Positions 1 to 64,000 of a DNA stretch of 64,000 bases are shown here, one piece after another. A program made the translations under genes and the position numbers. Within the stretch, counting starts at the first letter, position 1. The number at the start of each line of letters is the position of its first letter. This DNA comes from Planctomycetota bacterium (GTDB taxonomy: Bacteria; Planctomycetota; Phycisphaerae; Phycisphaerales; SM1A02), in NCBI GenBank assembly GCA_022568135.1, contig JADFFQ010000011.1, positions 1 to 64,000 of the forward strand, in the 5' to 3' direction. The notes beneath the pieces are model-generated. The model was not told the origin of the DNA. It saw nothing but the letters and a program-made list of their open reading frames with translations, and ran no database searches.

Positions 1-1116
1 AGCCTGCTCGCGCAAGGAAGCCGCCAACGCGTCCTGCACCGCCAGGTGTGTCGACTCGATGGGAACCGTCTGGCAACGGGGCAAGGCAAGGTTGGCGGCC
101 AGCTCCATCGCGTCTTCCAACGACGCCGCGGACGAATGGCGCGATGGCATCATCACCCCCAGGACGCCGTTCGGGCCCACGGCGGCGGCGGCGATGCAGG
201 CGGTCACCGCCGAGTCGATGCCGCCTGAGAGTCCGATGATCACCTTGTCGTTGGAGGTCTTGCGACAATAGTCGTCGACGCCGAGGACCAGAGCGTGGAA
301 TAGCTCAGAAATCGGTTCGACAGCGAAGCCCACGGATTCCAGTCCGTGGGCTTCCATCGGAATCTCAATTGTCTGCACCTGCTGGGTCCACCCCCCTAGC
401 ACTGCGATGATTGATCCGTCCGCGGCCACTACCACCGACCGGCCGTCAAAGATCAGATCATCGTTGGCCCCGACCTGCTGAACCGCGACAATCGGAACTT
501 TGTGCCTGGTCGCAGCAGCACGCAGCTGCTCCAGATGGCGCTGCCACTTGCCCAGGACAAATGGGTTGGCGTGGAGACTCAGAAGCACATCGCACCCCAG
601 CGCCGCCGTCTCCTGCACCGGATCAATCGGGTAGCTTCGCTCGGTTCGCACATCCTCCGCCCGCCAGAGATCCTCGCAGATCAGAAGTCCGAGGCGCCGA
701 CCAGCCGCTTCAACCACGCAGGGCTGGTCGCCGGGATCGAAGTATCGGTCCTCGTCGAAGACGTCGTAGCCGGGCAGCAGCCGCTTGTCGTACACGGCGA
801 CCACTTTCCCCGCCCGACAGACGGAAACACTGTTGCGAAGTGGGCGGGTTCCACCGGGGCATCGGCGGGGATGGCCGACAATCACGAGCAGATCGCCGGC
901 GTGACGGGCGATCTCGCCCACGGCCTGTTCACATGCCTCGACCACACCCGCTCGAAAGAGCAAATCCCTGGGCGGATAGCCGATTAGGCCAAGCTCGCCG
1001 GCCACAAGCACTTCCGCCCCGTCGCTGCGCGCCTGGTCAATCGCATGAAGCACGAGGCGAGTATTGCCAGCCACGTCGCCAACGGTCGGGTTGAGCTGAG
1101 CTAAGGCCAGGCGCAT
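1..1116 (-). CDS. nadE: Glutamine-dependent NAD(+) synthetase, 3' end cut by the window
   Basis: Catalyses the last step of NAD synthesis, amidating deamido-NAD with ammonia released from glutamine. The N-terminal half is a nitrilase-fold glutaminase (begins MRLALAQLNPTVGD; Glu in GELGLIGYPP, Lys in VYDKRLLPGY, Cys in LLICEDLW). The C-terminal half begins an ATP-pyrophosphatase synthetase domain with the P-loop SGGIDSA near residue 290 (about bases 215-240). The reading frame runs off position 1, so the rest of the synthetase domain lies outside the window. The start is ATG at 1116, preceded in frame by GTG at 1119. The linker between the domains carries an in-frame palindrome (see 326-353). 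Nearby pncA and pncB feed the same pathway. Family assignment is secure from the motifs; position 1 is only the window edge. Confidence 0.93.
   Translation of the reverse strand, partial: MRLALAQLNPTVGDVAGNTRLVLHAIDQARSDGAEVLVAGELGLIGYPPRDLLFRAGVVEACEQAVGEIARHAGDLLVIVGHPRRCPGGTRPLRNSVSVCRAGKVVAVYDKRLLPGYDVFDEDRYFDPGDQPCVVEAAGRRLGLLICEDLWRAEDVRTERSYPIDPVQETAALGCDVLLSLHANPFVLGKWQRHLEQLRAAATRHKVPIVAVQQVGANDDLIFDGRSVVVAADGSIIAVLGGWTQQVQTIEIPMEAHGLESVGFAVEPISELFHALVLGVDDYCRKTSNDKVIIGLSGGIDSAVTACIAAAAVGPNGVLGVMMPSRHSSAASLEDAMELAANLALPRCQTVPIESTHLAVQDALAASLREQA
326..353. repeat. Palindrome inside nadE, translated in frame
   Basis: Perfect 11-bp arms (AAGCCCACGGA at 326-336, TCCGTGGGCTT at 343-353) around a 6-base loop. 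In the nadE frame it reads as EAHGLESVGF, about residues 255-264, exactly in the linker between glutaminase and synthetase domains. Two imperfect copies lie in intergenic DNA at 51008-51031 and 56576-56603 with the same core. Confidence 0.8.
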
Positions 1117-1161
1117 CACCGGCAGATTGTAGGGGTAGCCGGGACGCTACGCGTCGCGGCA

Positions 1162-1182
1162 CCGGCGGGCGTAACCCGCCGG
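1162..1182. repeat. GC-rich palindrome between nadE and the receiver gene
   Basis: Perfect 8-bp arms CCGGCGGG / CCCGCCGG around CGTAA, followed by CTAG. There is no T-run on either strand, so it is not a classical intrinsic terminator. It lies between the stop of the receiver gene and the start of nadE, both on the minus strand. Confidence 0.65.
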
Positions 1183-1189
1183 CTAGACC

Positions 1190-1771
1190 CTAATACACGA
1201 TGGCGCTGGCGCCTTCGATCGCCTCGATCACCTGGCGAACGCTGAACGGCTTGCGAAGGGCACTGTCGAAGCCCTGGTGAAGCAGCTGCGCGGTTTGGCC
1301 GTCGGTGAGCTTGCTGCTCATCGCGATGAGCTTCGTCACTTGCAGGTCCTCGTTCTCAGTCATCACCGAATGGATCTCCCGACCGTCCCCATCGGCCAGG
1401 TGGATGTCCAGCAGCATCACATGCGGGCGGAACCGCTCGCATTCCAGGCCTGCGGCGAACGCGGTGCGGGCTGTACGGACCTCGTAGCTGGTCTGCTCGC
1501 TGAGAATTCTCTGGAGGGTTTCGACGACCTCATCCTCGTCGTCCACGATCAGGACCCGAGTGCTGCCGCTCATGAGACCATCCATGGGAATGCCATGGCT
1601 CTTCATGAACTTCAACAAGCTGCCCACGGGGATGCGACGATCTTTGGAGCCGGGAATGCGGTATCCGCGCAGCTGGCCGGAATCGAACCACTTGCTTACG
1701 GTGCGCGACGCCACGTTGCAGACCTTGGCGACTTCTCCGGTGGTCAATACATCCTTCTCGAAGGGATTCAT
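1190..1771 (-). CDS. HTH (excisionase/MerR-like) plus response-regulator receiver protein
   Basis: A 193-residue protein with a winged-helix/excisionase-type DNA-binding segment at the N-terminus (about residues 8-58: LTTGEVAKVCNVASRTVSKW, then IPGSKDRRIPVGSLLKF) followed by a receiver domain (about 70-190). Receiver residues are visible: acidic pair in IVDDEDE, phospho-acceptor Asp122 in LLDIHL, and Lys174 in RKPF. HTH-then-receiver is the reverse of the usual output order. I chose ATG 1771 because GAGGT lies about 8 bases upstream; an in-frame extension to 1816 has no such site. No kinase gene is adjacent, so the input is unknown. It could act as a DNA-binding switch or as an adaptor; the target is not apparent. 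Confidence 0.85.
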   Translation of the reverse strand: MNPFEKDVLTTGEVAKVCNVASRTVSKWFDSGQLRGYRIPGSKDRRIPVGSLLKFMKSHGIPMDGLMSGSTRVLIVDDEDEVVETLQRILSEQTSYEVRTARTAFAAGLECERFRPHVMLLDIHLADGDGREIHSVMTENEDLQVTKLIAMSSKLTDGQTAQLLHQGFDSALRKPFSVRQVIEAIEGASAIVY

Positions 1772-2008
1772 ACCGGACCTCGCAACTGAAGAAGCCGGGC
1801 GGTCGGAAGCAACCACATCGGCCGACCCTCTGCATTTCGATCGGTTCGATCACAACCCAAGTTGACCGACCCAGTTGGAAATCCACCCCAAGCTGCAAAA
1901 GATTGGCGGGTCGAAGCGCAACAGCGGTCACATAAGCAGTGCGTTGGCGACCCATCACATCCGGCCAAGCTCTTGAGTCAGCCGATTCAACGGTCACGTC
2001 GGAAGCGC

Positions 2009-3061
2009 TTATCGGGCGGCGAGGGCTTGGGCATCGGCCAGGAACGCCTCAATCTGCTCAGGCGGCGTATCGAAACTGCACATCAGTCGAAACAGCTTCC
2101 AGGCCGGATCCCCAAAGGGGTAGTAGGCATGCCCATGGTCCCGCAGAGCCGCATCGGTCTGCGGCGGCAACGTCACGAACACCGCGTTCGCCTCGGCGGG
2201 AAACCGCAGGTGGTAGCCCAATCGGCGCAAGCCCTCGGCGAGCCTCGAAGCCATGCGGTTGGCATGCCCGGCATGCCTCAGCCAAGTATCGTCCCGCAGG
2301 GTGGCCGCAAAGGGGGCGCTCACGAAACGGTGCTTGCTGAGCAGGTGCCCGGTACTCTTGCGGTGAAATGGAAACGCTGCGGTCGCCGCCTCGAACGCTC
2401 GCCCATCGCCCTGGGCAAACAACAGCACCGCTTCACCGAAGGCCAGTCCATTCTTGGTTCCGCCGAAGCTCAGGGCATCAACGCCGGCCTCGACGCTCAG
2501 CTCGCGCGGATGGCAGCCAAGGGCCGCCACCGCGTTGGCGAACCGAGCTCCATCCACGTGCATCCGATATCCCGCATCGTGGGCCGCCTCGCACAACGCA
2601 GCGAGCTCGGCCGGGGTGTACACGGTGCCGAACTCCGTCGGATTGGAGACGGTGACCACACCCGGCTGGGGCTGATGGACGTCGCCCCGCGTGTGGAGGC
2701 CGATGGCGGCGATGTCCGACGGTTGAAGCTTGCTGGACTCGGTTCGGACCTGGACGGTTCGGCAGTGGGTGATCCGCTCCGGGGCGGTTGACTCATCATC
2801 GTTGTAATGGCTGTGGACGTGACAGAGCACCTGCTGCCAGGGCTCGGTCAGCGACGCAATGGCCAGCGTGTTGGCGGCGGTGCCGGTCGCCACAAACCAC
2901 ACACCGGTCCGGGAACCAAAGATTCTTCGGAACTCGGCCACGGCCGCGGCGGTGTGCTCATCATCCCCGTAGGCGATGCAGTGGCCGTCGTTGGCCTGGA
3001 TGATCGCCCCCAACGCCTCGGGGCACAGCCCGGCATTGTTGTCGCTACGAAAGCTCGCCAC
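2009..3061 (-). CDS. Low-specificity threonine aldolase family (PLP-dependent)
   Basis: A 350-residue fold-type I PLP enzyme of the threonine aldolase/beta-eliminating lyase family, which cleaves L-threonine or allo-threonine to glycine and acetaldehyde. Typical features: N-terminal FRSDNNAGLCPEAL, a GTAANTLA phosphate-binding turn, MHVDGARFANAV (PLP-ring Asp and Arg) and the PLP-lysine in LSFGGTKNG. Length matches the family. The only start at the right place is GTG at 3061; no good ribosome-binding site precedes it, so the exact start is uncertain. It stands alone between the receiver gene and divergent pncA. Substrate preference cannot be read from the sequence. Confidence 0.85.
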   Translation of the reverse strand: MASFRSDNNAGLCPEALGAIIQANDGHCIAYGDDEHTAAAVAEFRRIFGSRTGVWFVATGTAANTLAIASLTEPWQQVLCHVHSHYNDDESTAPERITHCRTVQVRTESSKLQPSDIAAIGLHTRGDVHQPQPGVVTVSNPTEFGTVYTPAELAALCEAAHDAGYRMHVDGARFANAVAALGCHPRELSVEAGVDALSFGGTKNGLAFGEAVLLFAQGDGRAFEAATAAFPFHRKSTGHLLSKHRFVSAPFAATLRDDTWLRHAGHANRMASRLAEGLRRLGYHLRFPAEANAVFVTLPPQTDAALRDHGHAYYPFGDPAWKLFRLMCSFDTPPEQIEAFLADAQALAAR

Positions 3062-3105
3062 GCAGAGAGTGTATCGGCGGTGTCATCAGAACAGAGCCTC
3101 GCCCG

Positions 3106-3129
3106 ATAGCCTCGCCCGGAAGGGCGAGG
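3106..3129. repeat. REP-like palindrome, CTCGCCC family, copy 1
   Basis: ATAG followed by CCTCGCCC-GGAA-GGGCGAGG (8-bp perfect arms). A partial copy of its left part (GCCTCGCCCGATAG) lies immediately before it at about 3096-3109. Other copies are at 7146-7169, 17383-17406 and 60102-60125. Confidence 0.8.
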
Positions 3130-3246
3130 GGTTCACTCGCCGGCTGCTGCCATGCCACGTTGCAGAAACTCACCGTTGCTGGCTGCTGATTCACCCATTT
3201 GCGTCTACGCTGTAGGGCGTCTGCAATGGCCGCGCAGGAACCAGCG

Positions 3247-3822
3247 ATGATCGAGCAGCTTGAATCCGCGGACGCCCTGCTGATCGTGGATGTGCAGAAC
3301 GACTTCTGCCCGGGAGGGGCGTTGCCGGTGGCCGAGGGCGACCAGGTGGTGGCGGTGCTCAACCGCTGGATCGAGCAGGCCGAGCGAACCGGAGCAACGA
3401 TCGTGATGACGCGCGACTGGCACCCGCCGAACCACTGCAGCTTCACCGACCAGGGCGGACCCTGGCCGGTGCATTGCGTTGCGGGCACCCCCGGTGCGGC
3501 CTACCACTCTGACCTCCGCATCCCGCGACGGGCCATTTATATGGATAAGGCCAGGGACCCCGACCGCGAGTCGTATTCCGGCTTCGACGGCACCGGGCTG
3601 GCCCAGCGGCTGCGCCTGGCGGAGGTCGAGCGGCTGTGGGTCGGCGGCCTGGCCCTGGACTACTGCGTCAAGGCCACCGTTCTCGATGCCCTGGCCGAAG
3701 GCTTTGAAGTCCGCCTGATTCTGCCGGCCACCCGGCCGGTCAACGTCCATCCGGAGGATGGCCACAAAGCCCTGGACGAGATGCAGCAGGCCGGCGCCAC
3801 GATCGAAAGGAACTCGCCGTGA
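3247..3822 (+). CDS. pncA: Nicotinamidase
   Basis: A 191-residue isochorismatase-fold hydrolase that converts nicotinamide to nicotinate for NAD salvage. The catalytic triad is visible: Asp15 in IVDVQNDFCPGG, Lys101 in YMDKARD and Cys140 in LDYCVKAT. Metal-binding residues sit in TRDWHPPNH. The start at 3247 is preferred over an upstream in-frame ATG at 3199 because MIEQLESADALLIVD aligns with the family N-terminus and AGGAA lies 8 bases upstream. Its stop overlaps the next start (GTGA), so pncA and pncB are translationally coupled and channel nicotinamide to nicotinate mononucleotide. Confidence 0.92.
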   Translation: MIEQLESADALLIVDVQNDFCPGGALPVAEGDQVVAVLNRWIEQAERTGATIVMTRDWHPPNHCSFTDQGGPWPVHCVAGTPGAAYHSDLRIPRRAIYMDKARDPDRESYSGFDGTGLAQRLRLAEVERLWVGGLALDYCVKATVLDALAEGFEVRLILPATRPVNVHPEDGHKALDEMQQAGATIERNSP

Positions 3823-5186
3823 CTGCCCCGAGCGCCTGGGTCAACGACGCCAATGCCACCCTGCTCACGGATCTTTATGAGCTGACCATGCTCCAGGCCT
3901 ATCTCGAAGAGGACCTGGACCAGCAAGCCGTCTTCGACCTGTTCGTGCGGCGACTGCCGGCCAACCGCAACTACCTGATCGCCTGTGGTCTCGACGACGT
4001 GCTGCGGTATCTGGAGACGTTGCACTTCACGGCCGAAGCGTTGGAGTATCTGGCTTCACTCGGCCAGTTCTCCAAGGAGTTCCTCGACTGGTTGGGGGCC
4101 TTGCGTTTTGGGGGCGACGTCTACGCAGTGGCGGAAGGCACACCGATCTTCGCCGATGAACCGATCCTGGAGGTCGTCGCGCCGCTGCCGCAAGCCCAGT
4201 TGGTCGAGACGTTTCTCCTCAATCAGATCAGCTTCCAAACCATGATCGCGTCGAAGGCGGCCCGGGTGGTGACGGCTGCCGCCGGGCGTGATATTGTCGA
4301 GTTCGGTTTGCGGCGCCTCCACGGGACGGACGCAGGCATGAAGGCGGCCCGGGCGTGCTTTGTGGCCGGCGCTACCTCCACCTCCAATGTCCTGGCCGGC
4401 CAGGTCTACGGCATCCCCGTGACCGGCACCATGGCGCACAGCTACATCGAAGCCCACGATGCGGAGCTTGATGCGTTCCGGGCGTTCGCATCGGTGTTCC
4501 CCCAGGCGATCCTGTTGGTGGATACCTACGACACCCTTGGCGGCGTTGGCAACGTGGTGCGGCTCGCCGAAGAGCTGGGCGATGACTTTCAGATTCGTGG
4601 CGTTCGCCTCGACTCCGGCGACCTGGTCCAACTGGCCAAGGCGTCGCGCCGCACACTGGATGAAGCCGGGCTGCACAACGTGGGAATCTTTGCCAGCGGA
4701 TCATTGGATGAGTATGCCGTGGCCGATTTGGTGGCCAAGGAGGCGCCGATAAGCGGCTTCGGTGTCGGCACCCGCATGGGGGTCTCCGCCGATGCGCCAT
4801 TCCTGGACAGCGCCTATAAGCTCGTCGGATATGCCGGCCGGGCGCGAATGAAGCTGTCAATGAACAAGTCCAGTTTGCCAAGCCGCAAACAAGTGCTTCG
4901 TGTCGAGTCCGGCTTGCAGGCGTCACACGACATCATCGCGCTGCACGATGAGCACCTTGAGGGCCGGCCGCTACTGTCCAAGGTCATGCAGGCCGGCAAA
5001 CGATTGCCGACGAGCCGCCGCAGCCTGCCGCAGATACGCGAACACGCCCACACAGAGCTGGCGAAGCTGCCCCAACGGCTGCTGGACTTGAAGCCGGCCG
5101 ATCCCCCCTACCGCGTCCAGCTGAGCCCGGGACTCCAGGCCGAGATCGATCAACTCCGCCGCGATCTCGAACCTGTCGGCGGGTAG
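3819..5186 (+). CDS. pncB: Nicotinate phosphoribosyltransferase
   Basis: A 455-residue enzyme joining nicotinate to PRPP with ATP hydrolysis, giving nicotinate mononucleotide. The N-terminus (LLTDLYELTMLQAYL) and the core (EFGLRRLHG, TSNVLAGQVYGIPVTGTMAHSYI, VRLDSGDL, FASGSLDEY, GFGVGTRMGVS) are typical of the family; the His in GTMAHS corresponds to the position phosphorylated in the E. coli enzyme. Translation starts at GTG 3819, overlapping the pncA stop by 4 bp. It ends 48 bp from the convergent pckA stop. Confidence 0.94.
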   Translation: MTAPSAWVNDANATLLTDLYELTMLQAYLEEDLDQQAVFDLFVRRLPANRNYLIACGLDDVLRYLETLHFTAEALEYLASLGQFSKEFLDWLGALRFGGDVYAVAEGTPIFADEPILEVVAPLPQAQLVETFLLNQISFQTMIASKAARVVTAAAGRDIVEFGLRRLHGTDAGMKAARACFVAGATSTSNVLAGQVYGIPVTGTMAHSYIEAHDAELDAFRAFASVFPQAILLVDTYDTLGGVGNVVRLAEELGDDFQIRGVRLDSGDLVQLAKASRRTLDEAGLHNVGIFASGSLDEYAVADLVAKEAPISGFGVGTRMGVSADAPFLDSAYKLVGYAGRARMKLSMNKSSLPSRKQVLRVESGLQASHDIIALHDEHLEGRPLLSKVMQAGKRLPTSRRSLPQIREHAHTELAKLPQRLLDLKPADPPYRVQLSPGLQAEIDQLRRDLEPVGG

Positions 5187-5191
5187 TGCAT

Positions 5192-5217
5192 ATCCGCCGG
5201 CCAGGCCGCGGGCGGAT
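5192..5217. terminator. Stem-loop between convergent pncB and pckA
   Basis: Arms ATCCGCC (5192-5198) and GGCGGAT (5211-5217) lie in the short gap between the two convergent stop codons. There is no U-run, so bidirectional termination is only a guess from position; it could equally belong to the palindrome families seen elsewhere in the window. Confidence 0.35.
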
Positions 5218-5234
5218 CCGGCTCGCAGATACCA

Positions 5235-6830
5235 TCACACCTTCGGGCCGGCGGCGCGAACGTCCGAGGCGATGTCGTACTTCACGTCGTTCTCGCGGAA
5301 CAGCGTTGCGAGCTCCTTCGCCTTGACGTCGTACCCATCCTTGTCCGCCCAGGTGGAGCGTGGATTGAGCACCTCGACCGGCACGTTCGGGACGCTTTGT
5401 GGCATGTGCAGGCCAAAGATCGGATGCGTTTCGTACTTTATGTCGCGCAGTGAGCCGTCGAGGATGCCGGTGACAAAGGCCCTCGTGAACGCGAGCTTGA
5501 ATCGCTCGCCGACGCCATATGGCCCGCCGGTCCATCCGGTATTCAGCAGCCACACATCGGTATCGTGTTGCTCGATGCGCTTTGCCAGCCATTGAGCGTA
5601 GACCATGGGCGGCCGGGGCAGGAACGGCCCGCCGAAGCACGGACTGAAGCTCGGTTGCGGCTCGGTGATGCCCGCCTCGGTGCCCGCCAGCTTGCTCGTG
5701 TAGCCGTTGATGAAATAGTACATCGCCTGCTCGCGGCTCAGCCTGCTCACCGGCGGCAGCACGCCAAAAGCATCCGCAGCGAGGAAGATCACGTTCCGGG
5801 GGTGAGCGCCCACCGACGGGATCACCGCCCCGGGGATGTAGCTGACCGGGTAGGTCACGCGCGTGTTTTCGGTCTTCTCGTCCGAGTCATAGTCCGGCTG
5901 GCGGGTCACCGGGTCGAGCACCACGTTCTCCAGGACCGACCCGAATCGGATTGCATCCCAGATCTGCGGCTCGCCTTCCCTGGAAAGGCGAATGCACTTG
6001 GCGTAACAGCCGCCTTCAATGTTGAAAACCCCCCGGTCGGACCACCCGTGCTCATCGTCGCCGATCAGCGGACGGTTCTCATCGGCCGAAAGCGTGGTCT
6101 TGCCCGTGCCCGAGAGGCCGAAGAACAGGGCGACGTTGCTCGGATCGGCTTGATCCACGTTGGCCGAGCAGTGCATCGGGAACACGCCGATCGCCGGCAG
6201 GTCGTAGTTCATCGCAAAGAAGATCGACTTCTTGATCTCGCCGGCGTACCGGGTGCCGAGGATGACCACCTTGCGCTGTTGAAGGGACTGGAGGATCGCC
6301 ACCGGCGAATTCAGCCCGTACCGCGCGTAGTCGGTCAGCCGAAGATTGCAGGCGTTGATCACCATCCAATCCGGCTCGAAGCTGCCCAGCTCATCAGGGG
6401 GCACATTGATGAACAGCGTCTTGGCGAACAGGCAATGCCAGGCTTCCTCGGTGATGACCGAGACCTTGAGGCGATACTCCGGATCGGCGCCGGCGTAACC
6501 GTCAAAGCGAAATAGCTCGCTCTTGTGGGCAAGATGCTCGACGGCGAGATCCTCGAGCGCGGCGAATGTGTCCGGCGCGATCGGCTGATTGACTTTGCCC
6601 CAGTCGATCGAATCGTGGACGGCCGGCGTATCTTCGAGGAACTTGTCCTTGGGGCTGCGGCCGGTACGATCGCCGGTATCCACATTGAGTGCCCCGTTGG
6701 CCGCGAGCACTCCTTCTCCGCGCCCAATCGCCATCTCAATCAAACGGGCGCTGGTCAGATTGCGGTGAATCGCGGCCTTGCCGAAGTCCAGCGCCCTGGA
6801 TACGGATGCGGTGGTCATGGCGGAGCTCAT
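5235..6830 (-). CDS. pckA: Phosphoenolpyruvate carboxykinase (ATP)
   Basis: A 531-residue gluconeogenic enzyme converting oxaloacetate and ATP to PEP, CO2 and ADP. The P-loop/kinase-1a site GLSGTGKTTLSAD, the metal/phosphate site DEHGW, RSPKDKF near the N-terminus, and GGCYAKCI / RNVIFLAADAFGVLPPV are diagnostic of the ATP-dependent form. Length matches the family. Candidate starts are ATG 6830, with TTG immediately before it, and ATG 6818; none has a strong ribosome-binding site. It is a single-gene unit, divergent from the tRNA-His gene. Confidence 0.95.
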   Translation of the reverse strand: MSSAMTTASVSRALDFGKAAIHRNLTSARLIEMAIGRGEGVLAANGALNVDTGDRTGRSPKDKFLEDTPAVHDSIDWGKVNQPIAPDTFAALEDLAVEHLAHKSELFRFDGYAGADPEYRLKVSVITEEAWHCLFAKTLFINVPPDELGSFEPDWMVINACNLRLTDYARYGLNSPVAILQSLQQRKVVILGTRYAGEIKKSIFFAMNYDLPAIGVFPMHCSANVDQADPSNVALFFGLSGTGKTTLSADENRPLIGDDEHGWSDRGVFNIEGGCYAKCIRLSREGEPQIWDAIRFGSVLENVVLDPVTRQPDYDSDEKTENTRVTYPVSYIPGAVIPSVGAHPRNVIFLAADAFGVLPPVSRLSREQAMYYFINGYTSKLAGTEAGITEPQPSFSPCFGGPFLPRPPMVYAQWLAKRIEQHDTDVWLLNTGWTGGPYGVGERFKLAFTRAFVTGILDGSLRDIKYETHPIFGLHMPQSVPNVPVEVLNPRSTWADKDGYDVKAKELATLFRENDVKYDIASDVRAAGPKV

Positions 6831-6952
6831 CAACCAAACGAGCTATCGAGCCGTCGCCGGGCATACGACTCACGACGGCAAAGATGCATCCTAGCACATC
6901 TGCTCCACACGACCCAGGCGCAGAGTGGTGACCACGGCTGGGCCGGTCGATC

Positions 6953-6958
6953 TATACT
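6953..6958 (+). promoter_or_regulatory. Probable -10 of the tRNA-His promoter
   Basis: TATACT ends 32 bases before the tRNA. The -35 is weak (GTGACC-like, about 19 bases upstream). The same 32-base distance separates the -10 and tRNA start at the tRNA-Phe gene, which supports both. Confidence 0.45.
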
Positions 6959-6990
6959 GCTGCGATCCCGATCAAAGCGGGACCGGCGAT

Positions 6991-7065
6991 GGCGGCGGTA
7001 GCTCAGTTGGTTAGAGCACCTGGTTGTGGTCCAGGGGGTCGAGGGTTCGAGTCCCTTCCGTCGCC
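6991..7065 (+). tRNA. tRNA-His (GTG)
   Basis: Full cloverleaf. The acceptor stem GCGGCGG pairs with CCGTCGC at 7058-7064, with one G-T pair. Anticodon stem CCTGG/CCAGG encloses TTGTGGT, giving anticodon GTG at 7026-7028. T-loop is TTCGAGT. The histidine-specific extra G(-1) at 6991 faces C73 at 7065. CCA is not encoded. Confidence 0.97.
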
Positions 7066-7145
7066 CTTTCCAAGAGAGGCCTGAGGCCGCTTGCGGCTTC
7101 GCGGGGTATGCAGGCAGCACATCAACGATCCTCGCAATTCTGCAA

Positions 7146-7169
7146 CCCCGCCCTTCCGGGCGAGGCTAT
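7146..7169. repeat. REP-like palindrome, CTCGCCC family, copy 2 (inverted)
   Basis: CCCCGCCC-TTCC-GGGCGAGG followed by CTAT. It is the reverse complement of the copy at 3106 with one mismatch in the stem. It lies just past the stop of the minus-strand gene at 7176. Confidence 0.75.
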
Positions 7170-7175
7170 TGCCTA

Positions 7176-7970
7176 TCAACCAACCCACGCGTAGCTGCAC
7201 TCGGGACAGACCGGCCCCGGCGAGGGACCTTTGGCGTAGCCGCAGCGCTCACAGTGCGTCTCCCGCCACAGCCGATGCTTCTTGGACATCAGGGCGATCA
7301 CGACCCCGGGCCCGGCGAGCCACAGCGTGGCGATGACTGCCAAACACAGGGCAAAGAACGTCCCCGCGAAGCAGTAGCAGTCCGTCCGCCGCCGAACCAT
7401 GATGTCCAGCGGCAGCACGACGAGAACTTCAAGCAGCGTTCCGCCCAACAGCAAGCCGACGAGCCGGCCGAGCGCGCGATCCGCCCAGATACTGCGACTG
7501 AAAATCAGCAGGATCGCGGACCAAAACACCCAGCTACCCAACACGGTGGCTACAAGCAGGGTCGTGGCAAGGGCATCGTCCAGATCAAGGCTTGCTTCCA
7601 ATACCGTTTCAATGAACTCGCCAACCCCCAGTAGGAGCGCAAAGGTCAACATGGCCGCAATTGCTGCACCAATCACAAGGCTCAGGAGCAATGGCCTCGA
7701 CCGTTCGTCACGCGGCGGCCGCTTGCTGAACACCGGTATCAGAAACACGATCTGCGAGCCAACGATGATCGCCGCAGGAACTCCGGCCGTAACCCACCAG
7801 TCCCCGTCCCCAATGATCTCCACGATGTGGAGAACAAACTGATGTGGGGCCAGGTCCGCCCACTCGGTTTGTTCGAGGGCCTCAACCGCGATGGTCATCA
7901 GCACCATTAGCGCCACGGTGTAGATCGGAATCCCTATGACCAGCAGTGCCCAGCGTCGTCGCATTCCCAT
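7176..7970 (-). CDS. Integral membrane protein with C-terminal zinc ribbon
   Basis: Function unknown. About 264 residues with several hydrophobic helices (for example WALLVIGIPIYTVALMVLM at the N-terminus, FLIPVF, and a run near GAAIAAMLTFALLLGVG) and a C-terminal zinc ribbon, CERCGY...CPECSY, of the kind common in Planctomycetota membrane proteins. No enzymatic motif is visible. The start is ambiguous: ATG 7970 or 7964, with GTG at 7973. It is divergent from the nitrilase gene with only 17 bp between start codons, leaving no room for separate leaders. Confidence 0.7.
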   Translation of the reverse strand: MGMRRRWALLVIGIPIYTVALMVLMTIAVEALEQTEWADLAPHQFVLHIVEIIGDGDWWVTAGVPAAIIVGSQIVFLIPVFSKRPPRDERSRPLLLSLVIGAAIAAMLTFALLLGVGEFIETVLEASLDLDDALATTLLVATVLGSWVFWSAILLIFSRSIWADRALGRLVGLLLGGTLLEVLVVLPLDIMVRRRTDCYCFAGTFFALCLAVIATLWLAGPGVVIALMSKKHRLWRETHCERCGYAKGPSPGPVCPECSYAWVG

Positions 7971-7987
7971 CACGATACACTTAGAGC

Positions 7988-8782
7988 ATGTGGGTCGCCC
8001 TCGTCCAGTTTGATATCGCCTGGGAGGACAAGCCGGCCAACCACGCCACGATCGAGCGGATGCTCATCGAGGCCGGCGTTGAACCGGGCGCCTACGTGCT
8101 TCTGCCGGAGCTCGGCGACACCGGGTTCAGCTTCAACCTCGACGCGATCATTGATGAGCAAACGCTCACTTGGGCCACCGAACTGGCCGAACGCAAACGC
8201 ATCTGGCTGCAACCCGGGTTCGCGGAGCGATCAGATGACGGCAAGGGCAGGAATTGCGCTGCGATCATCTCGCCAACGGGCGAAGTGCTCGGTATCTACC
8301 GCAAGGTCCATCCATTCAGCTATGGCAAGGAGGCTGAGCATTACACCGGTGGCGACGAGCTGTTGATTCGATCCTGCGGCGGCACAGCGGTGTGCCCGAT
8401 GATCTGCTACGACCTGCGGTTCCCGGAGCTGTGGCGGATCGCCGCTACGGCCGGGGCCGAGCTGTACACCACGGCCGCCAATTGGCCGGACGCCAGACAA
8501 TCACATTGGCGGGCCCTGCTCATCGCGCGCGCGATCGAAAACCAGGCGTTCGTTGTAGGCGTCAACCGCGTTGGGTCGGACCCTCATTTGCACTACGTCG
8601 GCGGATCGATCATCGTCTCGCCGAAAGGTGATGTGGTTGCTGAAGCCGGCTGTGAGCCGATCGTGCTGACCGCCCAGCTCGATCTCGACGCGCTGCGTCG
8701 GTGGCGCGGCCAGTTTCCAGCGCTACGCGACCTCCACCGCGAGCTTCTGGGAGCGATCCCAGTCGATGCGTCGCCACCTTGA
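7988..8782 (+). CDS. Carbon-nitrogen hydrolase (omega-amidase/Nit2-like)
   Basis: A 264-residue nitrilase-superfamily protein with the full catalytic triad: Glu41 in LLPELGDTGF, Lys106 in YRKVHPF and Cys140 in MICYDLRFPE. Length and the signatures match the omega-amidase/YafV branch, which hydrolyses alpha-ketoglutaramate or alpha-ketosuccinamate, but the substrate is inferred only from resemblance. Translation seems to begin at ATG 7988 without a recognisable Shine-Dalgarno, directly abutting the divergent gene's start. Confidence 0.87.
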   Translation: MWVALVQFDIAWEDKPANHATIERMLIEAGVEPGAYVLLPELGDTGFSFNLDAIIDEQTLTWATELAERKRIWLQPGFAERSDDGKGRNCAAIISPTGEVLGIYRKVHPFSYGKEAEHYTGGDELLIRSCGGTAVCPMICYDLRFPELWRIAATAGAELYTTAANWPDARQSHWRALLIARAIENQAFVVGVNRVGSDPHLHYVGGSIIVSPKGDVVAEAGCEPIVLTAQLDLDALRRWRGQFPALRDLHRELLGAIPVDASPP

Positions 8783-8837
8783 TTCGTCGATGCCTTTGTG
8801 CCTTGCTGCCTCGATGACTATGTGCGTTGATGCCGAC

Positions 8838-8879
8838 CCGGGTCTTCCTCGTCCGCCACGGCGGACTCGTCAGACCCGG
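8838..8879. repeat. Compound hairpin, relative of the sucB in-frame element
   Basis: Outer arms CCGGGTCT (8838-8845) and AGACCCGG (8872-8879) enclose inner arms GTCCGC (8851-8856) and GCGGAC (8861-8866). Its reverse complement shares the words GGCGGACGAGGAAG and CCGGGTC with the coding element at 50122-50173. Confidence 0.7.
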
Positions 8880-8973
8880 CTTCGCACGATGCCTTGATGC
8901 TTCGGCGCCTTCGTGCCTTCTTCCCCTTTGCGTCTCTATCGTGAATCTTCCTTGACCAGCGTCCTGGGCCCGC

Positions 8974-9001
8974 TTGACATCCGCATGTCGCGCCTTAGCC
9001 T
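8974..9001 (+). promoter_or_regulatory. Promoter of tRNA-Phe
   Basis: A consensus -35 TTGACA (8974-8979), a 16-base spacer and a weak -10 TAGCCT (8996-9001), ending 32 bases before the tRNA. The spacing equals that at tRNA-His. Confidence 0.5.
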
Positions 9002-9033
9002 TGAGCGTGGCTCGGTTGAGAGCTGAGCAACGC

Positions 9034-9107
9034 GGCGAGGTAGCTCAGCATGGTAGAGCACCGCACTGAAAATGCGGGTGTCGGCGGTTCAAGTCCGCCC
9101 CTCGCCA
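9034..9107 (+). tRNA. tRNA-Phe (GAA)
   Basis: Acceptor GGCGAGG pairs perfectly with CCTCGCC (9100-9106), discriminator A at 9107. Anticodon stem CCGCA/TGCGG encloses CTGAAAA, anticodon GAA. T-stem GGCGG/CCGCC with loop TTCAAGT. CCA is not encoded. Confidence 0.97.
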
Positions 9108-9176
9108 TTGCATTGTAAGGCCCGCACCGGCGGGGGGAATGACGCGTTGGCTGTCTTGCGATGTCCAGCGGTCGCA

Positions 9177-9686
9177 TCATGCCGGGAGGTCGCGACTGCC
9201 CGACTCCAGCCGGCGATCCAGCGTCTCATCATCCACGGACTCCGGCGTCATGCCGGGTAGCGGATAGCGCTTGGACAAGGCCCGACCCAATGCTGACGGT
9301 TCGGCCATCACGAAGAAGACGGGCACGCCGACGACGTTCGTGGCGAACCGCAGGGCCCGGCGCAGGTGGCGCTGCGTCGTGGCGACGATCATTTCCCGGC
9401 CATCAAAACGAATCGGCAGAATCCGAAACTGCCAGGCTTGGCGGCGGGTGATCAGGCCGGCTGCCTGCTCGTCGAAGACCTCGACGGCAGGATCGACCGT
9501 CCGCGTCAGGCCGGCGTACTGTCGGGCCCACGCCTCCTCGATCCGCTGAGGATCGACGCCAAAGAGCCGCTCCGCGAGCAGCCCGAACGGCTCGCCGGTC
9601 GTCTGCTGCTGGGCGACAATGCGGTCGACCTGCTGGGTGTCCAGCACGCCGCGTTCGACTAAGAGTTGTCCAAGTCGGGTCTCCAT
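9177..9686 (-). CDS. GspE/MshE N-terminal domain protein without ATPase
   Basis: A 169-residue protein that looks like the type II secretion/type IV pilus ATPase N-terminal domain (METRLGQLLVERGVLDTQQVDRIVAQQQ, then FGLLAERLFGVD, then RRQAWQFRILPIRFDGREMIVA). In some relatives this fold binds cyclic di-GMP. No Walker motifs follow, so it is a stand-alone domain. I chose ATG 9686 because GGGAGGGG sits directly upstream; an in-frame extension upstream to 10067 looks non-coding. It may be a regulatory or assembly partner of a secretion system. A secretin is encoded at 38152-40944, but any link is inference. Confidence 0.7.
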   Translation of the reverse strand: METRLGQLLVERGVLDTQQVDRIVAQQQTTGEPFGLLAERLFGVDPQRIEEAWARQYAGLTRTVDPAVEVFDEQAAGLITRRQAWQFRILPIRFDGREMIVATTQRHLRRALRFATNVVGVPVFFVMAEPSALGRALSKRYPLPGMTPESVDDETLDRRLESGSRDLPA

Positions 9687-9996
9687 CACCCCTCCCACAG
9701 CTGGGTCGGCCTCGGTCACAACCGGCCTGTCCGCTCCAGGTATCGGCTGCAAGATACGTAATGCCATTGAGTTAGAGTCATTTGACCCACGGTATGGCGC
9801 TTGAAGAACTGGCCTGTAGCGGCTGGCCGGTGCTGGTAAGTTGCACTGCATGTCGCTAGGGTTCGCCCGCTTCGCACAGACGGCGCAGGCCGCATGGTTG
9901 CGGCACCGGTGGGTACTGGCCGGCACCCCCCCGAACTGCCGATGTTGATGGACTCCGGTCCGGAACCCGGGCTGATTGCGCCCGTATACCCTCTCC
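9687..9996. other. Divergent intergenic region, nothing recognised
   Basis: About 310 bp between the GspE-N gene and the exporter gene. I see no tRNA, convincing promoter or hairpin. Open frames here are poorly conserved-looking extensions of the flanking genes. Confidence 0.5.
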
Positions 9997-12747
9997 ATGC
10001 ACGAACGCATCCGCGACATCCTCCTGGGCCGCTGGGGGCATTTCGTGGCCTCGCATCCGAAGCTCACTTTGTCGCTATGCGCGCTGCTGGCGGCGGGAAG
10101 CGTTGTGCTGACCGCGACCGGTCTGGAGTTTCACGCCGACCGCAGCGAACTGATTGATCCGCAAGCGACCTGGAACAAACAATACATCCAGTACAAGGAG
10201 AACTTCCCGCACGCCAACGACGTGTACGTGGTTCTCGATGGCGCACGGGACGATGCGGCGATTGATGACCTTGCCCGGACGATCGCCCATGGCCTGAGAG
10301 CCGACAGCCGAGTCGCCGCCGCCGATGCCGGCTTTGATCTCGGCTCCGCCGGCGCAAAGTTCTTCGCGCTAGCTGGGCGTGAGCAGTTTGACCGGACGCT
10401 CGATGACCTCGCAACCGCACGCCGAATCGTTGCGGCCCCCAACGCCAACGCCGCCCTGGGCGTGCTTCTGGCCGACTTGAGTCGGCAGCAGGGCGACCCA
10501 AGCGCCCTGGACCGGTTGGACCAATTCCTTGCACCCTATCTGGCCGCGGCTCACGATACGCCGGCGGACTTCGATTTCCTTCTGCCGACTCATTCGAATT
10601 GGCAGCCGCTTGCCAGCTCCGACGGCGCGGGCCGCTTGCGATTTGTCCGCGTGCGCCTAGACGAACACAGCAACGGCGTGACCGGGCTCGGCTCAACACT
10701 GACCCGGCTACGGCAATCCGTCGCCTCGATCGTCGCCCGGAGCCCACAGCCTCGGACCGACTGGGGCATCACCGGCATCCCGGCCATCGAATCCGACGAG
10801 ACCACGCAGGCGATTGAGGATACGACGATCGCATCAGTGCTGGCGATCGCTCTGATCACGCTGGTGATGTTTGTGGCCTTTCGCGGGCTGACCGTTCCTC
10901 TGCTGGCGGCCGGGGCACTGCTCATCGGCATGACCTGGAGCTTCGGCTGGCTGATCATCTCCGTCGGCCATCTGCAGCTTCTTTCCGTGGTGTTCTCCGT
11001 CATCCTGCTGGGCCTGGGGATCGACTTCGCCCTGCTGTTCGTATCGCGGCTGGAACTGGTGCAGGATGAACATGCGGACCTGGCCTCGGCCACCGCGCGA
11101 GTCTTTCGGGGGATGGGTCCGGGCATGGTGACGGGGGCGGTGACCACGGCCGCTGCGTTCGCGGCCATCGCCCTGACCAGCTTTCGGGGCATGGCCGAGA
11201 TGGGCATCATCGCGGCGGGCGGGATCCTGCTGTGTCTCATTGCGGTGCTCAGCGCGTTTCCCGCCTTGCTGGCCCTCACGGGCCGCTGGAAGCGCATCAT
11301 CCGCCACCGACCCGGCGGCGAGACCGCTCACTTTGCCCGCGGTCGGCTCAATCTCGTGGACCGCTACCCGTTGGCGACGCTGCTTCTGGCCGGGGCGGTC
11401 GTGATCAGCCTGGTCTGGATGGCTCGAAGCGTCTCCTACGACCCCAACGTGCTGAACCTCCAATCCGCCAACGTCGAGTCCGTCAAATGGGAGAAGCGCA
11501 TCGCGGATGAAGATGCCCGCAGCGTGTGGAGCGCGGTCGTGGTGGCCTCGCCGGAACAGGCCCCGCAGTTGGCCGACCGGCTTCGCCAGGCGCCGGGTGT
11601 TTCCGATATCGGCGCGATGGGCATGCTCTTTCCACCGGATCGGGCCGAACGCAGGCAGTTGATCGCCGAGCTTCGCACGAAAACCATCGACCAGCCGCGC
11701 GCCGAGGGGAGCCTGACAGGTGTGCTGGGGCAACTAACCGTGGCACGAGTCGGGCTGTTGCTTCGGGCCCGCTCGGTGCCCCCCGACGTCAAAGCCAGGC
11801 TCACCGCGACGGCCGTGCGCATCGCCGAATCCGTCAACGCCGCGCAACAACTCACGGCGACCGCCCAAAGCCGAGCGTGGGGCCGGCTCAACGACGAGTT
11901 TCTCCATGCCCGAGATCAACTTGCAGACTGGCTGGATGCAGCGCTGGCGGATCGGGCGCCGGGGCCCTGGGACCTGCCGGCCGTGCTGCGTGATCCGTGG
12001 GTCGGCAAGGACGGCTCCTGGTTGCTGCTGGTCTACCCCGATGCCGATGAGCAGCAGCGCTCAATACTGGCTCCGGACCGGCTGGGTCCGTTTGTTGAAT
12101 CAATGCGGGCCGCGCTGGCCGGCACCGGCGTTGAAGTGATCGGGCCGCCCGTGCAAATCTATGAGTCCAGCGAGCTGATCAAGAAGGCGTACATCCAGGC
12201 GGCGTGTTACGCGATCGCCGCGATCCTCGTGCTTCTGTTGCTTGACTTCCGCCGGTTGGCGGACGCGTTGTGCGCGATGATGCCGGTCGCATTCGGGTTC
12301 GTCGGCGCCTTCGGGCTGATGGGCTTGTTCGGCGTGCCGTTGAACTTCGCGAACATGATCATCCTTCCCATCCTCTTCGGGATCGGGGTCAATGCCGGAG
12401 TCCATATGGTGCACCGTTGGCGGGCGGAACCGTTCGGCCGGCCGGCCGGGCTCAGCGGGGCCACTGGGCGCGGGATCAGCCTCACCATGCTCACCACCAT
12501 GATCGGCTTCGGTTGCCTGCTGCTCGCCCAGCACCGCGGCATCCGATCGCTGGGCTTCGTGATGGTCATGGGTCTGGGCGTGACCTTGCTGGCCTGCTAC
12601 ACCGTGTTGCCCGCTGCTTTGCGCTGGCGGACGCGGGCGGTGGCCCAGGCCGTAGCCGAACCTCGCGGCCAAACGCTGCGGGCCGCCCGGCTGGGAACAA
12701 CCCGCCACTGGCAGCAAACATCGACAAGCTGGCGCAAGAGCGCGTAG
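9997..12747 (+). CDS. MMPL/RND-superfamily exporter (HpnN-like)
   Basis: A 916-residue inner-membrane protein with the duplicated MMPL layout: one N-terminal helix (LTLSLCALLAAG), a large periplasmic loop (about residues 40-265), a helix cluster (about 275-430), another helix near 455-475, a second periplasmic loop, and a final cluster (about 730-885). The motif GLGIDFALLFVSR in the first half, mirrored by GIGVNAGVHMVHRW in the second, is typical of the family's transmembrane helix 4 region. Relatives export lipids, hopanoids or other hydrophobic compounds; the substrate here is not evident. ATG 9997 gives the family-like N-terminus MHERIRDILL. No membrane-fusion protein or outer-membrane channel is adjacent, as usual for MMPL types. 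Confidence 0.85.
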   Translation: MHERIRDILLGRWGHFVASHPKLTLSLCALLAAGSVVLTATGLEFHADRSELIDPQATWNKQYIQYKENFPHANDVYVVLDGARDDAAIDDLARTIAHGLRADSRVAAADAGFDLGSAGAKFFALAGREQFDRTLDDLATARRIVAAPNANAALGVLLADLSRQQGDPSALDRLDQFLAPYLAAAHDTPADFDFLLPTHSNWQPLASSDGAGRLRFVRVRLDEHSNGVTGLGSTLTRLRQSVASIVARSPQPRTDWGITGIPAIESDETTQAIEDTTIASVLAIALITLVMFVAFRGLTVPLLAAGALLIGMTWSFGWLIISVGHLQLLSVVFSVILLGLGIDFALLFVSRLELVQDEHADLASATARVFRGMGPGMVTGAVTTAAAFAAIALTSFRGMAEMGIIAAGGILLCLIAVLSAFPALLALTGRWKRIIRHRPGGETAHFARGRLNLVDRYPLATLLLAGAVVISLVWMARSVSYDPNVLNLQSANVESVKWEKRIADEDARSVWSAVVVASPEQAPQLADRLRQAPGVSDIGAMGMLFPPDRAERRQLIAELRTKTIDQPRAEGSLTGVLGQLTVARVGLLLRARSVPPDVKARLTATAVRIAESVNAAQQLTATAQSRAWGRLNDEFLHARDQLADWLDAALADRAPGPWDLPAVLRDPWVGKDGSWLLLVYPDADEQQRSILAPDRLGPFVESMRAALAGTGVEVIGPPVQIYESSELIKKAYIQAACYAIAAILVLLLLDFRRLADALCAMMPVAFGFVGAFGLMGLFGVPLNFANMIILPILFGIGVNAGVHMVHRWRAEPFGRPAGLSGATGRGISLTMLTTMIGFGCLLLAQHRGIRSLGFVMVMGLGVTLLACYTVLPAALRWRTRAVAQAVAEPRGQTLRAARLGTTRHWQQTSTSWRKSA

Positions 12748-12784
12748 CGGCGACCGTCTCCCGGCTCGGATAGAAGGTGCGATG

Positions 12785-14158
12785 CTATGTTGCTCCCGCC
12801 CCTTGAGGACTTGACTCCGGAGCGTCCCATTCTCGTTTCACCGCTTCGCGCGGGTCGAGGCCGTTGATCCGAATCCTCGCCCCCTGAGCGAGTAGCTCAT
12901 CCACCTGACGGCGACCGATCCGCACCGTCAGCTCCGCCTTGCCGTCGCCGTAGCGACGATCGAGCACCTCGGCCCGCTTCTCCAGGAACGCGATCGTCTT
13001 GCCGTCGGACATCGGCGTCGTGACTTTCACCTGCCGTACCTCACCGCGCACTTCTGTGCGCACGACCTCTGCAAGAGCATCGAGTCCGTCGCCGGCGGCG
13101 GCGCTGATCGGCACCGCGTCGGGATAGCGGTTCAGCCATACCAGGAGCTCGCGGTCATCGTCCAGCCGATCGATCTTGTTGAGCCCAAGAACGCGGGGCT
13201 GGTCAGCGGCGCCGATTTCATCGAGGGTTCGATACACCGTCTCCAACTGCATGGGGGCGTTGGGATCGGCCACATCGAGCACGATGATCAGCAATTGCGC
13301 GAATACCGTCTCCTCCAACGTCGACCGAAACGACGCGACGAGATGGTGGGGCAGATCGTGAATGAAACCGACGGTGTCGGAGAGCATCACGGCATTGGCC
13401 CCGTCGAGATCCCATCGCTCGACCCGCGTGGAAAGTGTTGCGAACAATCTGCGGTGCGTGAACGCCCCGCCGGCCGTGAGGCGGTTGAACAGCGTGGACT
13501 TACCGGCGTTGGTGTATCCAACCAGGCCAACGGTGAAATAGTCGATGTTGCGGCGCTGGACCTCGCGTGCCTTTCGCCCCTGGATTCTGCCCAGCTCCCG
13601 CTTGAGCTGGCGGAGCCGCTGCTGAACCAGCCGGCGGTCGATCTCCAACTGTTTCTCACCCGGGCCGCGCGTGCCGATGCCGACCGGAGCGCCGCCGGCA
13701 ACCTGTTCCAGATGGCTCCACATCGCCCGCAACCGTGGATAGGTGTATTCGAGCTGAGCGATCTCGACCTGGATCTTGGCTGCATGGGTGGCGGCACGAT
13801 TGGCGAAGATGTCGAGAATCAGCTCGCTTCGATCCACGACCTTGCACTGGGTCGCTTCCTCAACGGCTCTGATCTGAGCCGGCGATAGATCATTGTCAAA
13901 GATGACCAGCGACGCGGCGGTCGTGCCGACCAGCCCGGCCAGCTCTTGGGTCTTGCCCTTGCCCAGATACGTCTTGCCGCTGGGCAGTCGGCGATTCTGG
14001 ACCAGCTCGCCCACCACCTCCGCCCCAGCGGTCTCCGCCAGAGCCCGCAGCTCGCTGAATGGATCGCTCGCATCGACGTAGCGACCCGGCAGGTGAACGG
14101 CGACAAGCACCGCCCGCTCCGCTGCGACGCTGATTTGTTCGCGTTGAATCTCTGACAT
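12785..14158 (-). CDS. hflX: GTPase HflX
   Basis: A 457-residue ribosome-associated GTPase; in E. coli HflX splits stalled 70S ribosomes after heat stress. GTPase motifs are G1 in VGYTNAGKSTLF, G3 DTVGF and G4 NKID. The N-terminal HflX domain is present (GSGK-type signature replaced by SGKTYLGKGK; FDNDLSPAQIRAVEEAT; DRSELILDIF), with a linker helix and a C-terminal domain. I chose ATG 14158 (MSEIQREQ) with GGGGA upstream instead of the upstream in-frame extension. It is divergent from tsaD. Confidence 0.92.
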   Translation of the reverse strand: MSEIQREQISVAAERAVLVAVHLPGRYVDASDPFSELRALAETAGAEVVGELVQNRRLPSGKTYLGKGKTQELAGLVGTTAASLVIFDNDLSPAQIRAVEEATQCKVVDRSELILDIFANRAATHAAKIQVEIAQLEYTYPRLRAMWSHLEQVAGGAPVGIGTRGPGEKQLEIDRRLVQQRLRQLKRELGRIQGRKAREVQRRNIDYFTVGLVGYTNAGKSTLFNRLTAGGAFTHRRLFATLSTRVERWDLDGANAVMLSDTVGFIHDLPHHLVASFRSTLEETVFAQLLIIVLDVADPNAPMQLETVYRTLDEIGAADQPRVLGLNKIDRLDDDRELLVWLNRYPDAVPISAAAGDGLDALAEVVRTEVRGEVRQVKVTTPMSDGKTIAFLEKRAEVLDRRYGDGKAELTVRIGRRQVDELLAQGARIRINGLDPREAVKREWDAPESSPQGAGAT

Positions 14159-14451
14159 GCGTCCCCGCCGAGCGCGCCGCCTGGGCCGGGCCGGCTCTCC
14201 ATTGTACCCACAGCGGTCGGCCACCGGCCTGGGGCTCACGTGCCGCACGGTTGGTCGAGGCTCAAGGTTGACGCTCGCCTTGATCGTCAATTCCGAACCC
14301 TACAATGGCATTGAAGAGTTCGCCCGCGCGAACGCATGCGATCTTCCCCACGGGCACTTGTTCGGGACGATCGCATTCGAGGCGGCGGGCCGGCCTTCGA
14401 CCCCGGCCGGCGTCGCAACTCCCCCATCGACTCCAACCGGAGGCAAGCGTC

Positions 14452-15525
14452 ATCGTAAGCGAACCGATTATCCTGGGGATCGAAACGAGTTGCGATGAGA
14501 CCGCCGCGGCCGTGGTGCAGTGCGGGACACGGGTTCGCAGTAACGTGATCGCCACCCAGCATGAATTGCATCGGCGATATACGGGCGTCGTGCCGGAGAT
14601 CGCCAGCCGGGCGCACCTCCAGCGCATCGTCCCGGTCATTCGCGAAGCGCTGAGCATGGCCGGCATCGGCTACGACAACCTTGATGCGGTGGCGGTGGGA
14701 CATCGCCCGGGGCTGATCGGTTCGCTGCTGGTGGCCACGTCCGCGGCCAAGGCCCTGGCCTGGTCGCTGGGCGTTCCGCTGGTGGGGATCGACCACATTG
14801 TCGCTCACCTCCACGCGGGGCTGCTCGACGCCGAGCCGGTAGAGTTTCCCGCCATCGGGCTGGTCGTCTCCGGCGGCCATACCAGCCTGTTTCTCGTGCA
14901 CCGCCCACTCGAGGTCGACCTGCTGGGCAAGACGATCGACGACGCGGCCGGCGAGGCGTTTGACAAGGCCGCGGTCATCCTGGGCCTGGGCTATCCCGGC
15001 GGGCCCGCTCTCGATGGGTTGGCGCAAACCGGAAGCGACCGCGCTTGCGACCTTCCCGTCGCCATGCTCGGCCGTGACAGCCTGGACTTTTCATTCAGCG
15101 GTCTGAAGACCGCACTGCTCTATGCCGTGTGCGGCCAGCCGCAGCGCCGTGGCCGCGGTCACGCCTTCCCGCGCGACGCCTCACAACTCACGCAGCAGCA
15201 GAAAGCCAACTTTGCGGCCTCGTTTCAACGAGCAGCGGTAACCGCGATCATGCGCAAGCTCATGCGCGCGCTGGAGCGTTTCGATGTCCGCACACTGCTC
15301 GTCGGCGGCGGAGTCAGCGCCAACAGCCGCCTCCGCGCCGAACTGGGTGAGCTGGCGCAGCGACGCGGGCTCGACCTTCGATTGCCAAAGACGGAGTATT
15401 GCCTGGACAATGCGGCGATGATTGCAGGACTCGCCGCCGCCAAATTTGCCGCTGGCGATTTCGATGACTGGTCACTGTCCGCATCGACGCAAAGCGAGAT
15501 CGCCGACGGGCGTGTAATCGTATGA
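14452..15525 (+). CDS. tsaD: tRNA N6-adenosine threonylcarbamoyltransferase TsaD, apparently ATC-initiated
   Basis: Transfers the threonylcarbamoyl group to A37 of ANN-decoding tRNAs (t6A) with TsaB, TsaC and TsaE. About 357 residues: ILGIETSCDETAAAVV at the N-terminus, metal-binding HIVAH, VSGGHTSL, and DNAAMIAGL near the end. There is no ATG, GTG or TTG near the conserved N-terminus. A perfect GGAGG at 14439-14443 is followed 8 bases later by ATC (14452), giving IVSEPIILGIETS, the right length for the family. The only canonical in-frame starts (ATG 14305, TTG 14311) add about 49 residues of non-family, Arg/Pro-rich sequence. ATC initiation or a base error are both possible. Confidence 0.88.
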   Translation: MVSEPIILGIETSCDETAAAVVQCGTRVRSNVIATQHELHRRYTGVVPEIASRAHLQRIVPVIREALSMAGIGYDNLDAVAVGHRPGLIGSLLVATSAAKALAWSLGVPLVGIDHIVAHLHAGLLDAEPVEFPAIGLVVSGGHTSLFLVHRPLEVDLLGKTIDDAAGEAFDKAAVILGLGYPGGPALDGLAQTGSDRACDLPVAMLGRDSLDFSFSGLKTALLYAVCGQPQRRGRGHAFPRDASQLTQQQKANFAASFQRAAVTAIMRKLMRALERFDVRTLLVGGGVSANSRLRAELGELAQRRGLDLRLPKTEYCLDNAAMIAGLAAAKFAAGDFDDWSLSASTQSEIADGRVIV

Positions 15526-16055
15526 ATCTCACGATGACCACGGTGGCCGGCCGTCACCCGGCATCCATTTCCAGCGCCGAATTGCACAAACAGTGTCGAA
15601 TCACCTTCGGCCGTGCCACCGGCCCCGGCGGTCAGCGCCGCAACAAGGTCGAAACAGCGGTGCGTATCACTCATCTGCCGACCGGGATCATTGCCGGCGC
15701 CAGCGAGCGACGCAGCCAGCTACAGAATCAACACACGGCCGAGCGCCGTCTGCGACTCAAGCTCGCCCGGCAAGTCCGCACCGCAGTCGATCCACGAAGC
15801 TACCAGCCGAGCGAACGATGGCAGCGGCGCCGCCAGGGACCGAAGATGCCGGTCAACCCGAAGAACCGCGACTATCCGGCGCTGCTGGCCGAGGCGCTGG
15901 ACGTCATCGTCGCCAAGGGATTCGATGTCGGCGGGGCGGCTGGTATTGGGGGGATCACCATGTCTCAACTCGCTCGACTGATCCGCCACGACCGCCAGGC
16001 CTTCGCGATGGTCAACGACGGCCGCACCGCCCGCGGACTGCCCGCGCTAAAGTGA
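15522..16055 (+). CDS. Peptide-chain-release-factor-like protein (GGQ domain only)
   Basis: A 177-residue protein with the RF-1 catalytic domain: GPGGQ at residues 34-38 followed by RRNKVETAVRITHLPTGI and the basic helix QLQNQHTAERRLRLKLARQ. It lacks the stop-codon-recognition domains of RF1/RF2, so it should hydrolyse peptidyl-tRNA without codon reading, as ArfB/YaeJ does in ribosome rescue. Unlike ArfB, it carries about 65 C-terminal residues that I do not recognise (from about NPKNRDYPALLAEAL to the end), including a helical LARLIRHDRQAF segment. ATG overlaps the tsaD stop by 4 bp (ATGA); a second ATG lies at 15534. Coupling to tsaD fits a translation-quality role. Confidence 0.8.
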   Translation: MNLTMTTVAGRHPASISSAELHKQCRITFGRATGPGGQRRNKVETAVRITHLPTGIIAGASERRSQLQNQHTAERRLRLKLARQVRTAVDPRSYQPSERWQRRRQGPKMPVNPKNRDYPALLAEALDVIVAKGFDVGGAAGIGGITMSQLARLIRHDRQAFAMVNDGRTARGLPALK

Positions 16056-16080
16056 GGCTGTAGCGATGGAGGCTTGCCAA

Positions 16081-16107
16081 TAGCCGCGGGCGGAAACCCG
16101 CGGTCTA
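16081..16107. repeat. Palindrome before the amidohydrolase gene
   Basis: TAG-CCGCGGG-CGGAAA-CCCGCGG-T-CTA. Stem of 7 bp with complementary TAG/CTA ends. It ends about 22 bp before the ATG at 16130. It belongs to the TAGCC...GGCTA palindromes scattered in the window. Confidence 0.65.
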
Positions 16108-16129
16108 CGCAGCTCGCTACGATCAGGGC

Positions 16130-17332
16130 ATGACTCTCGACACCGACCAACTACGTGACGTTATTCAAGATGAACTCGCCGATCTCGTTGCGATTCGTCA
16201 CGACCTGCACGCGCACCCGGAGTTGGCCTACGCCGAGCAGCGCACCAGCAAGGTCGTGCAAGGCGAGCTGGACAGCGCGGGTATCGAGTTCAAAGCAGGC
16301 CTGGCGGGAGGCACCGGCGTGCTCGCTCATCTGCCCGGCAGGAGCGACCGTGCCATCGGGCTGCGTGCCGACATGGATGCCTTGCCCATTGAGGAGGCAA
16401 ACGATGTGCAATACCGGTCGAAGCACGACGGCGTGATGCACGCCTGCGGGCACGACGGCCACACGACCATCCTCATCGGCGCCGCCCGCGTGCTTGGACG
16501 GTTCGCCCGGGAAGCGGCTCTTCCGCGCCCGGTCACCTTCGTGTTTCAACCGGCCGAGGAAGGCGGTGCCGGGGCCAAGAGAATGATGCAAGATGGATGT
16601 CTAGACGGCTCGGTGCTGGGCTCGCCGGTCCAACACATGTTCGGCCTGCACGGTTGGCCTAGGGTGCCGCTGGGTGCGGTGGGAACTCGCCAGGGAGCGA
16701 TCATGGCCGCTGCGGACACGTTCGACATCACAGTCAACGGCGTCGGATGCCACGCGGCCTGGCCTCACATCGGACGCGATCCGGTCGTGGCCGCCGCCGC
16801 TATCGTCACCGCCATACAAACGATCACCTCGCGCAATATCGCCGCCTTGGAATCAATCGTGGTTTCGGTGACCCAATTCCATGCGGGCAACACCTACAAC
16901 ATCATCACCGGCCGGGCACAACTGGCCGGGACAGTGCGGACGCTTGCGCCCGAAGTTCAACAACTGGCCGAGCAGCGGCTGCGGGAGATCGCCGACGGCG
17001 TCGCGGCCGCTCACGGGTGTCAGGCCGAGGTTGAGTATCAACTGGGGTATCCCCCCACCGTCAACCATCCCGAAGCGGTCGAGATCTTCAACGCCGTCGC
17101 CAGGCACGCCTTCGGCCCGCAGCGCGTGCTCCAAATCGAGCACCCGGTCATGGGCGGCGAGGACTTTGCGTATTACGGCCAGGTTGTGCCCGCGTGCTTC
17201 TTCGTCCTGGGGCTGGTGCCCGACGGCGCCGAGTCGATGCCCGAGCTGCACCAGCCGACGTTCAACTTCAACGATGACGCCGTCGCCACGGGCGTGGAGA
17301 TCTTCTGCCGCCTCGCCTTGCGCGACGAGTGA
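16130..17332 (+). CDS. M20-family amidohydrolase (N-acyl amino acid/hippurate hydrolase type)
   Basis: A 400-residue metallohydrolase of the M20D group. Metal and catalytic residues are visible: RHDLHAHPELAY at the N-terminus, the Cys-His pair in MHACGHDGHT, the catalytic Glu in QPAEEGGAGAK, HGWP, and the late metal His/Glu context GGEDFAYY. The inserted dimerisation domain covers about residues 185-300. Relatives cleave N-acyl amino acids, hippurate or indole-amino acid conjugates; the substrate cannot be fixed from sequence. The last 23 coding bases belong to a tandem duplication that extends past the stop (17310-17385). Confidence 0.88.
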   Translation: MTLDTDQLRDVIQDELADLVAIRHDLHAHPELAYAEQRTSKVVQGELDSAGIEFKAGLAGGTGVLAHLPGRSDRAIGLRADMDALPIEEANDVQYRSKHDGVMHACGHDGHTTILIGAARVLGRFAREAALPRPVTFVFQPAEEGGAGAKRMMQDGCLDGSVLGSPVQHMFGLHGWPRVPLGAVGTRQGAIMAAADTFDITVNGVGCHAAWPHIGRDPVVAAAAIVTAIQTITSRNIAALESIVVSVTQFHAGNTYNIITGRAQLAGTVRTLAPEVQQLAEQRLREIADGVAAAHGCQAEVEYQLGYPPTVNHPEAVEIFNAVARHAFGPQRVLQIEHPVMGGEDFAYYGQVVPACFFVLGLVPDGAESMPELHQPTFNFNDDAVATGVEIFCRLALRDE

Positions 17333-17385
17333 GGATTTCGTTGAATAGCCTCGCCTTGTGCGACGAATGAGGATTTCGTTGAATA
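17310..17385 (+). repeat. 38-bp tandem duplication spanning the end of the amidohydrolase gene
   Basis: Two copies, 17310-17347 and 17348-17385, differing at two bases. Copy 1 contains the last codons and stop (LALRDE-stop); copy 2 repeats them after the gene. A third start of the unit (GCCTCGCC) runs into the palindrome at 17383-17406. Confidence 0.85.
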
Positions 17386-17406
17386 GCCTCGCCCGGAAGG
17401 GCGAGG
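17383..17406. repeat. REP-like palindrome, CTCGCCC family, copy 3
   Basis: ATAG-CCTCGCCC-GGAA-GGGCGAGG, identical to the copy at 3106. It directly follows the 38-bp duplication. Confidence 0.8.
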
Positions 17407-17455
17407 GCACACGGCAGTTCTCGATAGTCCGCGGGCTGTCAGCCCGAAGCTCTTG

Positions 17456-17503
17456 CCTCGATGCCTCGATGCCTCGATGCCTCGATGCCTCGATGCCTCG
17501 ATG
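17456..17503. repeat. Tandem repeat of CCTCGATG, six units
   Basis: Six perfect 8-bp units, ending one base before the stop of the FHA gene (17505, minus strand). Degenerate versions of the same word occur in the gap at 8783-8920. Confidence 0.9.
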
Positions 17504-17504
17504 C

Positions 17505-17876
17505 CTATCTTATCAACGTGCTCTTGCCGCGCTCACCCTGTTTGTGGTAGTGAGCCATCGCGCTTTCGCGATCGGGGAAGTCCTGGTTCGTGAACATCAG
17601 TTTGGAATTGCCGATCTGGATGATGTCGCCGTCTTCGAGCACGGTTTCGCTCCCGATCTGTCGGCCGTTGACGAACACGCCGTTGGCGCTTTTCATGTCC
17701 AGCGCGCGGTACCGTCCGTCGTTTTCTTCAAAGCGGATCTGAAGATGCTTGCGTGACACAAGCTCATCCACGATCTGGATCGGGACCGCTTCATCGCGCC
17801 CCGCCACCATGGTGCGCTTCCCCAGCGGATAGTAATCCCCCTCATTCGACCCGGCCACGATAATGATCGACGGCAT
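17505..17876 (-). CDS. FHA-domain protein
   Basis: A 123-residue protein that is essentially one forkhead-associated domain, which binds phosphothreonine peptides. Signature residues are visible: the Arg in VAGRDE, SRKH, and NGVFVNGRQI. There is no signal peptide or membrane helix. It is divergent from a Ser/Thr kinase gene (start codons 74 bp apart), making it a likely reader of that kinase's phosphorylation; this is inference from neighbourhood. A C-terminal tail (DFPDRESAMAHYHKQGERGK) follows the domain and is not recognised. Confidence 0.9.
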   Translation of the reverse strand: MPSIIIVAGSNEGDYYPLGKRTMVAGRDEAVPIQIVDELVSRKHLQIRFEENDGRYRALDMKSANGVFVNGRQIGSETVLEDGDIIQIGNSKLMFTNQDFPDRESAMAHYHKQGERGKSTLIR

Positions 17877-17950
17877 GACAACTGCTCCAACAACGGTCTA
17901 CCCATTATCCACCGTGACCGCCCCCAGTGCAAGCGCGGTATCATCTCAAC

Positions 17951-20380
17951 ATGCCGGCTGATCCACCAACCGGTGATTCGACCGAGCCGACCGTCCTGAG
18001 CGGTGAGCCCCGCGCCGGCGAGCGTGTCGGCAACTACCGCATCCTCGACCGCCTCGGCGAAGGCGGCTTCGCCGTCGTCTACCTCGCGGAGCAGATGGAG
18101 CCCGTTCGACGCAGGGTCGCGCTGAAGATCATCAAGTTGGGCATGGACACCCAGCAGGTCATCGCCCGCTTCGAGGCCGAGCGCCAGGCCCTGGCGGTGA
18201 TGGACCATCCCAATGTGGCCAAGGTCTTCGATGCTGGCGTCATGCCCGCGGAAGCGGGGAGCCGGCCGTACTTCGTGATGGAATATGTTCCGGGTGTGCC
18301 CATCACCGAGCATTGCGATCGGCAGCGCCTGAGTATCGACCAGCGCCTGGACCTCTTCATGCAGGTCTGCGATGCCGTTCAGCACGCCCATCAGAAGGGC
18401 ATCATCCACCGTGACCTCAAGCCGACCAACATTCTGGTGACGGTGAAGGACGGCCATGCCCCCGGGGGCGGGGGTGTGCCGAAGGTCATCGACTTCGGCG
18501 TGGCCAAGGCAGTCCATCAGCGGCTGACTGAGAAGACCCTCTACACCGAACAGGGCCAGCTCATCGGCACGCCGGAATACATGAGTCCCGAGCAGGCGGA
18601 GATGACCGCCCAGGACATCGACACCCGCTCCGACATCTACTCGCTGGGCGTGCTGCTCTATGAACTGCTCACCGGCGCGCTGCCCTTTGATCCGACGACG
18701 CTGCGCAAAGCCGCGTTCGCTGAGATCCAGCGGATCATCCGCGAGCAGGAGCCGCCCAAGCCGAGCACGCGCCTGAGCAGCCTCGGCGAGGAATCGGCGA
18801 CGAGCGCGAAGCGACGCCGCGCCGATCCCCGGTCACTGCTGCGCGAGCTGCGTGGCGATCTCGACTGGATCACCATGAAGGCCCTGGAAAAGGACCGCAC
18901 TCGCCGCTACGAGACGGCCAACGGCCTCGCCATGGACATCCAGCGGCACCTGACCTACGAGCCGGTCCTGGCTCGCCCGCCCAGCGCGGCCTACAAGCTC
19001 AGCAAGTTCGTCCGCCGTAACAAGGCACTCGTGGCCGGCGTAGCCGGCATCTTTGTAGTCTTGGTTGCGAGCACGCTCGTCCTCTCCATGCTGCTCGTGC
19101 GCACCGTCACGGCGGAGCAGCTTGCCGAGGAGCGTCTGACCCTAGCGCGGCAGTCAAAGGCCGAAGCGGAGCAGGCCCGCCGGGTTTCGGAGGACGTGAC
19201 CGATTTCCTGGCGGGGGTGCTGGCGTCGGTGAAACCGGAAGAGCTGGGCCGAGACGTGCTCCTCAAAGACATCCTTGATATGGCATCGAGGTCGATTGCT
19301 GTGGAGTTTGCCGACGATCCTATCGTCGAGGCCCGTTTGCACGGAACGATCGGCGTGACCTACCAGACGCTCGGCGAATACGGCGCCGCGGAGCCACATC
19401 TGCGGCGCGCGCTGGAACTCCATCTCCAAACGCTTGGAGAACAGGACCCCGCCACCCTGGCTTCGATGGAACAGCTGGCTGGGCTCTATGTATATCAGGC
19501 AAGACACAGAGAGGCACAGGAGCTCTATGAGCGATTGCTGGAACGCATCCAGCAGCCGCCCGTGGACGACGAGGCGTCCCTCGGCAGAATCATGTCGCGC
19601 CTAGCGTGGAGCTACCTCAATCAAGGACGCCTTCACAACGCGGAACCGCTGTACGACCGTGCGTTGGAGATCAATCGCCGCATCCTGGGCGAGGATCACG
19701 CGGAAACGCTCGTTACGCTCACCCAGCTGGCCAACGTGTATACCTCTACCGACCGTTACTCTCAGGCAGAGGTGCTGTACCAGGCCGCCCTCGAGGGGCT
19801 TCAGCGCGTTATCAGCGATGAGCACTCGTGGACGCTTTACACCATGGACGGCTTGGCCTGGCTCTACACGCTGCAGGGCCGGTACGCCGAGGCGGAGCCG
19901 CTTTATCTGGAGGTCCTTGAGATCAAGAAACGCGTCCTGGGCGACGAGCATCCGGAAACGCTGCTCACGATGAACAGCCTCGCCAATCTATACAGCAGCC
20001 AGGGGAGAATGAACGACGCCCGGCCACTGGTTCGTGCGCTCCAGGAGATTGAGCGCCGTCGGGCCGACCGACCCGGCGCGTCGGCAAATGACAAGAACCG
20101 CTGCGCGTGGAACCTGGTGACCTGCAAGCCTCCCGATCTGCGCGATCCGGAGGCTGCGTTGCTGCTGGCCATCGAAGCCAACGAGATCACCGACCACGAG
20201 AATCCGGCTTATCTCGATACGCTCTCTCTCGCCTACCACTTGACCGGAGATACGGCGAAGGCCATCGAAAGCCAGAAAATGGCCATCGCGCTGCTGCCGC
20301 GCGGCGACTCTTCTTTGCGTACCTCACTGGAAGAGGCGCTCGCCAAGTTCGAGGCGGCAATGAAGAATGAATCCAAATGA
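17951..20380 (+). CDS. Membrane Ser/Thr protein kinase with TPR repeats
   Basis: An 809-residue Hanks-type kinase. Cytoplasmic kinase domain at about residues 29-300 with glycine loop [12 protein letters not shown], Lys59 in ALKIIKLG, catalytic HRDLKPTN, metal-binding DFGVAK and [10 protein letters not shown]. One transmembrane helix at about 360-385 ([17 protein letters not shown]). The outer part contains about five 42-residue tetratricopeptide units (roughly residues 455-700). This arrangement is abundant in Planctomycetota. ATG 17951 is preferred (MPADPPTGD); an earlier in-frame start adds 8 residues. The C-terminus stops at AAMKNESK, and a short overlapping frame continues what looks like the missing tail (20377-20484). 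Confidence 0.92.
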
Positions 20381-20484
20381 ACGTGGTCGTTGACCTCTAC
20401 GACACCTGCGGCCAGCCGGAGATCGCCGCCGAATGGCGAGCGAAGCTGCTCGAAGAGGAGGACTCGAAAGAGCAGGACGACTGA
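20377..20484 (+). pseudogene. Detached 35-codon C-terminal tail of the TPR kinase
   Basis: ATG overlaps the kinase stop by 4 bp. The peptide contains VVDLYDTCGQPEIAAEWRAK, which resembles the tail (LYDAWGKPEKAAEWRAKL-like) that ends many planctomycete TPR kinases, as I recall the family. The simplest reading is a frameshift that separated the tail from the kinase; translational coupling into a separate small peptide is the alternative. Confidence 0.55.
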
Positions 20485-20515
20485 CCGCCGCGTGCGCGGC
20501 TCGTGTGCAGCGTGT

Positions 20516-22300
20516 CTATGGGCACGGTCCCCAGTTCGCCAGCAGCGCCAGCAGGTCGAGAATGCCGACGGTGCCGTCGTTGTCGAAGTCGGGTGGTCCG
20601 CCGGGGTCGCTGCCCCACGCAGCTAACAGGGCAAGCAGATCGAGGATGCCAACGCTGTGGTCCGCGTCAACGTCCCAGGGGCAAAGCGCCTCAACCGCCG
20701 CCAATGCCTCAAAGACGTCGAGCTTCCCGAAGCCCCAATCCGCGTTGGGGAGGTTGCCCGTAAACTCGTCGGAGACACCAGTCTCGCGAAGAATTGCCCT
20801 GACTTGTCGTGTTGTCAGCCCCGGATTGAGCTCGAGCATCAACGCAACTGCGCCCAGAACGATCGGCGCGGAGGCGCTGGTGGCGCCTGCTCGCCCGTAC
20901 CAGCCTCCACCGTCATGGATCAAATTGAACTGAAACGTAGCCCAATACGAGTTCGGGGCGTAGGACGCAAAGCAATTGTGACCTGGCGCCGACAGATCGA
21001 CGCCGTGGAGGCGGCCATCGCGTGTTGGCCCGGCGGATGAGTAGAGCCAAAGTTCGCCGGTCGCGCCCTCGTTATCGAGGCACCTCGGAATGCCATTGAT
21101 ATCGGTGTATGACGTTCGCACCACGTGAGCCCCGGCGACAACCGCTGAGAAAGTTGACGAATAGTCTGTCAACCGCCCCGGCACGAGGTGATCGACAAAC
21201 TGAACGACGTTGGGCACTTGACCGTGGTACAAGTCGAAGTGCCCTGGACCGGGGACCGTCCCTCGGAGACGAACGCTTCCGCCGCCGCTGTGGCCCATGA
21301 TGCGAATCCAGATTGCCCGATCACCGCTGGTGGAGGTCCAGGGGTAGAACTCCTGTCCAGGCTCATACTGGACGATGTAAATGCCGAATTGGTTCGCCCA
21401 CTCACCAGGCCCGACGGGCCCAACGCTTGTTCCGTCATCGAAGGTCACGGTCACCTCCGCGGGCTGGGCGCCGGTGTACCAGATCGACATCCAGGCCGTC
21501 TGTGTATTGAGCTTGGTCATGTGGACAACGGTCTCGCCGTCGGAGGCATAATCACCGCCGGCGTGGGTGGGCAGGTTGCCCTCGTCACCAGACGGACTGA
21601 CGTACACGCGTCCCGGCCGGTCCTGTCCGAAGACCTCGTCGATCTTGTGGCTGACGGCTGATGTTCCGTCAATGGGACCCCACTGCGTTCCGGCGTTGAT
21701 CAAGGCCACGCAGGGCTGTCCCAGCAGATCTATCTTTTCATCGAGCCATTCAAGGGCCTCATCGATGCATCCTGCAAAGGCTGTCTCGGCCGGCTCCCCG
21801 TCGTGTGCGGGCGCGCCGTCCGACACCAGCTTGACGATAATCAAATCCGCCTCAGGTGCGATGCCGCGGTACTTCGCATCGGCGAAGGCCCGACCGTTGC
21901 CGGCCGCAATGCCCGCGGTGACGGTGCCGTGACCCACCGCATCGCGAAACTCGATCGGCGGTCCGCCCTGAAGGGCAGCGTTGATGTCGGCGTGAGAATA
22001 CTCCACGGGCGGGGGGTTGTTTGCAGCACACTCGCTCTGGCCCGACATATCCAGGAGCCACTTGATTCGTGTCGTGCCGTCGGGCTTGATGAAGTCGGGA
22101 TGTTGCCAGTCGAGTCCGCGGTCGAGAATGGCAATCGTGACGCCCGCTCCAGAGACGCAGAAGGCCTTGACCGCTTCATCCGTGCGAGTGACTGCTCGCA
22201 CCTGGTCCATCGCCCATGCGGCTGAAGCAGTCAGGACGACGATGGCCACGGCCGCGGCAAACGACCGGGTGCACCCTGCGGCGGCGAGCGTGATCTTCAT
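20516..22300 (-). CDS. Secreted subtilisin-like (S8) protease with dockerin-like C-terminal pair
   Basis: A 594-residue exported serine protease. Signal peptide residues 1-30 (ends SAAWA). Catalytic triad: Asp60 in IAILDRG, His124 in VGHGTVTAG and Ser475 in GATSASAP. The last about 55 residues hold two Asp-rich loops (DVDADHSVGILDLL and DFDNDGTVGILDLL), resembling type I dockerin calcium loops, bounded by CPWD and WGPCP. ATG 22300 is chosen for its signal peptide and the AGGGA upstream. An almost identical C-terminal module ends the unrelated protein at 42551-44116, which suggests a shared surface-targeting or anchoring tag. Confidence 0.9.
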   Translation of the reverse strand: MKITLAAAGCTRSFAAAVAIVVLTASAAWAMDQVRAVTRTDEAVKAFCVSGAGVTIAILDRGLDWQHPDFIKPDGTTRIKWLLDMSGQSECAANNPPPVEYSHADINAALQGGPPIEFRDAVGHGTVTAGIAAGNGRAFADAKYRGIAPEADLIIVKLVSDGAPAHDGEPAETAFAGCIDEALEWLDEKIDLLGQPCVALINAGTQWGPIDGTSAVSHKIDEVFGQDRPGRVYVSPSGDEGNLPTHAGGDYASDGETVVHMTKLNTQTAWMSIWYTGAQPAEVTVTFDDGTSVGPVGPGEWANQFGIYIVQYEPGQEFYPWTSTSGDRAIWIRIMGHSGGGSVRLRGTVPGPGHFDLYHGQVPNVVQFVDHLVPGRLTDYSSTFSAVVAGAHVVRTSYTDINGIPRCLDNEGATGELWLYSSAGPTRDGRLHGVDLSAPGHNCFASYAPNSYWATFQFNLIHDGGGWYGRAGATSASAPIVLGAVALMLELNPGLTTRQVRAILRETGVSDEFTGNLPNADWGFGKLDVFEALAAVEALCPWDVDADHSVGILDLLALLAAWGSDPGGPPDFDNDGTVGILDLLALLANWGPCP

Positions 22301-22534
22301 ACTCCGTCCCTGCCAACGATCGTGGTCATCATACCACCCCGGCCGGTCGCACAGCAAGACCAAAGCCGAAATGCTCGGTTCGGGTCGATCGGCCGACCTC
22401 GTTGAAATGGGGACGGGTTCACCGCAAGCACGCGGTCGGACCGCGACAACTGGTCGCGGGCATCCTGGGAGTTCGGGGACGAGCCCGGTCGCTCGATTTC
22501 ATAGAAGCCTGCTCGGTGGGGTCGCTCAACCACG
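22301..22534. other. Divergent gap upstream of the ribosomal operon
   Basis: No gene supported. nusG, secE and tRNA-Trp, which often precede rplK, are absent. The rplK promoter begins at the right edge. Confidence 0.5.
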
Positions 22535-22562
22535 TTGAACGATCGCGTGCGGATGCTATACT
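22535..22562 (+). promoter_or_regulatory. Promoter of the rplK operon
   Basis: TTGAAC (22535-22540), a 16-base spacer and TATACT (22557-22562), about 117 bp before rplK. A sigma-70-type promoter by resemblance. Confidence 0.65.
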
Positions 22563-22630
22563 CCCGCCTCGCAATCCAGACCGCAGGATCCACTGCCCCC
22601 TGGAGCGGCTACGAGAAGGGCTTTCCCGCG

Positions 22631-22646
22631 AAGCCGCGAGCGGCTT
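22631..22646 (+). promoter_or_regulatory. Hairpin in the rplK leader
   Basis: AAGCCG-CGAG-CGGCTT, a perfect 6-bp stem with a tetraloop, in the transcribed leader 33 bases before the rplK ATG. Such leaders can bind a ribosomal protein for autoregulation (L1 in E. coli), but no specific L1 site was identified. Confidence 0.4.
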
Positions 22647-22678
22647 ATGCAGGGCGTGGTGGGAGGTAGGATCGACCG

Positions 22679-23107
22679 ATGGCCAAGCGCCTCGAGAAGC
22701 AGTTGAAGATTACGGCTCCGGGCGGCCAGGCGACCCCGGCCCCGCCGATCGGTCCAGCCTTAGGTGCAGCCGGGATCAACCCCGGCCAGTTCATCCAGCA
22801 ATTCAACGAGCGGACCAAGAACCTTAACGGCAAGGTCGTCGGCTGCCTGATCAGGATCTATCACGACCGGACGTTCGACTTCGAGATCAAGTCTTCGCCG
22901 GCTTCGGTGCTGATCAAGGAAGCGTCGGGCATCGAGAAGGGCTCCGGCTCGCCGGGGGCTGAGAAGGTCGGCGCACTGAGCACCGACCAGCTTCGCGCGA
23001 TCGCTCAGGAGAAGTTTGAAGACCTCAACGCGGGCAGCATCGAGGCCGCGATGAGAGTCATTGCAGGCACCGCACGGTCAATGGGCGTGACGATTGAGGA
23101 GGGTTGA
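22679..23107 (+). CDS. rplK: 50S ribosomal protein L11
   Basis: A 142-residue protein of the GTPase-associated centre, binding 23S rRNA helices 43-44. Conserved N-terminus with KLQLPAGQATPAPPIGPALG-like sequence (here KITAPGGQATPAPPIGPALG) and central GINPGQFIQQFN; the C-terminal rRNA-binding domain ends MRVIAGTARSMGVTIEEG. GGAGG lies just upstream of the ATG. First gene of the rplKAJL-rpoBC unit. Confidence 0.97.
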   Translation: MAKRLEKQLKITAPGGQATPAPPIGPALGAAGINPGQFIQQFNERTKNLNGKVVGCLIRIYHDRTFDFEIKSSPASVLIKEASGIEKGSGSPGAEKVGALSTDQLRAIAQEKFEDLNAGSIEAAMRVIAGTARSMGVTIEEG

Positions 23108-23111
23108 GCGG

Positions 23112-23789
23112 ATGTCCAACAAACGGTCCGCCGCCAATGTCCAGATCGCGGCCAAGATCCAGGGCGGTCAGCCGATCCCCGCGGCTATTCAAGCGGTCAA
23201 GGCGTTCAAGGGGCCTCGGTTCGATCAGACTGTCGAGGTCTGCGTGCACCTTGGCATCGACCCGCGGCAAGCCGATCAGCAGATTCGGGGATCGATCTCG
23301 ATGCCCAAAGGCGTGGGCAAGACCGCGCGGGTGGTTTGCTTTTGCCAATCCGACAAGATCGACGAAGCCAAGGCCGCCGGGGCCGTCGAGGCCGGGGGTG
23401 AGGAGCTTATCAAGAAGATCCAAGGCGGATGGATGGACTTCGACGTCACCATCGCTTCGCCGGACATGATGCGGATGGTCAGCAAACTCGGCCGAACGCT
23501 GGGCCCCAAGGGCTTGATGCCCTCGCCCAAAGCGGGAACCGTGACTGCCGACGTGGCGACTGCGGTCAAGGAGTATGCCGCGGGCAAGCTTGAGTATCGC
23601 AATGACGACGGCGGGAACGTTCACTGTGTGCTCGGAAAGATGAGCTTCTCCGATGAGGACCTGATCGAGAATTACGAGCACTTCATGTCCATGATTGAGA
23701 AGGCCAAACCGGCCTCGTCGAAAGGCCACTACATCAAGAAGTGCGTCGTCAGTGGAACGATGACACCAAGCGTGCTGGTGGAGGTCTAG
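23112..23789 (+). CDS. rplA: 50S ribosomal protein L1
   Basis: A 225-residue protein of the L1 stalk; in many bacteria it is also a translational repressor of its own operon. Family motifs include VEVCVHLGIDPRQADQQIRG, PKGVGKTARVVCF, MRMVSKLGRTLGPKGLMPSPKAGTV and the C-terminal GTMTPSVLVEV. ATG 23112 follows the rplK stop by 4 bases, with GAGGAGGG inside the end of rplK; an alternative frame start at 23094 would overlap rplK and adds non-family residues. Confidence 0.97.
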   Translation: MSNKRSAANVQIAAKIQGGQPIPAAIQAVKAFKGPRFDQTVEVCVHLGIDPRQADQQIRGSISMPKGVGKTARVVCFCQSDKIDEAKAAGAVEAGGEELIKKIQGGWMDFDVTIASPDMMRMVSKLGRTLGPKGLMPSPKAGTVTADVATAVKEYAAGKLEYRNDDGGNVHCVLGKMSFSDEDLIENYEHFMSMIEKAKPASSKGHYIKKCVVSGTMTPSVLVEV

Positions 23790-23807
23790 GAGTTCCGGAG
23801 CACCCCA

Positions 23808-24365
23808 ATGAGCAAGCCTGTAAAGGAACTCCTCCTGGCCGACTATAAGAAGCGCTTTGACGACGTCGAGGCGGCGCTGGTGATCGACATCCGCGGCATG
23901 GACGCCAACGACAATAACGCCCTTCGGCTGGACCTTGCTTCCAAGGACATCCGGGTGACGATCGTCAAGAACTCCCTGGCCCGTAAGGCGTTTGCGGGCA
24001 CCCGCCTGGAGCCGATCATTGGATCGTTGCAAGGGCCATCGGCGCTGGCCTACCCCGATGGAATCGGGGCGGAATCCGTGGTGGACGTGGCCCGCGAGTT
24101 GGTGGCGTGGGCCCGAAAGCTCGAGCACCTTGAGCTTCGAGCGGCGGTGTTGGATGGCGAGCTCTTCGAGGGTAAGGCCGGCGTCGCGCGCCTGAGTCAA
24201 TACCCCACCAGGCTTGAGGCCAAGGCGAGGGTAGTCCAACTGGTACTGACCCCGGCGGCAACGCTCGTCGCAGCAATGCTCGGTCCGCCATCAGGCATCC
24301 TCAGTATCGTCAAGGAGATCGAAAGGAGGTTCTCCGACGAACAAACGATCTCCAAGGCCGGCTAG
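23808..24365 (+). CDS. rplJ: 50S ribosomal protein L10
   Basis: A 185-residue protein forming the base of the L7/L12 stalk. The N-terminal rRNA-binding part (VKELLLADYKKRF, VIDIRGMDANDNNALRLDL, VTIVKNSLARKAF) and the C-terminal helix that binds L12 dimers are recognisable. GGAG precedes the ATG. It is separated from rplL by 152 bp, long for this pair, with no hairpin-plus-T-run attenuator seen. Confidence 0.95.
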   Translation: MSKPVKELLLADYKKRFDDVEAALVIDIRGMDANDNNALRLDLASKDIRVTIVKNSLARKAFAGTRLEPIIGSLQGPSALAYPDGIGAESVVDVARELVAWARKLEHLELRAAVLDGELFEGKAGVARLSQYPTRLEAKARVVQLVLTPAATLVAAMLGPPSGILSIVKEIERRFSDEQTISKAG

Positions 24366-24517
24366 CACCAACACCCGCCGGGGACCACGCGAGTTGTTTC
24401 CCCGGGCGGATGCGTACATTCGTTCATCGCGTCCGACTGGCCCGAATGCATCGGGGTTAAATGCCGCGTGGGCGGCACCTCTCGGGCGACGAACCTTTGC
24501 GGTGGAGTTTCAAATCA

Positions 24518-24928
24518 ATGACAGACGAAGCAACCAAGACATTCGAAAAGAAGATCTCGAAGCTCGGCGACGACATCTCCTCCCTGTCGCTCAAGGAAGC
24601 GGTGGACCTCGCTGATTACATGAAGGAAACGTACAACATCGAACCGGCCGCGGCCGGGGCGGCGGTGATGATGGCCGCGCCAGGCGATGCGGGGGATCAA
24701 GCCGCTGTTGAGGAGCAAATTGAGTTCGATGTCATCCTCGAGTCGTTTGGCGAAAAGAAGATCCAGGTGATCAAGGCCGTGCGCGAGGCCACTAGCCTCG
24801 GCCTGAAGGAAGCCAAGGCGCTGGTGGATAGCGCCCCGAAGCCGGTGAAGGAGAAGATCTCAAAGGACGACGCCGAGGCTCTCAAGAGCAAGCTCCAGGA
24901 CGTCGGCGCGACGGTCACCATCAAGTAG
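24518..24928 (+). CDS. rplL: 50S ribosomal protein L7/L12
   Basis: A 136-residue acidic stalk protein recruiting translational GTPases. N-terminal dimerisation helices ([20 protein letters not shown]), an Ala-rich hinge, and the canonical C-terminal domain ([44 protein letters not shown]). ATG 24518 is chosen over an upstream in-frame start at 24461, whose extra residues are not family-like; GGTGGAG lies upstream. Confidence 0.96.
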
Positions 24929-25326
24929 GCAAGAGCTTGGGGCAGGGGAGTAGAGGTGTCGCACGGCCGGGGTCGCCGAGCCGTCACGGGGGATCGGCTC
25001 GACCGCTTCGAGCCGGCTCGGCGGCTGGAACGCAGGCCGCCGGGGCTTTCGATAGGGACCGGCACCTCCAAGGCGGTCTCTGACAGCAGCCGGCCCGATC
25101 CAGGTAGGCCCGGGCGCGCCGCGGCCCTTCGCCCGCACCGGCCGGTCGGCGATCTTTTTCCATGAAATTCTCAAGATTCACTTGCGTCGGCATTGTTTTT
25201 GTGCTAGGGGGCAGCTAGAGTAGGGCAATCGGCGGCAGCAACTGTAACTGTATCTAAACCAACTGACTCCCTCACCGGGACTGCGGTCTGCGGCATGCTT
25301 GGCGTGTCGGCCTTCGAGGTGACTTG
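24929..25326. other. rplL-rpoB intergenic region
   Basis: About 398 bp, very GC-rich in its first two thirds, with several potential stems but no clear intrinsic terminator. The last 135 bp turn AT-richer and hold the probable rpoB promoter. No gene recognised. Confidence 0.55.
25193..25221 (+). promoter_or_regulatory. Probable rpoB promoter
   Basis: TTGTTT (25193-25198), a 17-base spacer and TAGAGT (25216-25221), about 105 bp before rpoB. It sits in the only AT-richer patch of the gap, implying that rpoBC can be transcribed separately from rplKAJL. Confidence 0.5.
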
Positions 25327-28300
25327 ATGGTTGCAAAGAACGTGCGCGATTTTGCCAAGCGCGGCGATGCGATCGCCGTACCCACGCTCACCCAGGTGCA
25401 GCACGACTCGTACGAACGCTTCCTTCAACTCAACCAGCCGGTAGACAAGCGCAACCCCAAGTCGGGGTTGGAGGCGTTGCTGCGCGAGGTATTCCCGATC
25501 CAGTCCTATGACGGGACGATGCGGCTGGAGTACCTCTATTACAAGCTCGACGACGCCCGCTACACGCCGGATGAATGCCGAGAGCTTCGCCTGACCTACG
25601 GCATGCCCTTCCGAATCGGGGTGCGCCTGGTGCGTGAAGGCGTGTCGGAGATTCCCGAGGAAGAGATCTATCTTGGTGAGATCCCCATCATGATGGGCGG
25701 TGGCGAGTTCATCGTCAACGGCGCCGAGCGGGTGATCGTCAGCCAACTTCACCGCTCACCGGGGGTGGACTTCGGCATCAGTTCAGCCGTTGGTGACCGT
25801 CCGCTGCACTCGGCCCGCATCATTCCTGAGCGCGGCTCCTGGATCGAGCTGGAGGTCACCAAGAAGGATGTGCTGACGATGCGGATCGATCAGTCCACGA
25901 AGATCGCCGCCACCACGTTCCTGCGCGCTCTGGACGAGCAATACAGCACCATGGACGCGTTGATCGGGTTGTTCTATGACATTCAGGAGATCAAGCTCGA
26001 GAAGCTCCGTCCTGAGCATTACACGGCCGAGCCGATCATCGATGAGGATGGGGTTGAAGTACGCCGCGCGGGGGAACAGATCGGTGATGCGATTGAGAAG
26101 ATCCTCGCCCAGAGCTGGACCACCGTGCGCGTCATCCAAGACCCCGGCGATCCGCTGCTGCTCAATACGCTCGCGGAGGAGAAGCTTGATTTCCTCGGGG
26201 AGGTGACGGAACACGAAGCGGCGCTGTTGAAGATTTACGGTCGGCTGCGGCCTGGGAACCCCCCTCAGGTCGAGAAGGCACGTTCCTTGTTCCACGAAAA
26301 GTTCTTCGACGAGAATCGCTATCGGCTAGGCAAAGTCGGCCGGTTCCGTATCAACCGCAAATTCGAAATGGACGTCCCGGAGGACGTGATGCACATCCGT
26401 GCCGAGGACTTCCTCGCGGTGATCCGATACATCATGGATTTGCGGGCGAAGCGCAACAAGGCCCACGTGGACGACATCGATCACCTTGGCAACCGGCGGC
26501 TCCGCACCCTCGACGAACTGGCTATTGAGGAGATGCGCAAGGGCTCCCTCAAGCTGCGGCGGACCGTTCAAGAACGCATGAGCATCAAGGATCCGGATGA
26601 GCTGAGCAAGATCGCGGACCTCGTCAACTCGAAATCCATTAGTAGTGCCATTGAGTTCTTCTTCGGCCGCAGCGAGCTGTCCCAGGTGGTCGATCAGACG
26701 AACCCGCTTTCGATGTTGGTGCACGAGCGCCGCCTGTCGGCGTTAGGCCCGGGCGGGCTGAACCGAAAGCGGGCCGGCTTCGAGGTCCGCGACGTCCACA
26801 TCTCACACTATGGGCGCATCTGTCCAATCGAAACGCCCGAGGGCACCAACATCGGGCTGATCGCATCACTCGGCATCTATAGCAAAATTGACCAGTACGG
26901 CTTCTTGCTCACGCCGTATCGCAAGGTCAAGAAGAGCAAGGTGACTGGCGAGGTGGAGTACCTGCGGGCGGACCAGGAGATGAAGGCGATACTCGCGACT
27001 TCTGACGTGCTCGATGAGTCCGGTCGGATTACCCAGCGGCAGGTCCTGGCCCGAGTCAGCGGCGACCTGGCTCAGGTCGATGCGTCAGACGTGCAATACG
27101 TGGACATCTCACCGAAGCAGACGGTCGGGGTGTCGGCGGCGCTGATCCCGTTCCTCGAACATGACGATGCCAACCGCGCGCTGATGGGGTCCAACATGCA
27201 GCGGCAGGCGGTACCGGTGATCAAACCCGATCCCCCGATCGTCGCCACCGGCATGGAGAGGATCGTGGGCGAGTACTCGGGCATGATCGTCAACGCCAAG
27301 AGAGGAGGGACCGTCACCTACGTTGATGCGGATCGCATCGTTATCGACAACGCTGATGAATACGAGCTTCGCAAGTTCGTCGGTCTCAACGAACGCACGT
27401 GCCAGAATCAGAAGCCGATCGTCCGACTGGGACAGAAGGTCAAGGAAGGGCAAATCCTCGCCGACGGCGCGTCTACCATACACGGCCAGCTGGCCATCGG
27501 CAAGAACATTCTGGTCGCGTTCAGTACCTTTGACGGCTACAACTTCGAGGATGCGATCGTCATCTCCGAGCGTTTGCTCAAGGAGGACGTGTTCACCTCG
27601 ATTCACATTGAGAGCTTCGATGTCGAAGTTCGCGAGACGAAGCTGGGGCGAGAAGAGTTCACCCGCGACATTCCCAACGTCTCGGAGAAGATGCTGTCGA
27701 ACCTCGATGAGAACGGCGTGATCCGCATCGGGGCCCGCGTAAACCCCGGCGACATCCTCGTCGGCAAGGTCAGCCCCAAGAGCAAATCGGAGCTGACGCC
27801 AGAGGAAAAACTGCTGCATGCGATCTTCGGCCGAGCCGGCGAGGATGTGAAGAACGACTCCCTGGAAGTTCCCGCAGGCACGGCCGGAATGGTCATCGGC
27901 GCCAAGCGGTTCAGTCGCCGAATGCACCTCTCCGACGAACAGAAAAGGGAGGTCAAGAAGAATACGGCCAAGTACGAGCGTCAGATGAACGCCAAGGCCG
28001 TCACGTTGTTCCGGCAAATGGTCCGCCAAATGAACGAGGTGCTGGGTACGGAGATGGTGGATCCCTCGACGCGACAGAAGGTCGGGGCGTCAGATATCCC
28101 CGAGGTCATCCTGGAACAGATCGAGACCTTTGATTCGAAGTGGATCAAGGGGAACAAGGATGCCAAGGCCCAGGCGGAGAGAATTCGCGATCAATTCTGG
28201 CCCCGAATCATCGCCATTGAACAGGAGCGGGAACGCAAGCTCGCGCACATGAAGCGCGGTGATGAATTGCCATCGGGTGTGCTGGAGATGGTCAAAGTCT

Positions 28301-29112
28301 ACCTGGCCACCAAGCGTCAACTGGCCGTCGGCGACAAGATGGCCGGACGGCATGGTAATAAGGGCGTCATCTCCCGCATTGTTCCTGTGGAGGACATGCC
28401 GTTCCTCGAGGACGGGACGCCGGTGGATCTGCTGCTGAATCCCCTCGGCGTGCCGTCGCGGATGAATGTTGGCCAAATCCTTGAGACGCACCTGGGTTGG
28501 GCGGCGGCGGTATTGGGTTTTCAGGCGGTTACTCCTGTCTTCGACGGAGCAACTGAAGAGGAGGTGCTCGCCAGCATCGACGAGGCGAACGACCACGTCC
28601 AACAGCGCCTCGTACGGTTCGAGGAGACGGGCGAGGCCCCCGGCGACTCCCGCGAACTGCTTGTTCGCCTGCCCTATGGCGGCAAGGTGCAGCTTTACGA
28701 CGGGCGAACGGGCGAGCCATTTCATCAGAAGACAACCGTCGGGTATCTGTACATGCTCAAGCTTCACCATCTGGTGGATGACAAGATCCACGCCCGGGCC
28801 ACCGGGCCGTACAGCCTGATTACCCAGCAACCGCTTGGCGGCAAGGCGAGAACCGGAGGCCAGCGCTTCGGCGAGATGGAAGTCTGGGCCTTGGAAGGCT
28901 ACGGCGCGGCCTACGTCCTCCAGGAGCTGCTCACCGTCAAGAGCGACGACGTGGAAGGACGCACCAAAATCTACGACTCAATGGTCAAGGGCATCAACAT
29001 ACTCGAAGCCGGCATGCCGGTCGTCTTTGACGTGCTGTGTTATGAAATCAAAGGCCTCGGTCTGAACATCACGCTGGAGAAACAGCAACTTGAAGGGGTA
29101 AGTCTCTTGTAA
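25327..29112 (+). CDS. rpoB: DNA-directed RNA polymerase beta subunit
   Basis: A 1261-residue core RNA polymerase subunit. Recognised blocks: fork/rifampicin region [18 protein letters not shown]...[26 protein letters not shown], the [14 protein letters not shown] block, [13 protein letters not shown], and the C-terminal [22 protein letters not shown] 25327 is preceded by GAGGTGA. In the rifampicin cluster, several side positions differ from E. coli (F514V, M515V, N518T, E523M, I524L, T525V, K527E in E. coli numbering), while S512, Q513, D516, H526, R529 and S531 are kept. It is followed by rpoC after 116 bp. Confidence 0.98.
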
Positions 29113-29228
29113 TCAAGCTTTCAGCGGTCTGCCGTCGGCGATTGGCTCGATTGCCGGCGACAGGCGGATGATGGCTGCTGCCCACATTCTTGAACCGCAC
29201 GTTGAGCGCTAGGAGTTGAGTGCTACCA

Positions 29229-33647
<4,419 letters not shown>

Positions 33648-33783
33648 CGATCCTCTGATAAGGGCGTCCGGGGTGCCGCTCAGGGCGAGCACGCTGGCCC
33701 ACGCCATGAGGCCGGAGGCCCCGACGGAAGGAAATCTCTGTTTGGGAATTGAATAGTTCTCGGTTTCCGGTAGGATTTTGGGG

Positions 33784-33789
33784 TATGAT
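33784..33789 (+). promoter_or_regulatory. Possible -10 element upstream of the Cys-rich subtilase
   Basis: TATGAT lies 112 bp before the ATG in an AT-richer patch. No good -35 is found at 16-18 bases, so this is weak. Confidence 0.3.
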
Positions 33790-33901
33790 GAGGGCGCGGA
33801 TGCATCCCTGCGCGCACTGAGGCCGAACCTGTATTAAGGCAAATCCCACTGCATCCAACTCCGACGACGCCCGCCGGATTCGACCAAATGGAGGCTGACG
33901 C

Positions 33902-36900
33902 ATGTTGCTGAAACGAGCCCTCTTCATTGGTTTGTTTGTGTTTGCCGCCATGGCACTGGCGGGACATGACCCGCAGCCTACGGCCAGGAAACCGGTGCCC
34001 GATCGGCCGAGTGCCAAGAACGTCCCGTCACCTAGCGGCAGGGATCTCAGCCACATCAATCGGCAAACCGGGCTGGCCCAGGGAAGGGTCGAGCGTGAAC
34101 AGGCCGGCGATCTCATTCCGCGAAAGCCGCTACGAAAGCCCGCCGAGGTCATCAAGCCGCCGGTGACGAGCGGAAAGCTCATCGTCAAGTTCAGGGATGA
34201 GGTCAAGGCCCGGTCACGAGATGAGGGGCGAGTCGTCTCGCTGGCGGGGGTGGATACCACAGATGTCGAGCAGCTGGCAGCTGATTTGGGCGTGAGGTTC
34301 CTCCCAGCGCTGCATCGGGACGATGCCAAACTGGCCGAGCTTGAGCAGCGAGCGGCGGTCCACAGCGGCAAGGCTCAGCCCGACTTGGCGGGGATCATGT
34401 ACGTACAGGGGCCACCCGACGCCCTCGAGCAGGCGGCGGCGACCCTCCACGCGATGGACATCGTCGAGTACGTCGAGTTTGAGCCACAGTGGGAGCTGGA
34501 CCTCGGACTCGGGACTCTCGGGGCGTGCTGCATGCCGGACGGATCGTGCGCGGAGATGACCGAGCGCTCCTGCCTTGCGGCTGGCGGCTCCTACTTGGGC
34601 GGCGGCACCCTCTGCCCCGATCCCCCCGACCCATGCGGCGTCTGCGCCGGCAGCTGCTTCGATCCGGCGGGCAACGGCACCCCCGGCTGCTTCAACGCGT
34701 TAAATCCGGACTGCTGCAGCACCGTGTGCGACCTCATACCCGAAACGGCCTACTGCTGTACCGATGAGTGGGATGCGTTCTGTGCCGAAGTGGCTGCGCA
34801 GTTCTGCGGCCTTGCCTGCGGCCATCCCGCAGCCGGAAGCTGCTTCGAGTCCAATGGCAACCCCTATTGCAACATCGAAGGCTGTTGCGAAACCGTCTGT
34901 GAAATCGAGCCCCTGTGCTGCGATGCGGACGAGCAATGGGATGACCTCTGCGCCGCCATCGCGGGGCTGTTCTGTGAAGGGTGCAACGCCAACTCGGGAA
35001 CCTGTTACGAACCCAACGGTACGCCGGGATGCGATGATCCGGCTTGCTGTGATCTGGTCTGCGAGATCGATCCGATGTGCTGCGACGAGGAGTGGGACAC
35101 CAACTGCGCCCTGATCGCTCAATTCGGGTGCGAGTCGCCGACCGGGTGCCCAAGCGTGGGGAGTTGTCTAGACGCGCACCCAACTCCGGGCTGTGAGAAC
35201 GGGGCCTGCTGCGAGCTGGTGTGCATAGCCGAACCCCTCTGCTGCGACTTCGCGTGGGATGAGGGGTGCGTTGACTTGGCCGCGAGCCTCTGCCAATCAG
35301 ATGACACGGGCCCGACACCAGACTTCACACCGCTGCAAGGTTACCGTAGCCTCGATACGGGTGGGTTTGATCTCGAACCAACACCCTTTGATCCCTATGC
35401 CGGGCTGTACGGCCTGGGTGCCTTTGTCTTTGAGGTGCTTGGCGTCGGCGAGCAGAACCAGGCCCGAGGCGCGACCATCAACGTCGGCGTGGTCGAGTTC
35501 CAGGCCACCATCAACCACGAAGACCTCGACGTGAACCTGGATCCGGAGTTGGAGCCCGATGATCTGTTCTTCTTCTCGCCGGCCCACGGCACAGCGACCC
35601 TCGGGGAGATCGTGGGCTTGGAAAACGGGTTCGGCGTTACCGGTATCGCCCCGGACGCTCAAGGATGGTTCTTCCCGATCGAGGCCATTAGTACCGGCGG
35701 ACGGGCGTTCGCGGCCTGGACCAGCGCCCTGATGACATTCGGGCCCGGCGACGTTCTCTCAGCATCGTACGGACCGGTGGGCTGCGGCACGCTGGCCAGC
35801 GGTGAAACCATGTGGATTTTGTTCCGGCAGGCCAGCGACCTGGGAATCACCGTGTGTCTCTCCGCCGGCAACGACTGCTGCAATCTGGAGACCGCCCCAC
35901 AGTTCGACGGCGAAGACAGCGGGGTGATCATCGTCGGAGCCGGATTCGCCGGCCCGCCCTGGTGCCGGCTTGGCTTTAGCAACTTTCACGAGTCGCCCAA
36001 CTCAGCCAATGTCGATGAGCAGGTGCACGTGCAGGCTTGGGGCACGGCCATCACCACTCTGGGCTACGGCGGACTGTTCCTCGGTGACGCAGATCCCAAC
36101 AGGGCCTACACCGCCGGCTTCGGCGGGACGAGCAGCGCCGCCCCCATGATCGCCGGGCTGGTGGCCAATCTGCAAGGACTGGCCAAACAGTTCTATGGCA
36201 TCGCCCTGGCGCCGGAGCAAATCCGCAGCATCATCACGGGATGTCCCGGCTCCGCCTTCCCGCAATGCCTCGTTCCATTCTGTGATGAGGATTTGCTGCC
36301 GGGCGAGCCCGACATCGATCCACCGACTCCCTGCGTCGGCGACCTCGATCCGGAAGGCGACCCCAACGTCATCGGCCCGTTCCCCAGGGCGGTGGAGTGC
36401 GGGCTGAGCGTCATCACCAGCAACTGGTTTGACTCAGCGCCGTTGATCGATGACATCACGATCCTTCGCGGCAACCTGGTCTACGGCAACGTCTTCTCGA
36501 TCAAGGCATCTGACAACAACTACCTCGTCATCGAGTCTGAGTACACCACCCCCAGCCACGGCGGAGGCGGCGGGCCCGAGAATCCGCAATACATCAGCTT
36601 CGGCGAGGTCACCGACGTGCTCGTCACCGCCCATGCGGACCTCCCCGGCGCGAGCGCCTTGCTGGTCGAAGTTGAGTCCCACACAAGCAGTGGCACGAGC
36701 ATCATGTTCGTCGAGTTGTGGGATTGGGGCTGGAATCGCTACGCCTTCGTCGGTTTCGCCGGGCTCAGGGGGCTGATCGATGGGCTGGATCCCCTGTTCC
36801 AATTCCCCGTCGATGGTGCGTCCCGATACATCAACCAATCGGACCAGCGGGTTCTCATTCGGGTTTGGACCCTCGCGGTAGGCGGAAACTCCCCGCCCGG

Positions 36901-36997
36901 CTTCGGGCTGCCCCCCAACGACTACCGGGTGCACCATGATTTGATCAATCTGGAGCTATTCGAGGACTTCGGCGATATCTTTGAACCTAATCCGTAA
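33902..36997 (+). CDS. Large secreted subtilase-like protein with Cys-rich repeats; catalytic Asp replaced by Glu
   Basis: A 1031-residue exported protein. Signal peptide (about 1-20, ALFIGLFVFAAMALAG), then a linker and an inhibitor-I9-like segment (SGKLIVKFRDEV...). Cys-rich section about 208-465: one GACCMPDGSC unit, then four units of the pattern GSC...GxPxC..CC..VC...CC..(E)W...C. S8 fold at about 515-780: His562 in SPAHGTAT, oxyanion Asn in SAGNDC, Ser744 in FGGTSSAAP. The triad Asp position holds Glu532 (VGVVEFQATINHEDL), so activity is uncertain. The last about 250 residues are unrecognised. A strong terminator follows. Confidence 0.85.
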   Translation: MLLKRALFIGLFVFAAMALAGHDPQPTARKPVPDRPSAKNVPSPSGRDLSHINRQTGLAQGRVEREQAGDLIPRKPLRKPAEVIKPPVTSGKLIVKFRDEVKARSRDEGRVVSLAGVDTTDVEQLAADLGVRFLPALHRDDAKLAELEQRAAVHSGKAQPDLAGIMYVQGPPDALEQAAATLHAMDIVEYVEFEPQWELDLGLGTLGACCMPDGSCAEMTERSCLAAGGSYLGGGTLCPDPPDPCGVCAGSCFDPAGNGTPGCFNALNPDCCSTVCDLIPETAYCCTDEWDAFCAEVAAQFCGLACGHPAAGSCFESNGNPYCNIEGCCETVCEIEPLCCDADEQWDDLCAAIAGLFCEGCNANSGTCYEPNGTPGCDDPACCDLVCEIDPMCCDEEWDTNCALIAQFGCESPTGCPSVGSCLDAHPTPGCENGACCELVCIAEPLCCDFAWDEGCVDLAASLCQSDDTGPTPDFTPLQGYRSLDTGGFDLEPTPFDPYAGLYGLGAFVFEVLGVGEQNQARGATINVGVVEFQATINHEDLDVNLDPELEPDDLFFFSPAHGTATLGEIVGLENGFGVTGIAPDAQGWFFPIEAISTGGRAFAAWTSALMTFGPGDVLSASYGPVGCGTLASGETMWILFRQASDLGITVCLSAGNDCCNLETAPQFDGEDSGVIIVGAGFAGPPWCRLGFSNFHESPNSANVDEQVHVQAWGTAITTLGYGGLFLGDADPNRAYTAGFGGTSSAAPMIAGLVANLQGLAKQFYGIALAPEQIRSIITGCPGSAFPQCLVPFCDEDLLPGEPDIDPPTPCVGDLDPEGDPNVIGPFPRAVECGLSVITSNWFDSAPLIDDITILRGNLVYGNVFSIKASDNNYLVIESEYTTPSHGGGGGPENPQYISFGEVTDVLVTAHADLPGASALLVEVESHTSSGTSIMFVELWDWGWNRYAFVGFAGLRGLIDGLDPLFQFPVDGASRYINQSDQRVLIRVWTLAVGGNSPPGFGLPPNDYRVHHDLINLELFEDFGDIFEPNP

Positions 36998-37039
36998 TGA
37001 TCATCGCCTCGATCGCTTGCCGTTGATAAAGACCCCAAG

Positions 37040-37067
37040 GCTCCCTCGCAAGAGAGGGAGCTTTTTT
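37040..37067 (+). terminator. Rho-independent terminator after the Cys-rich subtilase
   Basis: GCTCCCTC (37040-37047), loop GCAAGA, GAGGGAGC (37054-37061), then six T. Perfect 8-bp stem, 43 bp past the stop codon. It is the clearest intrinsic terminator in the window. Confidence 0.92.
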
Positions 37068-37123
37068 CTTTGGTCGCCACGCTGTCGCCACCCCGGAGCA
37101 ACGATCCCAAGAGCAGTGTGCGG

Positions 37124-37588
37124 CTACCTGCCGATGGGCTCCTTGGGGCCGCACGAGCCTGCGGGGCGAACATAGGTCATGCACACCCGGTTGCCCGGCG
37201 GGGGGAACTCGACTTCGGTCATGTGCGCTCGTATCAACACGATACCTCGACCGCAGGGAATGCCGAGGTTCTCCTGCCTCGTCGGATCGGGTACAGCCTG
37301 TGGGTCGAAGCCTACACCCTGATCTTCGATCTCGATCACCACCCAAGACCGGGCGATACGATACTCCAGCGTCACGGTCTTGCCCGGATCATTCCTGGTC
37401 CCGTGCTCCAACACGTTGGCCAGCGCTTCGGCCATGGCCAGGCGGACGGCGAAACGACTCGACCGGCCATAGCCGCGCCGCTCAATCATCTCCAGCACAC
37501 TGCCCTGGGCTGGCTCGATCTCTTGGCGACGATTGCGCAGAACCAACCGGCCCTCAAGAACATCGTGATCCGAGGTGCGCTCAATCAT
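37124..37588 (-). CDS. RsbW/SpoIIAB-like anti-sigma-factor kinase (HATPase)
   Basis: A 154-residue GHKL ATPase of the anti-sigma/serine-kinase type. N-box EALANVLEHG, G1 box DQGVGFDP and G2 box GRGIVLIRAHM are visible; there is no membrane segment or histidine-kinase H-box. Such proteins bind a sigma factor and inactivate their antagonist by phosphorylating a Ser on its STAS domain. The gene follows a STAS antagonist gene with 41 bp between them, forming a minimal partner-switching pair. No sigma factor or PP2C phosphatase is adjacent, so the controlled regulator is not visible. Confidence 0.87.
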   Translation of the reverse strand: MIERTSDHDVLEGRLVLRNRRQEIEPAQGSVLEMIERRGYGRSSRFAVRLAMAEALANVLEHGTRNDPGKTVTLEYRIARSWVVIEIEDQGVGFDPQAVPDPTRQENLGIPCGRGIVLIRAHMTEVEFPPPGNRVCMTYVRPAGSCGPKEPIGR

Positions 37589-37629
37589 GCCGGCGCAAAA
37601 AAAGGCCCGGTGATGACGCGTCGCGTGCT

Positions 37630-37989
37630 CTACGTGAAGCTGGCCAGCGCCTGCTCGGCACTGTCATGAATCTGGAAGAGCTTGTTGAGCTTGGTAATCA
37701 CAAAGACCTCGTAGATCTGCGGATCGATGTTCGCCAGGCGCAGCTGGCCGTCTTTGCCTCGGATCTGGTTGTTGATGGTGATTAGGGTACCCAGCGCCGC
37801 GGAGGAGAGGTGGTCAACGTTCTCGAAGCTGATCAACACCTTCGGCTGCGGCTTCCTCTCCACCAGTTGGCTGATTTCTTCGCCGATCTGTTGAATGTTC
37901 GCCTCATCGAGAATGTTGCGATCGACAAACTCGATGCGCAATACGTCATCCTGCTCGAGCACGCGGATACGGGAAGCTGCGGAAGTCAT
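37630..37989 (-). CDS. STAS-domain anti-anti-sigma factor (RsbV/SpoIIAA-like)
   Basis: A 119-residue STAS protein. The phosphorylatable Ser is expected in DHLSSAALGTLI, matching the DSSGLG-type position of SpoIIAA, with VLISFENV before it and DGQLRLANIDPQIYEVF after. ATG 37989 (MTSAASRIRVLEQ) with AAGGGG upstream is preferred to the in-frame extension at 38052. Transcribed upstream of the RsbW-like gene, the usual antagonist-then-kinase order. Confidence 0.87.
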   Translation of the reverse strand: MTSAASRIRVLEQDDVLRIEFVDRNILDEANIQQIGEEISQLVERKPQPKVLISFENVDHLSSAALGTLITINNQIRGKDGQLRLANIDPQIYEVFVITKLNKLFQIHDSAEQALASFT

Positions 37990-38151
37990 GGCGAGACCCC
38001 TTTGGGGCGAACCCAACGATAGCCTACTCGCGGGGGCCGACCAAGGCAACACAGGGCCATAACGCTCGCCCCGCGGGCGAGAAGGGGGTGCCCCCGCCCG
38101 TCAAAGAGCGACCGCCCCTTCGATGCTCCATTGTGTGCTGGCTGCAGCGCC

Positions 38152-40944
38152 CTAGCGCAGATACGCGGCCGCCCCGCCCAACGAGTCCGACAGGCCGGGG
38201 AACAGCAGATCCTCGTTCTCCTGCTGGATGATGATCTCCGGGCGAATGAGGATCAGCAGCGTCTCTTCGGTCTTGGACGTGAGGCGGTTGGTGAAGAACC
38301 GATTGATGAAGGGGATCTTGGACAGCATCGGCACGCCGGTCTCGACCTCGATCTCTTTCACCAGCCGCTGACCGCCCAGCAGGACGGTGCCCTTGTCGGG
38401 AACGGAGACCGTGGTCTGCACCAGCGACACCTCAACCTCAGGGAGCTCCTGAATCGCGACGAAGGTGGCGCCCCCCCCCCCGCCGAGCCCGCCGGCGCCC
38501 ACCGCGCCCTGGACCGCCAGCTCCCGGATGTTAAGGATCTCAGAGAGGCTGACGATGACGGTCATGGTCACGTAGCGGCGATCTGCGGAGATCACTCCCT
38601 CCACATCGAGCACGACACCTTCGGAGACGACCCCGGGGATCGGCAGGAACACCCCTACCGCGTCGCCGGTGAGCGCGGTCAGGGCCGAGACGAACGCGAC
38701 CTGTCTAGCCACCGCCACCCACGCCCGCTGGCCGTTGAAGAAGGTCAATCGCGGGGCGGTGAGCACCACCGATCGCTTGTCCGCCTGGGTGGCTTCGATC
38801 AGCAGGTCCACCTGAATATCGTCGAGAAACTGGATGCCCAGCGCCAGCGCGGGGTTGGCCGCAGCCAGCGCCGCCGTCCCTTCCAGGCCGGCAATCAGCC
38901 CCAGCAGGCCGATTGAATCCTGTACGAATCCGATCGGCGCGAAGCCTTGCGTGGCCTGGATAGGCGCAGTCGGGCCAAGAATCACGGTGCCGTCGGGCAG
39001 AATGATGGACGGGGGGTCAGGGATGTACGGGATGCCCAGAGGGTCCAATATACCGGAGCCCGGAAGGAAGAAATCGCTGAGACGAGCCTGGGGATTGATC
39101 CCCAGCTGCCGTTGGCGCAAGGTGTTGTTGGTGTTGAAGTAGAGGTCAAGATCGACGCCGATCTGCTCGAACCAGTCGGCACTGACGGTCAGGAATCGGG
39201 ATTCGACGTTGATCTGAAGGGCCCGGATCTCGCGAAGTTGACTCAGCAGGCCCTCGATCGTGCGATGGTTCCGCAGGGTGTTGGTGATGATGAGATTGCC
39301 GTTGAGCTCCTGGAGGCTGCCGGTGTCTCCGCCGAGGTCGCGCCACCCGTCGGGATCGATGTTGTCCTGGATGATGTCGATGATCTGTCCGACGAGTTCC
39401 TGTCGAGTGAGCCGAGGGGGCTCGTCGCCGGGCGGCGAAAAGATGGAGCCCCCACCTCCGCCTCCCCCGCCTCCGCGTCCCCCGCCGCCGCCGAAGCCCC
39501 CGCCTCCTCCTGCCCCACCACCTCCGAAGCCCCCTCCGCCTCCGCCCTGGTTCAGCGCGGTAGCCAGGTTGAGCTCCGGTGCGTTGCCGAAGTAGGGAAC
39601 CTCAAACAACAGATCGCGGATGTCGTAGACCAGGGTGTGCGTGCGTGTACGTAACTTCTCCTCGCTGGAGATGGTGAGAATCCCATCCTGGATCGACCAT
39701 TGTGGCCGATCAAGATCGTCGCCGGCCTGCTCCAGTATTCGCTCCAAGGCCGTGGCCACAGCGACATCATTCAACTGAAGGGTGATCTCATCGGACGGGT
39801 CCACGCCGATGAAGTCCAGCGCCTTCCAATCCACGTAGATGTCGACCCCGGTGACCTGGCTGAGGAAGCTGATCACCTGGTCGAAGCTGTTGCGACTGAA
39901 ATCGACGGGAATCCTGGTTTGGCTGAGGATCTGGGCCACCCGCTGATTCGCCGGGGACTCACCGAAGCCGGCCTCGTGCGAGCGGCGAAGGCTCAGCTGG
40001 GCCCAATCCTCGGGGTACTGCATGACGCCCGTGGTGGACCGCTCGCCGGGGCCTGAGATGTTGGGCTGGGGGGGGACCATCGCCCGCTGCCCTTCGAGGG
40101 TCAGCACGGCGTAGCCGGGGTCCTTCCTGCGCTGCAATTCGGCGTATTCGCGGTACAACATCGTGTTGCGAATGGTGTCGCGCAGCACCAGCGCGGCGGG
40201 GTTGTATTCGTCGATGAACAGAATCTCGTCAACGACCTGGAGGGCCTCGTCGTATTTGAGCTCCAACTGCAACTGCCTGACCCGCAGGAGGTTCTCTGTG
40301 ATGATGCTCCGTCGCTGCTGGGACTCACGGATCCGAGCCTCCGTCTGAGCGCGATCCGCTTCGAGACGAATGCGATGATCCTCCGCAAGCCGGGCATCCG
40401 TCCGCCTGACGTCGATCTCCACCAGAAGATTCTCGGCCTGCCGGTGGCGCTCGTTGTGCTCGCGATCGCTGAAGAGGTTGCGGACGCGACGGAGCCTGAT
40501 CTGGGCGGTAAGGACCTCGCGCTCGGCCCCGGCGAAATCCTGCTGAGCCAGAAGCTCGCCGGCCCGCCGAAGAGCCACGTCGAACTCTTCCCGGGCCCGA
40601 CCCAGCTGGACCTGTCGTTCCTGATCCACATCCCCGATGGCGGAGGCCTCGTCGAGCTGCGCCTGGGCCTGCCTCAGCCCCGAGAGCGCATCCTCGTTGC
40701 CGGGCAAATACCGCAAGGCGGTCTCGAAGGCGTCGATCGCTCTCTGCCAGCGATGAGCCCCCATGTACACGCGCGCCTCGGCCAGGGCCGCTTCGCCCCG
40801 GGCCTGATTCAGCAACACCTCCTCATCCGGCTGGTCCTGGCCGGCCACAACCAGCCCAAACGAGGTCTCGGTCGTCCCACCCCAAACGATGCCCAAGCCA
40901 ATCGCCGAGGCCGCCACCAAACGTCGTGTCGCAAACAGCTTCAT
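38152..40944 (-). CDS. Secretin (type II/IV pilus GspD/PilQ family) with N-terminal repeat region
   Basis: A 930-residue outer-membrane channel protein. Signal peptide at 1-30 or so (ATRRLVAASAIGLGIVWG), a helical TPR-like part (about 40-260), a secretin N0/STN domain (VDFSRNSFDQVISFLSQVTG to ILTISSEEKL), N1/N2-type domains (IIDIIQDNIDP, LNGNLIITNTLRNHRTIEGLL) and a C-terminal secretin domain (VLTAPRLTFFNGQRA, GTVLLGGQ, VPMLSKIPFINRFF, LLILIRPEII). A Gly-rich insert of about 40 residues lies near residue 470-505, and a Gly-encoding run of 11 G on the coding strand occurs near residue 820. ATG 40944 follows GGAGG. No other secretion genes adjoin. Confidence 0.9.
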   Translation of the reverse strand: MKLFATRRLVAASAIGLGIVWGGTTETSFGLVVAGQDQPDEEVLLNQARGEAALAEARVYMGAHRWQRAIDAFETALRYLPGNEDALSGLRQAQAQLDEASAIGDVDQERQVQLGRAREEFDVALRRAGELLAQQDFAGAEREVLTAQIRLRRVRNLFSDREHNERHRQAENLLVEIDVRRTDARLAEDHRIRLEADRAQTEARIRESQQRRSIITENLLRVRQLQLELKYDEALQVVDEILFIDEYNPAALVLRDTIRNTMLYREYAELQRRKDPGYAVLTLEGQRAMVPPQPNISGPGERSTTGVMQYPEDWAQLSLRRSHEAGFGESPANQRVAQILSQTRIPVDFSRNSFDQVISFLSQVTGVDIYVDWKALDFIGVDPSDEITLQLNDVAVATALERILEQAGDDLDRPQWSIQDGILTISSEEKLRTRTHTLVYDIRDLLFEVPYFGNAPELNLATALNQGGGGGGFGGGGAGGGGGFGGGGGRGGGGGGGGGSIFSPPGDEPPRLTRQELVGQIIDIIQDNIDPDGWRDLGGDTGSLQELNGNLIITNTLRNHRTIEGLLSQLREIRALQINVESRFLTVSADWFEQIGVDLDLYFNTNNTLRQRQLGINPQARLSDFFLPGSGILDPLGIPYIPDPPSIILPDGTVILGPTAPIQATQGFAPIGFVQDSIGLLGLIAGLEGTAALAAANPALALGIQFLDDIQVDLLIEATQADKRSVVLTAPRLTFFNGQRAWVAVARQVAFVSALTALTGDAVGVFLPIPGVVSEGVVLDVEGVISADRRYVTMTVIVSLSEILNIRELAVQGAVGAGGLGGGGGATFVAIQELPEVEVSLVQTTVSVPDKGTVLLGGQRLVKEIEVETGVPMLSKIPFINRFFTNRLTSKTEETLLILIRPEIIIQQENEDLLFPGLSDSLGGAAAYLR
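38471..38481. repeat. 11-base C homopolymer inside the secretin gene
   Basis: Eleven C on the plus strand (G on the coding strand) encode part of a Gly run in the secretin domain. Runs of this length are slippage-prone in other bacteria; a one-base change would shift the last about 110 codons. Confidence 0.85.
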
Positions 40945-41150
40945 CCCTACCTCCCAGACCGCCCGCCCGGGCGTTGGCCGCAGCGCCTGCACCCATTGCC
41001 AGCAGGGTGGACGAACACCGCCGCGGCGCGGCCCAAGCCCGCTATTGATCGCCCGCCCGATTGCACTGACCGCCAAGCACAAGCGTACTTCGGGCCTAGA
41101 TGGTACGCAATCACCGAAGTCGCGGTTGCGGCCGATGCTCATGCCGGTTG

Positions 41151-42362
41151 TCAGCCGGCTGTCACCATGGGCGGTGCGGACTGGGCCCGGCGCATGGACT
41201 CGGCGTCGATCGGCCGACGCGTCCGCATGAGCTCGACAAAGCAGTCAAACAGGTAGGTCGCGTCGTGCGGCCCCGGCGATGCTTCGGGGTGGTACTGCAC
41301 GCTGAAGATCGGCCGCGAGCGGTGCCGGAACCCGGCCAGCGTCCCATCGTTGAGGTGAATATGGGTAACCTCGCAGTCGATTCCCGCCAGCGAGTCCACA
41401 TCGACGCAGAACCCGTGATTCTGGCTGGTAATCTCCACCCGCCCGGTCAACAGGTTCCGCACCGGCTGATTCGCCCCGCGATGACCGAACTTCAGCTTGA
41501 AGGTCTTGGCTCCCAAGGCCAGGGCGAGCAGTTGATGCCCCAGGCAAACGCCCAGAGTCGGAAACTCGCCCGCCACCGCTCGGAGCACCGTGATGGTCTC
41601 TTGGACCGCTTCAGGGTCACCTGGACCGTTGGAGACGAGCAACCCATCGGGATGCAGTTCGCGAATTTGCGCGGCGCTGAGATCGTGCGGCGCCGCAATC
41701 ACCTCGCATCCGCGATCAACCAGGCTCCTATATATATTGCGCTTGGCCCCACAATCCAGGGCAAGCACTCGAAGCGGCCGTTCGCCCTCCGATCGTTTCG
41801 TCGGCGCGGGCCGCTGGGAACCCAGGCCCTCGGTCCACTGTGAGGTTGTCTGGCGGCTCACCTGCGGCACAAGGTTCTGCCCGGCCATCAGCGGGCTGCC
41901 GCGGGCCAGGTCAACAAGTTCGGCGTCACTGGCGGAGCTGTCACAACTGACGACGCCGCGCATCGCGCCTTGCGTGCGAATGCGCCGCACCAGCGCCCGT
42001 GTGTCCACGCCCTGTAAGCCAGGCACCCCGGCGTCGGCCAACCACGACGACAGGTCCGCCACCGCGCGATGGTTCGAGTGCAGTCGGGCCAGTTCGCGCA
42101 CGACGAACCCCGCCACCTGCGGGCGCGACGATTCGACATCCTCGGGGCACACTCCGTAGTTGCCGATCATCGGTGCGGTCATCACCAGGATCTGCCCGGC
42201 GTAGCTCGGATCGCTCAGCGCCTCCTGATAGCCGCACATGGCCGTGTTGAACACGACTTCCCCGGTCGAGCTCATTGGCGCGTCACAGGCGCCAAACGCC
42301 CGGCCGGCGAACACCGTGCCGTCTTCGAGGGCGAGCCGGGCAGTCGGTGGATCGGCTGACAT
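41151..42362 (-). CDS. carA: Carbamoyl-phosphate synthase small subunit
   Basis: A 403-residue glutamine amidotransferase subunit supplying ammonia to CarB for carbamoyl phosphate (arginine and pyrimidines). N-terminal CPSase domain (ALEDGTVFAGRAFG, GEVVFNTAMCGYQEALSDPSYAGQILVMTAPMIGNYG) and a class I GATase domain with Cys in TLGVCLGHQLL and His/Glu in VQYHPEASPGPHD. Start ATG 42362. carB is not adjacent in the window. A loop of about 25 residues (TTSQWTEGLGSQRPAPTKRSE) between the domains is longer than usual. Confidence 0.95.
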   Translation of the reverse strand: MSADPPTARLALEDGTVFAGRAFGACDAPMSSTGEVVFNTAMCGYQEALSDPSYAGQILVMTAPMIGNYGVCPEDVESSRPQVAGFVVRELARLHSNHRAVADLSSWLADAGVPGLQGVDTRALVRRIRTQGAMRGVVSCDSSASDAELVDLARGSPLMAGQNLVPQVSRQTTSQWTEGLGSQRPAPTKRSEGERPLRVLALDCGAKRNIYRSLVDRGCEVIAAPHDLSAAQIRELHPDGLLVSNGPGDPEAVQETITVLRAVAGEFPTLGVCLGHQLLALALGAKTFKLKFGHRGANQPVRNLLTGRVEITSQNHGFCVDVDSLAGIDCEVTHIHLNDGTLAGFRHRSRPIFSVQYHPEASPGPHDATYLFDCFVELMRTRRPIDAESMRRAQSAPPMVTAG

Positions 42363-42397
42363 GTCGCTAATGATACGCCGTCTCGCCGCCAGCGGTT

Positions 42398-42420
42398 TAG
42401 CCCCGGCCGCCAGGCCGGGG
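42398..42420. repeat. TAGCCCC palindrome upstream of carA
   Basis: TAG-CCCCGGCC-GCCA-GGCCGGGG, a perfect 8-bp stem between the divergent carA and propeller genes. Confidence 0.6.
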
Positions 42421-42550
42421 GCCGTAGCTCACCCCAGACCATGCAAGAATGCCTCTCTCCGAAGCACCGCATGCCGATGCGGGGCTCAGCACAGAAAACT
42501 CTTCCTCCCACCCGAGAGGCGCGGTATCCTTTAGCTGCAGAGGTCTTTTC

Positions 42551-44116
42551 ATGGCTCACCACAACAACCCAGCGGTCATCCGACAGGGATCAACAATCAG
42601 CCCATCCCTCGTGTTGGCAGGATCGCTACTGACCGCTTCCTTGCTGCCAGGCGCCCCAGCCTGGGGGCAGTGCGCCGCCAACGAGCTGGCCAAGCTCACC
42701 GCCTCCGACGCCGCGCTGGAGGACCGGTTCGGCCATTCCGTTTCCATCAGCGGCGGCGCAGTAGTGATTGGAGCATATCTCGACGACGATGCAGGCATTC
42801 GCTCCGGCTCGGCGTATGTGTTCGAAAAGCCGCGGGACGGCTGGGTGGACATGACCGAAACCGCCAAGCTCACTGCCTCCGACGCCGCAGAGTTTCAGTG
42901 GTTCGGCCGTTCGGTTTCCATCAGCGGGGACTTTGTGGTGGTAAGCGGGGCGGGCTCAGTCTACGTATTCGAAAAGCCTTCAGGCGGCTGGGTGAACATG
43001 ACCGAAACGGCGAAGCTCACCGCCTCCGACGGCGTGTCCTTTTTCTCCAGGTTCGGCGAATATGTTTCCATTAGCGGCGATGTGGTGCTGATCGGGGCGC
43101 GGTCTGACGACCATGCGGGATGGAACTCCGGCTCGGCGTATGTGTTCAAAAAGCCCAAGGGCGGCTGGGTGGACATGACCGAGACCGCGAAGCTCACCGC
43201 CTCCGACGCCGCCGCGGGCGACCAGTTCGGCGCTTCCGTTTCCTTGAGCGGTGACGTCGCCCTGATCGGGGCGTTTCACCAGCAGACAGGTAAGTCCGAC
43301 CATGACGCCGGTTGGGTCTACGTCTTCCGCTTCGACGGTACCAACTGGGTCGAGGAAGGCAAGCTCACCCCATCCGATCCTGCGGCGAACAACCAGTTCG
43401 GCAATTCCGTTGCCATCAGCGGCGACGTGGCACTCATCGGGGACTGGCGCGACGACGATGGGTGTCCAGCCAACACCGACTGCTTCTCCGGTTCGGCGTA
43501 CGTCTATCGGTTCAACGGGACCAGTTGGATCGAAGAAGCCAAGCTCACCGCCTCTGACGCCACCTCGGGTGACGCCTTCGGGGAGTCTGTTTCCGTCAGC
43601 GGCGACATGGCCCTGATTGGGGCGGTTTGGGATGACGAAGGGCTATACGACACCGGCTCGGCGTACCTGTTTCGATTCGACGGGACAAACTGGATCGAAG
43701 AGGCCAAGCTCACCGCGTCCGACCCCGCGTGGGCTGACCGGTTCGGCAAATCTGTTTCCACCAGCGGTGATGTAGCTGTGATTGGGGCGTTTCAACCTTT
43801 CCCTCCCCCCTACCCCCATGGTCCCGGCAAAGCGTACGTGTTCGGCGGCCTGGCCGACTGCAACGACAATGGCGAACTTGATCTGTGCGACATCACCGAT
43901 GGTACATCTCAAGACGCCGATGCCAACGGCATTCCGGATGAGTGCGAGTGCCCCTGGGACCTCGATGGCAACAGCACCGTCGGCATCCTCGATTTGCTCG
44001 CTCTGTTGGCAGCCTGGGGGACCAACCCCGGCGGGCCGCCGGACTTCGACGGCGACGGGACGGTCGGCATCCTTGACTTGCTCATACTCCTCACCAACTG
44101 GGGCCCGTGCCCCTGA
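42551..44116 (+). CDS. Secreted seven-bladed FG-GAP-like propeller protein with dockerin-like C-terminal pair
   Basis: A 521-residue exported protein of unknown function. Signal peptide at about 10-38 (ends APAWG). Seven repeats of about 55-65 residues begin KLT(A/P)SD..., contain FG.SVSISGD.A.IGA..DD and often end SGSAYVFRFDGTNW; this suggests a seven-bladed beta-propeller, as in FG-GAP/integrin-alpha-like surface proteins. A linker (DCNDNGELDLCDITDGTS...) leads to two dockerin-like loops (DLDGNSTVGILDLL, DFDGDGTVGILDLL) between CPWD and WGPCP. The module nearly matches the end of the protease at 20516-22300. AGAGGT precedes ATG 42551. Confidence 0.85.
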   Translation: MAHHNNPAVIRQGSTISPSLVLAGSLLTASLLPGAPAWGQCAANELAKLTASDAALEDRFGHSVSISGGAVVIGAYLDDDAGIRSGSAYVFEKPRDGWVDMTETAKLTASDAAEFQWFGRSVSISGDFVVVSGAGSVYVFEKPSGGWVNMTETAKLTASDGVSFFSRFGEYVSISGDVVLIGARSDDHAGWNSGSAYVFKKPKGGWVDMTETAKLTASDAAAGDQFGASVSLSGDVALIGAFHQQTGKSDHDAGWVYVFRFDGTNWVEEGKLTPSDPAANNQFGNSVAISGDVALIGDWRDDDGCPANTDCFSGSAYVYRFNGTSWIEEAKLTASDATSGDAFGESVSVSGDMALIGAVWDDEGLYDTGSAYLFRFDGTNWIEEAKLTASDPAWADRFGKSVSTSGDVAVIGAFQPFPPPYPHGPGKAYVFGGLADCNDNGELDLCDITDGTSQDADANGIPDECECPWDLDGNSTVGILDLLALLAAWGTNPGGPPDFDGDGTVGILDLLILLTNWGPCP

Positions 44117-44253
44117 AGAAGGCCTTGAGGCATCAAGGCACCGAGGGCCGGCAACCGAGCCTCGACCTGCGGTCGCGGTCCAACGCAGTGCGCGGCGGCT
44201 CACTGCTACTACCCAACACGAGCCCTGCGGAGTATCGCCCTACACTGTGATTG

Positions 44254-46551
44254 ATGGCGACGCTGTTCGAGCATGAAGTTGCAGTGGGATATGCCCGGGT
44301 GGCGGTGGAGCGCGGCGTGGATCGCTTCCCGGACGGTCTTACCTACGCGATTCCTGCGGGGATTGGCAACCTGGCCGTGGGCGAGCGGGTCATCGTGCCG
44401 CTGGGACGATCGAACATACCCACGGCCGGGTATGTCATTGACCGCTGCGATGTGACCGATCTCGACCCGCAGACGATCAAGCCGATCGTCCGGCGCGACC
44501 ACACAGGCCCGGCGCTGCCCGGCCAATTGCTGGCCCTGGCCAGATGGATCAGCAGCTACTACTGCTCGCCGATGGGGATGACGCTGGGGGCGATGGTCCC
44601 CGCCGCGGTCAAACGGCGGGTCGGCATGGTCAGCCGCACGATGATCGACTTGGCGGTGTCTGATGGGCCGGGGGCCAAACTATCGCCGAAGCAGAGACAG
44701 GTGGTGGACGTGCTCTGGGCTCTCGCGCCAGAGAAGCGTCCCGTGGAACTGCGGGCGCTGGCCAGGCTGGCCGGCCTAGGCACAACCTCCCCGATCACAC
44801 GCTTGATTGACCGCAGCGTGCTCGTAGCCAGCACGCGTAGCGCGATCGAAGCGGCGTGGGTGCAGCAGGCGGTCGATACCACGGTCCCGGAAGCGCTCAC
44901 CGGCCCCCAAGAAGCCATCATCAAGCTGATCGGCGATGCGCTCAATGGTGGGTTCTCGGCTCATCTGCTGTTCGGTGTGACCGCTTCGGGCAAGACCGAG
45001 GTGTACATTCGACTCATCGAACGAGTCGTCGCCGGGGGAAAGGTCGCCCTGATGTTGGTGCCGGAGATCGCCCTGACCCCGCAGACCGGGGGACGATTGA
45101 TCGGGCGATTTCCCAACCATCGGGTCGCGGTTCTGCACTCCGCCCTTGCCGCGGCCCAACGCCACCAACAATGGGCGCTGGTCGCGGACGGAACCATCGA
45201 CATCGTGTTGGGGGCTCGCTCGGCGGTCTTTGCGCCCATTGGTGACGGCCGGCTTGGGATCGTCATCGTCGATGAAGAGCACGACAGCTCCTACAAACAA
45301 GATCAATTGCCGCGCTACCACGGCCGGGACGTCGCAATCCGCCGGGCTCAACTGGCCGACTGCCCCGTGCTACTGGGCAGCGCCACCCCATCCCTGGAAA
45401 GCTGGCACAACGCCGCCGCCAACGGCAGCTACATGCTCCACCGCCTCAACGAGCGAGTACCAGGCATGTGCCAGCCGAAGGTGCAGATCGTTGACTTCGT
45501 CGAGGAGCGCAAGAAGCGCCGTGACCACCGCGTACATTTGCTGGGCCCGCAACTGGAGACCGCGATCGGGCGGACGCTTGACCGCGGCGGCCAGGTATTG
45601 CTGTTGCTGAATCGTCGCGGCTGGGCCAACTACATCGCCTGCTCCGATCATCGTTGCGGCTGGATGCTGGGCTGTGACGATTGCGACACGACCATGGTCT
45701 ACCACCTCGATCGGCGACTGCGCACCGGCGGCTTCGTGCGGTGCCACCATTGCGAAGCCGAACAGCGCCTGCCCGAGACCTGTCCGGTCTGCGGCAATCG
45801 AATCAGCACCTTCGGCCTGGGCACGCAGCGCGTCGAAGAGGAGTTGGCCCGCAAGTTCGGGCAGTTGGTCGAGGGCGAGACGATGCTTCGCGTGGACTCC
45901 GACTCCATGCACGGAGCGCGAGACCTTCACGATGCGCTGCGACGATTCGGCTCCGGCGAGCTTCGCCTGCTGCTGGGCACGCAGATGATCGCCAAGGGGC
46001 TGGATTTCCCCGAGGTTCAACTGGTGGGCGTCATCAATGCGGACACCGCGATCCACCTGCCGGACTTCCGGGCGACCGAACGGACATTCCAACTGGTCAG
46101 CCAGGTGGCCGGCCGGTGCGGTCGCAGCGCGACGCCGGGCCGGGTGATCGTGCAGACCTTCCAGCCGCAGGCGGAGGCAATCCGCCTGGCCGCGAGCCAC
46201 GATTACGAAGCCTTCGCCGCCGGCGAGTTGGCCGGCCGTAAGCGTTGCCGGCTGCCACCGTTTACCCGCATGGTGAGGATTGTGGCCCGTGATTCCGATT
46301 TCACACGCTGCGTGAGCACGGCCCGGCGGCTCGATGGACGGCTGCGCGCACTGGCCGACGAGTCAATACGTGTCCGCGGCCCGGCTCCATGCCCGATCGC
46401 ACGAATCGCCGGCAAACACCGTCAGCAGATCGAGCTGCTGGCCGAGACGCCGCAGCCCTTGCAACGGCTTCTCGCCGCAGCCCGCAACGAGGGACTCATC
46501 AAGCCGGGAGCGTCGATGGTCGTCGATGTGGATCCCATCTCCCTGCTCTGA
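44254..46551 (+). CDS. priA: Primosomal replication-restart helicase PriA
   Basis: A 765-residue 3'-5' superfamily 2 helicase restarting collapsed forks. An N-terminal DNA-binding domain (VAVERGVDRFPDGLTYAIP), Walker A GVTASGKTEVYIRL, DEEH motif in VDEEHDSSYKQDQLPRYH, zinc-binding cysteines (CSDHRCGWMLGCDDCDTTM... CHHCEAEQRLPETCPVCG), and helicase motifs V-VI (GTQMIAKGLDFPEVQLVGV, QVAGRCGRS). ATG 44254 follows an in-frame TTG at 44251. Independent of its neighbours. Confidence 0.96.
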   Translation: MATLFEHEVAVGYARVAVERGVDRFPDGLTYAIPAGIGNLAVGERVIVPLGRSNIPTAGYVIDRCDVTDLDPQTIKPIVRRDHTGPALPGQLLALARWISSYYCSPMGMTLGAMVPAAVKRRVGMVSRTMIDLAVSDGPGAKLSPKQRQVVDVLWALAPEKRPVELRALARLAGLGTTSPITRLIDRSVLVASTRSAIEAAWVQQAVDTTVPEALTGPQEAIIKLIGDALNGGFSAHLLFGVTASGKTEVYIRLIERVVAGGKVALMLVPEIALTPQTGGRLIGRFPNHRVAVLHSALAAAQRHQQWALVADGTIDIVLGARSAVFAPIGDGRLGIVIVDEEHDSSYKQDQLPRYHGRDVAIRRAQLADCPVLLGSATPSLESWHNAAANGSYMLHRLNERVPGMCQPKVQIVDFVEERKKRRDHRVHLLGPQLETAIGRTLDRGGQVLLLLNRRGWANYIACSDHRCGWMLGCDDCDTTMVYHLDRRLRTGGFVRCHHCEAEQRLPETCPVCGNRISTFGLGTQRVEEELARKFGQLVEGETMLRVDSDSMHGARDLHDALRRFGSGELRLLLGTQMIAKGLDFPEVQLVGVINADTAIHLPDFRATERTFQLVSQVAGRCGRSATPGRVIVQTFQPQAEAIRLAASHDYEAFAAGELAGRKRCRLPPFTRMVRIVARDSDFTRCVSTARRLDGRLRALADESIRVRGPAPCPIARIAGKHRQQIELLAETPQPLQRLLAAARNEGLIKPGASMVVDVDPISLL

Positions 46552-46762
46552 TCAACACGAAGGACTCACCGCAGAGCCGCGGATGAATCTCCGCCGGCAC
46601 GCCTCGGGGCCTCAACTGCCGGAGGTACTTGGCCGATAACTCAGTCCCAATCGCCTAGAATACCGGGTGCGTCGAGCGCGCGAAGGCCCTTGGGCCATCA
46701 CCATGCCCACGGCGCCCGGGCTCGCACCCCCACGGCCTCCTCGACGAAGCGAAGAGCAACCA

Positions 46763-49639
46763 ATGGCCACCCCACGAGCAGAGCTTTCGGTCAACGGATG
46801 GAACGGCGAATACCTCGACGGGCTGTACGAGCGCTGGTCGACTGATCCGAACGCCGTCGATGAGGCGTGGCGGCAGTTCTTCGAGGGTTTCGACTTGGGC
46901 GCGAGGCGAGTCACAGGCGACGGCGAGCTTGCCCCTGTGGCCGGGTCCGCCCTGGAGATCGCCCACACCAAGCAAGGCCAGGTCGATGATCTGATCTATC
47001 ACTACCGCGACATCGGTCATCTGGCCGCCAGGCTGGATCCTCTGGGCCGCGAGCGATCAGCTCGCCCGCAACTGGCGCTTGAATCATTCCGGCTGGCGGA
47101 ACAGGACCTCGATCAGTCGCTTGATCCGGGTGATCTGCCACTGGACAACCCGGCGACACTACGCGCTATTCTCCAACTGCTTCAGGACACTTACTGCCGC
47201 AGAATCGGCGCCGAATTCATGCACATCCAGGACCCCCGGCAGCGTCGATGGTTGCAGCAGCGGATGGAAACGGTGCGCGGCCGACCGGGCATGACGCACG
47301 AACAAAGGATGCGCATCCTGCGTGAGCTTTCCGAAGCCGATGCGTTCGAGAACTTCGTCCACACCCGCTATACCGGGGCGAAGCGGTTCGGCATCGATGG
47401 TGGTGAGTCGATCATCCCGTTGCTCGATGAGATCATCGAGCAGGGGCCGGTCAACGATGTGAAGGAGTTCACCATCGGCATGACCCACCGCGGCCGGCTC
47501 AACGTGCTGGTGAACATCTTGCACAAGACGTACGACCAGATCTTCACCGAGTTTTCCGAAGCGTGGACGGAGGATTTCATTGCCGGCGGCGGTGATGTGA
47601 AGTATCACCGCGGCTACAGCAGCGATCACATCACCGAATCCGGAGAGACGATTCGCCTGACGCTCTCGCCCAACCCATCTCACCTGGAGTTCGTGGGGCC
47701 GGTGGTGCTGGGGCGGGCACGCGCCAAGCAGCGCCTCCGCAACGACAGCGAGCGACGACAGTGCGTGCCGATCCTGATCCACGGCGACGCCTCATTCCCC
47801 GCTCAGGGCGTCGTGGCCGAGTGTCTGAACATGGTCCGACTCGACGGCTACACCGTCGGCGGAGCGATCCACATCATCATCAACAATCAGATCGGCTTTA
47901 CGACCAACCCCAACGACGCCCATAGCGGGACCTACTGCACCGACATTGCCAAGATGACCGAAGCCCCAATCCTTCACGTCAACGGCGACGATCCGGAGGC
48001 GTGCGTCTTTGCCGCCAAGCTGGCGCTGGAGTATCGCCAGACCTTCAAGAACGATGTGGTCATCGACCTGTGGTGCTATCGCAGATACGGTCACAACGAG
48101 GGCGATGAGCCGAATTTCACCCAGCCGGCAATGTACGCAAGGATCAGGAAGCAGCAGCCGGTGCTGCAAAGGTACGTCGAGCAACTCATCGACCAGGGCG
48201 CGATCACGCGCGAGCAGTTCGATGCGCTATATGACCAGCTCAAGGGTGAACTCGACGCCGCCCAGACCCGCACCAAGGAAACGCCGGTCAAGCCTACGGT
48301 GAAGGCGTTCGGCTCGGTGTGGGCGGGGGTGACGGAAAAGTACTCATCCGCCCACGTGCAGACTTCGGTCGCCAAAGAGCGGCTCAACGCGGTCGCCCGT
48401 GCTCTGGGATCGGTCCCGGAGGGGTTTGTTCCGCACCGGAAGCTGAACAAGCTGCTTGCGTACCGGCGCGAGGCCGTGGCGAAGAATCTGCCGCTGGACT
48501 GGGCGATGGGTGAGCTGTTGGCCTACGGAACCCTACTGCAGGACAACTATGCCGTTCGGCTGACCGGCCAGGACGTCGAGCGCGGCACGTTCAGCCATCG
48601 CCATGCCGTGCTGTTCGATCAGGCCACGACCGGGGAGAGATACGACGCACTGAACCACATCCAGCCTGAACAGGCGCGGTTCTGCATCCACAACAGTCCG
48701 CTCACTGAGTCGGCCTGCGTGGGCTTCGAGTACGGCTATTCGCTGGGCGATCCGCAGATGCTGGTGATCTGGGAGGCGCAGTTCGGCGATTTTGCCAACG
48801 GTGCTCAGGTCTACTTCGATCAGTTCATCGCCTCTGCTGAAGTGAAGTGGCAGCGCTACAGCGGGCTGACCCTGTTCCTGCCACACGGCTATGAAGGCCA
48901 GGGTCCGGAGCACTCGTCCGCCCGGCCGGAGCGGTTCCTGCAATTGTGCGCCGGCAACAACATGCAGGTGATCAACCCCACCACCCCGGCCCAGATGTTC
49001 CACGTGCTTCGCCGGCAGATGAAGCGGAACTTCCGCAAACCACTGATCATCCTGACGCCCAAGAGCCTGCTGCGGCACCCCAAAGCCGTCAGTAGCGTGG
49101 ACGAGTTGGTCGCCGGGCGGTTCCACCTGGTGCTGGACGATCCGCTGGTCTCCGATTCCAAGGCGATCGCCCGTGTTGTGCTGTGCTGCGGCAAGGTCTA
49201 CTACGACCTGGTTGCACATCGAGACAGGGTGGGCTGCGATGATGTGGCGGTGGTCCGTATCGAGCAGCTCTACCCCCTGCCTGAGCCAGAGCTGAACGCG
49301 ATTCTGAATCGCTACGGTTCGGCTGGGGAATTCATCTGGGTCCAAGAGGAGCCGAAGAACATGGGCGCGTACCGGTTCCTGAAGACGACGCTGCTGGAAC
49401 GCCTCGATCTCGATCTTTCATACGTGGGCCGAGACGAACACGCCTCGCCCGCGGTGGCGTCGTCCAAAATGCACCTTCAGGAGCAGGAAAAGATCATGAT
49501 TACCGCCATCGGTTTGGCCGACACTGAGGGTGATTCCCACATTGCCGAGACCGGCCACAACATGGTTGACGGAGCCGGGCTGTCCGACAGAGCCGGACTG
49601 TCCTCGGCCTCCACCGGCCCGGGGACGAGCCGGCTCTGA
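46763..49639 (+). CDS. sucA: 2-oxoglutarate dehydrogenase E1 component
   Basis: A 958-residue thiamine-diphosphate enzyme decarboxylating 2-oxoglutarate in the TCA cycle. The N-terminal segment ([27 protein letters not shown]) binds E2. TPP site GDASFPAQG...[34 protein letters not shown], and the transketolase-like C-terminal half ([23 protein letters not shown]). Start ATG 46763 (MATPRAELS) is chosen over an upstream in-frame ATG at 46667. Followed after 29 bp by sucB. A lipoamide dehydrogenase gene is not seen here. Confidence 0.96.
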
Positions 49640-49668
49640 CGCCCCTTTTCCCAGGATCGCATCTTCCC

Positions 49669-50931
49669 ATGCCTGTTCCGATCACCATCCCCAGCCCCGG
49701 CGAGTCCATCACTGATGTGGTGGTCGGTCCGTGGCACAAAGCGTCAGGCGAATGGGTCCAGAAGGACGAGATCATCGTCGAGATCGAATCGGACAAGGTC
49801 ACGCTGGAAATCCCGGCTCCCGAATCAGGCCTGCTGCATAGGGTTGCCGAGGACGGCGCCGAAATGACGGTCGGCGACGTGATCGGCAGCATCGAGCCGG
49901 CGGCCCAACGCCCGACGGCCGCCACGGTTCAACCAGTGACCGCCGCTCAATCCAACGCAGCGCCGGCGCCTTCGGCCCCAACCGGCGATGGCGAAAGCAA
50001 AGCGACGTCCGTCGCCCGAAAGTTGGCTGCGGACAGAGGCGTGGACCTGGCTCACCTCGCGGGCACCGGCTCCTCCGGCCGAATCACCAAGTCCGATGTC
50101 CTCGCCGCAGCTGCGCCCCAAGCCGGACCTGATCCGCCGCGGCGGACCGCGGCGGACGAGGAAGGTCCGGGTCTCTCCACCCACCTGGCACCGACGCCCT
50201 CAGCCGTCCCAGCGCCCGGCGATCGGGCCGTTCGCCGCCAGCGAATGAGCAAGTTACGCCGGCGCGTCGCTGAGCGGTTGGTGGCCGCCCAGCACACCGC
50301 GGCCATGCTCACCACCTTCAACGAAGCGGACATGAGCGGGGTCATCCGCCTGCGAAAGCAGCACAAGGAAGAGTTCCTCCAGAAGCACGGCGTCGGCCTG
50401 GGATTCATGTCGTTCTTTGTCAAGGCGTGTGTATCAGCCTTGCGGCAGTTCCCGCGCGTCAACGCCTACATCGTCGGCAATGAGATCGAATACCACGACT
50501 ACGTGGACATCTCAATTGCGGTCGGCACTGAGAAGGGCCTGGTCGTGCCCGTGATCCGAAACGCTGAGGTGATGTCGTTCGCTGATATTGAAAAGACCAT
50601 CCTCGATCTTGCAACCCGTGCGCGAGAAAGCAAACTGGCGTTGGAGGAAATGACCGGCGGCACGTTCACGATCTCCAACGGCGGCGTCTACGGCTCCATG
50701 CTCTCCACGCCCATCCTCAACCCGCCGCAGTCCGGCATCCTCGGCATGCACAACATCACCAACCGCCCCGTCGAGGACCCCGACACCCCCGGCCAGGTCG
50801 TCCTCCGCCCGATGATGTATCTCGCGCTCAGCTACGATCACCGCATCGTGGACGGCGCCGAAGCTGTCGGTTTCCTCGTGCATGTGAAGAACTGCATCGA
50901 GAACCCCCAGCGCATGATGCTCGGGTTGTGA
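49669..50931 (+). CDS. sucB: Dihydrolipoyllysine succinyltransferase (2-oxoglutarate dehydrogenase E2)
   Basis: A 420-residue E2 subunit. Lipoyl domain with the modified Lys in [15 protein letters not shown] (about residue 44), a Pro/Ala linker, an E3-binding domain ([33 protein letters not shown]), a second linker and the catalytic domain ending [17 protein letters not shown]. The second linker includes an in-frame palindrome (residues about 152-169, see 50122-50173). Paired with sucA. Confidence 0.95.
50122..50173. repeat. Palindromic element inside sucB, translated in frame
   Basis: Arms CCGGACC (50123-50129) and GGTCCGG (50164-50170) enclose inner TCCGCC/GGCGGA arms and a repeated CGCGGCGGAC. 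It encodes [15 protein letters not shown] in the linker before the catalytic domain. The reverse complement of the intergenic hairpin at 8838-8879 shares GGCGGACGAGGAAG and the flanking CCGGGTC. Confidence 0.7.
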
Positions 50932-50947
50932 CTCGAACCTCCTCCAC

Positions 50948-50970
50948 ATAGCCCCCGGCTTGCCGGGGGC
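50948..50970. repeat. TAGCCCCCGGC palindrome after sucB
   Basis: TAG-CCCCCGGC-TT-GCCGGGGG-CC, a perfect 8-bp stem starting 17 bp past the sucB stop. Without a T-run it is not a typical intrinsic terminator. Confidence 0.65.
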
Positions 50971-51007
50971 CAATGATCCGCAACCCGCACACGATTTGAT
51001 GAACAAA

Positions 51008-51031
51008 GCCCACGGACTCGAGTCGGTGGGC
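51008..51031. repeat. GCCCACGGACT palindrome, intergenic relative of the nadE element
   Basis: GCCCACGGACT-CG-AGTCGGTGGGC, 11-bp arms with one mismatch. Same core as the translated copy at 326-353. Confidence 0.7.
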
Positions 51032-51106
51032 GTCTTGCTCTTGAAACCGCCGGGTTCTGGGTATGTTGTGGCGGCGCTCAGCGTGCCGATCCGCGCAGCG
51101 CGGAGG

Positions 51107-51457
51107 CTACGGCGAGAACCCACCGCCGGCTGCACCGCCGATGATGGCCACCATGATGATCAAGAAATACCCGCAACCGCACAGCGTTGTCACCGCTCCC
51201 AGGCAAAGCCCGATGATGCTGCACACGTAGCCGGCCTGGGCGATCCCGGCATTCGCGTAGATGCCTGGATTCATCGCGGCGGTCTGTTTGGCCTCACGTG
51301 ACTTCTGGAACCCGAGAAACCCCAGGATGAGACCGATGATCGGTCCGCTGAACACGATGCTGCAAATGCCCAGCACCAGACCGGCCGTGGCTCCCGGCAA
51401 CTCCCCCAGAGGACCGATGGGCCCCGGCGCTTGCGGAGGGGTTGGAGTCTGCGTCAT
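51107..51457 (-). CDS. Small DUF4190-like membrane protein
   Basis: A 116-residue protein with a Pro-rich N-terminus (TQTPTPPQAPGPIGPLG) and two hydrophobic hairpin regions (TAGLVLGICSIVFSGPIIGLILGFLGF, about 25-52, and GYVCSIIGLCLGAVTTLCGCGYFLIIMVAIIGG, about 77-110). The layout with a conserved small-residue hairpin and Lys/Arg-rich loop between the segments matches DUF4190 proteins, whose function is not known. AGGAG lies 9 bases before ATG 51457. It is on its own strand, upstream of nothing related. Confidence 0.7.
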   Translation of the reverse strand: MTQTPTPPQAPGPIGPLGELPGATAGLVLGICSIVFSGPIIGLILGFLGFQKSREAKQTAAMNPGIYANAGIAQAGYVCSIIGLCLGAVTTLCGCGYFLIIMVAIIGGAAGGGFSP

Positions 51458-51547
51458 CAAGAAAGTCTCCTACGCACTGTACGGGCCGCTGGGCCAACCA
51501 TTTCCGCCCGGCATTCTCGCCGACGCAACCGGTCCGTACAACGGGCC

Positions 51548-52537
51548 CTAGGGAATCGACGCGTCCCATAGGTAATAAAAGCCAGGTGAAACGAAGGGGT
51601 GGTCGGCCACGTTCAACTGCAAGAGATTGATCTGGGTTGTGGCGGTGGAAGGGACCTGCGAATAGGCACTGCCAACATGTTCGAGCGGGCGATGGTACTT
51701 GACGAGCTTCGCCTTCGCCACGCCGGCCCGAGCCTTGGCGGCCTCAAACGCATCGCGCAGGCCACCGAGGCGATCAATCAACCCGACTTGGGCAGCCTTG
51801 CGGCCGGTGACCACTCGCCCATCGCTGATCCACGCCAGGTCATCTTGAGCGAGATCGGGACGGTTCTCGACCACAACCGAGAGGAAGTTGTCGTAGAACT
51901 CATCGACCAGACCTTGCAGCAGGGCCCGGTGCTCCGGCGGCATCGGCTCGAAAGGAGATCCCGCCGCCTTGTTCGAGCCGGAGGTGATCGCATCGGCACG
52001 GATGCCGATCTTTCCCATGCCTTGGGAGAAGTTGAAGGTCTGAATGATGACGCCGATGGACCCGGTGATGGTGGTGGGATGGGCGATGATCTCATCGCCG
52101 GCACACGCCAGGTAGTATCCGCCGGAGGCCGCCACATCGCCCATCAGGATCACCACCGGCTTGCTCGTTCGCTGCTTGAAGTCCTTCAGCTCGCGGTAGA
52201 GCACGTCGGTGGCGGTGACGGCTCCGCCGGGCGAATTGATGCGAACAATAATCGCCTTGACGCGTCGATCGGCCTCGGCCTTTCGCAGCGATTCGACAAA
52301 CCGCGCCACCGGGTTCTCGCCGGGTCGTAGAAACCGGCGAGGTTGGGCGTCAACGATCAAACCCCTGATGTCCATTAGCGCAATCTTTGCTGCCGCCCAC
52401 CCTGCACCATCGTCTCGCAGCACCTCCGTCTCGGTCAGCTCATCGACCGCGGGCACAGCATCGATGACGAACCGCAGCCGCGCGCACCCCACCACAGCCG
52501 TCACCAAGAGCACCAGTGCCACGAATCGCGCAAACAT
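51548..52537 (-). CDS. sppA: Signal peptide peptidase SppA-like lipoprotein
   Basis: A 329-residue S49-family protease that degrades cleaved signal peptides at the inner membrane. Lipoprotein-type signal (LLVTAVVGCARLR). S49 signatures INSPGG (VRINSPGGAVTATDVLYREL), catalytic Ser in GDVAASGGYYLACA and catalytic Lys in SGSNKAAGSPFEPM. ATG 52537 is preceded by AAGGAG; the longer in-frame reading overlaps divergent rsmH and is a shadow. Length matches the short (single-domain) SppA type. Confidence 0.88.
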   Translation of the reverse strand: MFARFVALVLLVTAVVGCARLRFVIDAVPAVDELTETEVLRDDGAGWAAAKIALMDIRGLIVDAQPRRFLRPGENPVARFVESLRKAEADRRVKAIIVRINSPGGAVTATDVLYRELKDFKQRTSKPVVILMGDVAASGGYYLACAGDEIIAHPTTITGSIGVIIQTFNFSQGMGKIGIRADAITSGSNKAAGSPFEPMPPEHRALLQGLVDEFYDNFLSVVVENRPDLAQDDLAWISDGRVVTGRKAAQVGLIDRLGGLRDAFEAAKARAGVAKAKLVKYHRPLEHVGSAYSQVPSTATTQINLLQLNVADHPFVSPGFYYLWDASIP

Positions 52538-52646
52538 TGTGCAGCTCCTTTGCGTCCGAATAATCAGCTTCGGCGCTGGCTGTGCCATGAATAACCCTAT
52601 CACGAGACGCACGGGGCCGCGACCCACGGCTAGACTCAGCGCCTCC

Positions 52647-53642
52647 ATGCCTGTGCCCAACGATGCCCAACACATCCCGGTCCTGCTGGCCGAGACCATG
52701 CGGCTGCTCGATCCGAGCCCGGGCGAGATCGTCGTGGACTGTACGGTCGGGCAGGGCGGCCACAGCTTGGCCCTGGCTGAGGCAGTCAAGCCCGATGGCA
52801 GAGTTATCGGATTCGACGTCGATCCCGCGCAACTCGAGTTTTCCTGCCAGCGGGTCCGGCAGGCGTCAGGGCGGTTCGAACCGATCCATGCCAACTTCGT
52901 TGAGGCCCCCCGGCGCCTCGAGGCGCTGGGCCTGCGTGCGGATGCGGTCCTGGCTGACCTGGGATACAGCTCCCAGCAGATGGACGACCCTCGACGCGGC
53001 TTCAGCTTTTCCGCCGACAGCCCATTAGACATGCGCTTCGACCCCCACGGACCGGTCACCGCCGCGGACCTCATCGCATCGCTGACCGAACGGGAGCTGG
53101 CGGACGTCATCGCCCGCTACGGCGAGGACCCCCTGGCCCGAAAGATCGCCCGAAAACTTGCACAAACTCGACAACGGGAGCCGATTCGTTCTACCGCACA
53201 GCTTGCACGAGTGGTCCAGGAGGCTTACGGCTCACGGGCCCGCCGGTCGCGGATGCATCCAGCCACGCGGACCTTCATGGCCTTTCGAATCGCGGTCAAC
53301 GATGAGTTGGCCGCCCTTGGCTCACTCCTTGAGCAGGTTCTTGAAGGTGCCGGGAAGGTCAACGAAGGAGGCTGGCTGAATCGGGGCGCGCGAGTGGCGG
53401 TCATCAGCTTTCACAGCCTCGAAGACCGCCTGGTCAAGCGAGCCTTTGCCGAGCTGGCCCAGCGAGGCCACGCCGCGCGACTCACGAAGCGGCCGATCAC
53501 CGCGACCGCAAGCGAGATCGCCGCCAACCCTCGGTCGCGCTCGGCTAAACTACGGGTTGTCAAAGTTGACGGCCCGGCCACCCAGGATGCCGCGCCGGCG
53601 GTACCCGATCCGCCGACGCAGCGACGCAGCATGGACGCTTGA
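52647..53642 (+). CDS. rsmH: 16S rRNA (cytosine-1402 N4)-methyltransferase
   Basis: A 331-residue SAM-dependent methyltransferase (former MraW) methylating C1402 in the decoding centre. HIPVLLAETMRLLDP, DCTVGQGGHSLAL, GFDVDPAQL, DLGYSSQQMDDPRRGFSF, RTFMAFRIAVNDEL and SFHSLEDRLVKRAF are typical. ATG 52647 is the family-like start. It opens a short division/wall cluster: LysM protein, FtsL-like protein, FtsI. mraZ is absent; sppA is divergent. Confidence 0.95.
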   Translation: MPVPNDAQHIPVLLAETMRLLDPSPGEIVVDCTVGQGGHSLALAEAVKPDGRVIGFDVDPAQLEFSCQRVRQASGRFEPIHANFVEAPRRLEALGLRADAVLADLGYSSQQMDDPRRGFSFSADSPLDMRFDPHGPVTAADLIASLTERELADVIARYGEDPLARKIARKLAQTRQREPIRSTAQLARVVQEAYGSRARRSRMHPATRTFMAFRIAVNDELAALGSLLEQVLEGAGKVNEGGWLNRGARVAVISFHSLEDRLVKRAFAELAQRGHAARLTKRPITATASEIAANPRSRSAKLRVVKVDGPATQDAAPAVPDPPTQRRSMDA

Positions 53643-53646
53643 CCAT

Positions 53647-54420
53647 ATGACACGTGAAAACAAGGTGGCTCTGGTGGTTGGGTTCGGCCTGATCCTCTTG
53701 GTCGGAATCCTCATTTCCGATCACCTTTCCGACGCCCGAACTCAAGAGCCCGCCAACCTCGTTCCGCCCAGCGCCCTGACTGCAACCCCGACACCCCACC
53801 TCGGGCCGGAACTGATTGACTTGCAGATCCACGGCGACGTCTTGGGCCCCCCACGAAGAAGCGAACTGTCGCAGGGGCCGCCGGCGGTTACGACGACTCA
53901 ATTCCCGCGCCCAACCGCGAACACCCCGCAACAGCGCGAATCTCGCATCGACCCTCCTATAATTCGCATGCCCACCCTTGGGGAGGGTTCACCGCCCGCA
54001 ATCGAGCCGACCTCAAATCAGGCCGGCGAGGTTTCCATCACATTCCACACGGTGCGACCGGGCGAATCGCTGTCATCAATCTGCCAGCGGTACTATGGAG
54101 ACGTTCTGACGGTAACAGCGCTCGCACGATACAACGACATTTCGGACCCCAACAAGATCCGTGCCGGCCGAAAACTGCGCATCCCCAAGGCCGACGCCCT
54201 GGCTCGCAACGACCGAAGCAACCCCGCCGCCTCCTCCGGCAGCGCCGACCGATCTCGCACGTACACCATCAAGCGGGGTGACTCGCTCTCGGTGGTCGCC
54301 CAGCGCCTGCTTCATTCCGCCGGCCGATGGCGGCAGCTTTACGAACTGAACCGCAACGTGATCAGTGATCCGGACACCCTGCACGTTGGAACGGTGATCA
54401 AAGTTCCGCCCAGTCCTTAG
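53647..54420 (+). CDS. Membrane-anchored protein with two LysM domains
   Basis: A 257-residue protein: N-terminal membrane anchor (VALVVGFGLILLVGILIS, about 6-23), a Pro-rich linker, then LysM 1 (HTVRPGESLSSICQRYYGD to RKLRIPKAD, about 130-180) and LysM 2 (YTIKRGDSLSVVAQRLL to TVIKVPP, about 207-255). LysM binds peptidoglycan glycans. ATG lies 4 bp after the rsmH stop, inside a dcw-type cluster, so a role in septal or wall biogenesis is likely by context. It occupies the slot where ftsL usually follows rsmH. Its stop TAG is the first three bases of a palindrome. Confidence 0.88.
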   Translation: MTRENKVALVVGFGLILLVGILISDHLSDARTQEPANLVPPSALTATPTPHLGPELIDLQIHGDVLGPPRRSELSQGPPAVTTTQFPRPTANTPQQRESRIDPPIIRMPTLGEGSPPAIEPTSNQAGEVSITFHTVRPGESLSSICQRYYGDVLTVTALARYNDISDPNKIRAGRKLRIPKADALARNDRSNPAASSGSADRSRTYTIKRGDSLSVVAQRLLHSAGRWRQLYELNRNVISDPDTLHVGTVIKVPPSP

Positions 54421-54440
54421 CCCCCGGCTCTGCCGGGGGG
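54418..54440. repeat. TAGCCCCCGGC palindrome that supplies the LysM gene stop codon
   Basis: TAG-CCCCCGGC-TCT-GCCGGGGG. The TAG at 54418-54420 is the stop of the LysM gene. A degraded repeat of its right half follows at about 54440-54454. Confidence 0.65.
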
Positions 54441-54486
54441 CTCTGCCAGGGGGCCGAAGCCCGGTCGCGAAGGAAAACAGCCTGCC

Positions 54487-54807
54487 ATGTTTGCCAAGCT
54501 TCTGCTCATCATCCTCGTCATGGGTGCGACCGCTTGTGCACTCTTGGCCATTCGCCAGCAGCGCATCGAGACGGCCCACGAATCGGCGCTGCTCCACCAG
54601 CGGCTGCTTGATGGTGAACAATTGTTATGGAAACTGCGCAGTGAGATTGCCGTGCGGTGTCAGCCCGATCAGGTGCGCCTGGCCATGGCCGGACTCGGCG
54701 GCTCGTGGATCCCGATTCTGATTCGTGCTGTTGAGAGCGACACGACACAGACGCACTTGGCGTCGCACACGAATGCACCAGCCATCGACTTCGATTGGGG
54801 CGGATAG
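54487..54807 (+). CDS. FtsL-like small membrane protein
   Basis: A 106-residue protein with an N-terminal hydrophobic helix (LLLIILVMGATACALLAI, about 5-22) followed by a helical stretch of QQRIETAHESALLHQRLLDGEQLLWKLRSEI, matching the short-anchor-plus-coiled-coil layout of FtsL. Sequence identity in FtsL is always low, so the call rests on position directly before ftsI and on topology. Its stop is 4 bp before the ftsI ATG. FtsL would link FtsI/FtsW to the divisome. Confidence 0.6.
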   Translation: MFAKLLLIILVMGATACALLAIRQQRIETAHESALLHQRLLDGEQLLWKLRSEIAVRCQPDQVRLAMAGLGGSWIPILIRAVESDTTQTHLASHTNAPAIDFDWGG

Positions 54808-54811
54808 TCCG

Positions 54812-56572
54812 ATGGCCGGAGCCAACGAAACCCGTCACGCGCAATTGGACCGGGCGGCGGCATGGGCCAGGTTGCTTGTGTTGGGCCTGGTCCTGGCGAT
54901 GCTTGGGCTGTTGGGGCGGGTCGCGCAACTGAAACTGCACCCCGATGCGCAGCTTCTACAGGCGGTTACGCCCCCGGTCTCCAGCCGCCCGGAGTTCGCC
55001 AGACGAGGCAATCTGCTCGACGCACGCAACCGTCTCATCGCCACCAGCACGATGGGGTATCGGTTGTTTGTCGATCCCACGCAGTTGGTCGATGCCTCAA
55101 CGATCGCCGTCGATCTTGGGGCTGTGCTCGGCGAGGATCCCATCGAGATCGACAAGAAGATCCTCCAGCGCGCGGATCGGCAATATGTGGTGATCGACCA
55201 TCTGCTGGAGGACTGGCAGGTGGCCGCGATCCGCCGGGCCCGCCTGCGCGGGGTCGCCCTGGAGCCGCGATTGGTCCGCCATTATCCGCACGGCAGTGTC
55301 GCGGCGACCGTGATCGGTATGGTGGGGTTCGAGCACACCGGCCTCGGCGGATTGGAACACGCCTTCGATTCAGCCCTTGCCCCCCGCCAGGGACGTTTGA
55401 CTTACGTCCGCGACGCTAGACGCCGAGTTCTGTGGATCGAGCCACAGGGCTACCTGCGCGGCATTGAAGGCCGGGACGTGCGCCTGGCCATCGACCTGGT
55501 CATCCAGCAACTCGCCGAACAACGACTCCGTGTGGCGGTCGAGGAGCATAACGCCGGCGGCGGGCGGGTTGTCGTCCTGAACTGCCGGACCGGCGAAATC
55601 ATGGCCATGTGTGATGTGCTCAACACCAGGCCGGGGTGGGATCAACTCGCCGCCGACCCTATGCGCGATGTTCAGCCGGCGCTGGGCCGCAACCGCTGTG
55701 TGACCGATCCCTACGAACCGGGGTCAACATTCAAGCCGTTCATCTGGGCCGTCGCCACCGAACTCGGCAGAGCTGAGCCTGATGAGATCATCCCCACCCC
55801 GACCGAAGGATCGTACCGCACCAGTCGCGGCCGGCGAATCCGCGACATCCATACCCACGGACCCGTCAGTTGGCGCACCGTGCTGGTCCGTTCAATCAAC
55901 AGCGGTATGGCCATCGTGGCCGAGCGCCTCAGCCATGATGAGATGCGCGAGGCGGTGTTGCGCTTCGGCTTCGGCGCCAAGACGCGCTGTGGCGTGCCGG
56001 GCGAGTCGGCCGGGCTGGTCACCTCCCCGAAGAAATGGAGCCACTACACCCAAACATCGGTCGCGATCGGGCACGAGATCGCCGTCACCCCCGTGCAGAT
56101 GGTCCGCGCCTTCAGCGTCTTTGCCAGGGACGGCACACTGCCCGATCTGTACATCACAGCCCGCACTCAAGAGGACGAGCAGTACCGCTTCCACCATCAA
56201 GTCGTCCCCGAATCAATTGCCCAGCTCGTGCGTCAAGTGCTGCGCGACGTGATGATCGAGGGCACAGGCCGGCAAGCCCAGTCGCAGCGCTACCAACTGT
56301 TCGGCAAATCCGGGACGGCTCAGCTTCCCAAGCCCACCGGCGGCGGCTACTACGAAGATCGCTACGTCTCCAGCTTCATTGCCGGGGCGCCGTACGAGGC
56401 TCCGCGCATCGTTGTCCTCTGCGTGATCGACGATCCTGACAAGTCGCGCGGTCACTTCGGCAGCACAATCGCCGGCCCGGTCGTCCGCGACATCATCGAC
56501 GAAACGCTGACCTACCTCGGCGTGCCCCCAACCAAGACGCCCGATGAGTCGCTTCTCGCTGCGCAACAGTGA
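54812..56572 (+). CDS. ftsI: Septal peptidoglycan transpeptidase (PBP2B/FtsI type)
   Basis: A 586-residue class B penicillin-binding protein. One N-terminal membrane helix (LLVLGLVLAMLGLLGRVAQL, about 18-37), a dimerisation domain, and the transpeptidase domain with the catalytic triad motifs PGSTFKPF (SxxK), SIN (SxN, in LVRSINSGM) and KSGTAQLPK (KTG variant KSG). No PASTA domain follows. ATG 54812 fits the FtsL-like stop 4 bp upstream. murE-mraY and the rest of the dcw cluster are absent downstream. Confidence 0.94.
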   Translation: MAGANETRHAQLDRAAAWARLLVLGLVLAMLGLLGRVAQLKLHPDAQLLQAVTPPVSSRPEFARRGNLLDARNRLIATSTMGYRLFVDPTQLVDASTIAVDLGAVLGEDPIEIDKKILQRADRQYVVIDHLLEDWQVAAIRRARLRGVALEPRLVRHYPHGSVAATVIGMVGFEHTGLGGLEHAFDSALAPRQGRLTYVRDARRRVLWIEPQGYLRGIEGRDVRLAIDLVIQQLAEQRLRVAVEEHNAGGGRVVVLNCRTGEIMAMCDVLNTRPGWDQLAADPMRDVQPALGRNRCVTDPYEPGSTFKPFIWAVATELGRAEPDEIIPTPTEGSYRTSRGRRIRDIHTHGPVSWRTVLVRSINSGMAIVAERLSHDEMREAVLRFGFGAKTRCGVPGESAGLVTSPKKWSHYTQTSVAIGHEIAVTPVQMVRAFSVFARDGTLPDLYITARTQEDEQYRFHHQVVPESIAQLVRQVLRDVMIEGTGRQAQSQRYQLFGKSGTAQLPKPTGGGYYEDRYVSSFIAGAPYEAPRIVVLCVIDDPDKSRGHFGSTIAGPVVRDIIDETLTYLGVPPTKTPDESLLAAQQ

Positions 56573-56575
56573 CTG

Positions 56576-56603
56576 AAGCGCACGGACTCGATCCCGTGGG
56601 CTT
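56576..56603. repeat. AAGC(C/G)CACGG palindrome after ftsI, relative of the nadE element
   Basis: AAGCGCACGG / CCGTGGGCTT, 10-bp arms with one mismatch, 3 bp past the ftsI stop. Same core as 326-353 and 51008-51031. Confidence 0.7.
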
Positions 56604-56643
56604 CATACTTGTGTTACCGCGCGCTGAGCCGTATCTTCGCCGC

Positions 56644-56925
56644 ATGCCCTACATCCCCCCCTCCGACCGCCCGGTCTACGACCCGCAGATCAAACAGTTA
56701 GCCAAGTCACTCGCCCGCCAGCCGGCCGATCGTCGCAAAGGCCACGCCAACTACGTCATCACGCAGATCCTTCGTAAAGCGTGGGGCGTGGATCGTGCAG
56801 AAAACGAATCGTATTCCAACTATGCGGACATCATCGGCACGCTGGAGTGCGCCAAGCACGAGCTCTACCGCCGCCGGCTCGCCGCCTATGAAGACACCGC
56901 AATCGCCAAACATGGTGATTTGTAA
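56644..56925 (+). CDS. Small conserved protein (LNYVITxL/YRR type)
   Basis: A 93-residue protein beginning MPYIPPSDRPVYDPQI and containing GHANYVITQIL, YSNYADIIGTLECAKHELYRRRLAAYEDTAIAKHGDL. This pattern (MPYI...NYVI...IGVLECVKLELYRR...PYEDxKI..NGD) recurs in many bacterial, archaeal and phage small proteins, as I remember it; it has no function that I know. No catalytic motif or membrane segment is seen. An in-frame start at 56569 would read through the palindrome and is unlikely. Confidence 0.75.
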   Translation: MPYIPPSDRPVYDPQIKQLAKSLARQPADRRKGHANYVITQILRKAWGVDRAENESYSNYADIIGTLECAKHELYRRRLAAYEDTAIAKHGDL

Positions 56926-56942
56926 CCGGAGAGCGATCTTCT

Positions 56943-56967
56943 TAGCCGCGGATGCATATCCGCGGGC
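56943..56967. repeat. TTAGCCGCGGAT palindrome
   Basis: Arms CCGCGGAT / ATCCGCGG (56946-56953, 56958-56965) around GCAT, with TAG before and GCTC after. A partial relative is seen at about 46574-46597. Confidence 0.6.
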
Positions 56968-57096
56968 TCGATTCTGCGGCGATCCGGGCCCCCGCATGTG
57001 GGCGTACAATCAAACCAACGGCTGGGCAGTCTTGATCACCGCGTATCGGCCCGAACCCGACCGCTGGGCCGACTTCCGTCAGAGGAGACCGCAGGC

Positions 57097-57339
57097 ATGA
57101 CCGCGTTGGACAAATGTCCTGTGTGCAGCGGCGAATTGGTCCGCAAGCAGGTCGAAAAACTGTTGCGCGGCGGAAACCATACCGCAGTCGTGACCGTCGA
57201 TGCCGTCGTCTGTCTTCACTGCGGCGAACATCTCTACAGCCCGGACATTGTCCACCGGTTCGAGCAGATCCGCGCCAAACTCGAACGCCAGGAAACCGAT
57301 GACTTCCTGCCCTTAGGCCAGTCGTTTCAAGTGCAATGA
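57097..57339 (+). CDS. YgiT-type zinc-finger protein (orphan antitoxin-like)
   Basis: An 80-residue protein with two CxxC zinc sites: CPVCSGELVRKQVEKLL and VVCLHCGEHLYSPDIV. This is the N-terminal zinc domain of MqsA/YgiT antitoxins, and stand-alone forms are often paired with a small DUF4258 toxin. No such toxin lies upstream; the nearest toxin (57409) is convergent and has its own antitoxin. GAGGAG precedes ATG 57097. It may be an orphan antitoxin or an accessory regulator. Confidence 0.82.
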   Translation: MTALDKCPVCSGELVRKQVEKLLRGGNHTAVVTVDAVVCLHCGEHLYSPDIVHRFEQIRAKLERQETDDFLPLGQSFQVQ

Positions 57340-57408
57340 CCTTGTGGTGACGACACTGGGGCACGCTGCGCTCAGCCCCAGCCACCCGTCGCACTTCCCA
57401 CGCGTCCC

Positions 57409-57678
57409 TCAACGCCGGGCGAGCAGCTTCTCGTAGTCAGCGTGCGACCCGATCCAGAACCAGATCATATCCTCCCCCTCGCGAACGCCCAACGCTCGAT
57501 AGTCGAGGCTGATGCGGACCGAGTAGATCGGCCGAGTCGAATGGACCTGCTTCAATCGTAAGCTGGGATAATTTGGATTCTGCTTGAATCTCTGATACGC
57601 CTGGCGTGCTTGTTGTTGCACGTGCTCGGGCAATTGCGCAAACGACTTGCGAAATCGTTCGGTCGTGCGCGAATTCAC
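57409..57678 (-). CDS. RelE/ParE-superfamily toxin
   Basis: An 89-residue protein of RelE/ParE fold: RKSFAQLPEHVQQQARQAYQRF, NPNYPSLRLKQVHSTRPIYSVRISLDYRALGV, then WFWIGSHADYEKLL. The helix-helix-beta layout and the basic SVRISLDYRAL strand match mRNA-interferase or gyrase-poison relatives; which activity applies cannot be told. The start overlaps the antitoxin stop by 4 bp, the usual coupling for toxin-antitoxin pairs. Confidence 0.85.
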   Translation of the reverse strand: MNSRTTERFRKSFAQLPEHVQQQARQAYQRFKQNPNYPSLRLKQVHSTRPIYSVRISLDYRALGVREGEDMIWFWIGSHADYEKLLARR

Positions 57679-57893
57679 AATTCTTGGGGATCAAGATCTT
57701 GGGTGCGGCCGTCACGATGCTCGGCCAGCGCCTCGTCGGCCAGCGCAGCCAACGTATCCTGGGAGTTCGCCAGCGTCTGATCCCAACGGCGCTGCGAGGC
57801 CAGCTCCTGGAGCAACCACCGGCCGAGTGCATCCTGCTCGTCTCCTTCCAGCTTGGACGCCTCCGCAAACGCTTTCTTGAGCAGTTCCGTCAT
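57675..57893 (-). CDS. Antitoxin of the RelE/ParE-type pair
   Basis: A 72-residue helical protein (LLKKAFAEASKLEGDEQDALGRWLLQEL, then DEALAEHRDGRTQDLDPQEL). The C-terminal ALAEHRAGRTxxLDP-like tail is the toxin-binding segment seen in many antitoxins of this class. AGGAAG lies 8 bases before ATG 57893. It is upstream of, and overlaps, the toxin gene, so it is made first. Confidence 0.82.
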   Translation of the reverse strand: MTELLKKAFAEASKLEGDEQDALGRWLLQELASQRRWDQTLANSQDTLAALADEALAEHRDGRTQDLDPQEL

Positions 57894-58055
57894 GCTCTAG
57901 CTTCCTGCGATGGCACATTCTATTGGCAGAACCGGCGGACACCAAATCTCCACCCAATCTGCCTCCAAACGCCGCTCCGCCAGCCCAGCCCCGTTCGACC
58001 GGCCCCGACGCCGCCTGAACACCCCCGCTCTGGTGCCATCAGGCCCGCGTCTTAT

Positions 58056-58973
58056 TCACTCCTTGTCTTCCGCCAACAGTTCTGCCAGCTTCGCGTCAAC
58101 GCGTGCGTCCGTGATCGCTCCGGAACCTATTCGCTCGTCGAGCGCCGACGACAGCTCAAGATTCAAGTCATTGGCAATTGTGGCGAGTTCTTCCCTCAGT
58201 TTCTCGTCCTCTGGCCCAAGGTAAGACTTCGCATCCCGGAGCCGAGCCAATCTTCTCTCCGTGGATTTGAGTTGTGCCAAGATTCTTTCGACCTCGCGCT
58301 CGTGATCTTCCAAAGCGATAATTGTTCGAGCAATCTCTGCTAACTCGTCACGTAGTAATCGTCGCTGGGATTCTGACGATGCCGCGTCAACTTGGCGCCT
58401 GACATTGCCCGCCTGTTCCTCAAGACGAAGCCGGAACGAAGGAATCTCCTTCGCAATGCTCGCTTCAAGACTGGCTATCTGACCCTTGACGAATTCTGCT
58501 GGATGGTCGGACACGTCATCTCCATCGCTCACAATAGCGACATCCTCCTGAGGAGGGCCAAAAAGGACGATGGCGAGAACTGCCACCAACGCGACCGCAA
58601 TTCCAAGACCTATGCCCATTCCCGGTGCCGATCCGGCACGATAGCTAACAAGCAAGACTTTGGTCGCCATCGAGCCTCCGATAAGGGCTATAACAGCCGA
58701 CAGAAGTCGCCACACACTCGGCAACGGTTCCCCCTCGAAAGCGCCTATGGACCAAAAGGCGAGCCATATCAAGAGGCAAAAGAATGCGCCAGTCCCTGCT
58801 ATTACGAAGCAGGTCTCTTCAAATTGAGTGCTGCCGCTCGGATTCTTGACGCCGGCAGCCAGCACTGGTGGAGTGACAAAGGCAAGGACTAACAGCATAA
58901 TCAGTCCCGTCAACTGTCCCCCTGTTAGCGCAATCGTCAGCGGGCTAGTGATCGACTCAAGACCAATGTACAC
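58056..58973 (-). CDS. Four-helix membrane protein with long cytoplasmic coiled coil
   Basis: Unknown function, about 305 residues. Four hydrophobic segments in the first 135 residues (GQLTGLIMLLVLAFVTPPVLA, CFVIAGTGAFFCLLIWLAFWSIG, LLSAVIALIGGSMATKVLLVS, GIGLGIAVALVAVLAIVLFG) and a charged coiled coil at about 160-290 (QIASLEASIAKEIPSFRLRLEEQ..., REVERILAQLKSTERRLARLRDA). The only start at the right place is GTG 58973, without a strong ribosome-binding site. Lies 90 bp from a second coiled-coil membrane gene (59064) on the same strand; base composition is less GC-biased than in core genes, suggesting accessory status. Confidence 0.65.
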   Translation of the reverse strand: MYIGLESITSPLTIALTGGQLTGLIMLLVLAFVTPPVLAAGVKNPSGSTQFEETCFVIAGTGAFFCLLIWLAFWSIGAFEGEPLPSVWRLLSAVIALIGGSMATKVLLVSYRAGSAPGMGIGLGIAVALVAVLAIVLFGPPQEDVAIVSDGDDVSDHPAEFVKGQIASLEASIAKEIPSFRLRLEEQAGNVRRQVDAASSESQRRLLRDELAEIARTIIALEDHEREVERILAQLKSTERRLARLRDAKSYLGPEDEKLREELATIANDLNLELSSALDERIGSGAITDARVDAKLAELLAEDKE

Positions 58974-59063
58974 GGGTCCGGTTGTCCTGTTCTGAGACTC
59001 ACCTCCAGCATTAGGATCAAGGCACGCGTTGCACTTAGACAGTGCAACGGAAATGTTTGATTC

Positions 59064-59828
59064 CTAATCAGGGCGCTTCATGATCGACTCGAATTCTTGC
59101 TCGTCGATTTCCAATTCCGCCTCCGCTGCAAGATCATCCAGGTTGACCAGCTTCGAAAAATCCACTGTTGTTCTGACAGTAGCTTCCACAGCACCCTTCA
59201 TGGCCGCCAGGCGATCGGTGAGTTCCGTGCTTAGCTTTTCGATCTTAATGAGCTGTTGGTTTGCGCGAATCTCCGATAGCTGCTCTTGGGCCTTCGCTCG
59301 TATGTCCTGGATCCGTACGACCTGGTTGTCCAAGTTCTTCAGTCCAGCTTCGCACTTGCCCACGACGACTTCCTGACTTTCAATCTCTTTGTACAGCGCC
59401 ACAATCTGTCGTTTCGACCAGTCTTTGTCCCGGTTCTGGCCGCGCCAACGAATAGGCCAGGCATCCGTTCCCGCCGCACGGCGGTAGGTCTGCTTTAACT
59501 CGCCCAGGGCTTTGGTCCCCACGACCACCTTCTCCTGTGCATCTTCATGCATCCGCTCGATTCCCGCGCGGTTCTGGGAGACCGCGATCTCACGAGCCTT
59601 CAACTCTTCAAGCGTTTTTACCGTCTCCGTTTGGCAGAAAGCGAGATATCCCGCTGGGTCTTTCGCGATGTTCTCAGGCGTCCAGTGCGCAAACTGGTCA
59701 TATGCCACACCCACCTTCGTCCGAAAGACATCGCTTAGAAAATACGCTCCCAAGCCGATCACGACCAAGATGGTGAGGATCGTGCCGACGAGCCGTATTG
59801 TTGCAAAGGAGCGGTTGACCTGTCTCAT
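59064..59828 (-). CDS. Single-pass membrane protein with coiled-coil domain
   Basis: Unknown function, 254 residues. N-terminal membrane helix (LVGTILTILVVIGLGAYFL, about 13-31) and an extended helical domain (about 75-225) rich in Glu/Lys heptads: TVKTLEELKAREIAVSQNRAGIERM, EIESQEVVVGKCEAGLKNLDNQVVRIQDIRAKAQEQLSEIRANQQLIK, LSTELTDRLAAMKGAVEA. The acidic C-terminus reads LDDLAAEAELEIDEQEFESIMKRPD. AAGGG precedes ATG 59828 (MRQVNRSF). Transcribed before the four-helix coiled-coil gene; the two may form a complex, by position only. Confidence 0.7.
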   Translation of the reverse strand: MRQVNRSFATIRLVGTILTILVVIGLGAYFLSDVFRTKVGVAYDQFAHWTPENIAKDPAGYLAFCQTETVKTLEELKAREIAVSQNRAGIERMHEDAQEKVVVGTKALGELKQTYRRAAGTDAWPIRWRGQNRDKDWSKRQIVALYKEIESQEVVVGKCEAGLKNLDNQVVRIQDIRAKAQEQLSEIRANQQLIKIEKLSTELTDRLAAMKGAVEATVRTTVDFSKLVNLDDLAAEAELEIDEQEFESIMKRPD

Positions 59829-60169
59829 AGCAATTGACCCTTTATACCTGGAGGACTTCACCGGTTGGAGAATACGGTCTCTGACGCAACACGGCAAGGC
59901 TGCCCGTACCGGAAAGGTCCGCATCATGTGCTGAAGCTGAGCTTGTGTGGGGCGGGCCGGCCTCGCGCCGGCCCCCACGGGTCCTTCTCTTCCCTCAACC
60001 ACGGACTTGCCCGGGGTTAGTTGATAATTGGTTCGATCGCGGATGGTCCTCCGGCAGAGCCGGGGGCTATGGGAGCTGTCAGCGAGCATTCATGTGAGGT
60101 CCCTCGCCCTTCCGGGCGAGGCTATGGTCACATGCGCGGCGAGCGCCTGCTCAAGACTCAAGCCTCCGC
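59829..60169. other. Intergenic region with several palindromes
   Basis: About 340 bp between two minus-strand genes. It holds a GGGCCGG...CCGGCCC stem near 59954-59974, a partial TAGCCCCCGGC element (reverse orientation, about 60051-60070) and the CTCGCCC palindrome at 60102. No gene recognised. Confidence 0.6.
60102..60125. repeat. REP-like palindrome, CTCGCCC family, copy 4 (inverted)
   Basis: CCTCGCCC-TTCC-GGGCGAGG followed by CTAT; exact reverse complement of the copies at 3106 and 17383. It lies 45 bp past the stop of the NtrC-family gene. Confidence 0.8.
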
Positions 60170-61623
<1,454 letters not shown>

Positions 61624-61627
<4 letters not shown>

Positions 61628-61881
61628 CGGTGAAACAACCTCGACACCGGCGTCATTGCGTCTTGGGCCGTGCGCAGCTTCGCCCAGATCGGCTCCCCAG
61701 CGATCGCCGCGCCACCGTCATCGAACTGTTCGAGCAGATGCAAGGCGAGCCACAGGCAGCGCAATGAACCATCCATCAAGGAATCGAGTTCGTGAGCGAA
61801 TTGCCCCAGAGGCAGCGCGGCTCCGGCAGTGGCACTCGCGGTGAGGTGCTGATCTTCGGACGCTGCATCGACCCCAACCAT
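61624..61881 (-). CDS. Histidine-kinase H-box-like protein lacking an ATPase domain
   Basis: About 85 residues. The central segment PLGQFAHELDSLMDGSLRCL resembles the HisKA H-box (His in FAHEL) of NtrB-type sensor kinases, followed by a helical stretch ending AQDAMTPVSRLFHR. No ATP-binding boxes follow; the reading frame stops and the NtrC-family gene begins in another frame with a 4-bp overlap (ATGA). It may be a phosphotransfer protein or a kinase remnant. ATG 61881 lacks a clear ribosome-binding site; the open frame extends to 62004, where an alternative start is possible. Confidence 0.55.
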
Positions 61882-62193
61882 GGTTAGGAGTCTGATCGAC
61901 GTGGCGCAACCCCTTCTGAAGCCACATGTTGCGTTTTCACAACGTGCTTCTCGGACCGCTTCTCCCAAATTGCACCAGCGGCAGTGCCCCCCAGCGCGGC
62001 CCACCTCATAAATCCCCTATCTTGTCACGAGAAATCGAATCAAATCCTTGAAAGCACGACATTTGCGCTTGGCGGCGGGTCGAGGTTACCGTACTCTGTC
62101 ACCACAGTCGGCTTGTCGAGGAAGGCTTTGGAGGAGAAGCCGTCCGACAAGCCGTCTGTTGTTTTGCCCGATTCGATTCAAGGTGTTGGCTTG
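61882..62193. other. Gap upstream of the H-box gene
   Basis: About 312 bp. Part of it could belong to a longer N-terminus of the H-box gene (open to 62004). No sigma-54 promoter (GG-N10-GC type with consensus flanks) or hairpin stood out. Confidence 0.4.
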
Positions 62194-63168
62194 TCAGCGG
62201 TAAACGATCGGGCGACCGGAGAGCCCGGTGAGCTCCTTGATCATGGTCATCGCTCCAAAGCCGCAGATCGCGAATGCGCCGAGCCACGCCGCTTGCATCT
62301 TGTAATCCAGCGCGAACAGCCATGCTGCGCCGTACAGCGCCTGCCACATCGCGCCGTATCGTTTGAGTTTTTCGGCGGCAACGCTTCCCGACACGGCGCT
62401 GAGCTTCCACTGGGCGACGAGAACAAACGCCAATACAGCCGCCACCGGCCAGACCGCCGCCCGGACCGGGATCGCCTGCGGCCAGAGACCTTGTCGCCAC
62501 ACGCCAACCGCGACGATCAGTGCGGACCAAAACAGCCAACCGAGAACCATTGCCGCTACGCTGCGACGAGTCAATCGAGGTCGCTTGTCCTCAAGGATGT
62601 GAACGGCGGTGGCGATAGCCATCGCGTGGGTCATCACCAGCCACACTGGAAGGGTGAAGCTCAGCCGCGCGTTGGGAATGAGCATGTGCGCGGCATTGAT
62701 CAACCCGATGGTCACCAACCCAACTGCCGGGATGTATTTGCCGGCGGCGTTATAGAAGAGGATTCCCGCAGCGACGAGCAACGTTATCCAAAGCGCTAGC
62801 GTGCCGAAGGCCGCGCCGGCAAGCACGGCGATGATCAGCGCGCCAACCGTCATCACGATGGCCTGACCGAGCTTGATCCGTCCCGCGGGTATCGGCCGAT
62901 GGGGGCTGAACGTGCTGTCATGTCTTACGTCCAGCACATCGTTGAGCGATGCGCCGTATGCGAACAGGCCGATTGCCACCACCGCCCCCGCCAGCAGCGC
63001 CGCCGCCAGGTGCCTCGGCGCGTCCCCTACTGCCAGAACCTCGCTGCCTTGGGCGCGGGAGAGCAGAATCACGAACCACACATCGCTCACCGCGCCGAAC
63101 GCCATCGTCAGCCGTGTGAGTCGAATTGCCGTGATCAGCTTAAGGAACAGCGCTCGCACAGCCTCCAT
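62194..63168 (-). CDS. UbiA-family prenyltransferase
   Basis: A 324-residue integral membrane protein with about eight to nine helices. The first Asp-rich motif is NDVLDVRHD (about residue 72-80), followed by RPIPAGRI, as in UbiA enzymes that attach an isoprenoid to an aromatic acceptor. The second motif (usually DxxxD) is degenerate: around AVHILEDKRPRLTRRS only EDK remains. Candidate roles include ubiquinone or menaquinone-like, haem or polar-lipid synthesis; no pathway neighbours help. ATG 63168 with GGCGGG upstream. Confidence 0.82.
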   Translation of the reverse strand: MEAVRALFLKLITAIRLTRLTMAFGAVSDVWFVILLSRAQGSEVLAVGDAPRHLAAALLAGAVVAIGLFAYGASLNDVLDVRHDSTFSPHRPIPAGRIKLGQAIVMTVGALIIAVLAGAAFGTLALWITLLVAAGILFYNAAGKYIPAVGLVTIGLINAAHMLIPNARLSFTLPVWLVMTHAMAIATAVHILEDKRPRLTRRSVAAMVLGWLFWSALIVAVGVWRQGLWPQAIPVRAAVWPVAAVLAFVLVAQWKLSAVSGSVAAEKLKRYGAMWQALYGAAWLFALDYKMQAAWLGAFAICGFGAMTMIKELTGLSGRPIVYR

Positions 63169-63264
63169 CCTACCCGCCTGGCCTCGACGCCATTGATCGA
63201 ACGGGCGCTACGTCGTACCATGCCTCGCCCCCAAGCATGGATCTTGTCACACCACATCAGCCGG

Positions 63265-63750
63265 ATGTATACAGAGTTAAAGCCTAACGTCAGCGCTGCG
63301 GGGCTGCGCGTCGGCGTGGCTGTCAGCCGCTACCACGCCGAGATCACCGCCGCTTTGCGTGATGCGGCGATCAAGCAATTCACCGAGGCCGGCGGCGCCG
63401 AGGATGATCTGCGCATCGTGTCCGCCCCGGGTGCGTTCGAGTTGATCGCAGTCTGCCAGGCCCTGGCCATGGTCGCCGATACCGATGCAATTGTGGCCAT
63501 CGGCTGCGTGATCTCCGGCGAAACGATGCACGATCGGTACATCGCAGCGGCCGTCGCCCACGGGCTGAGCATGATCACGGTACAGAGGGGCGTTCCGGTG
63601 ACGTTCGGCGTGTTGACCTGCCAGAATGTCGATCAGGCCAAAGCCCGCGCCGGGGGCGACAAGGGCAACAAGGGCGCCCAGGCCATGGCCGCGGCGATCG
63701 AAACCGCTCACACTGTCAGGACTCTCCACGAAATGGAGGCGCGTTGCTGA
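63265..63750 (+). CDS. ribH: 6,7-dimethyl-8-ribityllumazine synthase
   Basis: A 161-residue riboflavin-pathway enzyme joining 5-amino-6-ribitylaminouracil and 3,4-dihydroxybutanone phosphate. Family motifs SAPGAFEL, GCVISGETMHDRYI (catalytic His89), VPVTFGVLTCQNVDQA and GGDKGNKGAQA. The start at 63265 (MYTELKPNV) is chosen over a longer frame shadowing the UbiA gene. Followed by nusB after 1 bp, the frequent ribH-nusB pairing. Confidence 0.95.
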   Translation: MYTELKPNVSAAGLRVGVAVSRYHAEITAALRDAAIKQFTEAGGAEDDLRIVSAPGAFELIAVCQALAMVADTDAIVAIGCVISGETMHDRYIAAAVAHGLSMITVQRGVPVTFGVLTCQNVDQAKARAGGDKGNKGAQAMAAAIETAHTVRTLHEMEARC

Positions 63751-63751
63751 G

Positions 63752-64000
63752 ATGCGCTCGCCGCGCGACATTCGCCGCTGTGCCCTGCAAGTGCTGTACC
63801 AACTCGACGCCGGCCAGGAGGAATCGTCCGACACGATACGCGAATCGCTCAAGGATTCGCCCGGCAGCACGGAAGTCCATGAGAGGGGGTTTGAGCTGGC
63901 CCATCTCGCGTGGGCCCTGCGCCAGGAGGCCGATGCCGCAGTCGCCGCCATTGCTCCCGACTGGCCGACGTATCGCCAGCCGGTCGTCGATCGCAGCATT
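63752..64000 (+). CDS. nusB: Transcription antitermination factor NusB, 3' end cut by the window
   Basis: The first 83 codons: MRSPRDIRRCALQVLYQLDAG at the start, a variable helix, and WPTYRQPVVDRSI at the edge, which is the conserved WxxxRxxxxDRsiLR region of NusB. NusB with NusE binds boxA of rRNA leaders for antitermination. The gene continues past position 64000. Confidence 0.93.
   Translation, partial: MRSPRDIRRCALQVLYQLDAGQEESSDTIRESLKDSPGSTEVHERGFELAHLAWALRQEADAAVAAIAPDWPTYRQPVVDRSI

Follow-up and report, generated by a model that had tools for sequence, protein, structure and literature searches.

The nadE gene at the start of the window, the whole stretch of 64,000 nucleotides that was analysed, codes for an unusual peptide within an essential enzyme, and the DNA that encodes this peptide is a palindrome; the question is what kind of element it represents. 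The gene, for a glutamine-dependent NAD+ synthetase (PDB 5kha, E 6e-58), occupies positions 1 to 1119 on the minus strand, is truncated at base 1, where the contig ends, and has its CDS start at 1116/1119. A sequence-only reading had described a perfect palindrome with 11-bp arms at 326-353. The palindrome is indeed exact, but it extends from 325 to 354 (GAAGCCCACGGA-TTCCAG-TCCGTGGGCTTC), with arms of 12 bp, one more than had been described. This REP-like sequence, GAAGCCCACGGACTGGAATCCGTGGGCTTC with a 24-bp core of the form GCCC...GGGC, lies on the coding strand in the context ...M-EAHGLESVGF-AVEP..., which confirmed that EAHGLESVGF is read in frame. The predicted RNA fold of the palindrome was strong (-22.5 kcal/mol, z -7.2), and dinucleotide shuffles of the window gave zero palindrome matches.

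A dispersed family of palindromes

Genome counts were derived from pattern searches and sequence stretches, and comprised 8 perfect 24-bp palindromes (0 in the control) and 49 family copies at three or fewer mismatches (1 in the control), which bears out the proposal of a dispersed palindromic repeat. The subfamilies (GCCCACGGACTCGAGTCCGTGGGC, GCCCAGGGAAAGCTTTCCCTGGGC, GCCCACGGCGTGCACGCCGTGGGC, and GCCCACGGGCTCGAGCCCGTGGGC) change both arms together. Among 28 distinct versions, drawn from copies in this genome and in its relatives, 93% of the cells paired, double changes occurred in 10 of the 13 pairs, and the covariation score was 0.415, as against 0.104 in shuffles. A scan of 85,000 species found at least 106 stretches, nearly all of them in Planctomycetota. 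The NadE palindrome is one member of a family dispersed in this planctomycete and its relatives. The family core contains no stop codon in any of the six frames, and its length of 24 bp is a multiple of three. A GTAG/CGTC foot was found in 0 of 49 copies in this genome and 0 of 109 in the phylum; a CnGA foot accompanied 11 of the 49 copies and 7 in the control, little over background. At most copies, A precedes and T follows the stem (AA/TT). The core sequences were not found in the literature searched.

As judged with our own gene caller, 42 of the 49 copies lie clearly between genes (20 at convergent, 20 at tandem, and 2 at divergent junctions), and 1 more lies at a contig edge. Most are located 20-85 bp past stop codons (median distance 39 bp). 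The phylum sample contained 31 tandem, 26 convergent, and 5 divergent copies (median 37 bp); 8 gene-internal calls across the phylum were read by hand, and 5 were judged to be false starts or spurious antisense frames. Six copies in this genome were called inside genes, of which three are truly coding (nadE on C52, nadE on C83, and purL on C81) and three lie at gene ends or in false starts. The search and tally that the sequence-only reading had suggested thus gave 49 copies, 3 of them coding; all three reading frames are represented among the coding copies. Coding linkers are tolerated by the family, not preferred. The tolerance that had been proposed holds, but the preference does not, as the coding copies number just 3 of 49, one of them on a contig possibly from another strain, in a genome that is approximately 88% coding.

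The two intergenic near-copies reported in the window are real, with 2-3 mismatches each. One (51007-51032) lies between two convergent genes, 75 bp past the stop codon of one and 74 bp from the other, and the second near-copy (56577-56602) begins a few bases past the TGA of the upstream gene. Both are decayed versions of the family; at the orthologous sites in the congeners G001-G003, other versions occur, mostly more intact. The AHGL frame that they share with nadE has little meaning, the core being stop-free in all six frames.

Other repeats were also observed. Dispersed hairpins at window positions 50950-50971, 54418-54442, and 56943-56968 (AGCCCCCGG..., TAGCCGCGGATGCATATCCGCGGGCT) have many copies in G001-G003 and form further REP-like families, and a segment at 50114-50174, inside the gene at 49669-50931, matches approximately 10 places in G002 at 76-100% identity. 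Elsewhere in the genome, genes ending in LLANWGPCP on C12, C25, C73, and C79 share near-identical 3' flanks that include a AGCCCAGGG palindrome, which suggests exchange between paralogous gene ends. The changes at C73:15415 were considered and set aside, being better explained by such exchange.

The NadE linker and other protein loops

The nadE site is palindromic in this genome (G000), in G001 and G002, and on contig C83, and is decayed in G003. Contig C83, which belongs to the same assembly, carries AAGCCCACGGCGTGCACGCCGTGGGCTT at the same nadE codons, and this type is present in G003 in a decayed state. Sister lineages carry a different family palindrome at the same position. G006, from another genus, retains AHGVHA at this site. 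The second nadE (C83, 11200-12321) is 91.8% identical in DNA to the window nadE and 94.5% identical to that of G003; more than one strain may be represented in the assembly.

A clean insertion in NadE, as had been proposed, was not borne out by the alignment of relatives. The distance from FDGxS to GxSGG is 72 aa here with the palindrome, 72 aa in the sister genus without it, and 67-81 aa elsewhere, and deletion of the 8-10 residues would leave a linker shorter than every measured homologue. Distant NadE proteins of known structure align with an offset of only 1-2 residues. Linker length was therefore rejected as a criterion for insertion, being unchanged without the palindrome. We infer the insertion from family identity rather than regard it as shown, because the linker is not shortened where the palindrome is missing and the offsets of distant NadE are small.

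A second coding copy occurs in a loop of PurL and is common to G001 and G003. It reads SPRIPIRG, in a frame differing from that in NadE, and a copy within a RAYT transposase reads PTDSNPWA; the AHGL frame is thus not a property of the element, as had been supposed. In G002 (C121; L243, L294), the PurL loop contains an in-frame 49-bp double hairpin where congeners carry the nadE-type palindrome, and partial copies of this double hairpin number approximately 11 in G002, as many in G003, and 4-5 in both G000 and G001. G006 has GCCCAGGCATAGCCATGCCTGGGC at the same PurL codons, and that core also flanks a RAYT in G027. One PurL loop has been used by three different palindromic elements, which repeats the NadE pattern. 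Two unrelated repeats, the double hairpin and the nadE-type palindrome, share this one protein loop. Furthermore, a family copy in CarB of a Phycisphaerae genome forms a 13-14-residue insertion relative to the E. coli enzyme, and a copy in L129 lies near the N-terminus of a protein read by eye as a squalene/phytoene-synthase relative. In the window, a double hairpin at 49588-49638 (CAGAGCCGG...CCGGCTCTG) resembles the G002 PurL element and supplies the last codons and stop of the gene at 46763-49639.

A RAYT transposase partner

Matching palindromes lie within approximately 75 bp of RAYT genes, which code for small, divergent HUH-Y1 transposases, in this genome and in its relatives. The RAYT at C51:63954-64529 is bracketed by two copies of AGCCCAGGGAAAGCTTTCCCTGGGCT, both perfect palindromes. 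In G003, at the site orthologous to C34:20956 of this genome, two palindromes bracket a 637-bp segment coding for an HUH-Y1 protein, and L111 shares this arrangement with perfect palindromes. The RAYTs of L111 and L307 are bracketed by copies of AGCCCACGGGCTCGAGCCCGTGGGCT, one base pair off the nadE type, and those of L326, L328, and L329 have the palindrome AGCCCATGCCGTGCACGGCATGGGCT. Among the relatives, the palindrome on the flanks differs from one RAYT clade to the next. G026, from another family, has a RAYT that is 71% identical to that of this genome; the palindromes on its flanks are identical, and 19 copies occur in the G026 genome. In five RAYTs (L192, L313, L314, L317, and L318), a palindrome is read in frame between HxH and the Tyr motif. 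RAYTs were present in 14 of 15 palindrome-bearing genomes and in 5 of 26 others (41 genomes; Fisher p 7e-6), and with one genome per genus the association gave p 2e-4, both values being uncorrected for phylogeny.

HxH and Y are invariant in these proteins, which bear the signature Y[VI]xxHxxxGA. This signature is absent from the published RAYT subclass table. The NCBIfam model REP_Tyr_transpos matched weakly (E 9e-5), NF047646 gave 14-22 bits against a cut-off of 80, and Foldseek on a model of modest quality (pLDDT 70) retrieved the IS608/ISDra2 TnpA and the REP-bound TnpA_REP 4er8. Pfam Y1_Tnp was rejected as a test for RAYTs: its 12 hits in the genome include none near this palindrome, and the actual partners fall short of its threshold (best 15.5 against 23).

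In this genome, no RAYT was found with the exact core of the nadE type. The RAYT with the palindrome nearest to the nadE type occurs in G002, G003, and L111, and is missing from the corresponding locus here, where one palindrome is left; the nadE copy may therefore be a relic in this genome. The locus at C34:20956 was also considered as a RAYT insertion in G003 and rejected, as L111 has both the locus and the RAYT, and loss from this genome is simpler.

Origin of the nadE palindrome

The sequence-only reading had likened the element to the palindromic elements of Rickettsia, but direct evidence points instead to a REP/RAYT system, in which RAYT genes are flanked by matching palindromes. The nadE palindrome very probably belongs to a family of REPs in Planctomycetota that is tied to a RAYT, an HUH-Y1 single-strand transposase. 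The RAYT would recognise the hairpin in single-stranded DNA, cut it, and paste copies elsewhere. Most copies would settle just past stop codons, where the damage is slight, and some would enter loops of genes and survive there thanks to the 24-bp core, whose length is divisible by three and which lacks stops in all six frames. The nadE element would be at least as old as the genus, and would have been edited or swapped between palindrome types with the frame kept; it would now code for an expendable interdomain linker, the encoded peptide being presumably neutral. Within the genus, clean empty sites were sought and none was found: the palindrome was present in all alignable members of approximately 14 orthologous sites, and at G003:C48:4545 one side has no alignable flank in this genome. 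These comparisons give no sign of recent movement, as no copy was seen that one congener has and another cleanly lacks.

Gene-end hairpins could alternatively act as bidirectional intrinsic terminators that resemble one another through selection on the stem and are not mobile. The location of most copies 20-85 bp past stops, with half at convergent junctions, and the A before and T after the stem agree with this. It is nevertheless unlikely: the same 24-mer recurs amid unrelated flanks, copies lie in frame in nadE, purL, and carB and also within RAYT genes, the palindrome sequences are RAYT-specific, and the window copy has no T-tract and no terminator call. Copies may still act as terminators after landing. 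It is still less probable that the nadE hairpin was kept as a functional mRNA element, such as a pause site placed between the glutaminase domain and the synthetase domain. The palindrome is retained through arm changes among congeners and folds strongly as RNA in G000 and C83, but it is decayed in G003 (z -1.8) and absent in other genera, and exchange explains the arm changes, since these correspond to other types of REP in the genome. A repeat of the Rickettsia type (RPE), specialised in coding linkers, would account for the in-frame copies in nadE and purL, as with RPEs in Rickettsia genes (PMC3733652); this is highly improbable, given that just 3 of 49 copies are coding, far under the 88% coding fraction of the genome, that a RAYT partner exists, and that the CGTC foot reported for RPE-4/6-type REPs (PMC3733652) is missing. 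The likeness, drawn by description, lies in in-frame palindromic segments in working genes, but here coding copies are rare and have a RAYT partner.

Among the closest known systems, the GTAG-type REPtrons (PMC3733652, PMC6006769) likewise combine a short palindrome with an HUH-Y1 transposase flanked by matching palindromes; each RAYT has its own type of REP, most copies are intergenic on the 3' side, and in-frame copies occur in genes and, between HuH and Y, in the RAYT. They have YxxNP and a GTAG foot, whereas here Y[VI]xxHxxxGA, no GTAG/CGTC foot, and a fully symmetric palindrome were found. TnpA_Y1 class 3 of Planctomycetes/Acidobacteria (PMC6006769) shares the phylum, extended N-terminal conservation, a length of approximately 180 aa, atypical hairpins, and a W[TA]-like motif, but its published features are YV..EQ (Y----Q) and a CnGA foot, in contrast to Y..H..GA and a CnGA foot near control levels here. 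In-frame REPs and different REPs near one recB site have already been published (PMC3733652), as has an in-frame palindrome between HuH and Y inside a RAYT of another subclass (PMC6006769). Against the literature searched, what appears to be new here is a tagless, symmetric, stop-free REP family and a RAYT clade with a tyrosine motif outside the published subclasses. More tentatively, an undescribed Planctomycetota RAYT clade may drive foot-less symmetric REPs with a frame-neutral, stop-free 24-bp core, which repeatedly colonise loops of NadE, PurL, CarB, and the RAYT itself and swap types at the same codon.

These results place an odd peptide of an essential enzyme within a mobile-DNA system, and indicate that a REP can serve as the source of a protein linker. 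With different REP types in orthologous loops of one genus, REP exchange and protein tolerance become directly testable, and the foot-less palindromes raise the question of how such RAYTs pick their cut sites.

Follow-up and report, generated by a model that had tools for sequence, protein, structure and literature searches.

A secreted planctomycete subtilase with glutamate at the catalytic aspartate position, a probable active member of the E-H-S family

The 64,000-nucleotide stretch of Planctomycetota contig JADFFQ010000011.1 analyzed here (the window) carries an open reading frame with an ATG start (33902..36997) for a 1,031-residue secreted subtilase, in which Glu stands where the catalytic Asp is expected. 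Does this Glu mark a domain that has lost its activity, or is it the acid of a working Glu-His-Ser (E-H-S) triad? We hold it about 85% probable that the window protein is exported and works as a serine endopeptidase of the E-H-S family, with Glu532 as the triad acid, and is not a pseudoenzyme.

The protein comprises, in order, a signal-peptide-like stretch, a propeptide-like region, a Cys-rich stretch (a GACC module and four CC repeats), a Peptidase_S8 domain and a C-terminal domain, and all features of this gene given below lie on the plus strand. Residues 1 to 21 (33902..33964) form a putative signal peptide, judged from the sequence MLLKRALFIGLFVFAAMALAG alone. The propeptide-like region (residues 85 to 198, 34154..34495) resembles the N-terminal part of other E-type subtilases, the stronger second matches to which covered residues ~65 to 200 with 36 to 48% identity; a weak Fervidolysin_NPro-like match stayed below threshold (E = 0.006). 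The Cys-rich GACCxPDGxC module, recognized in the sequence, spans residues 207 to 246 (34520..34639). The catalytic domain (residues 526 to 778, 35477..36235) was delimited by its predicted fold and by the match to PF00082 (E = 4.6e-14; 52.8 bits against a cut-off of 21.8), which places it in the peptidase S8/subtilase family, and in NCBIfam just a weak partial match to mycosin, far below the cut-off, was obtained. The C-terminal domain (residues 836 to 1031, 36407..36994) matched no Pfam family. Forty bases past the stop codon lies a terminator-like hairpin with a T tail (37037..37064), hairpin hits being at chance level (3 versus a mean of 2.4).

The position of the Glu was established by alignment and by modeling. 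With phmmer, VGVVEFQATINHEDL aligned with VAVIDSGIDSSHPDL of solved subtilisins, placing Glu532 (codon GAG, 35495..35497) on Asp32 with the same spacing to the His of HEDL/HPDL as in these enzymes; residue 532 is thus Glu and not the catalytic Asp of a classical D-H-S subtilase. The catalytic His562 (35585..35587) and the nucleophile Ser744 (36131..36133) were located by alignments, and Asn657 (35870..35872), at the oxyanion-hole Asn155 position, by the joint alignment. An AlphaFold2 model of residues 500 to 800, built from a 55-row alignment, had a mean pLDDT of 84.4 and a pTM of 0.87, and the ten-residue blocks containing Glu532, His562, Asn657 and Ser744 reached mean pLDDT values of 93 to 95. 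Asp32 ends the first strand in subtilisin, and Glu532 likewise ends the first strand of the model (model residues 28 to 33); His562 begins a helix and Ser744 lies near the start of a long one (model residues 244 to 266). The predicted placement of Glu532, His562 and Ser744 is that of subtilisin. The top Foldseek match of the model was selenosubtilisin (E = 1.3e-15), and VIA-align against subtilisin Carlsberg (1cse_E), one of the chains ranked highest by Foldseek, gave a Z score of 28.2 and 2.9 Å over 247 residues, so that AlphaFold2, Foldseek and VIA-align agree on the subtilisin fold.

The strand before the site reads INVGVVE and holds no Asp, and upstream of His562 there is none able to replace Asp32: leaving the N-terminal linker aside, every Asp from residue 500 to His562 follows Glu532, D541 being the first. 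The sequence-only reading had reported a Glu in place of the catalytic Asp, with His562 and Ser744 in good context, and all three assignments held under alignment and in the model layout. It had also allowed for another Asp falling into place on a structural model; instead, Glu itself holds the position in the alignment and in the model secondary structure. Among the matches listed (60 of 155), the family profile recognized no solved E-type structure; the best listed structures were named subtilisins and their relatives, and the three displayed alignments have Asp at the site.

Conservation of the Glu was then followed outward from the closest relatives, a comparison that the sequence-only reading had proposed. 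A set of 30 rows, taken from the best loci of the order scan (match in 165 of 301 genomes) with the window and L011, had Glu in all 28 rows reaching the site, window included, and His, Asn and Ser each in 28 of the 28 rows reaching the respective site. Chance or a sequencing error behind Glu532 is ruled out by this constancy. The phylum scan gave a match in 44 of 294 genomes; among 31 aligned phylum rows (window included) Glu was present in 29, while L038 ends before the site and L005, a paralogue that the window's genome itself encodes, is of the Asp type. Among 347 relatives from the named-genome scan, the 80 best were carried forward. The joint set, with 120 rows, had Glu in 112, Asp in six and a gap in two; the Asp rows comprise five further subtilases encoded in the window's genome and a second frame of L047. 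The wider group, spanning Planctomycetota, Bacteroidota, Verrucomicrobiota, Myxococcota, Lysobacter and actinomycetes, had Glu in 107 of 107 scorable rows; in L127 and L130 an insertion follows straight after the Glu, and the larger alignment places an N of this insertion in the Glu column. The joint alignment that also contains D-types has 163 rows; Asn is present in all 163, and His and Ser in 162 each, the remaining row having a gap in each case. Fourteen plasmid relatives were detected, and the four opened (Haloferax, Serratia, Nostoc and Paenibacillus) all had Glu; the viral scan gave one relative. Glu532 is real and fixed, and it is most likely catalytic.

A Glu that disables the triad, leaving the domain with its CC repeats as a secreted binder, is an improbable explanation. 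Loss of Asp32 cripples subtilisin, and no member of the sub-branch to which the window protein belongs is assayed in the open-licence papers found, both of which count for such a pseudoprotease. Against it, the clade shows neither loss nor drift of catalytic residues, with Glu, His, Asn and Ser fixed; a binder would not need the His, Asn and Ser that are kept in close relatives and in the wider family, and the propeptide region is retained as well. A related E-H-S enzyme is, moreover, active. SprP (PA1242) of Pseudomonas aeruginosa, assigned to the E-H-S family with the predicted triad E262, H299 and S499, acted on skim milk protein and Suc-AAPF-pNA, and the S499A variant lost halo formation, which counts for an active E-H-S enzyme here; in the available part of that paper, Ser was the residue mutated and the role of Glu was given by prediction (PMC3937732). 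Compared by description only, SprP and the window protein share a signal peptide, an N-terminal domain and an S8 domain with a Glu/His/Ser triad; SprP has 590 residues and no CC repeats are mentioned for it in the available text (PMC3937732), versus 1,031 residues and CC repeats in the window protein. The inactive binder or shifted mechanism offered by the sequence-only reading therefore gained no support, given the joint fixation of the four residues across a large subfamily and the activity of SprP.

Siezen, Renckens and Boekhorst are said to have named the E-H-S family of prokaryotic subtilases in 2007. The window protein resembles that subset in being a subtilase with Glu at the catalytic Asp position and with the catalytic His and Ser kept, and it is assigned to the family by these features. 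The Glu-for-Asp replacement in prokaryotic subtilases is credited to Siezen, Renckens and Boekhorst 2007 (PMC2827410, available part), so that Glu in subtilases is already described in kind and the window protein joins a known family. The available parts of PMC9549277 and PMC2605481 held nothing further on E-H-S. In the open-licence papers found, there was no mention of the window's sub-branch and nothing relevant on planctomycete Cys-rich subtilases, a D32E subtilisin, or mosaic or allelic secreted subtilases. The unusual Glu is thus no defect; it characterizes a subfamily that is widespread and probably active, and annotation of its members as dead or as D-H-S enzymes should therefore be avoided. 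Beyond the known chemistry, further interest lies in the sub-branch, the CC repeats and an apparent cassette exchange.

The sub-branch was compared in 26 D-type, 108 other E-type and 28 window-branch rows, with subtilisin position numbers (His67, Ser125, Gly127, Pro201, Met222 and His226) that we assigned by motif and take to be equivalent. Both E groups depart from the D-types at several of these positions. At the His67 position, Ala565 in the window protein (35594..35596), Ala or Ser occurred in nearly all E-type rows (102 other E-type and 28 window-branch), against His in 20 of 26 D-type rows. The Pro201 position held Trp in 97 other E-type and 28 window-branch rows and Pro in 25 of 25 D-type rows; the His226 position was mostly Ile, with others, in both E groups and His in 22 of 25 D-type rows; the Met222 position was Ser, Ala or Gly in both E groups and Met in 18 of 25 D-type rows. 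The window protein accordingly differs from D-H-S subtilisins by Asp32 to Glu, His67 to Ala, Met222 to Ser, Pro201 to Trp and the loss of His226, and it shares with subtilisin Carlsberg, BPN' and other D-H-S enzymes the fold, the His, the Ser, the oxyanion Asn and the S-x-G substrate strand. The replacement of His67 by Ala or Ser and of Pro201 by Trp, together with the loss of His226, would be expected if the site had been remodeled around a working Glu, and supports an active Glu triad. As a hypothesis, loss of His67 and His226 might make room for the longer Glu. Residue 745 (36134-36136), at the Met222 position, is Ser in the window protein, and E-type rows have Ser, Ala or Gly there throughout; the position is the one engineered in oxidation-stable subtilisins.

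The two E groups differ from each other around the Glu. Two residues before it, Asp was found in 98 other E-type rows, whereas the window branch has mainly Val or Ile, and D-types have Val, Ile, Leu or Thr. The Ser125 position, Ser622 in the window protein (35765..35767), was Glu in 105 of 108 other E-type rows, Ser in 28 of 28 window-branch rows and Ser in 25 of 26 D-type rows. At the Gly127 position, other E-type rows had Gln (90) or His (15 of 108), window-branch rows Gly (28 of 28) and D-type rows Gly (17 of 26) or Gln (6). The branch of the window thus keeps the D-H-S-like substrate strand S-x-G where other E-type rows mostly have E-x-[QH], and the additional acids that most E-H-S proteins carry are absent from it. 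This bears on whether another acid, such as Asp541 of HEDL or an acid on the Ser125 strand, could serve His562 and leave the Glu a structural part. The extra acids at the -2 and Ser125 positions of most E-type proteins speak for such an arrangement, but the window's branch has neither and yet keeps the Glu, and D541 is the ordinary conserved Asp of HxDL, present in D-type rows too; we regard it as very improbable.

Still smaller is the chance of a sedolisin-like mechanism with Glu as the general base. Sedolisins (S53) have a subtilisin-like fold and a catalytic Glu, and that common Glu is what suggests the comparison; their triad is Glu/Asp/Ser without His, and an Asp stands in the oxyanion hole. 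The window protein instead has His562 and Asn657, both present in all rows reaching them, its Glu lies at a strand end and not on the helix that carries the sedolisin Glu, and PF00082 was the only Pfam family that the protease matched.

Under the preferred reading of an active E-H-S endopeptidase, we infer protease activity, hydrogen bonding by the Glu, propeptide cleavage and a role of the repeats, as follows. Glu532 would replace Asp32 as the triad acid, orienting and polarizing His562, which would activate Ser744, and Asn657 would form the oxyanion hole. The N-terminal propeptide would aid folding and inhibit the enzyme until cleaved off, and the Cys-rich repeats and C-terminal domain may be attachment or targeting modules.

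The relation of the groups was examined in trees. With the D/E-motif columns removed, a tree of 102 rows had D-type, window-branch and other E-type rows each on one side of a branch. In a more careful tree of 63 rows, from which the marker columns 565, 622-624, 713, 745 and 749 were also removed, support was 100/100 for the D-types, 100/99 for the window branch and 53/85 for the other E-types. If the root lies among the D-types, these one-sided groups would imply a single origin of the Glu, shared with the rest of the family. The S-x-G strand of the window branch is likely the older state if this branch is sister to the other E-types. With its simpler Glu triad, the branch lends itself to asking which features a subtilisin requires to function with Glu.

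A further difference from the E-H-S subset is the Cys-rich insert between propeptide and protease. The four CC-rich repeats noted in the sequence-only reading are real by repeat alignment (34646..34819, 34835..34984, 34997..35143 and 35159..35305, together within 34646-35305). The unit has ~49 residues, with G, C, P, C, CC, V, C, P, CC, WD, C, A and C invariant in the four copies. The window's genome contains 22 matches on 11 open frames, protease included, with frames distinguished by their contig and length. At E values up to 1e-8, the window's genome was the only one of 119 sampled across the phylum to have the repeat, but 96 of 121 in the family of the window have it; it is family-restricted, peculiar to one planctomycete family. 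Pfam holds no family for it (best E = 0.39 for the Cys-rich stretch), and no convincing relative was found among PDB sequences (best E = 0.54). A low-confidence model of 49 residues from the four-row alignment (pLDDT 77.3, pTM 0.58) suggests, with modest confidence, three short helices, and had no Foldseek match in the PDB. A service in binding or attachment is our guess.

The protease gene lies 3' of rpoB and rpoC (25324-33647), from which it is separated by the junction 33648-33901, and faces minus-strand genes for an HATPase_c_2 protein, a STAS protein, a secretin and the carbamoyl-phosphate synthase small chain. In the rpoC-protease loci compared (L178, L179, L180, L182 and L183), a protease was also directly downstream of rpoC in G564, G554, G544, G298 and apparently G574, that is, in five of six genomes examined; the sixth, G251, had no rpoC match in the stretch examined.

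Three loci of the same genus as the window, L178 (G564), L141 (G546) and L189 (G580), were used for a closer comparison. The G564 locus has the same gene order, and its flanking genes showed 89 to 98.5% protein identity to those of the window and 87.5 to 97% identity at four-fold degenerate sites, against 57.9% and 57.8%, respectively, for the protease. Along the protease gene, four-fold identity to G564 starts at 93% over the 15 sites of the signal region, is 63% over 19 sites in residues 34 to 90, falls to 40 to 42% in propeptide, repeats, linker and protease, and rises again to 56% over 9 sites in residues 801 to 835 and 88% over the 76 sites of the C-terminal domain. G546 agrees with G564 over 3.1 kb at 89%, and its blastn match to the window stops at 34041; the G580 stretch examined matches both the window and G564 from 36445 on, where the match ends. 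The divergent segment, with propeptide, repeats and catalytic domain, thus covers 34041..36445 (ends approximate) and leaves the C-terminal domain outside. Since synonymous sites diverge together with the protein, the pattern points to replacement by a distant allele and not to fast protein evolution alone, and the segment resembles a cassette that congeners have exchanged within a syntenic gene downstream of rpoC. Chimeric assembly is a possible source of the pattern, the genomes compared being fragmented assemblies, but the frame, open through both joints, argues against it.

A wider proposal that joins both lines is tentative, and we hold it to be somewhat doubtful as a whole. The window's branch would be a natural minimal Asp-to-Glu triad (Glu with the shared Ala67 and Trp201, no His226, and otherwise a D-H-S substrate strand), maybe preserving the first Asp-to-Glu step, and in one planctomycete family the protease, its propeptide and the family-restricted CC repeats would form a cassette for recombination downstream of rpoC; bounded by a signal peptide and a C-terminal domain that both stay fixed, it would be exchanged as one block and diversify a secreted protease. 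Such an exchange of an entire protease cassette at a single locus would give a testable example of how Planctomycetota diversify a secreted enzyme. Elsewhere in the window, 42449-44116 encodes a 555-residue protein with seven FG-GAP_2 stretches, which adjoins a PriA-like helicase gene.
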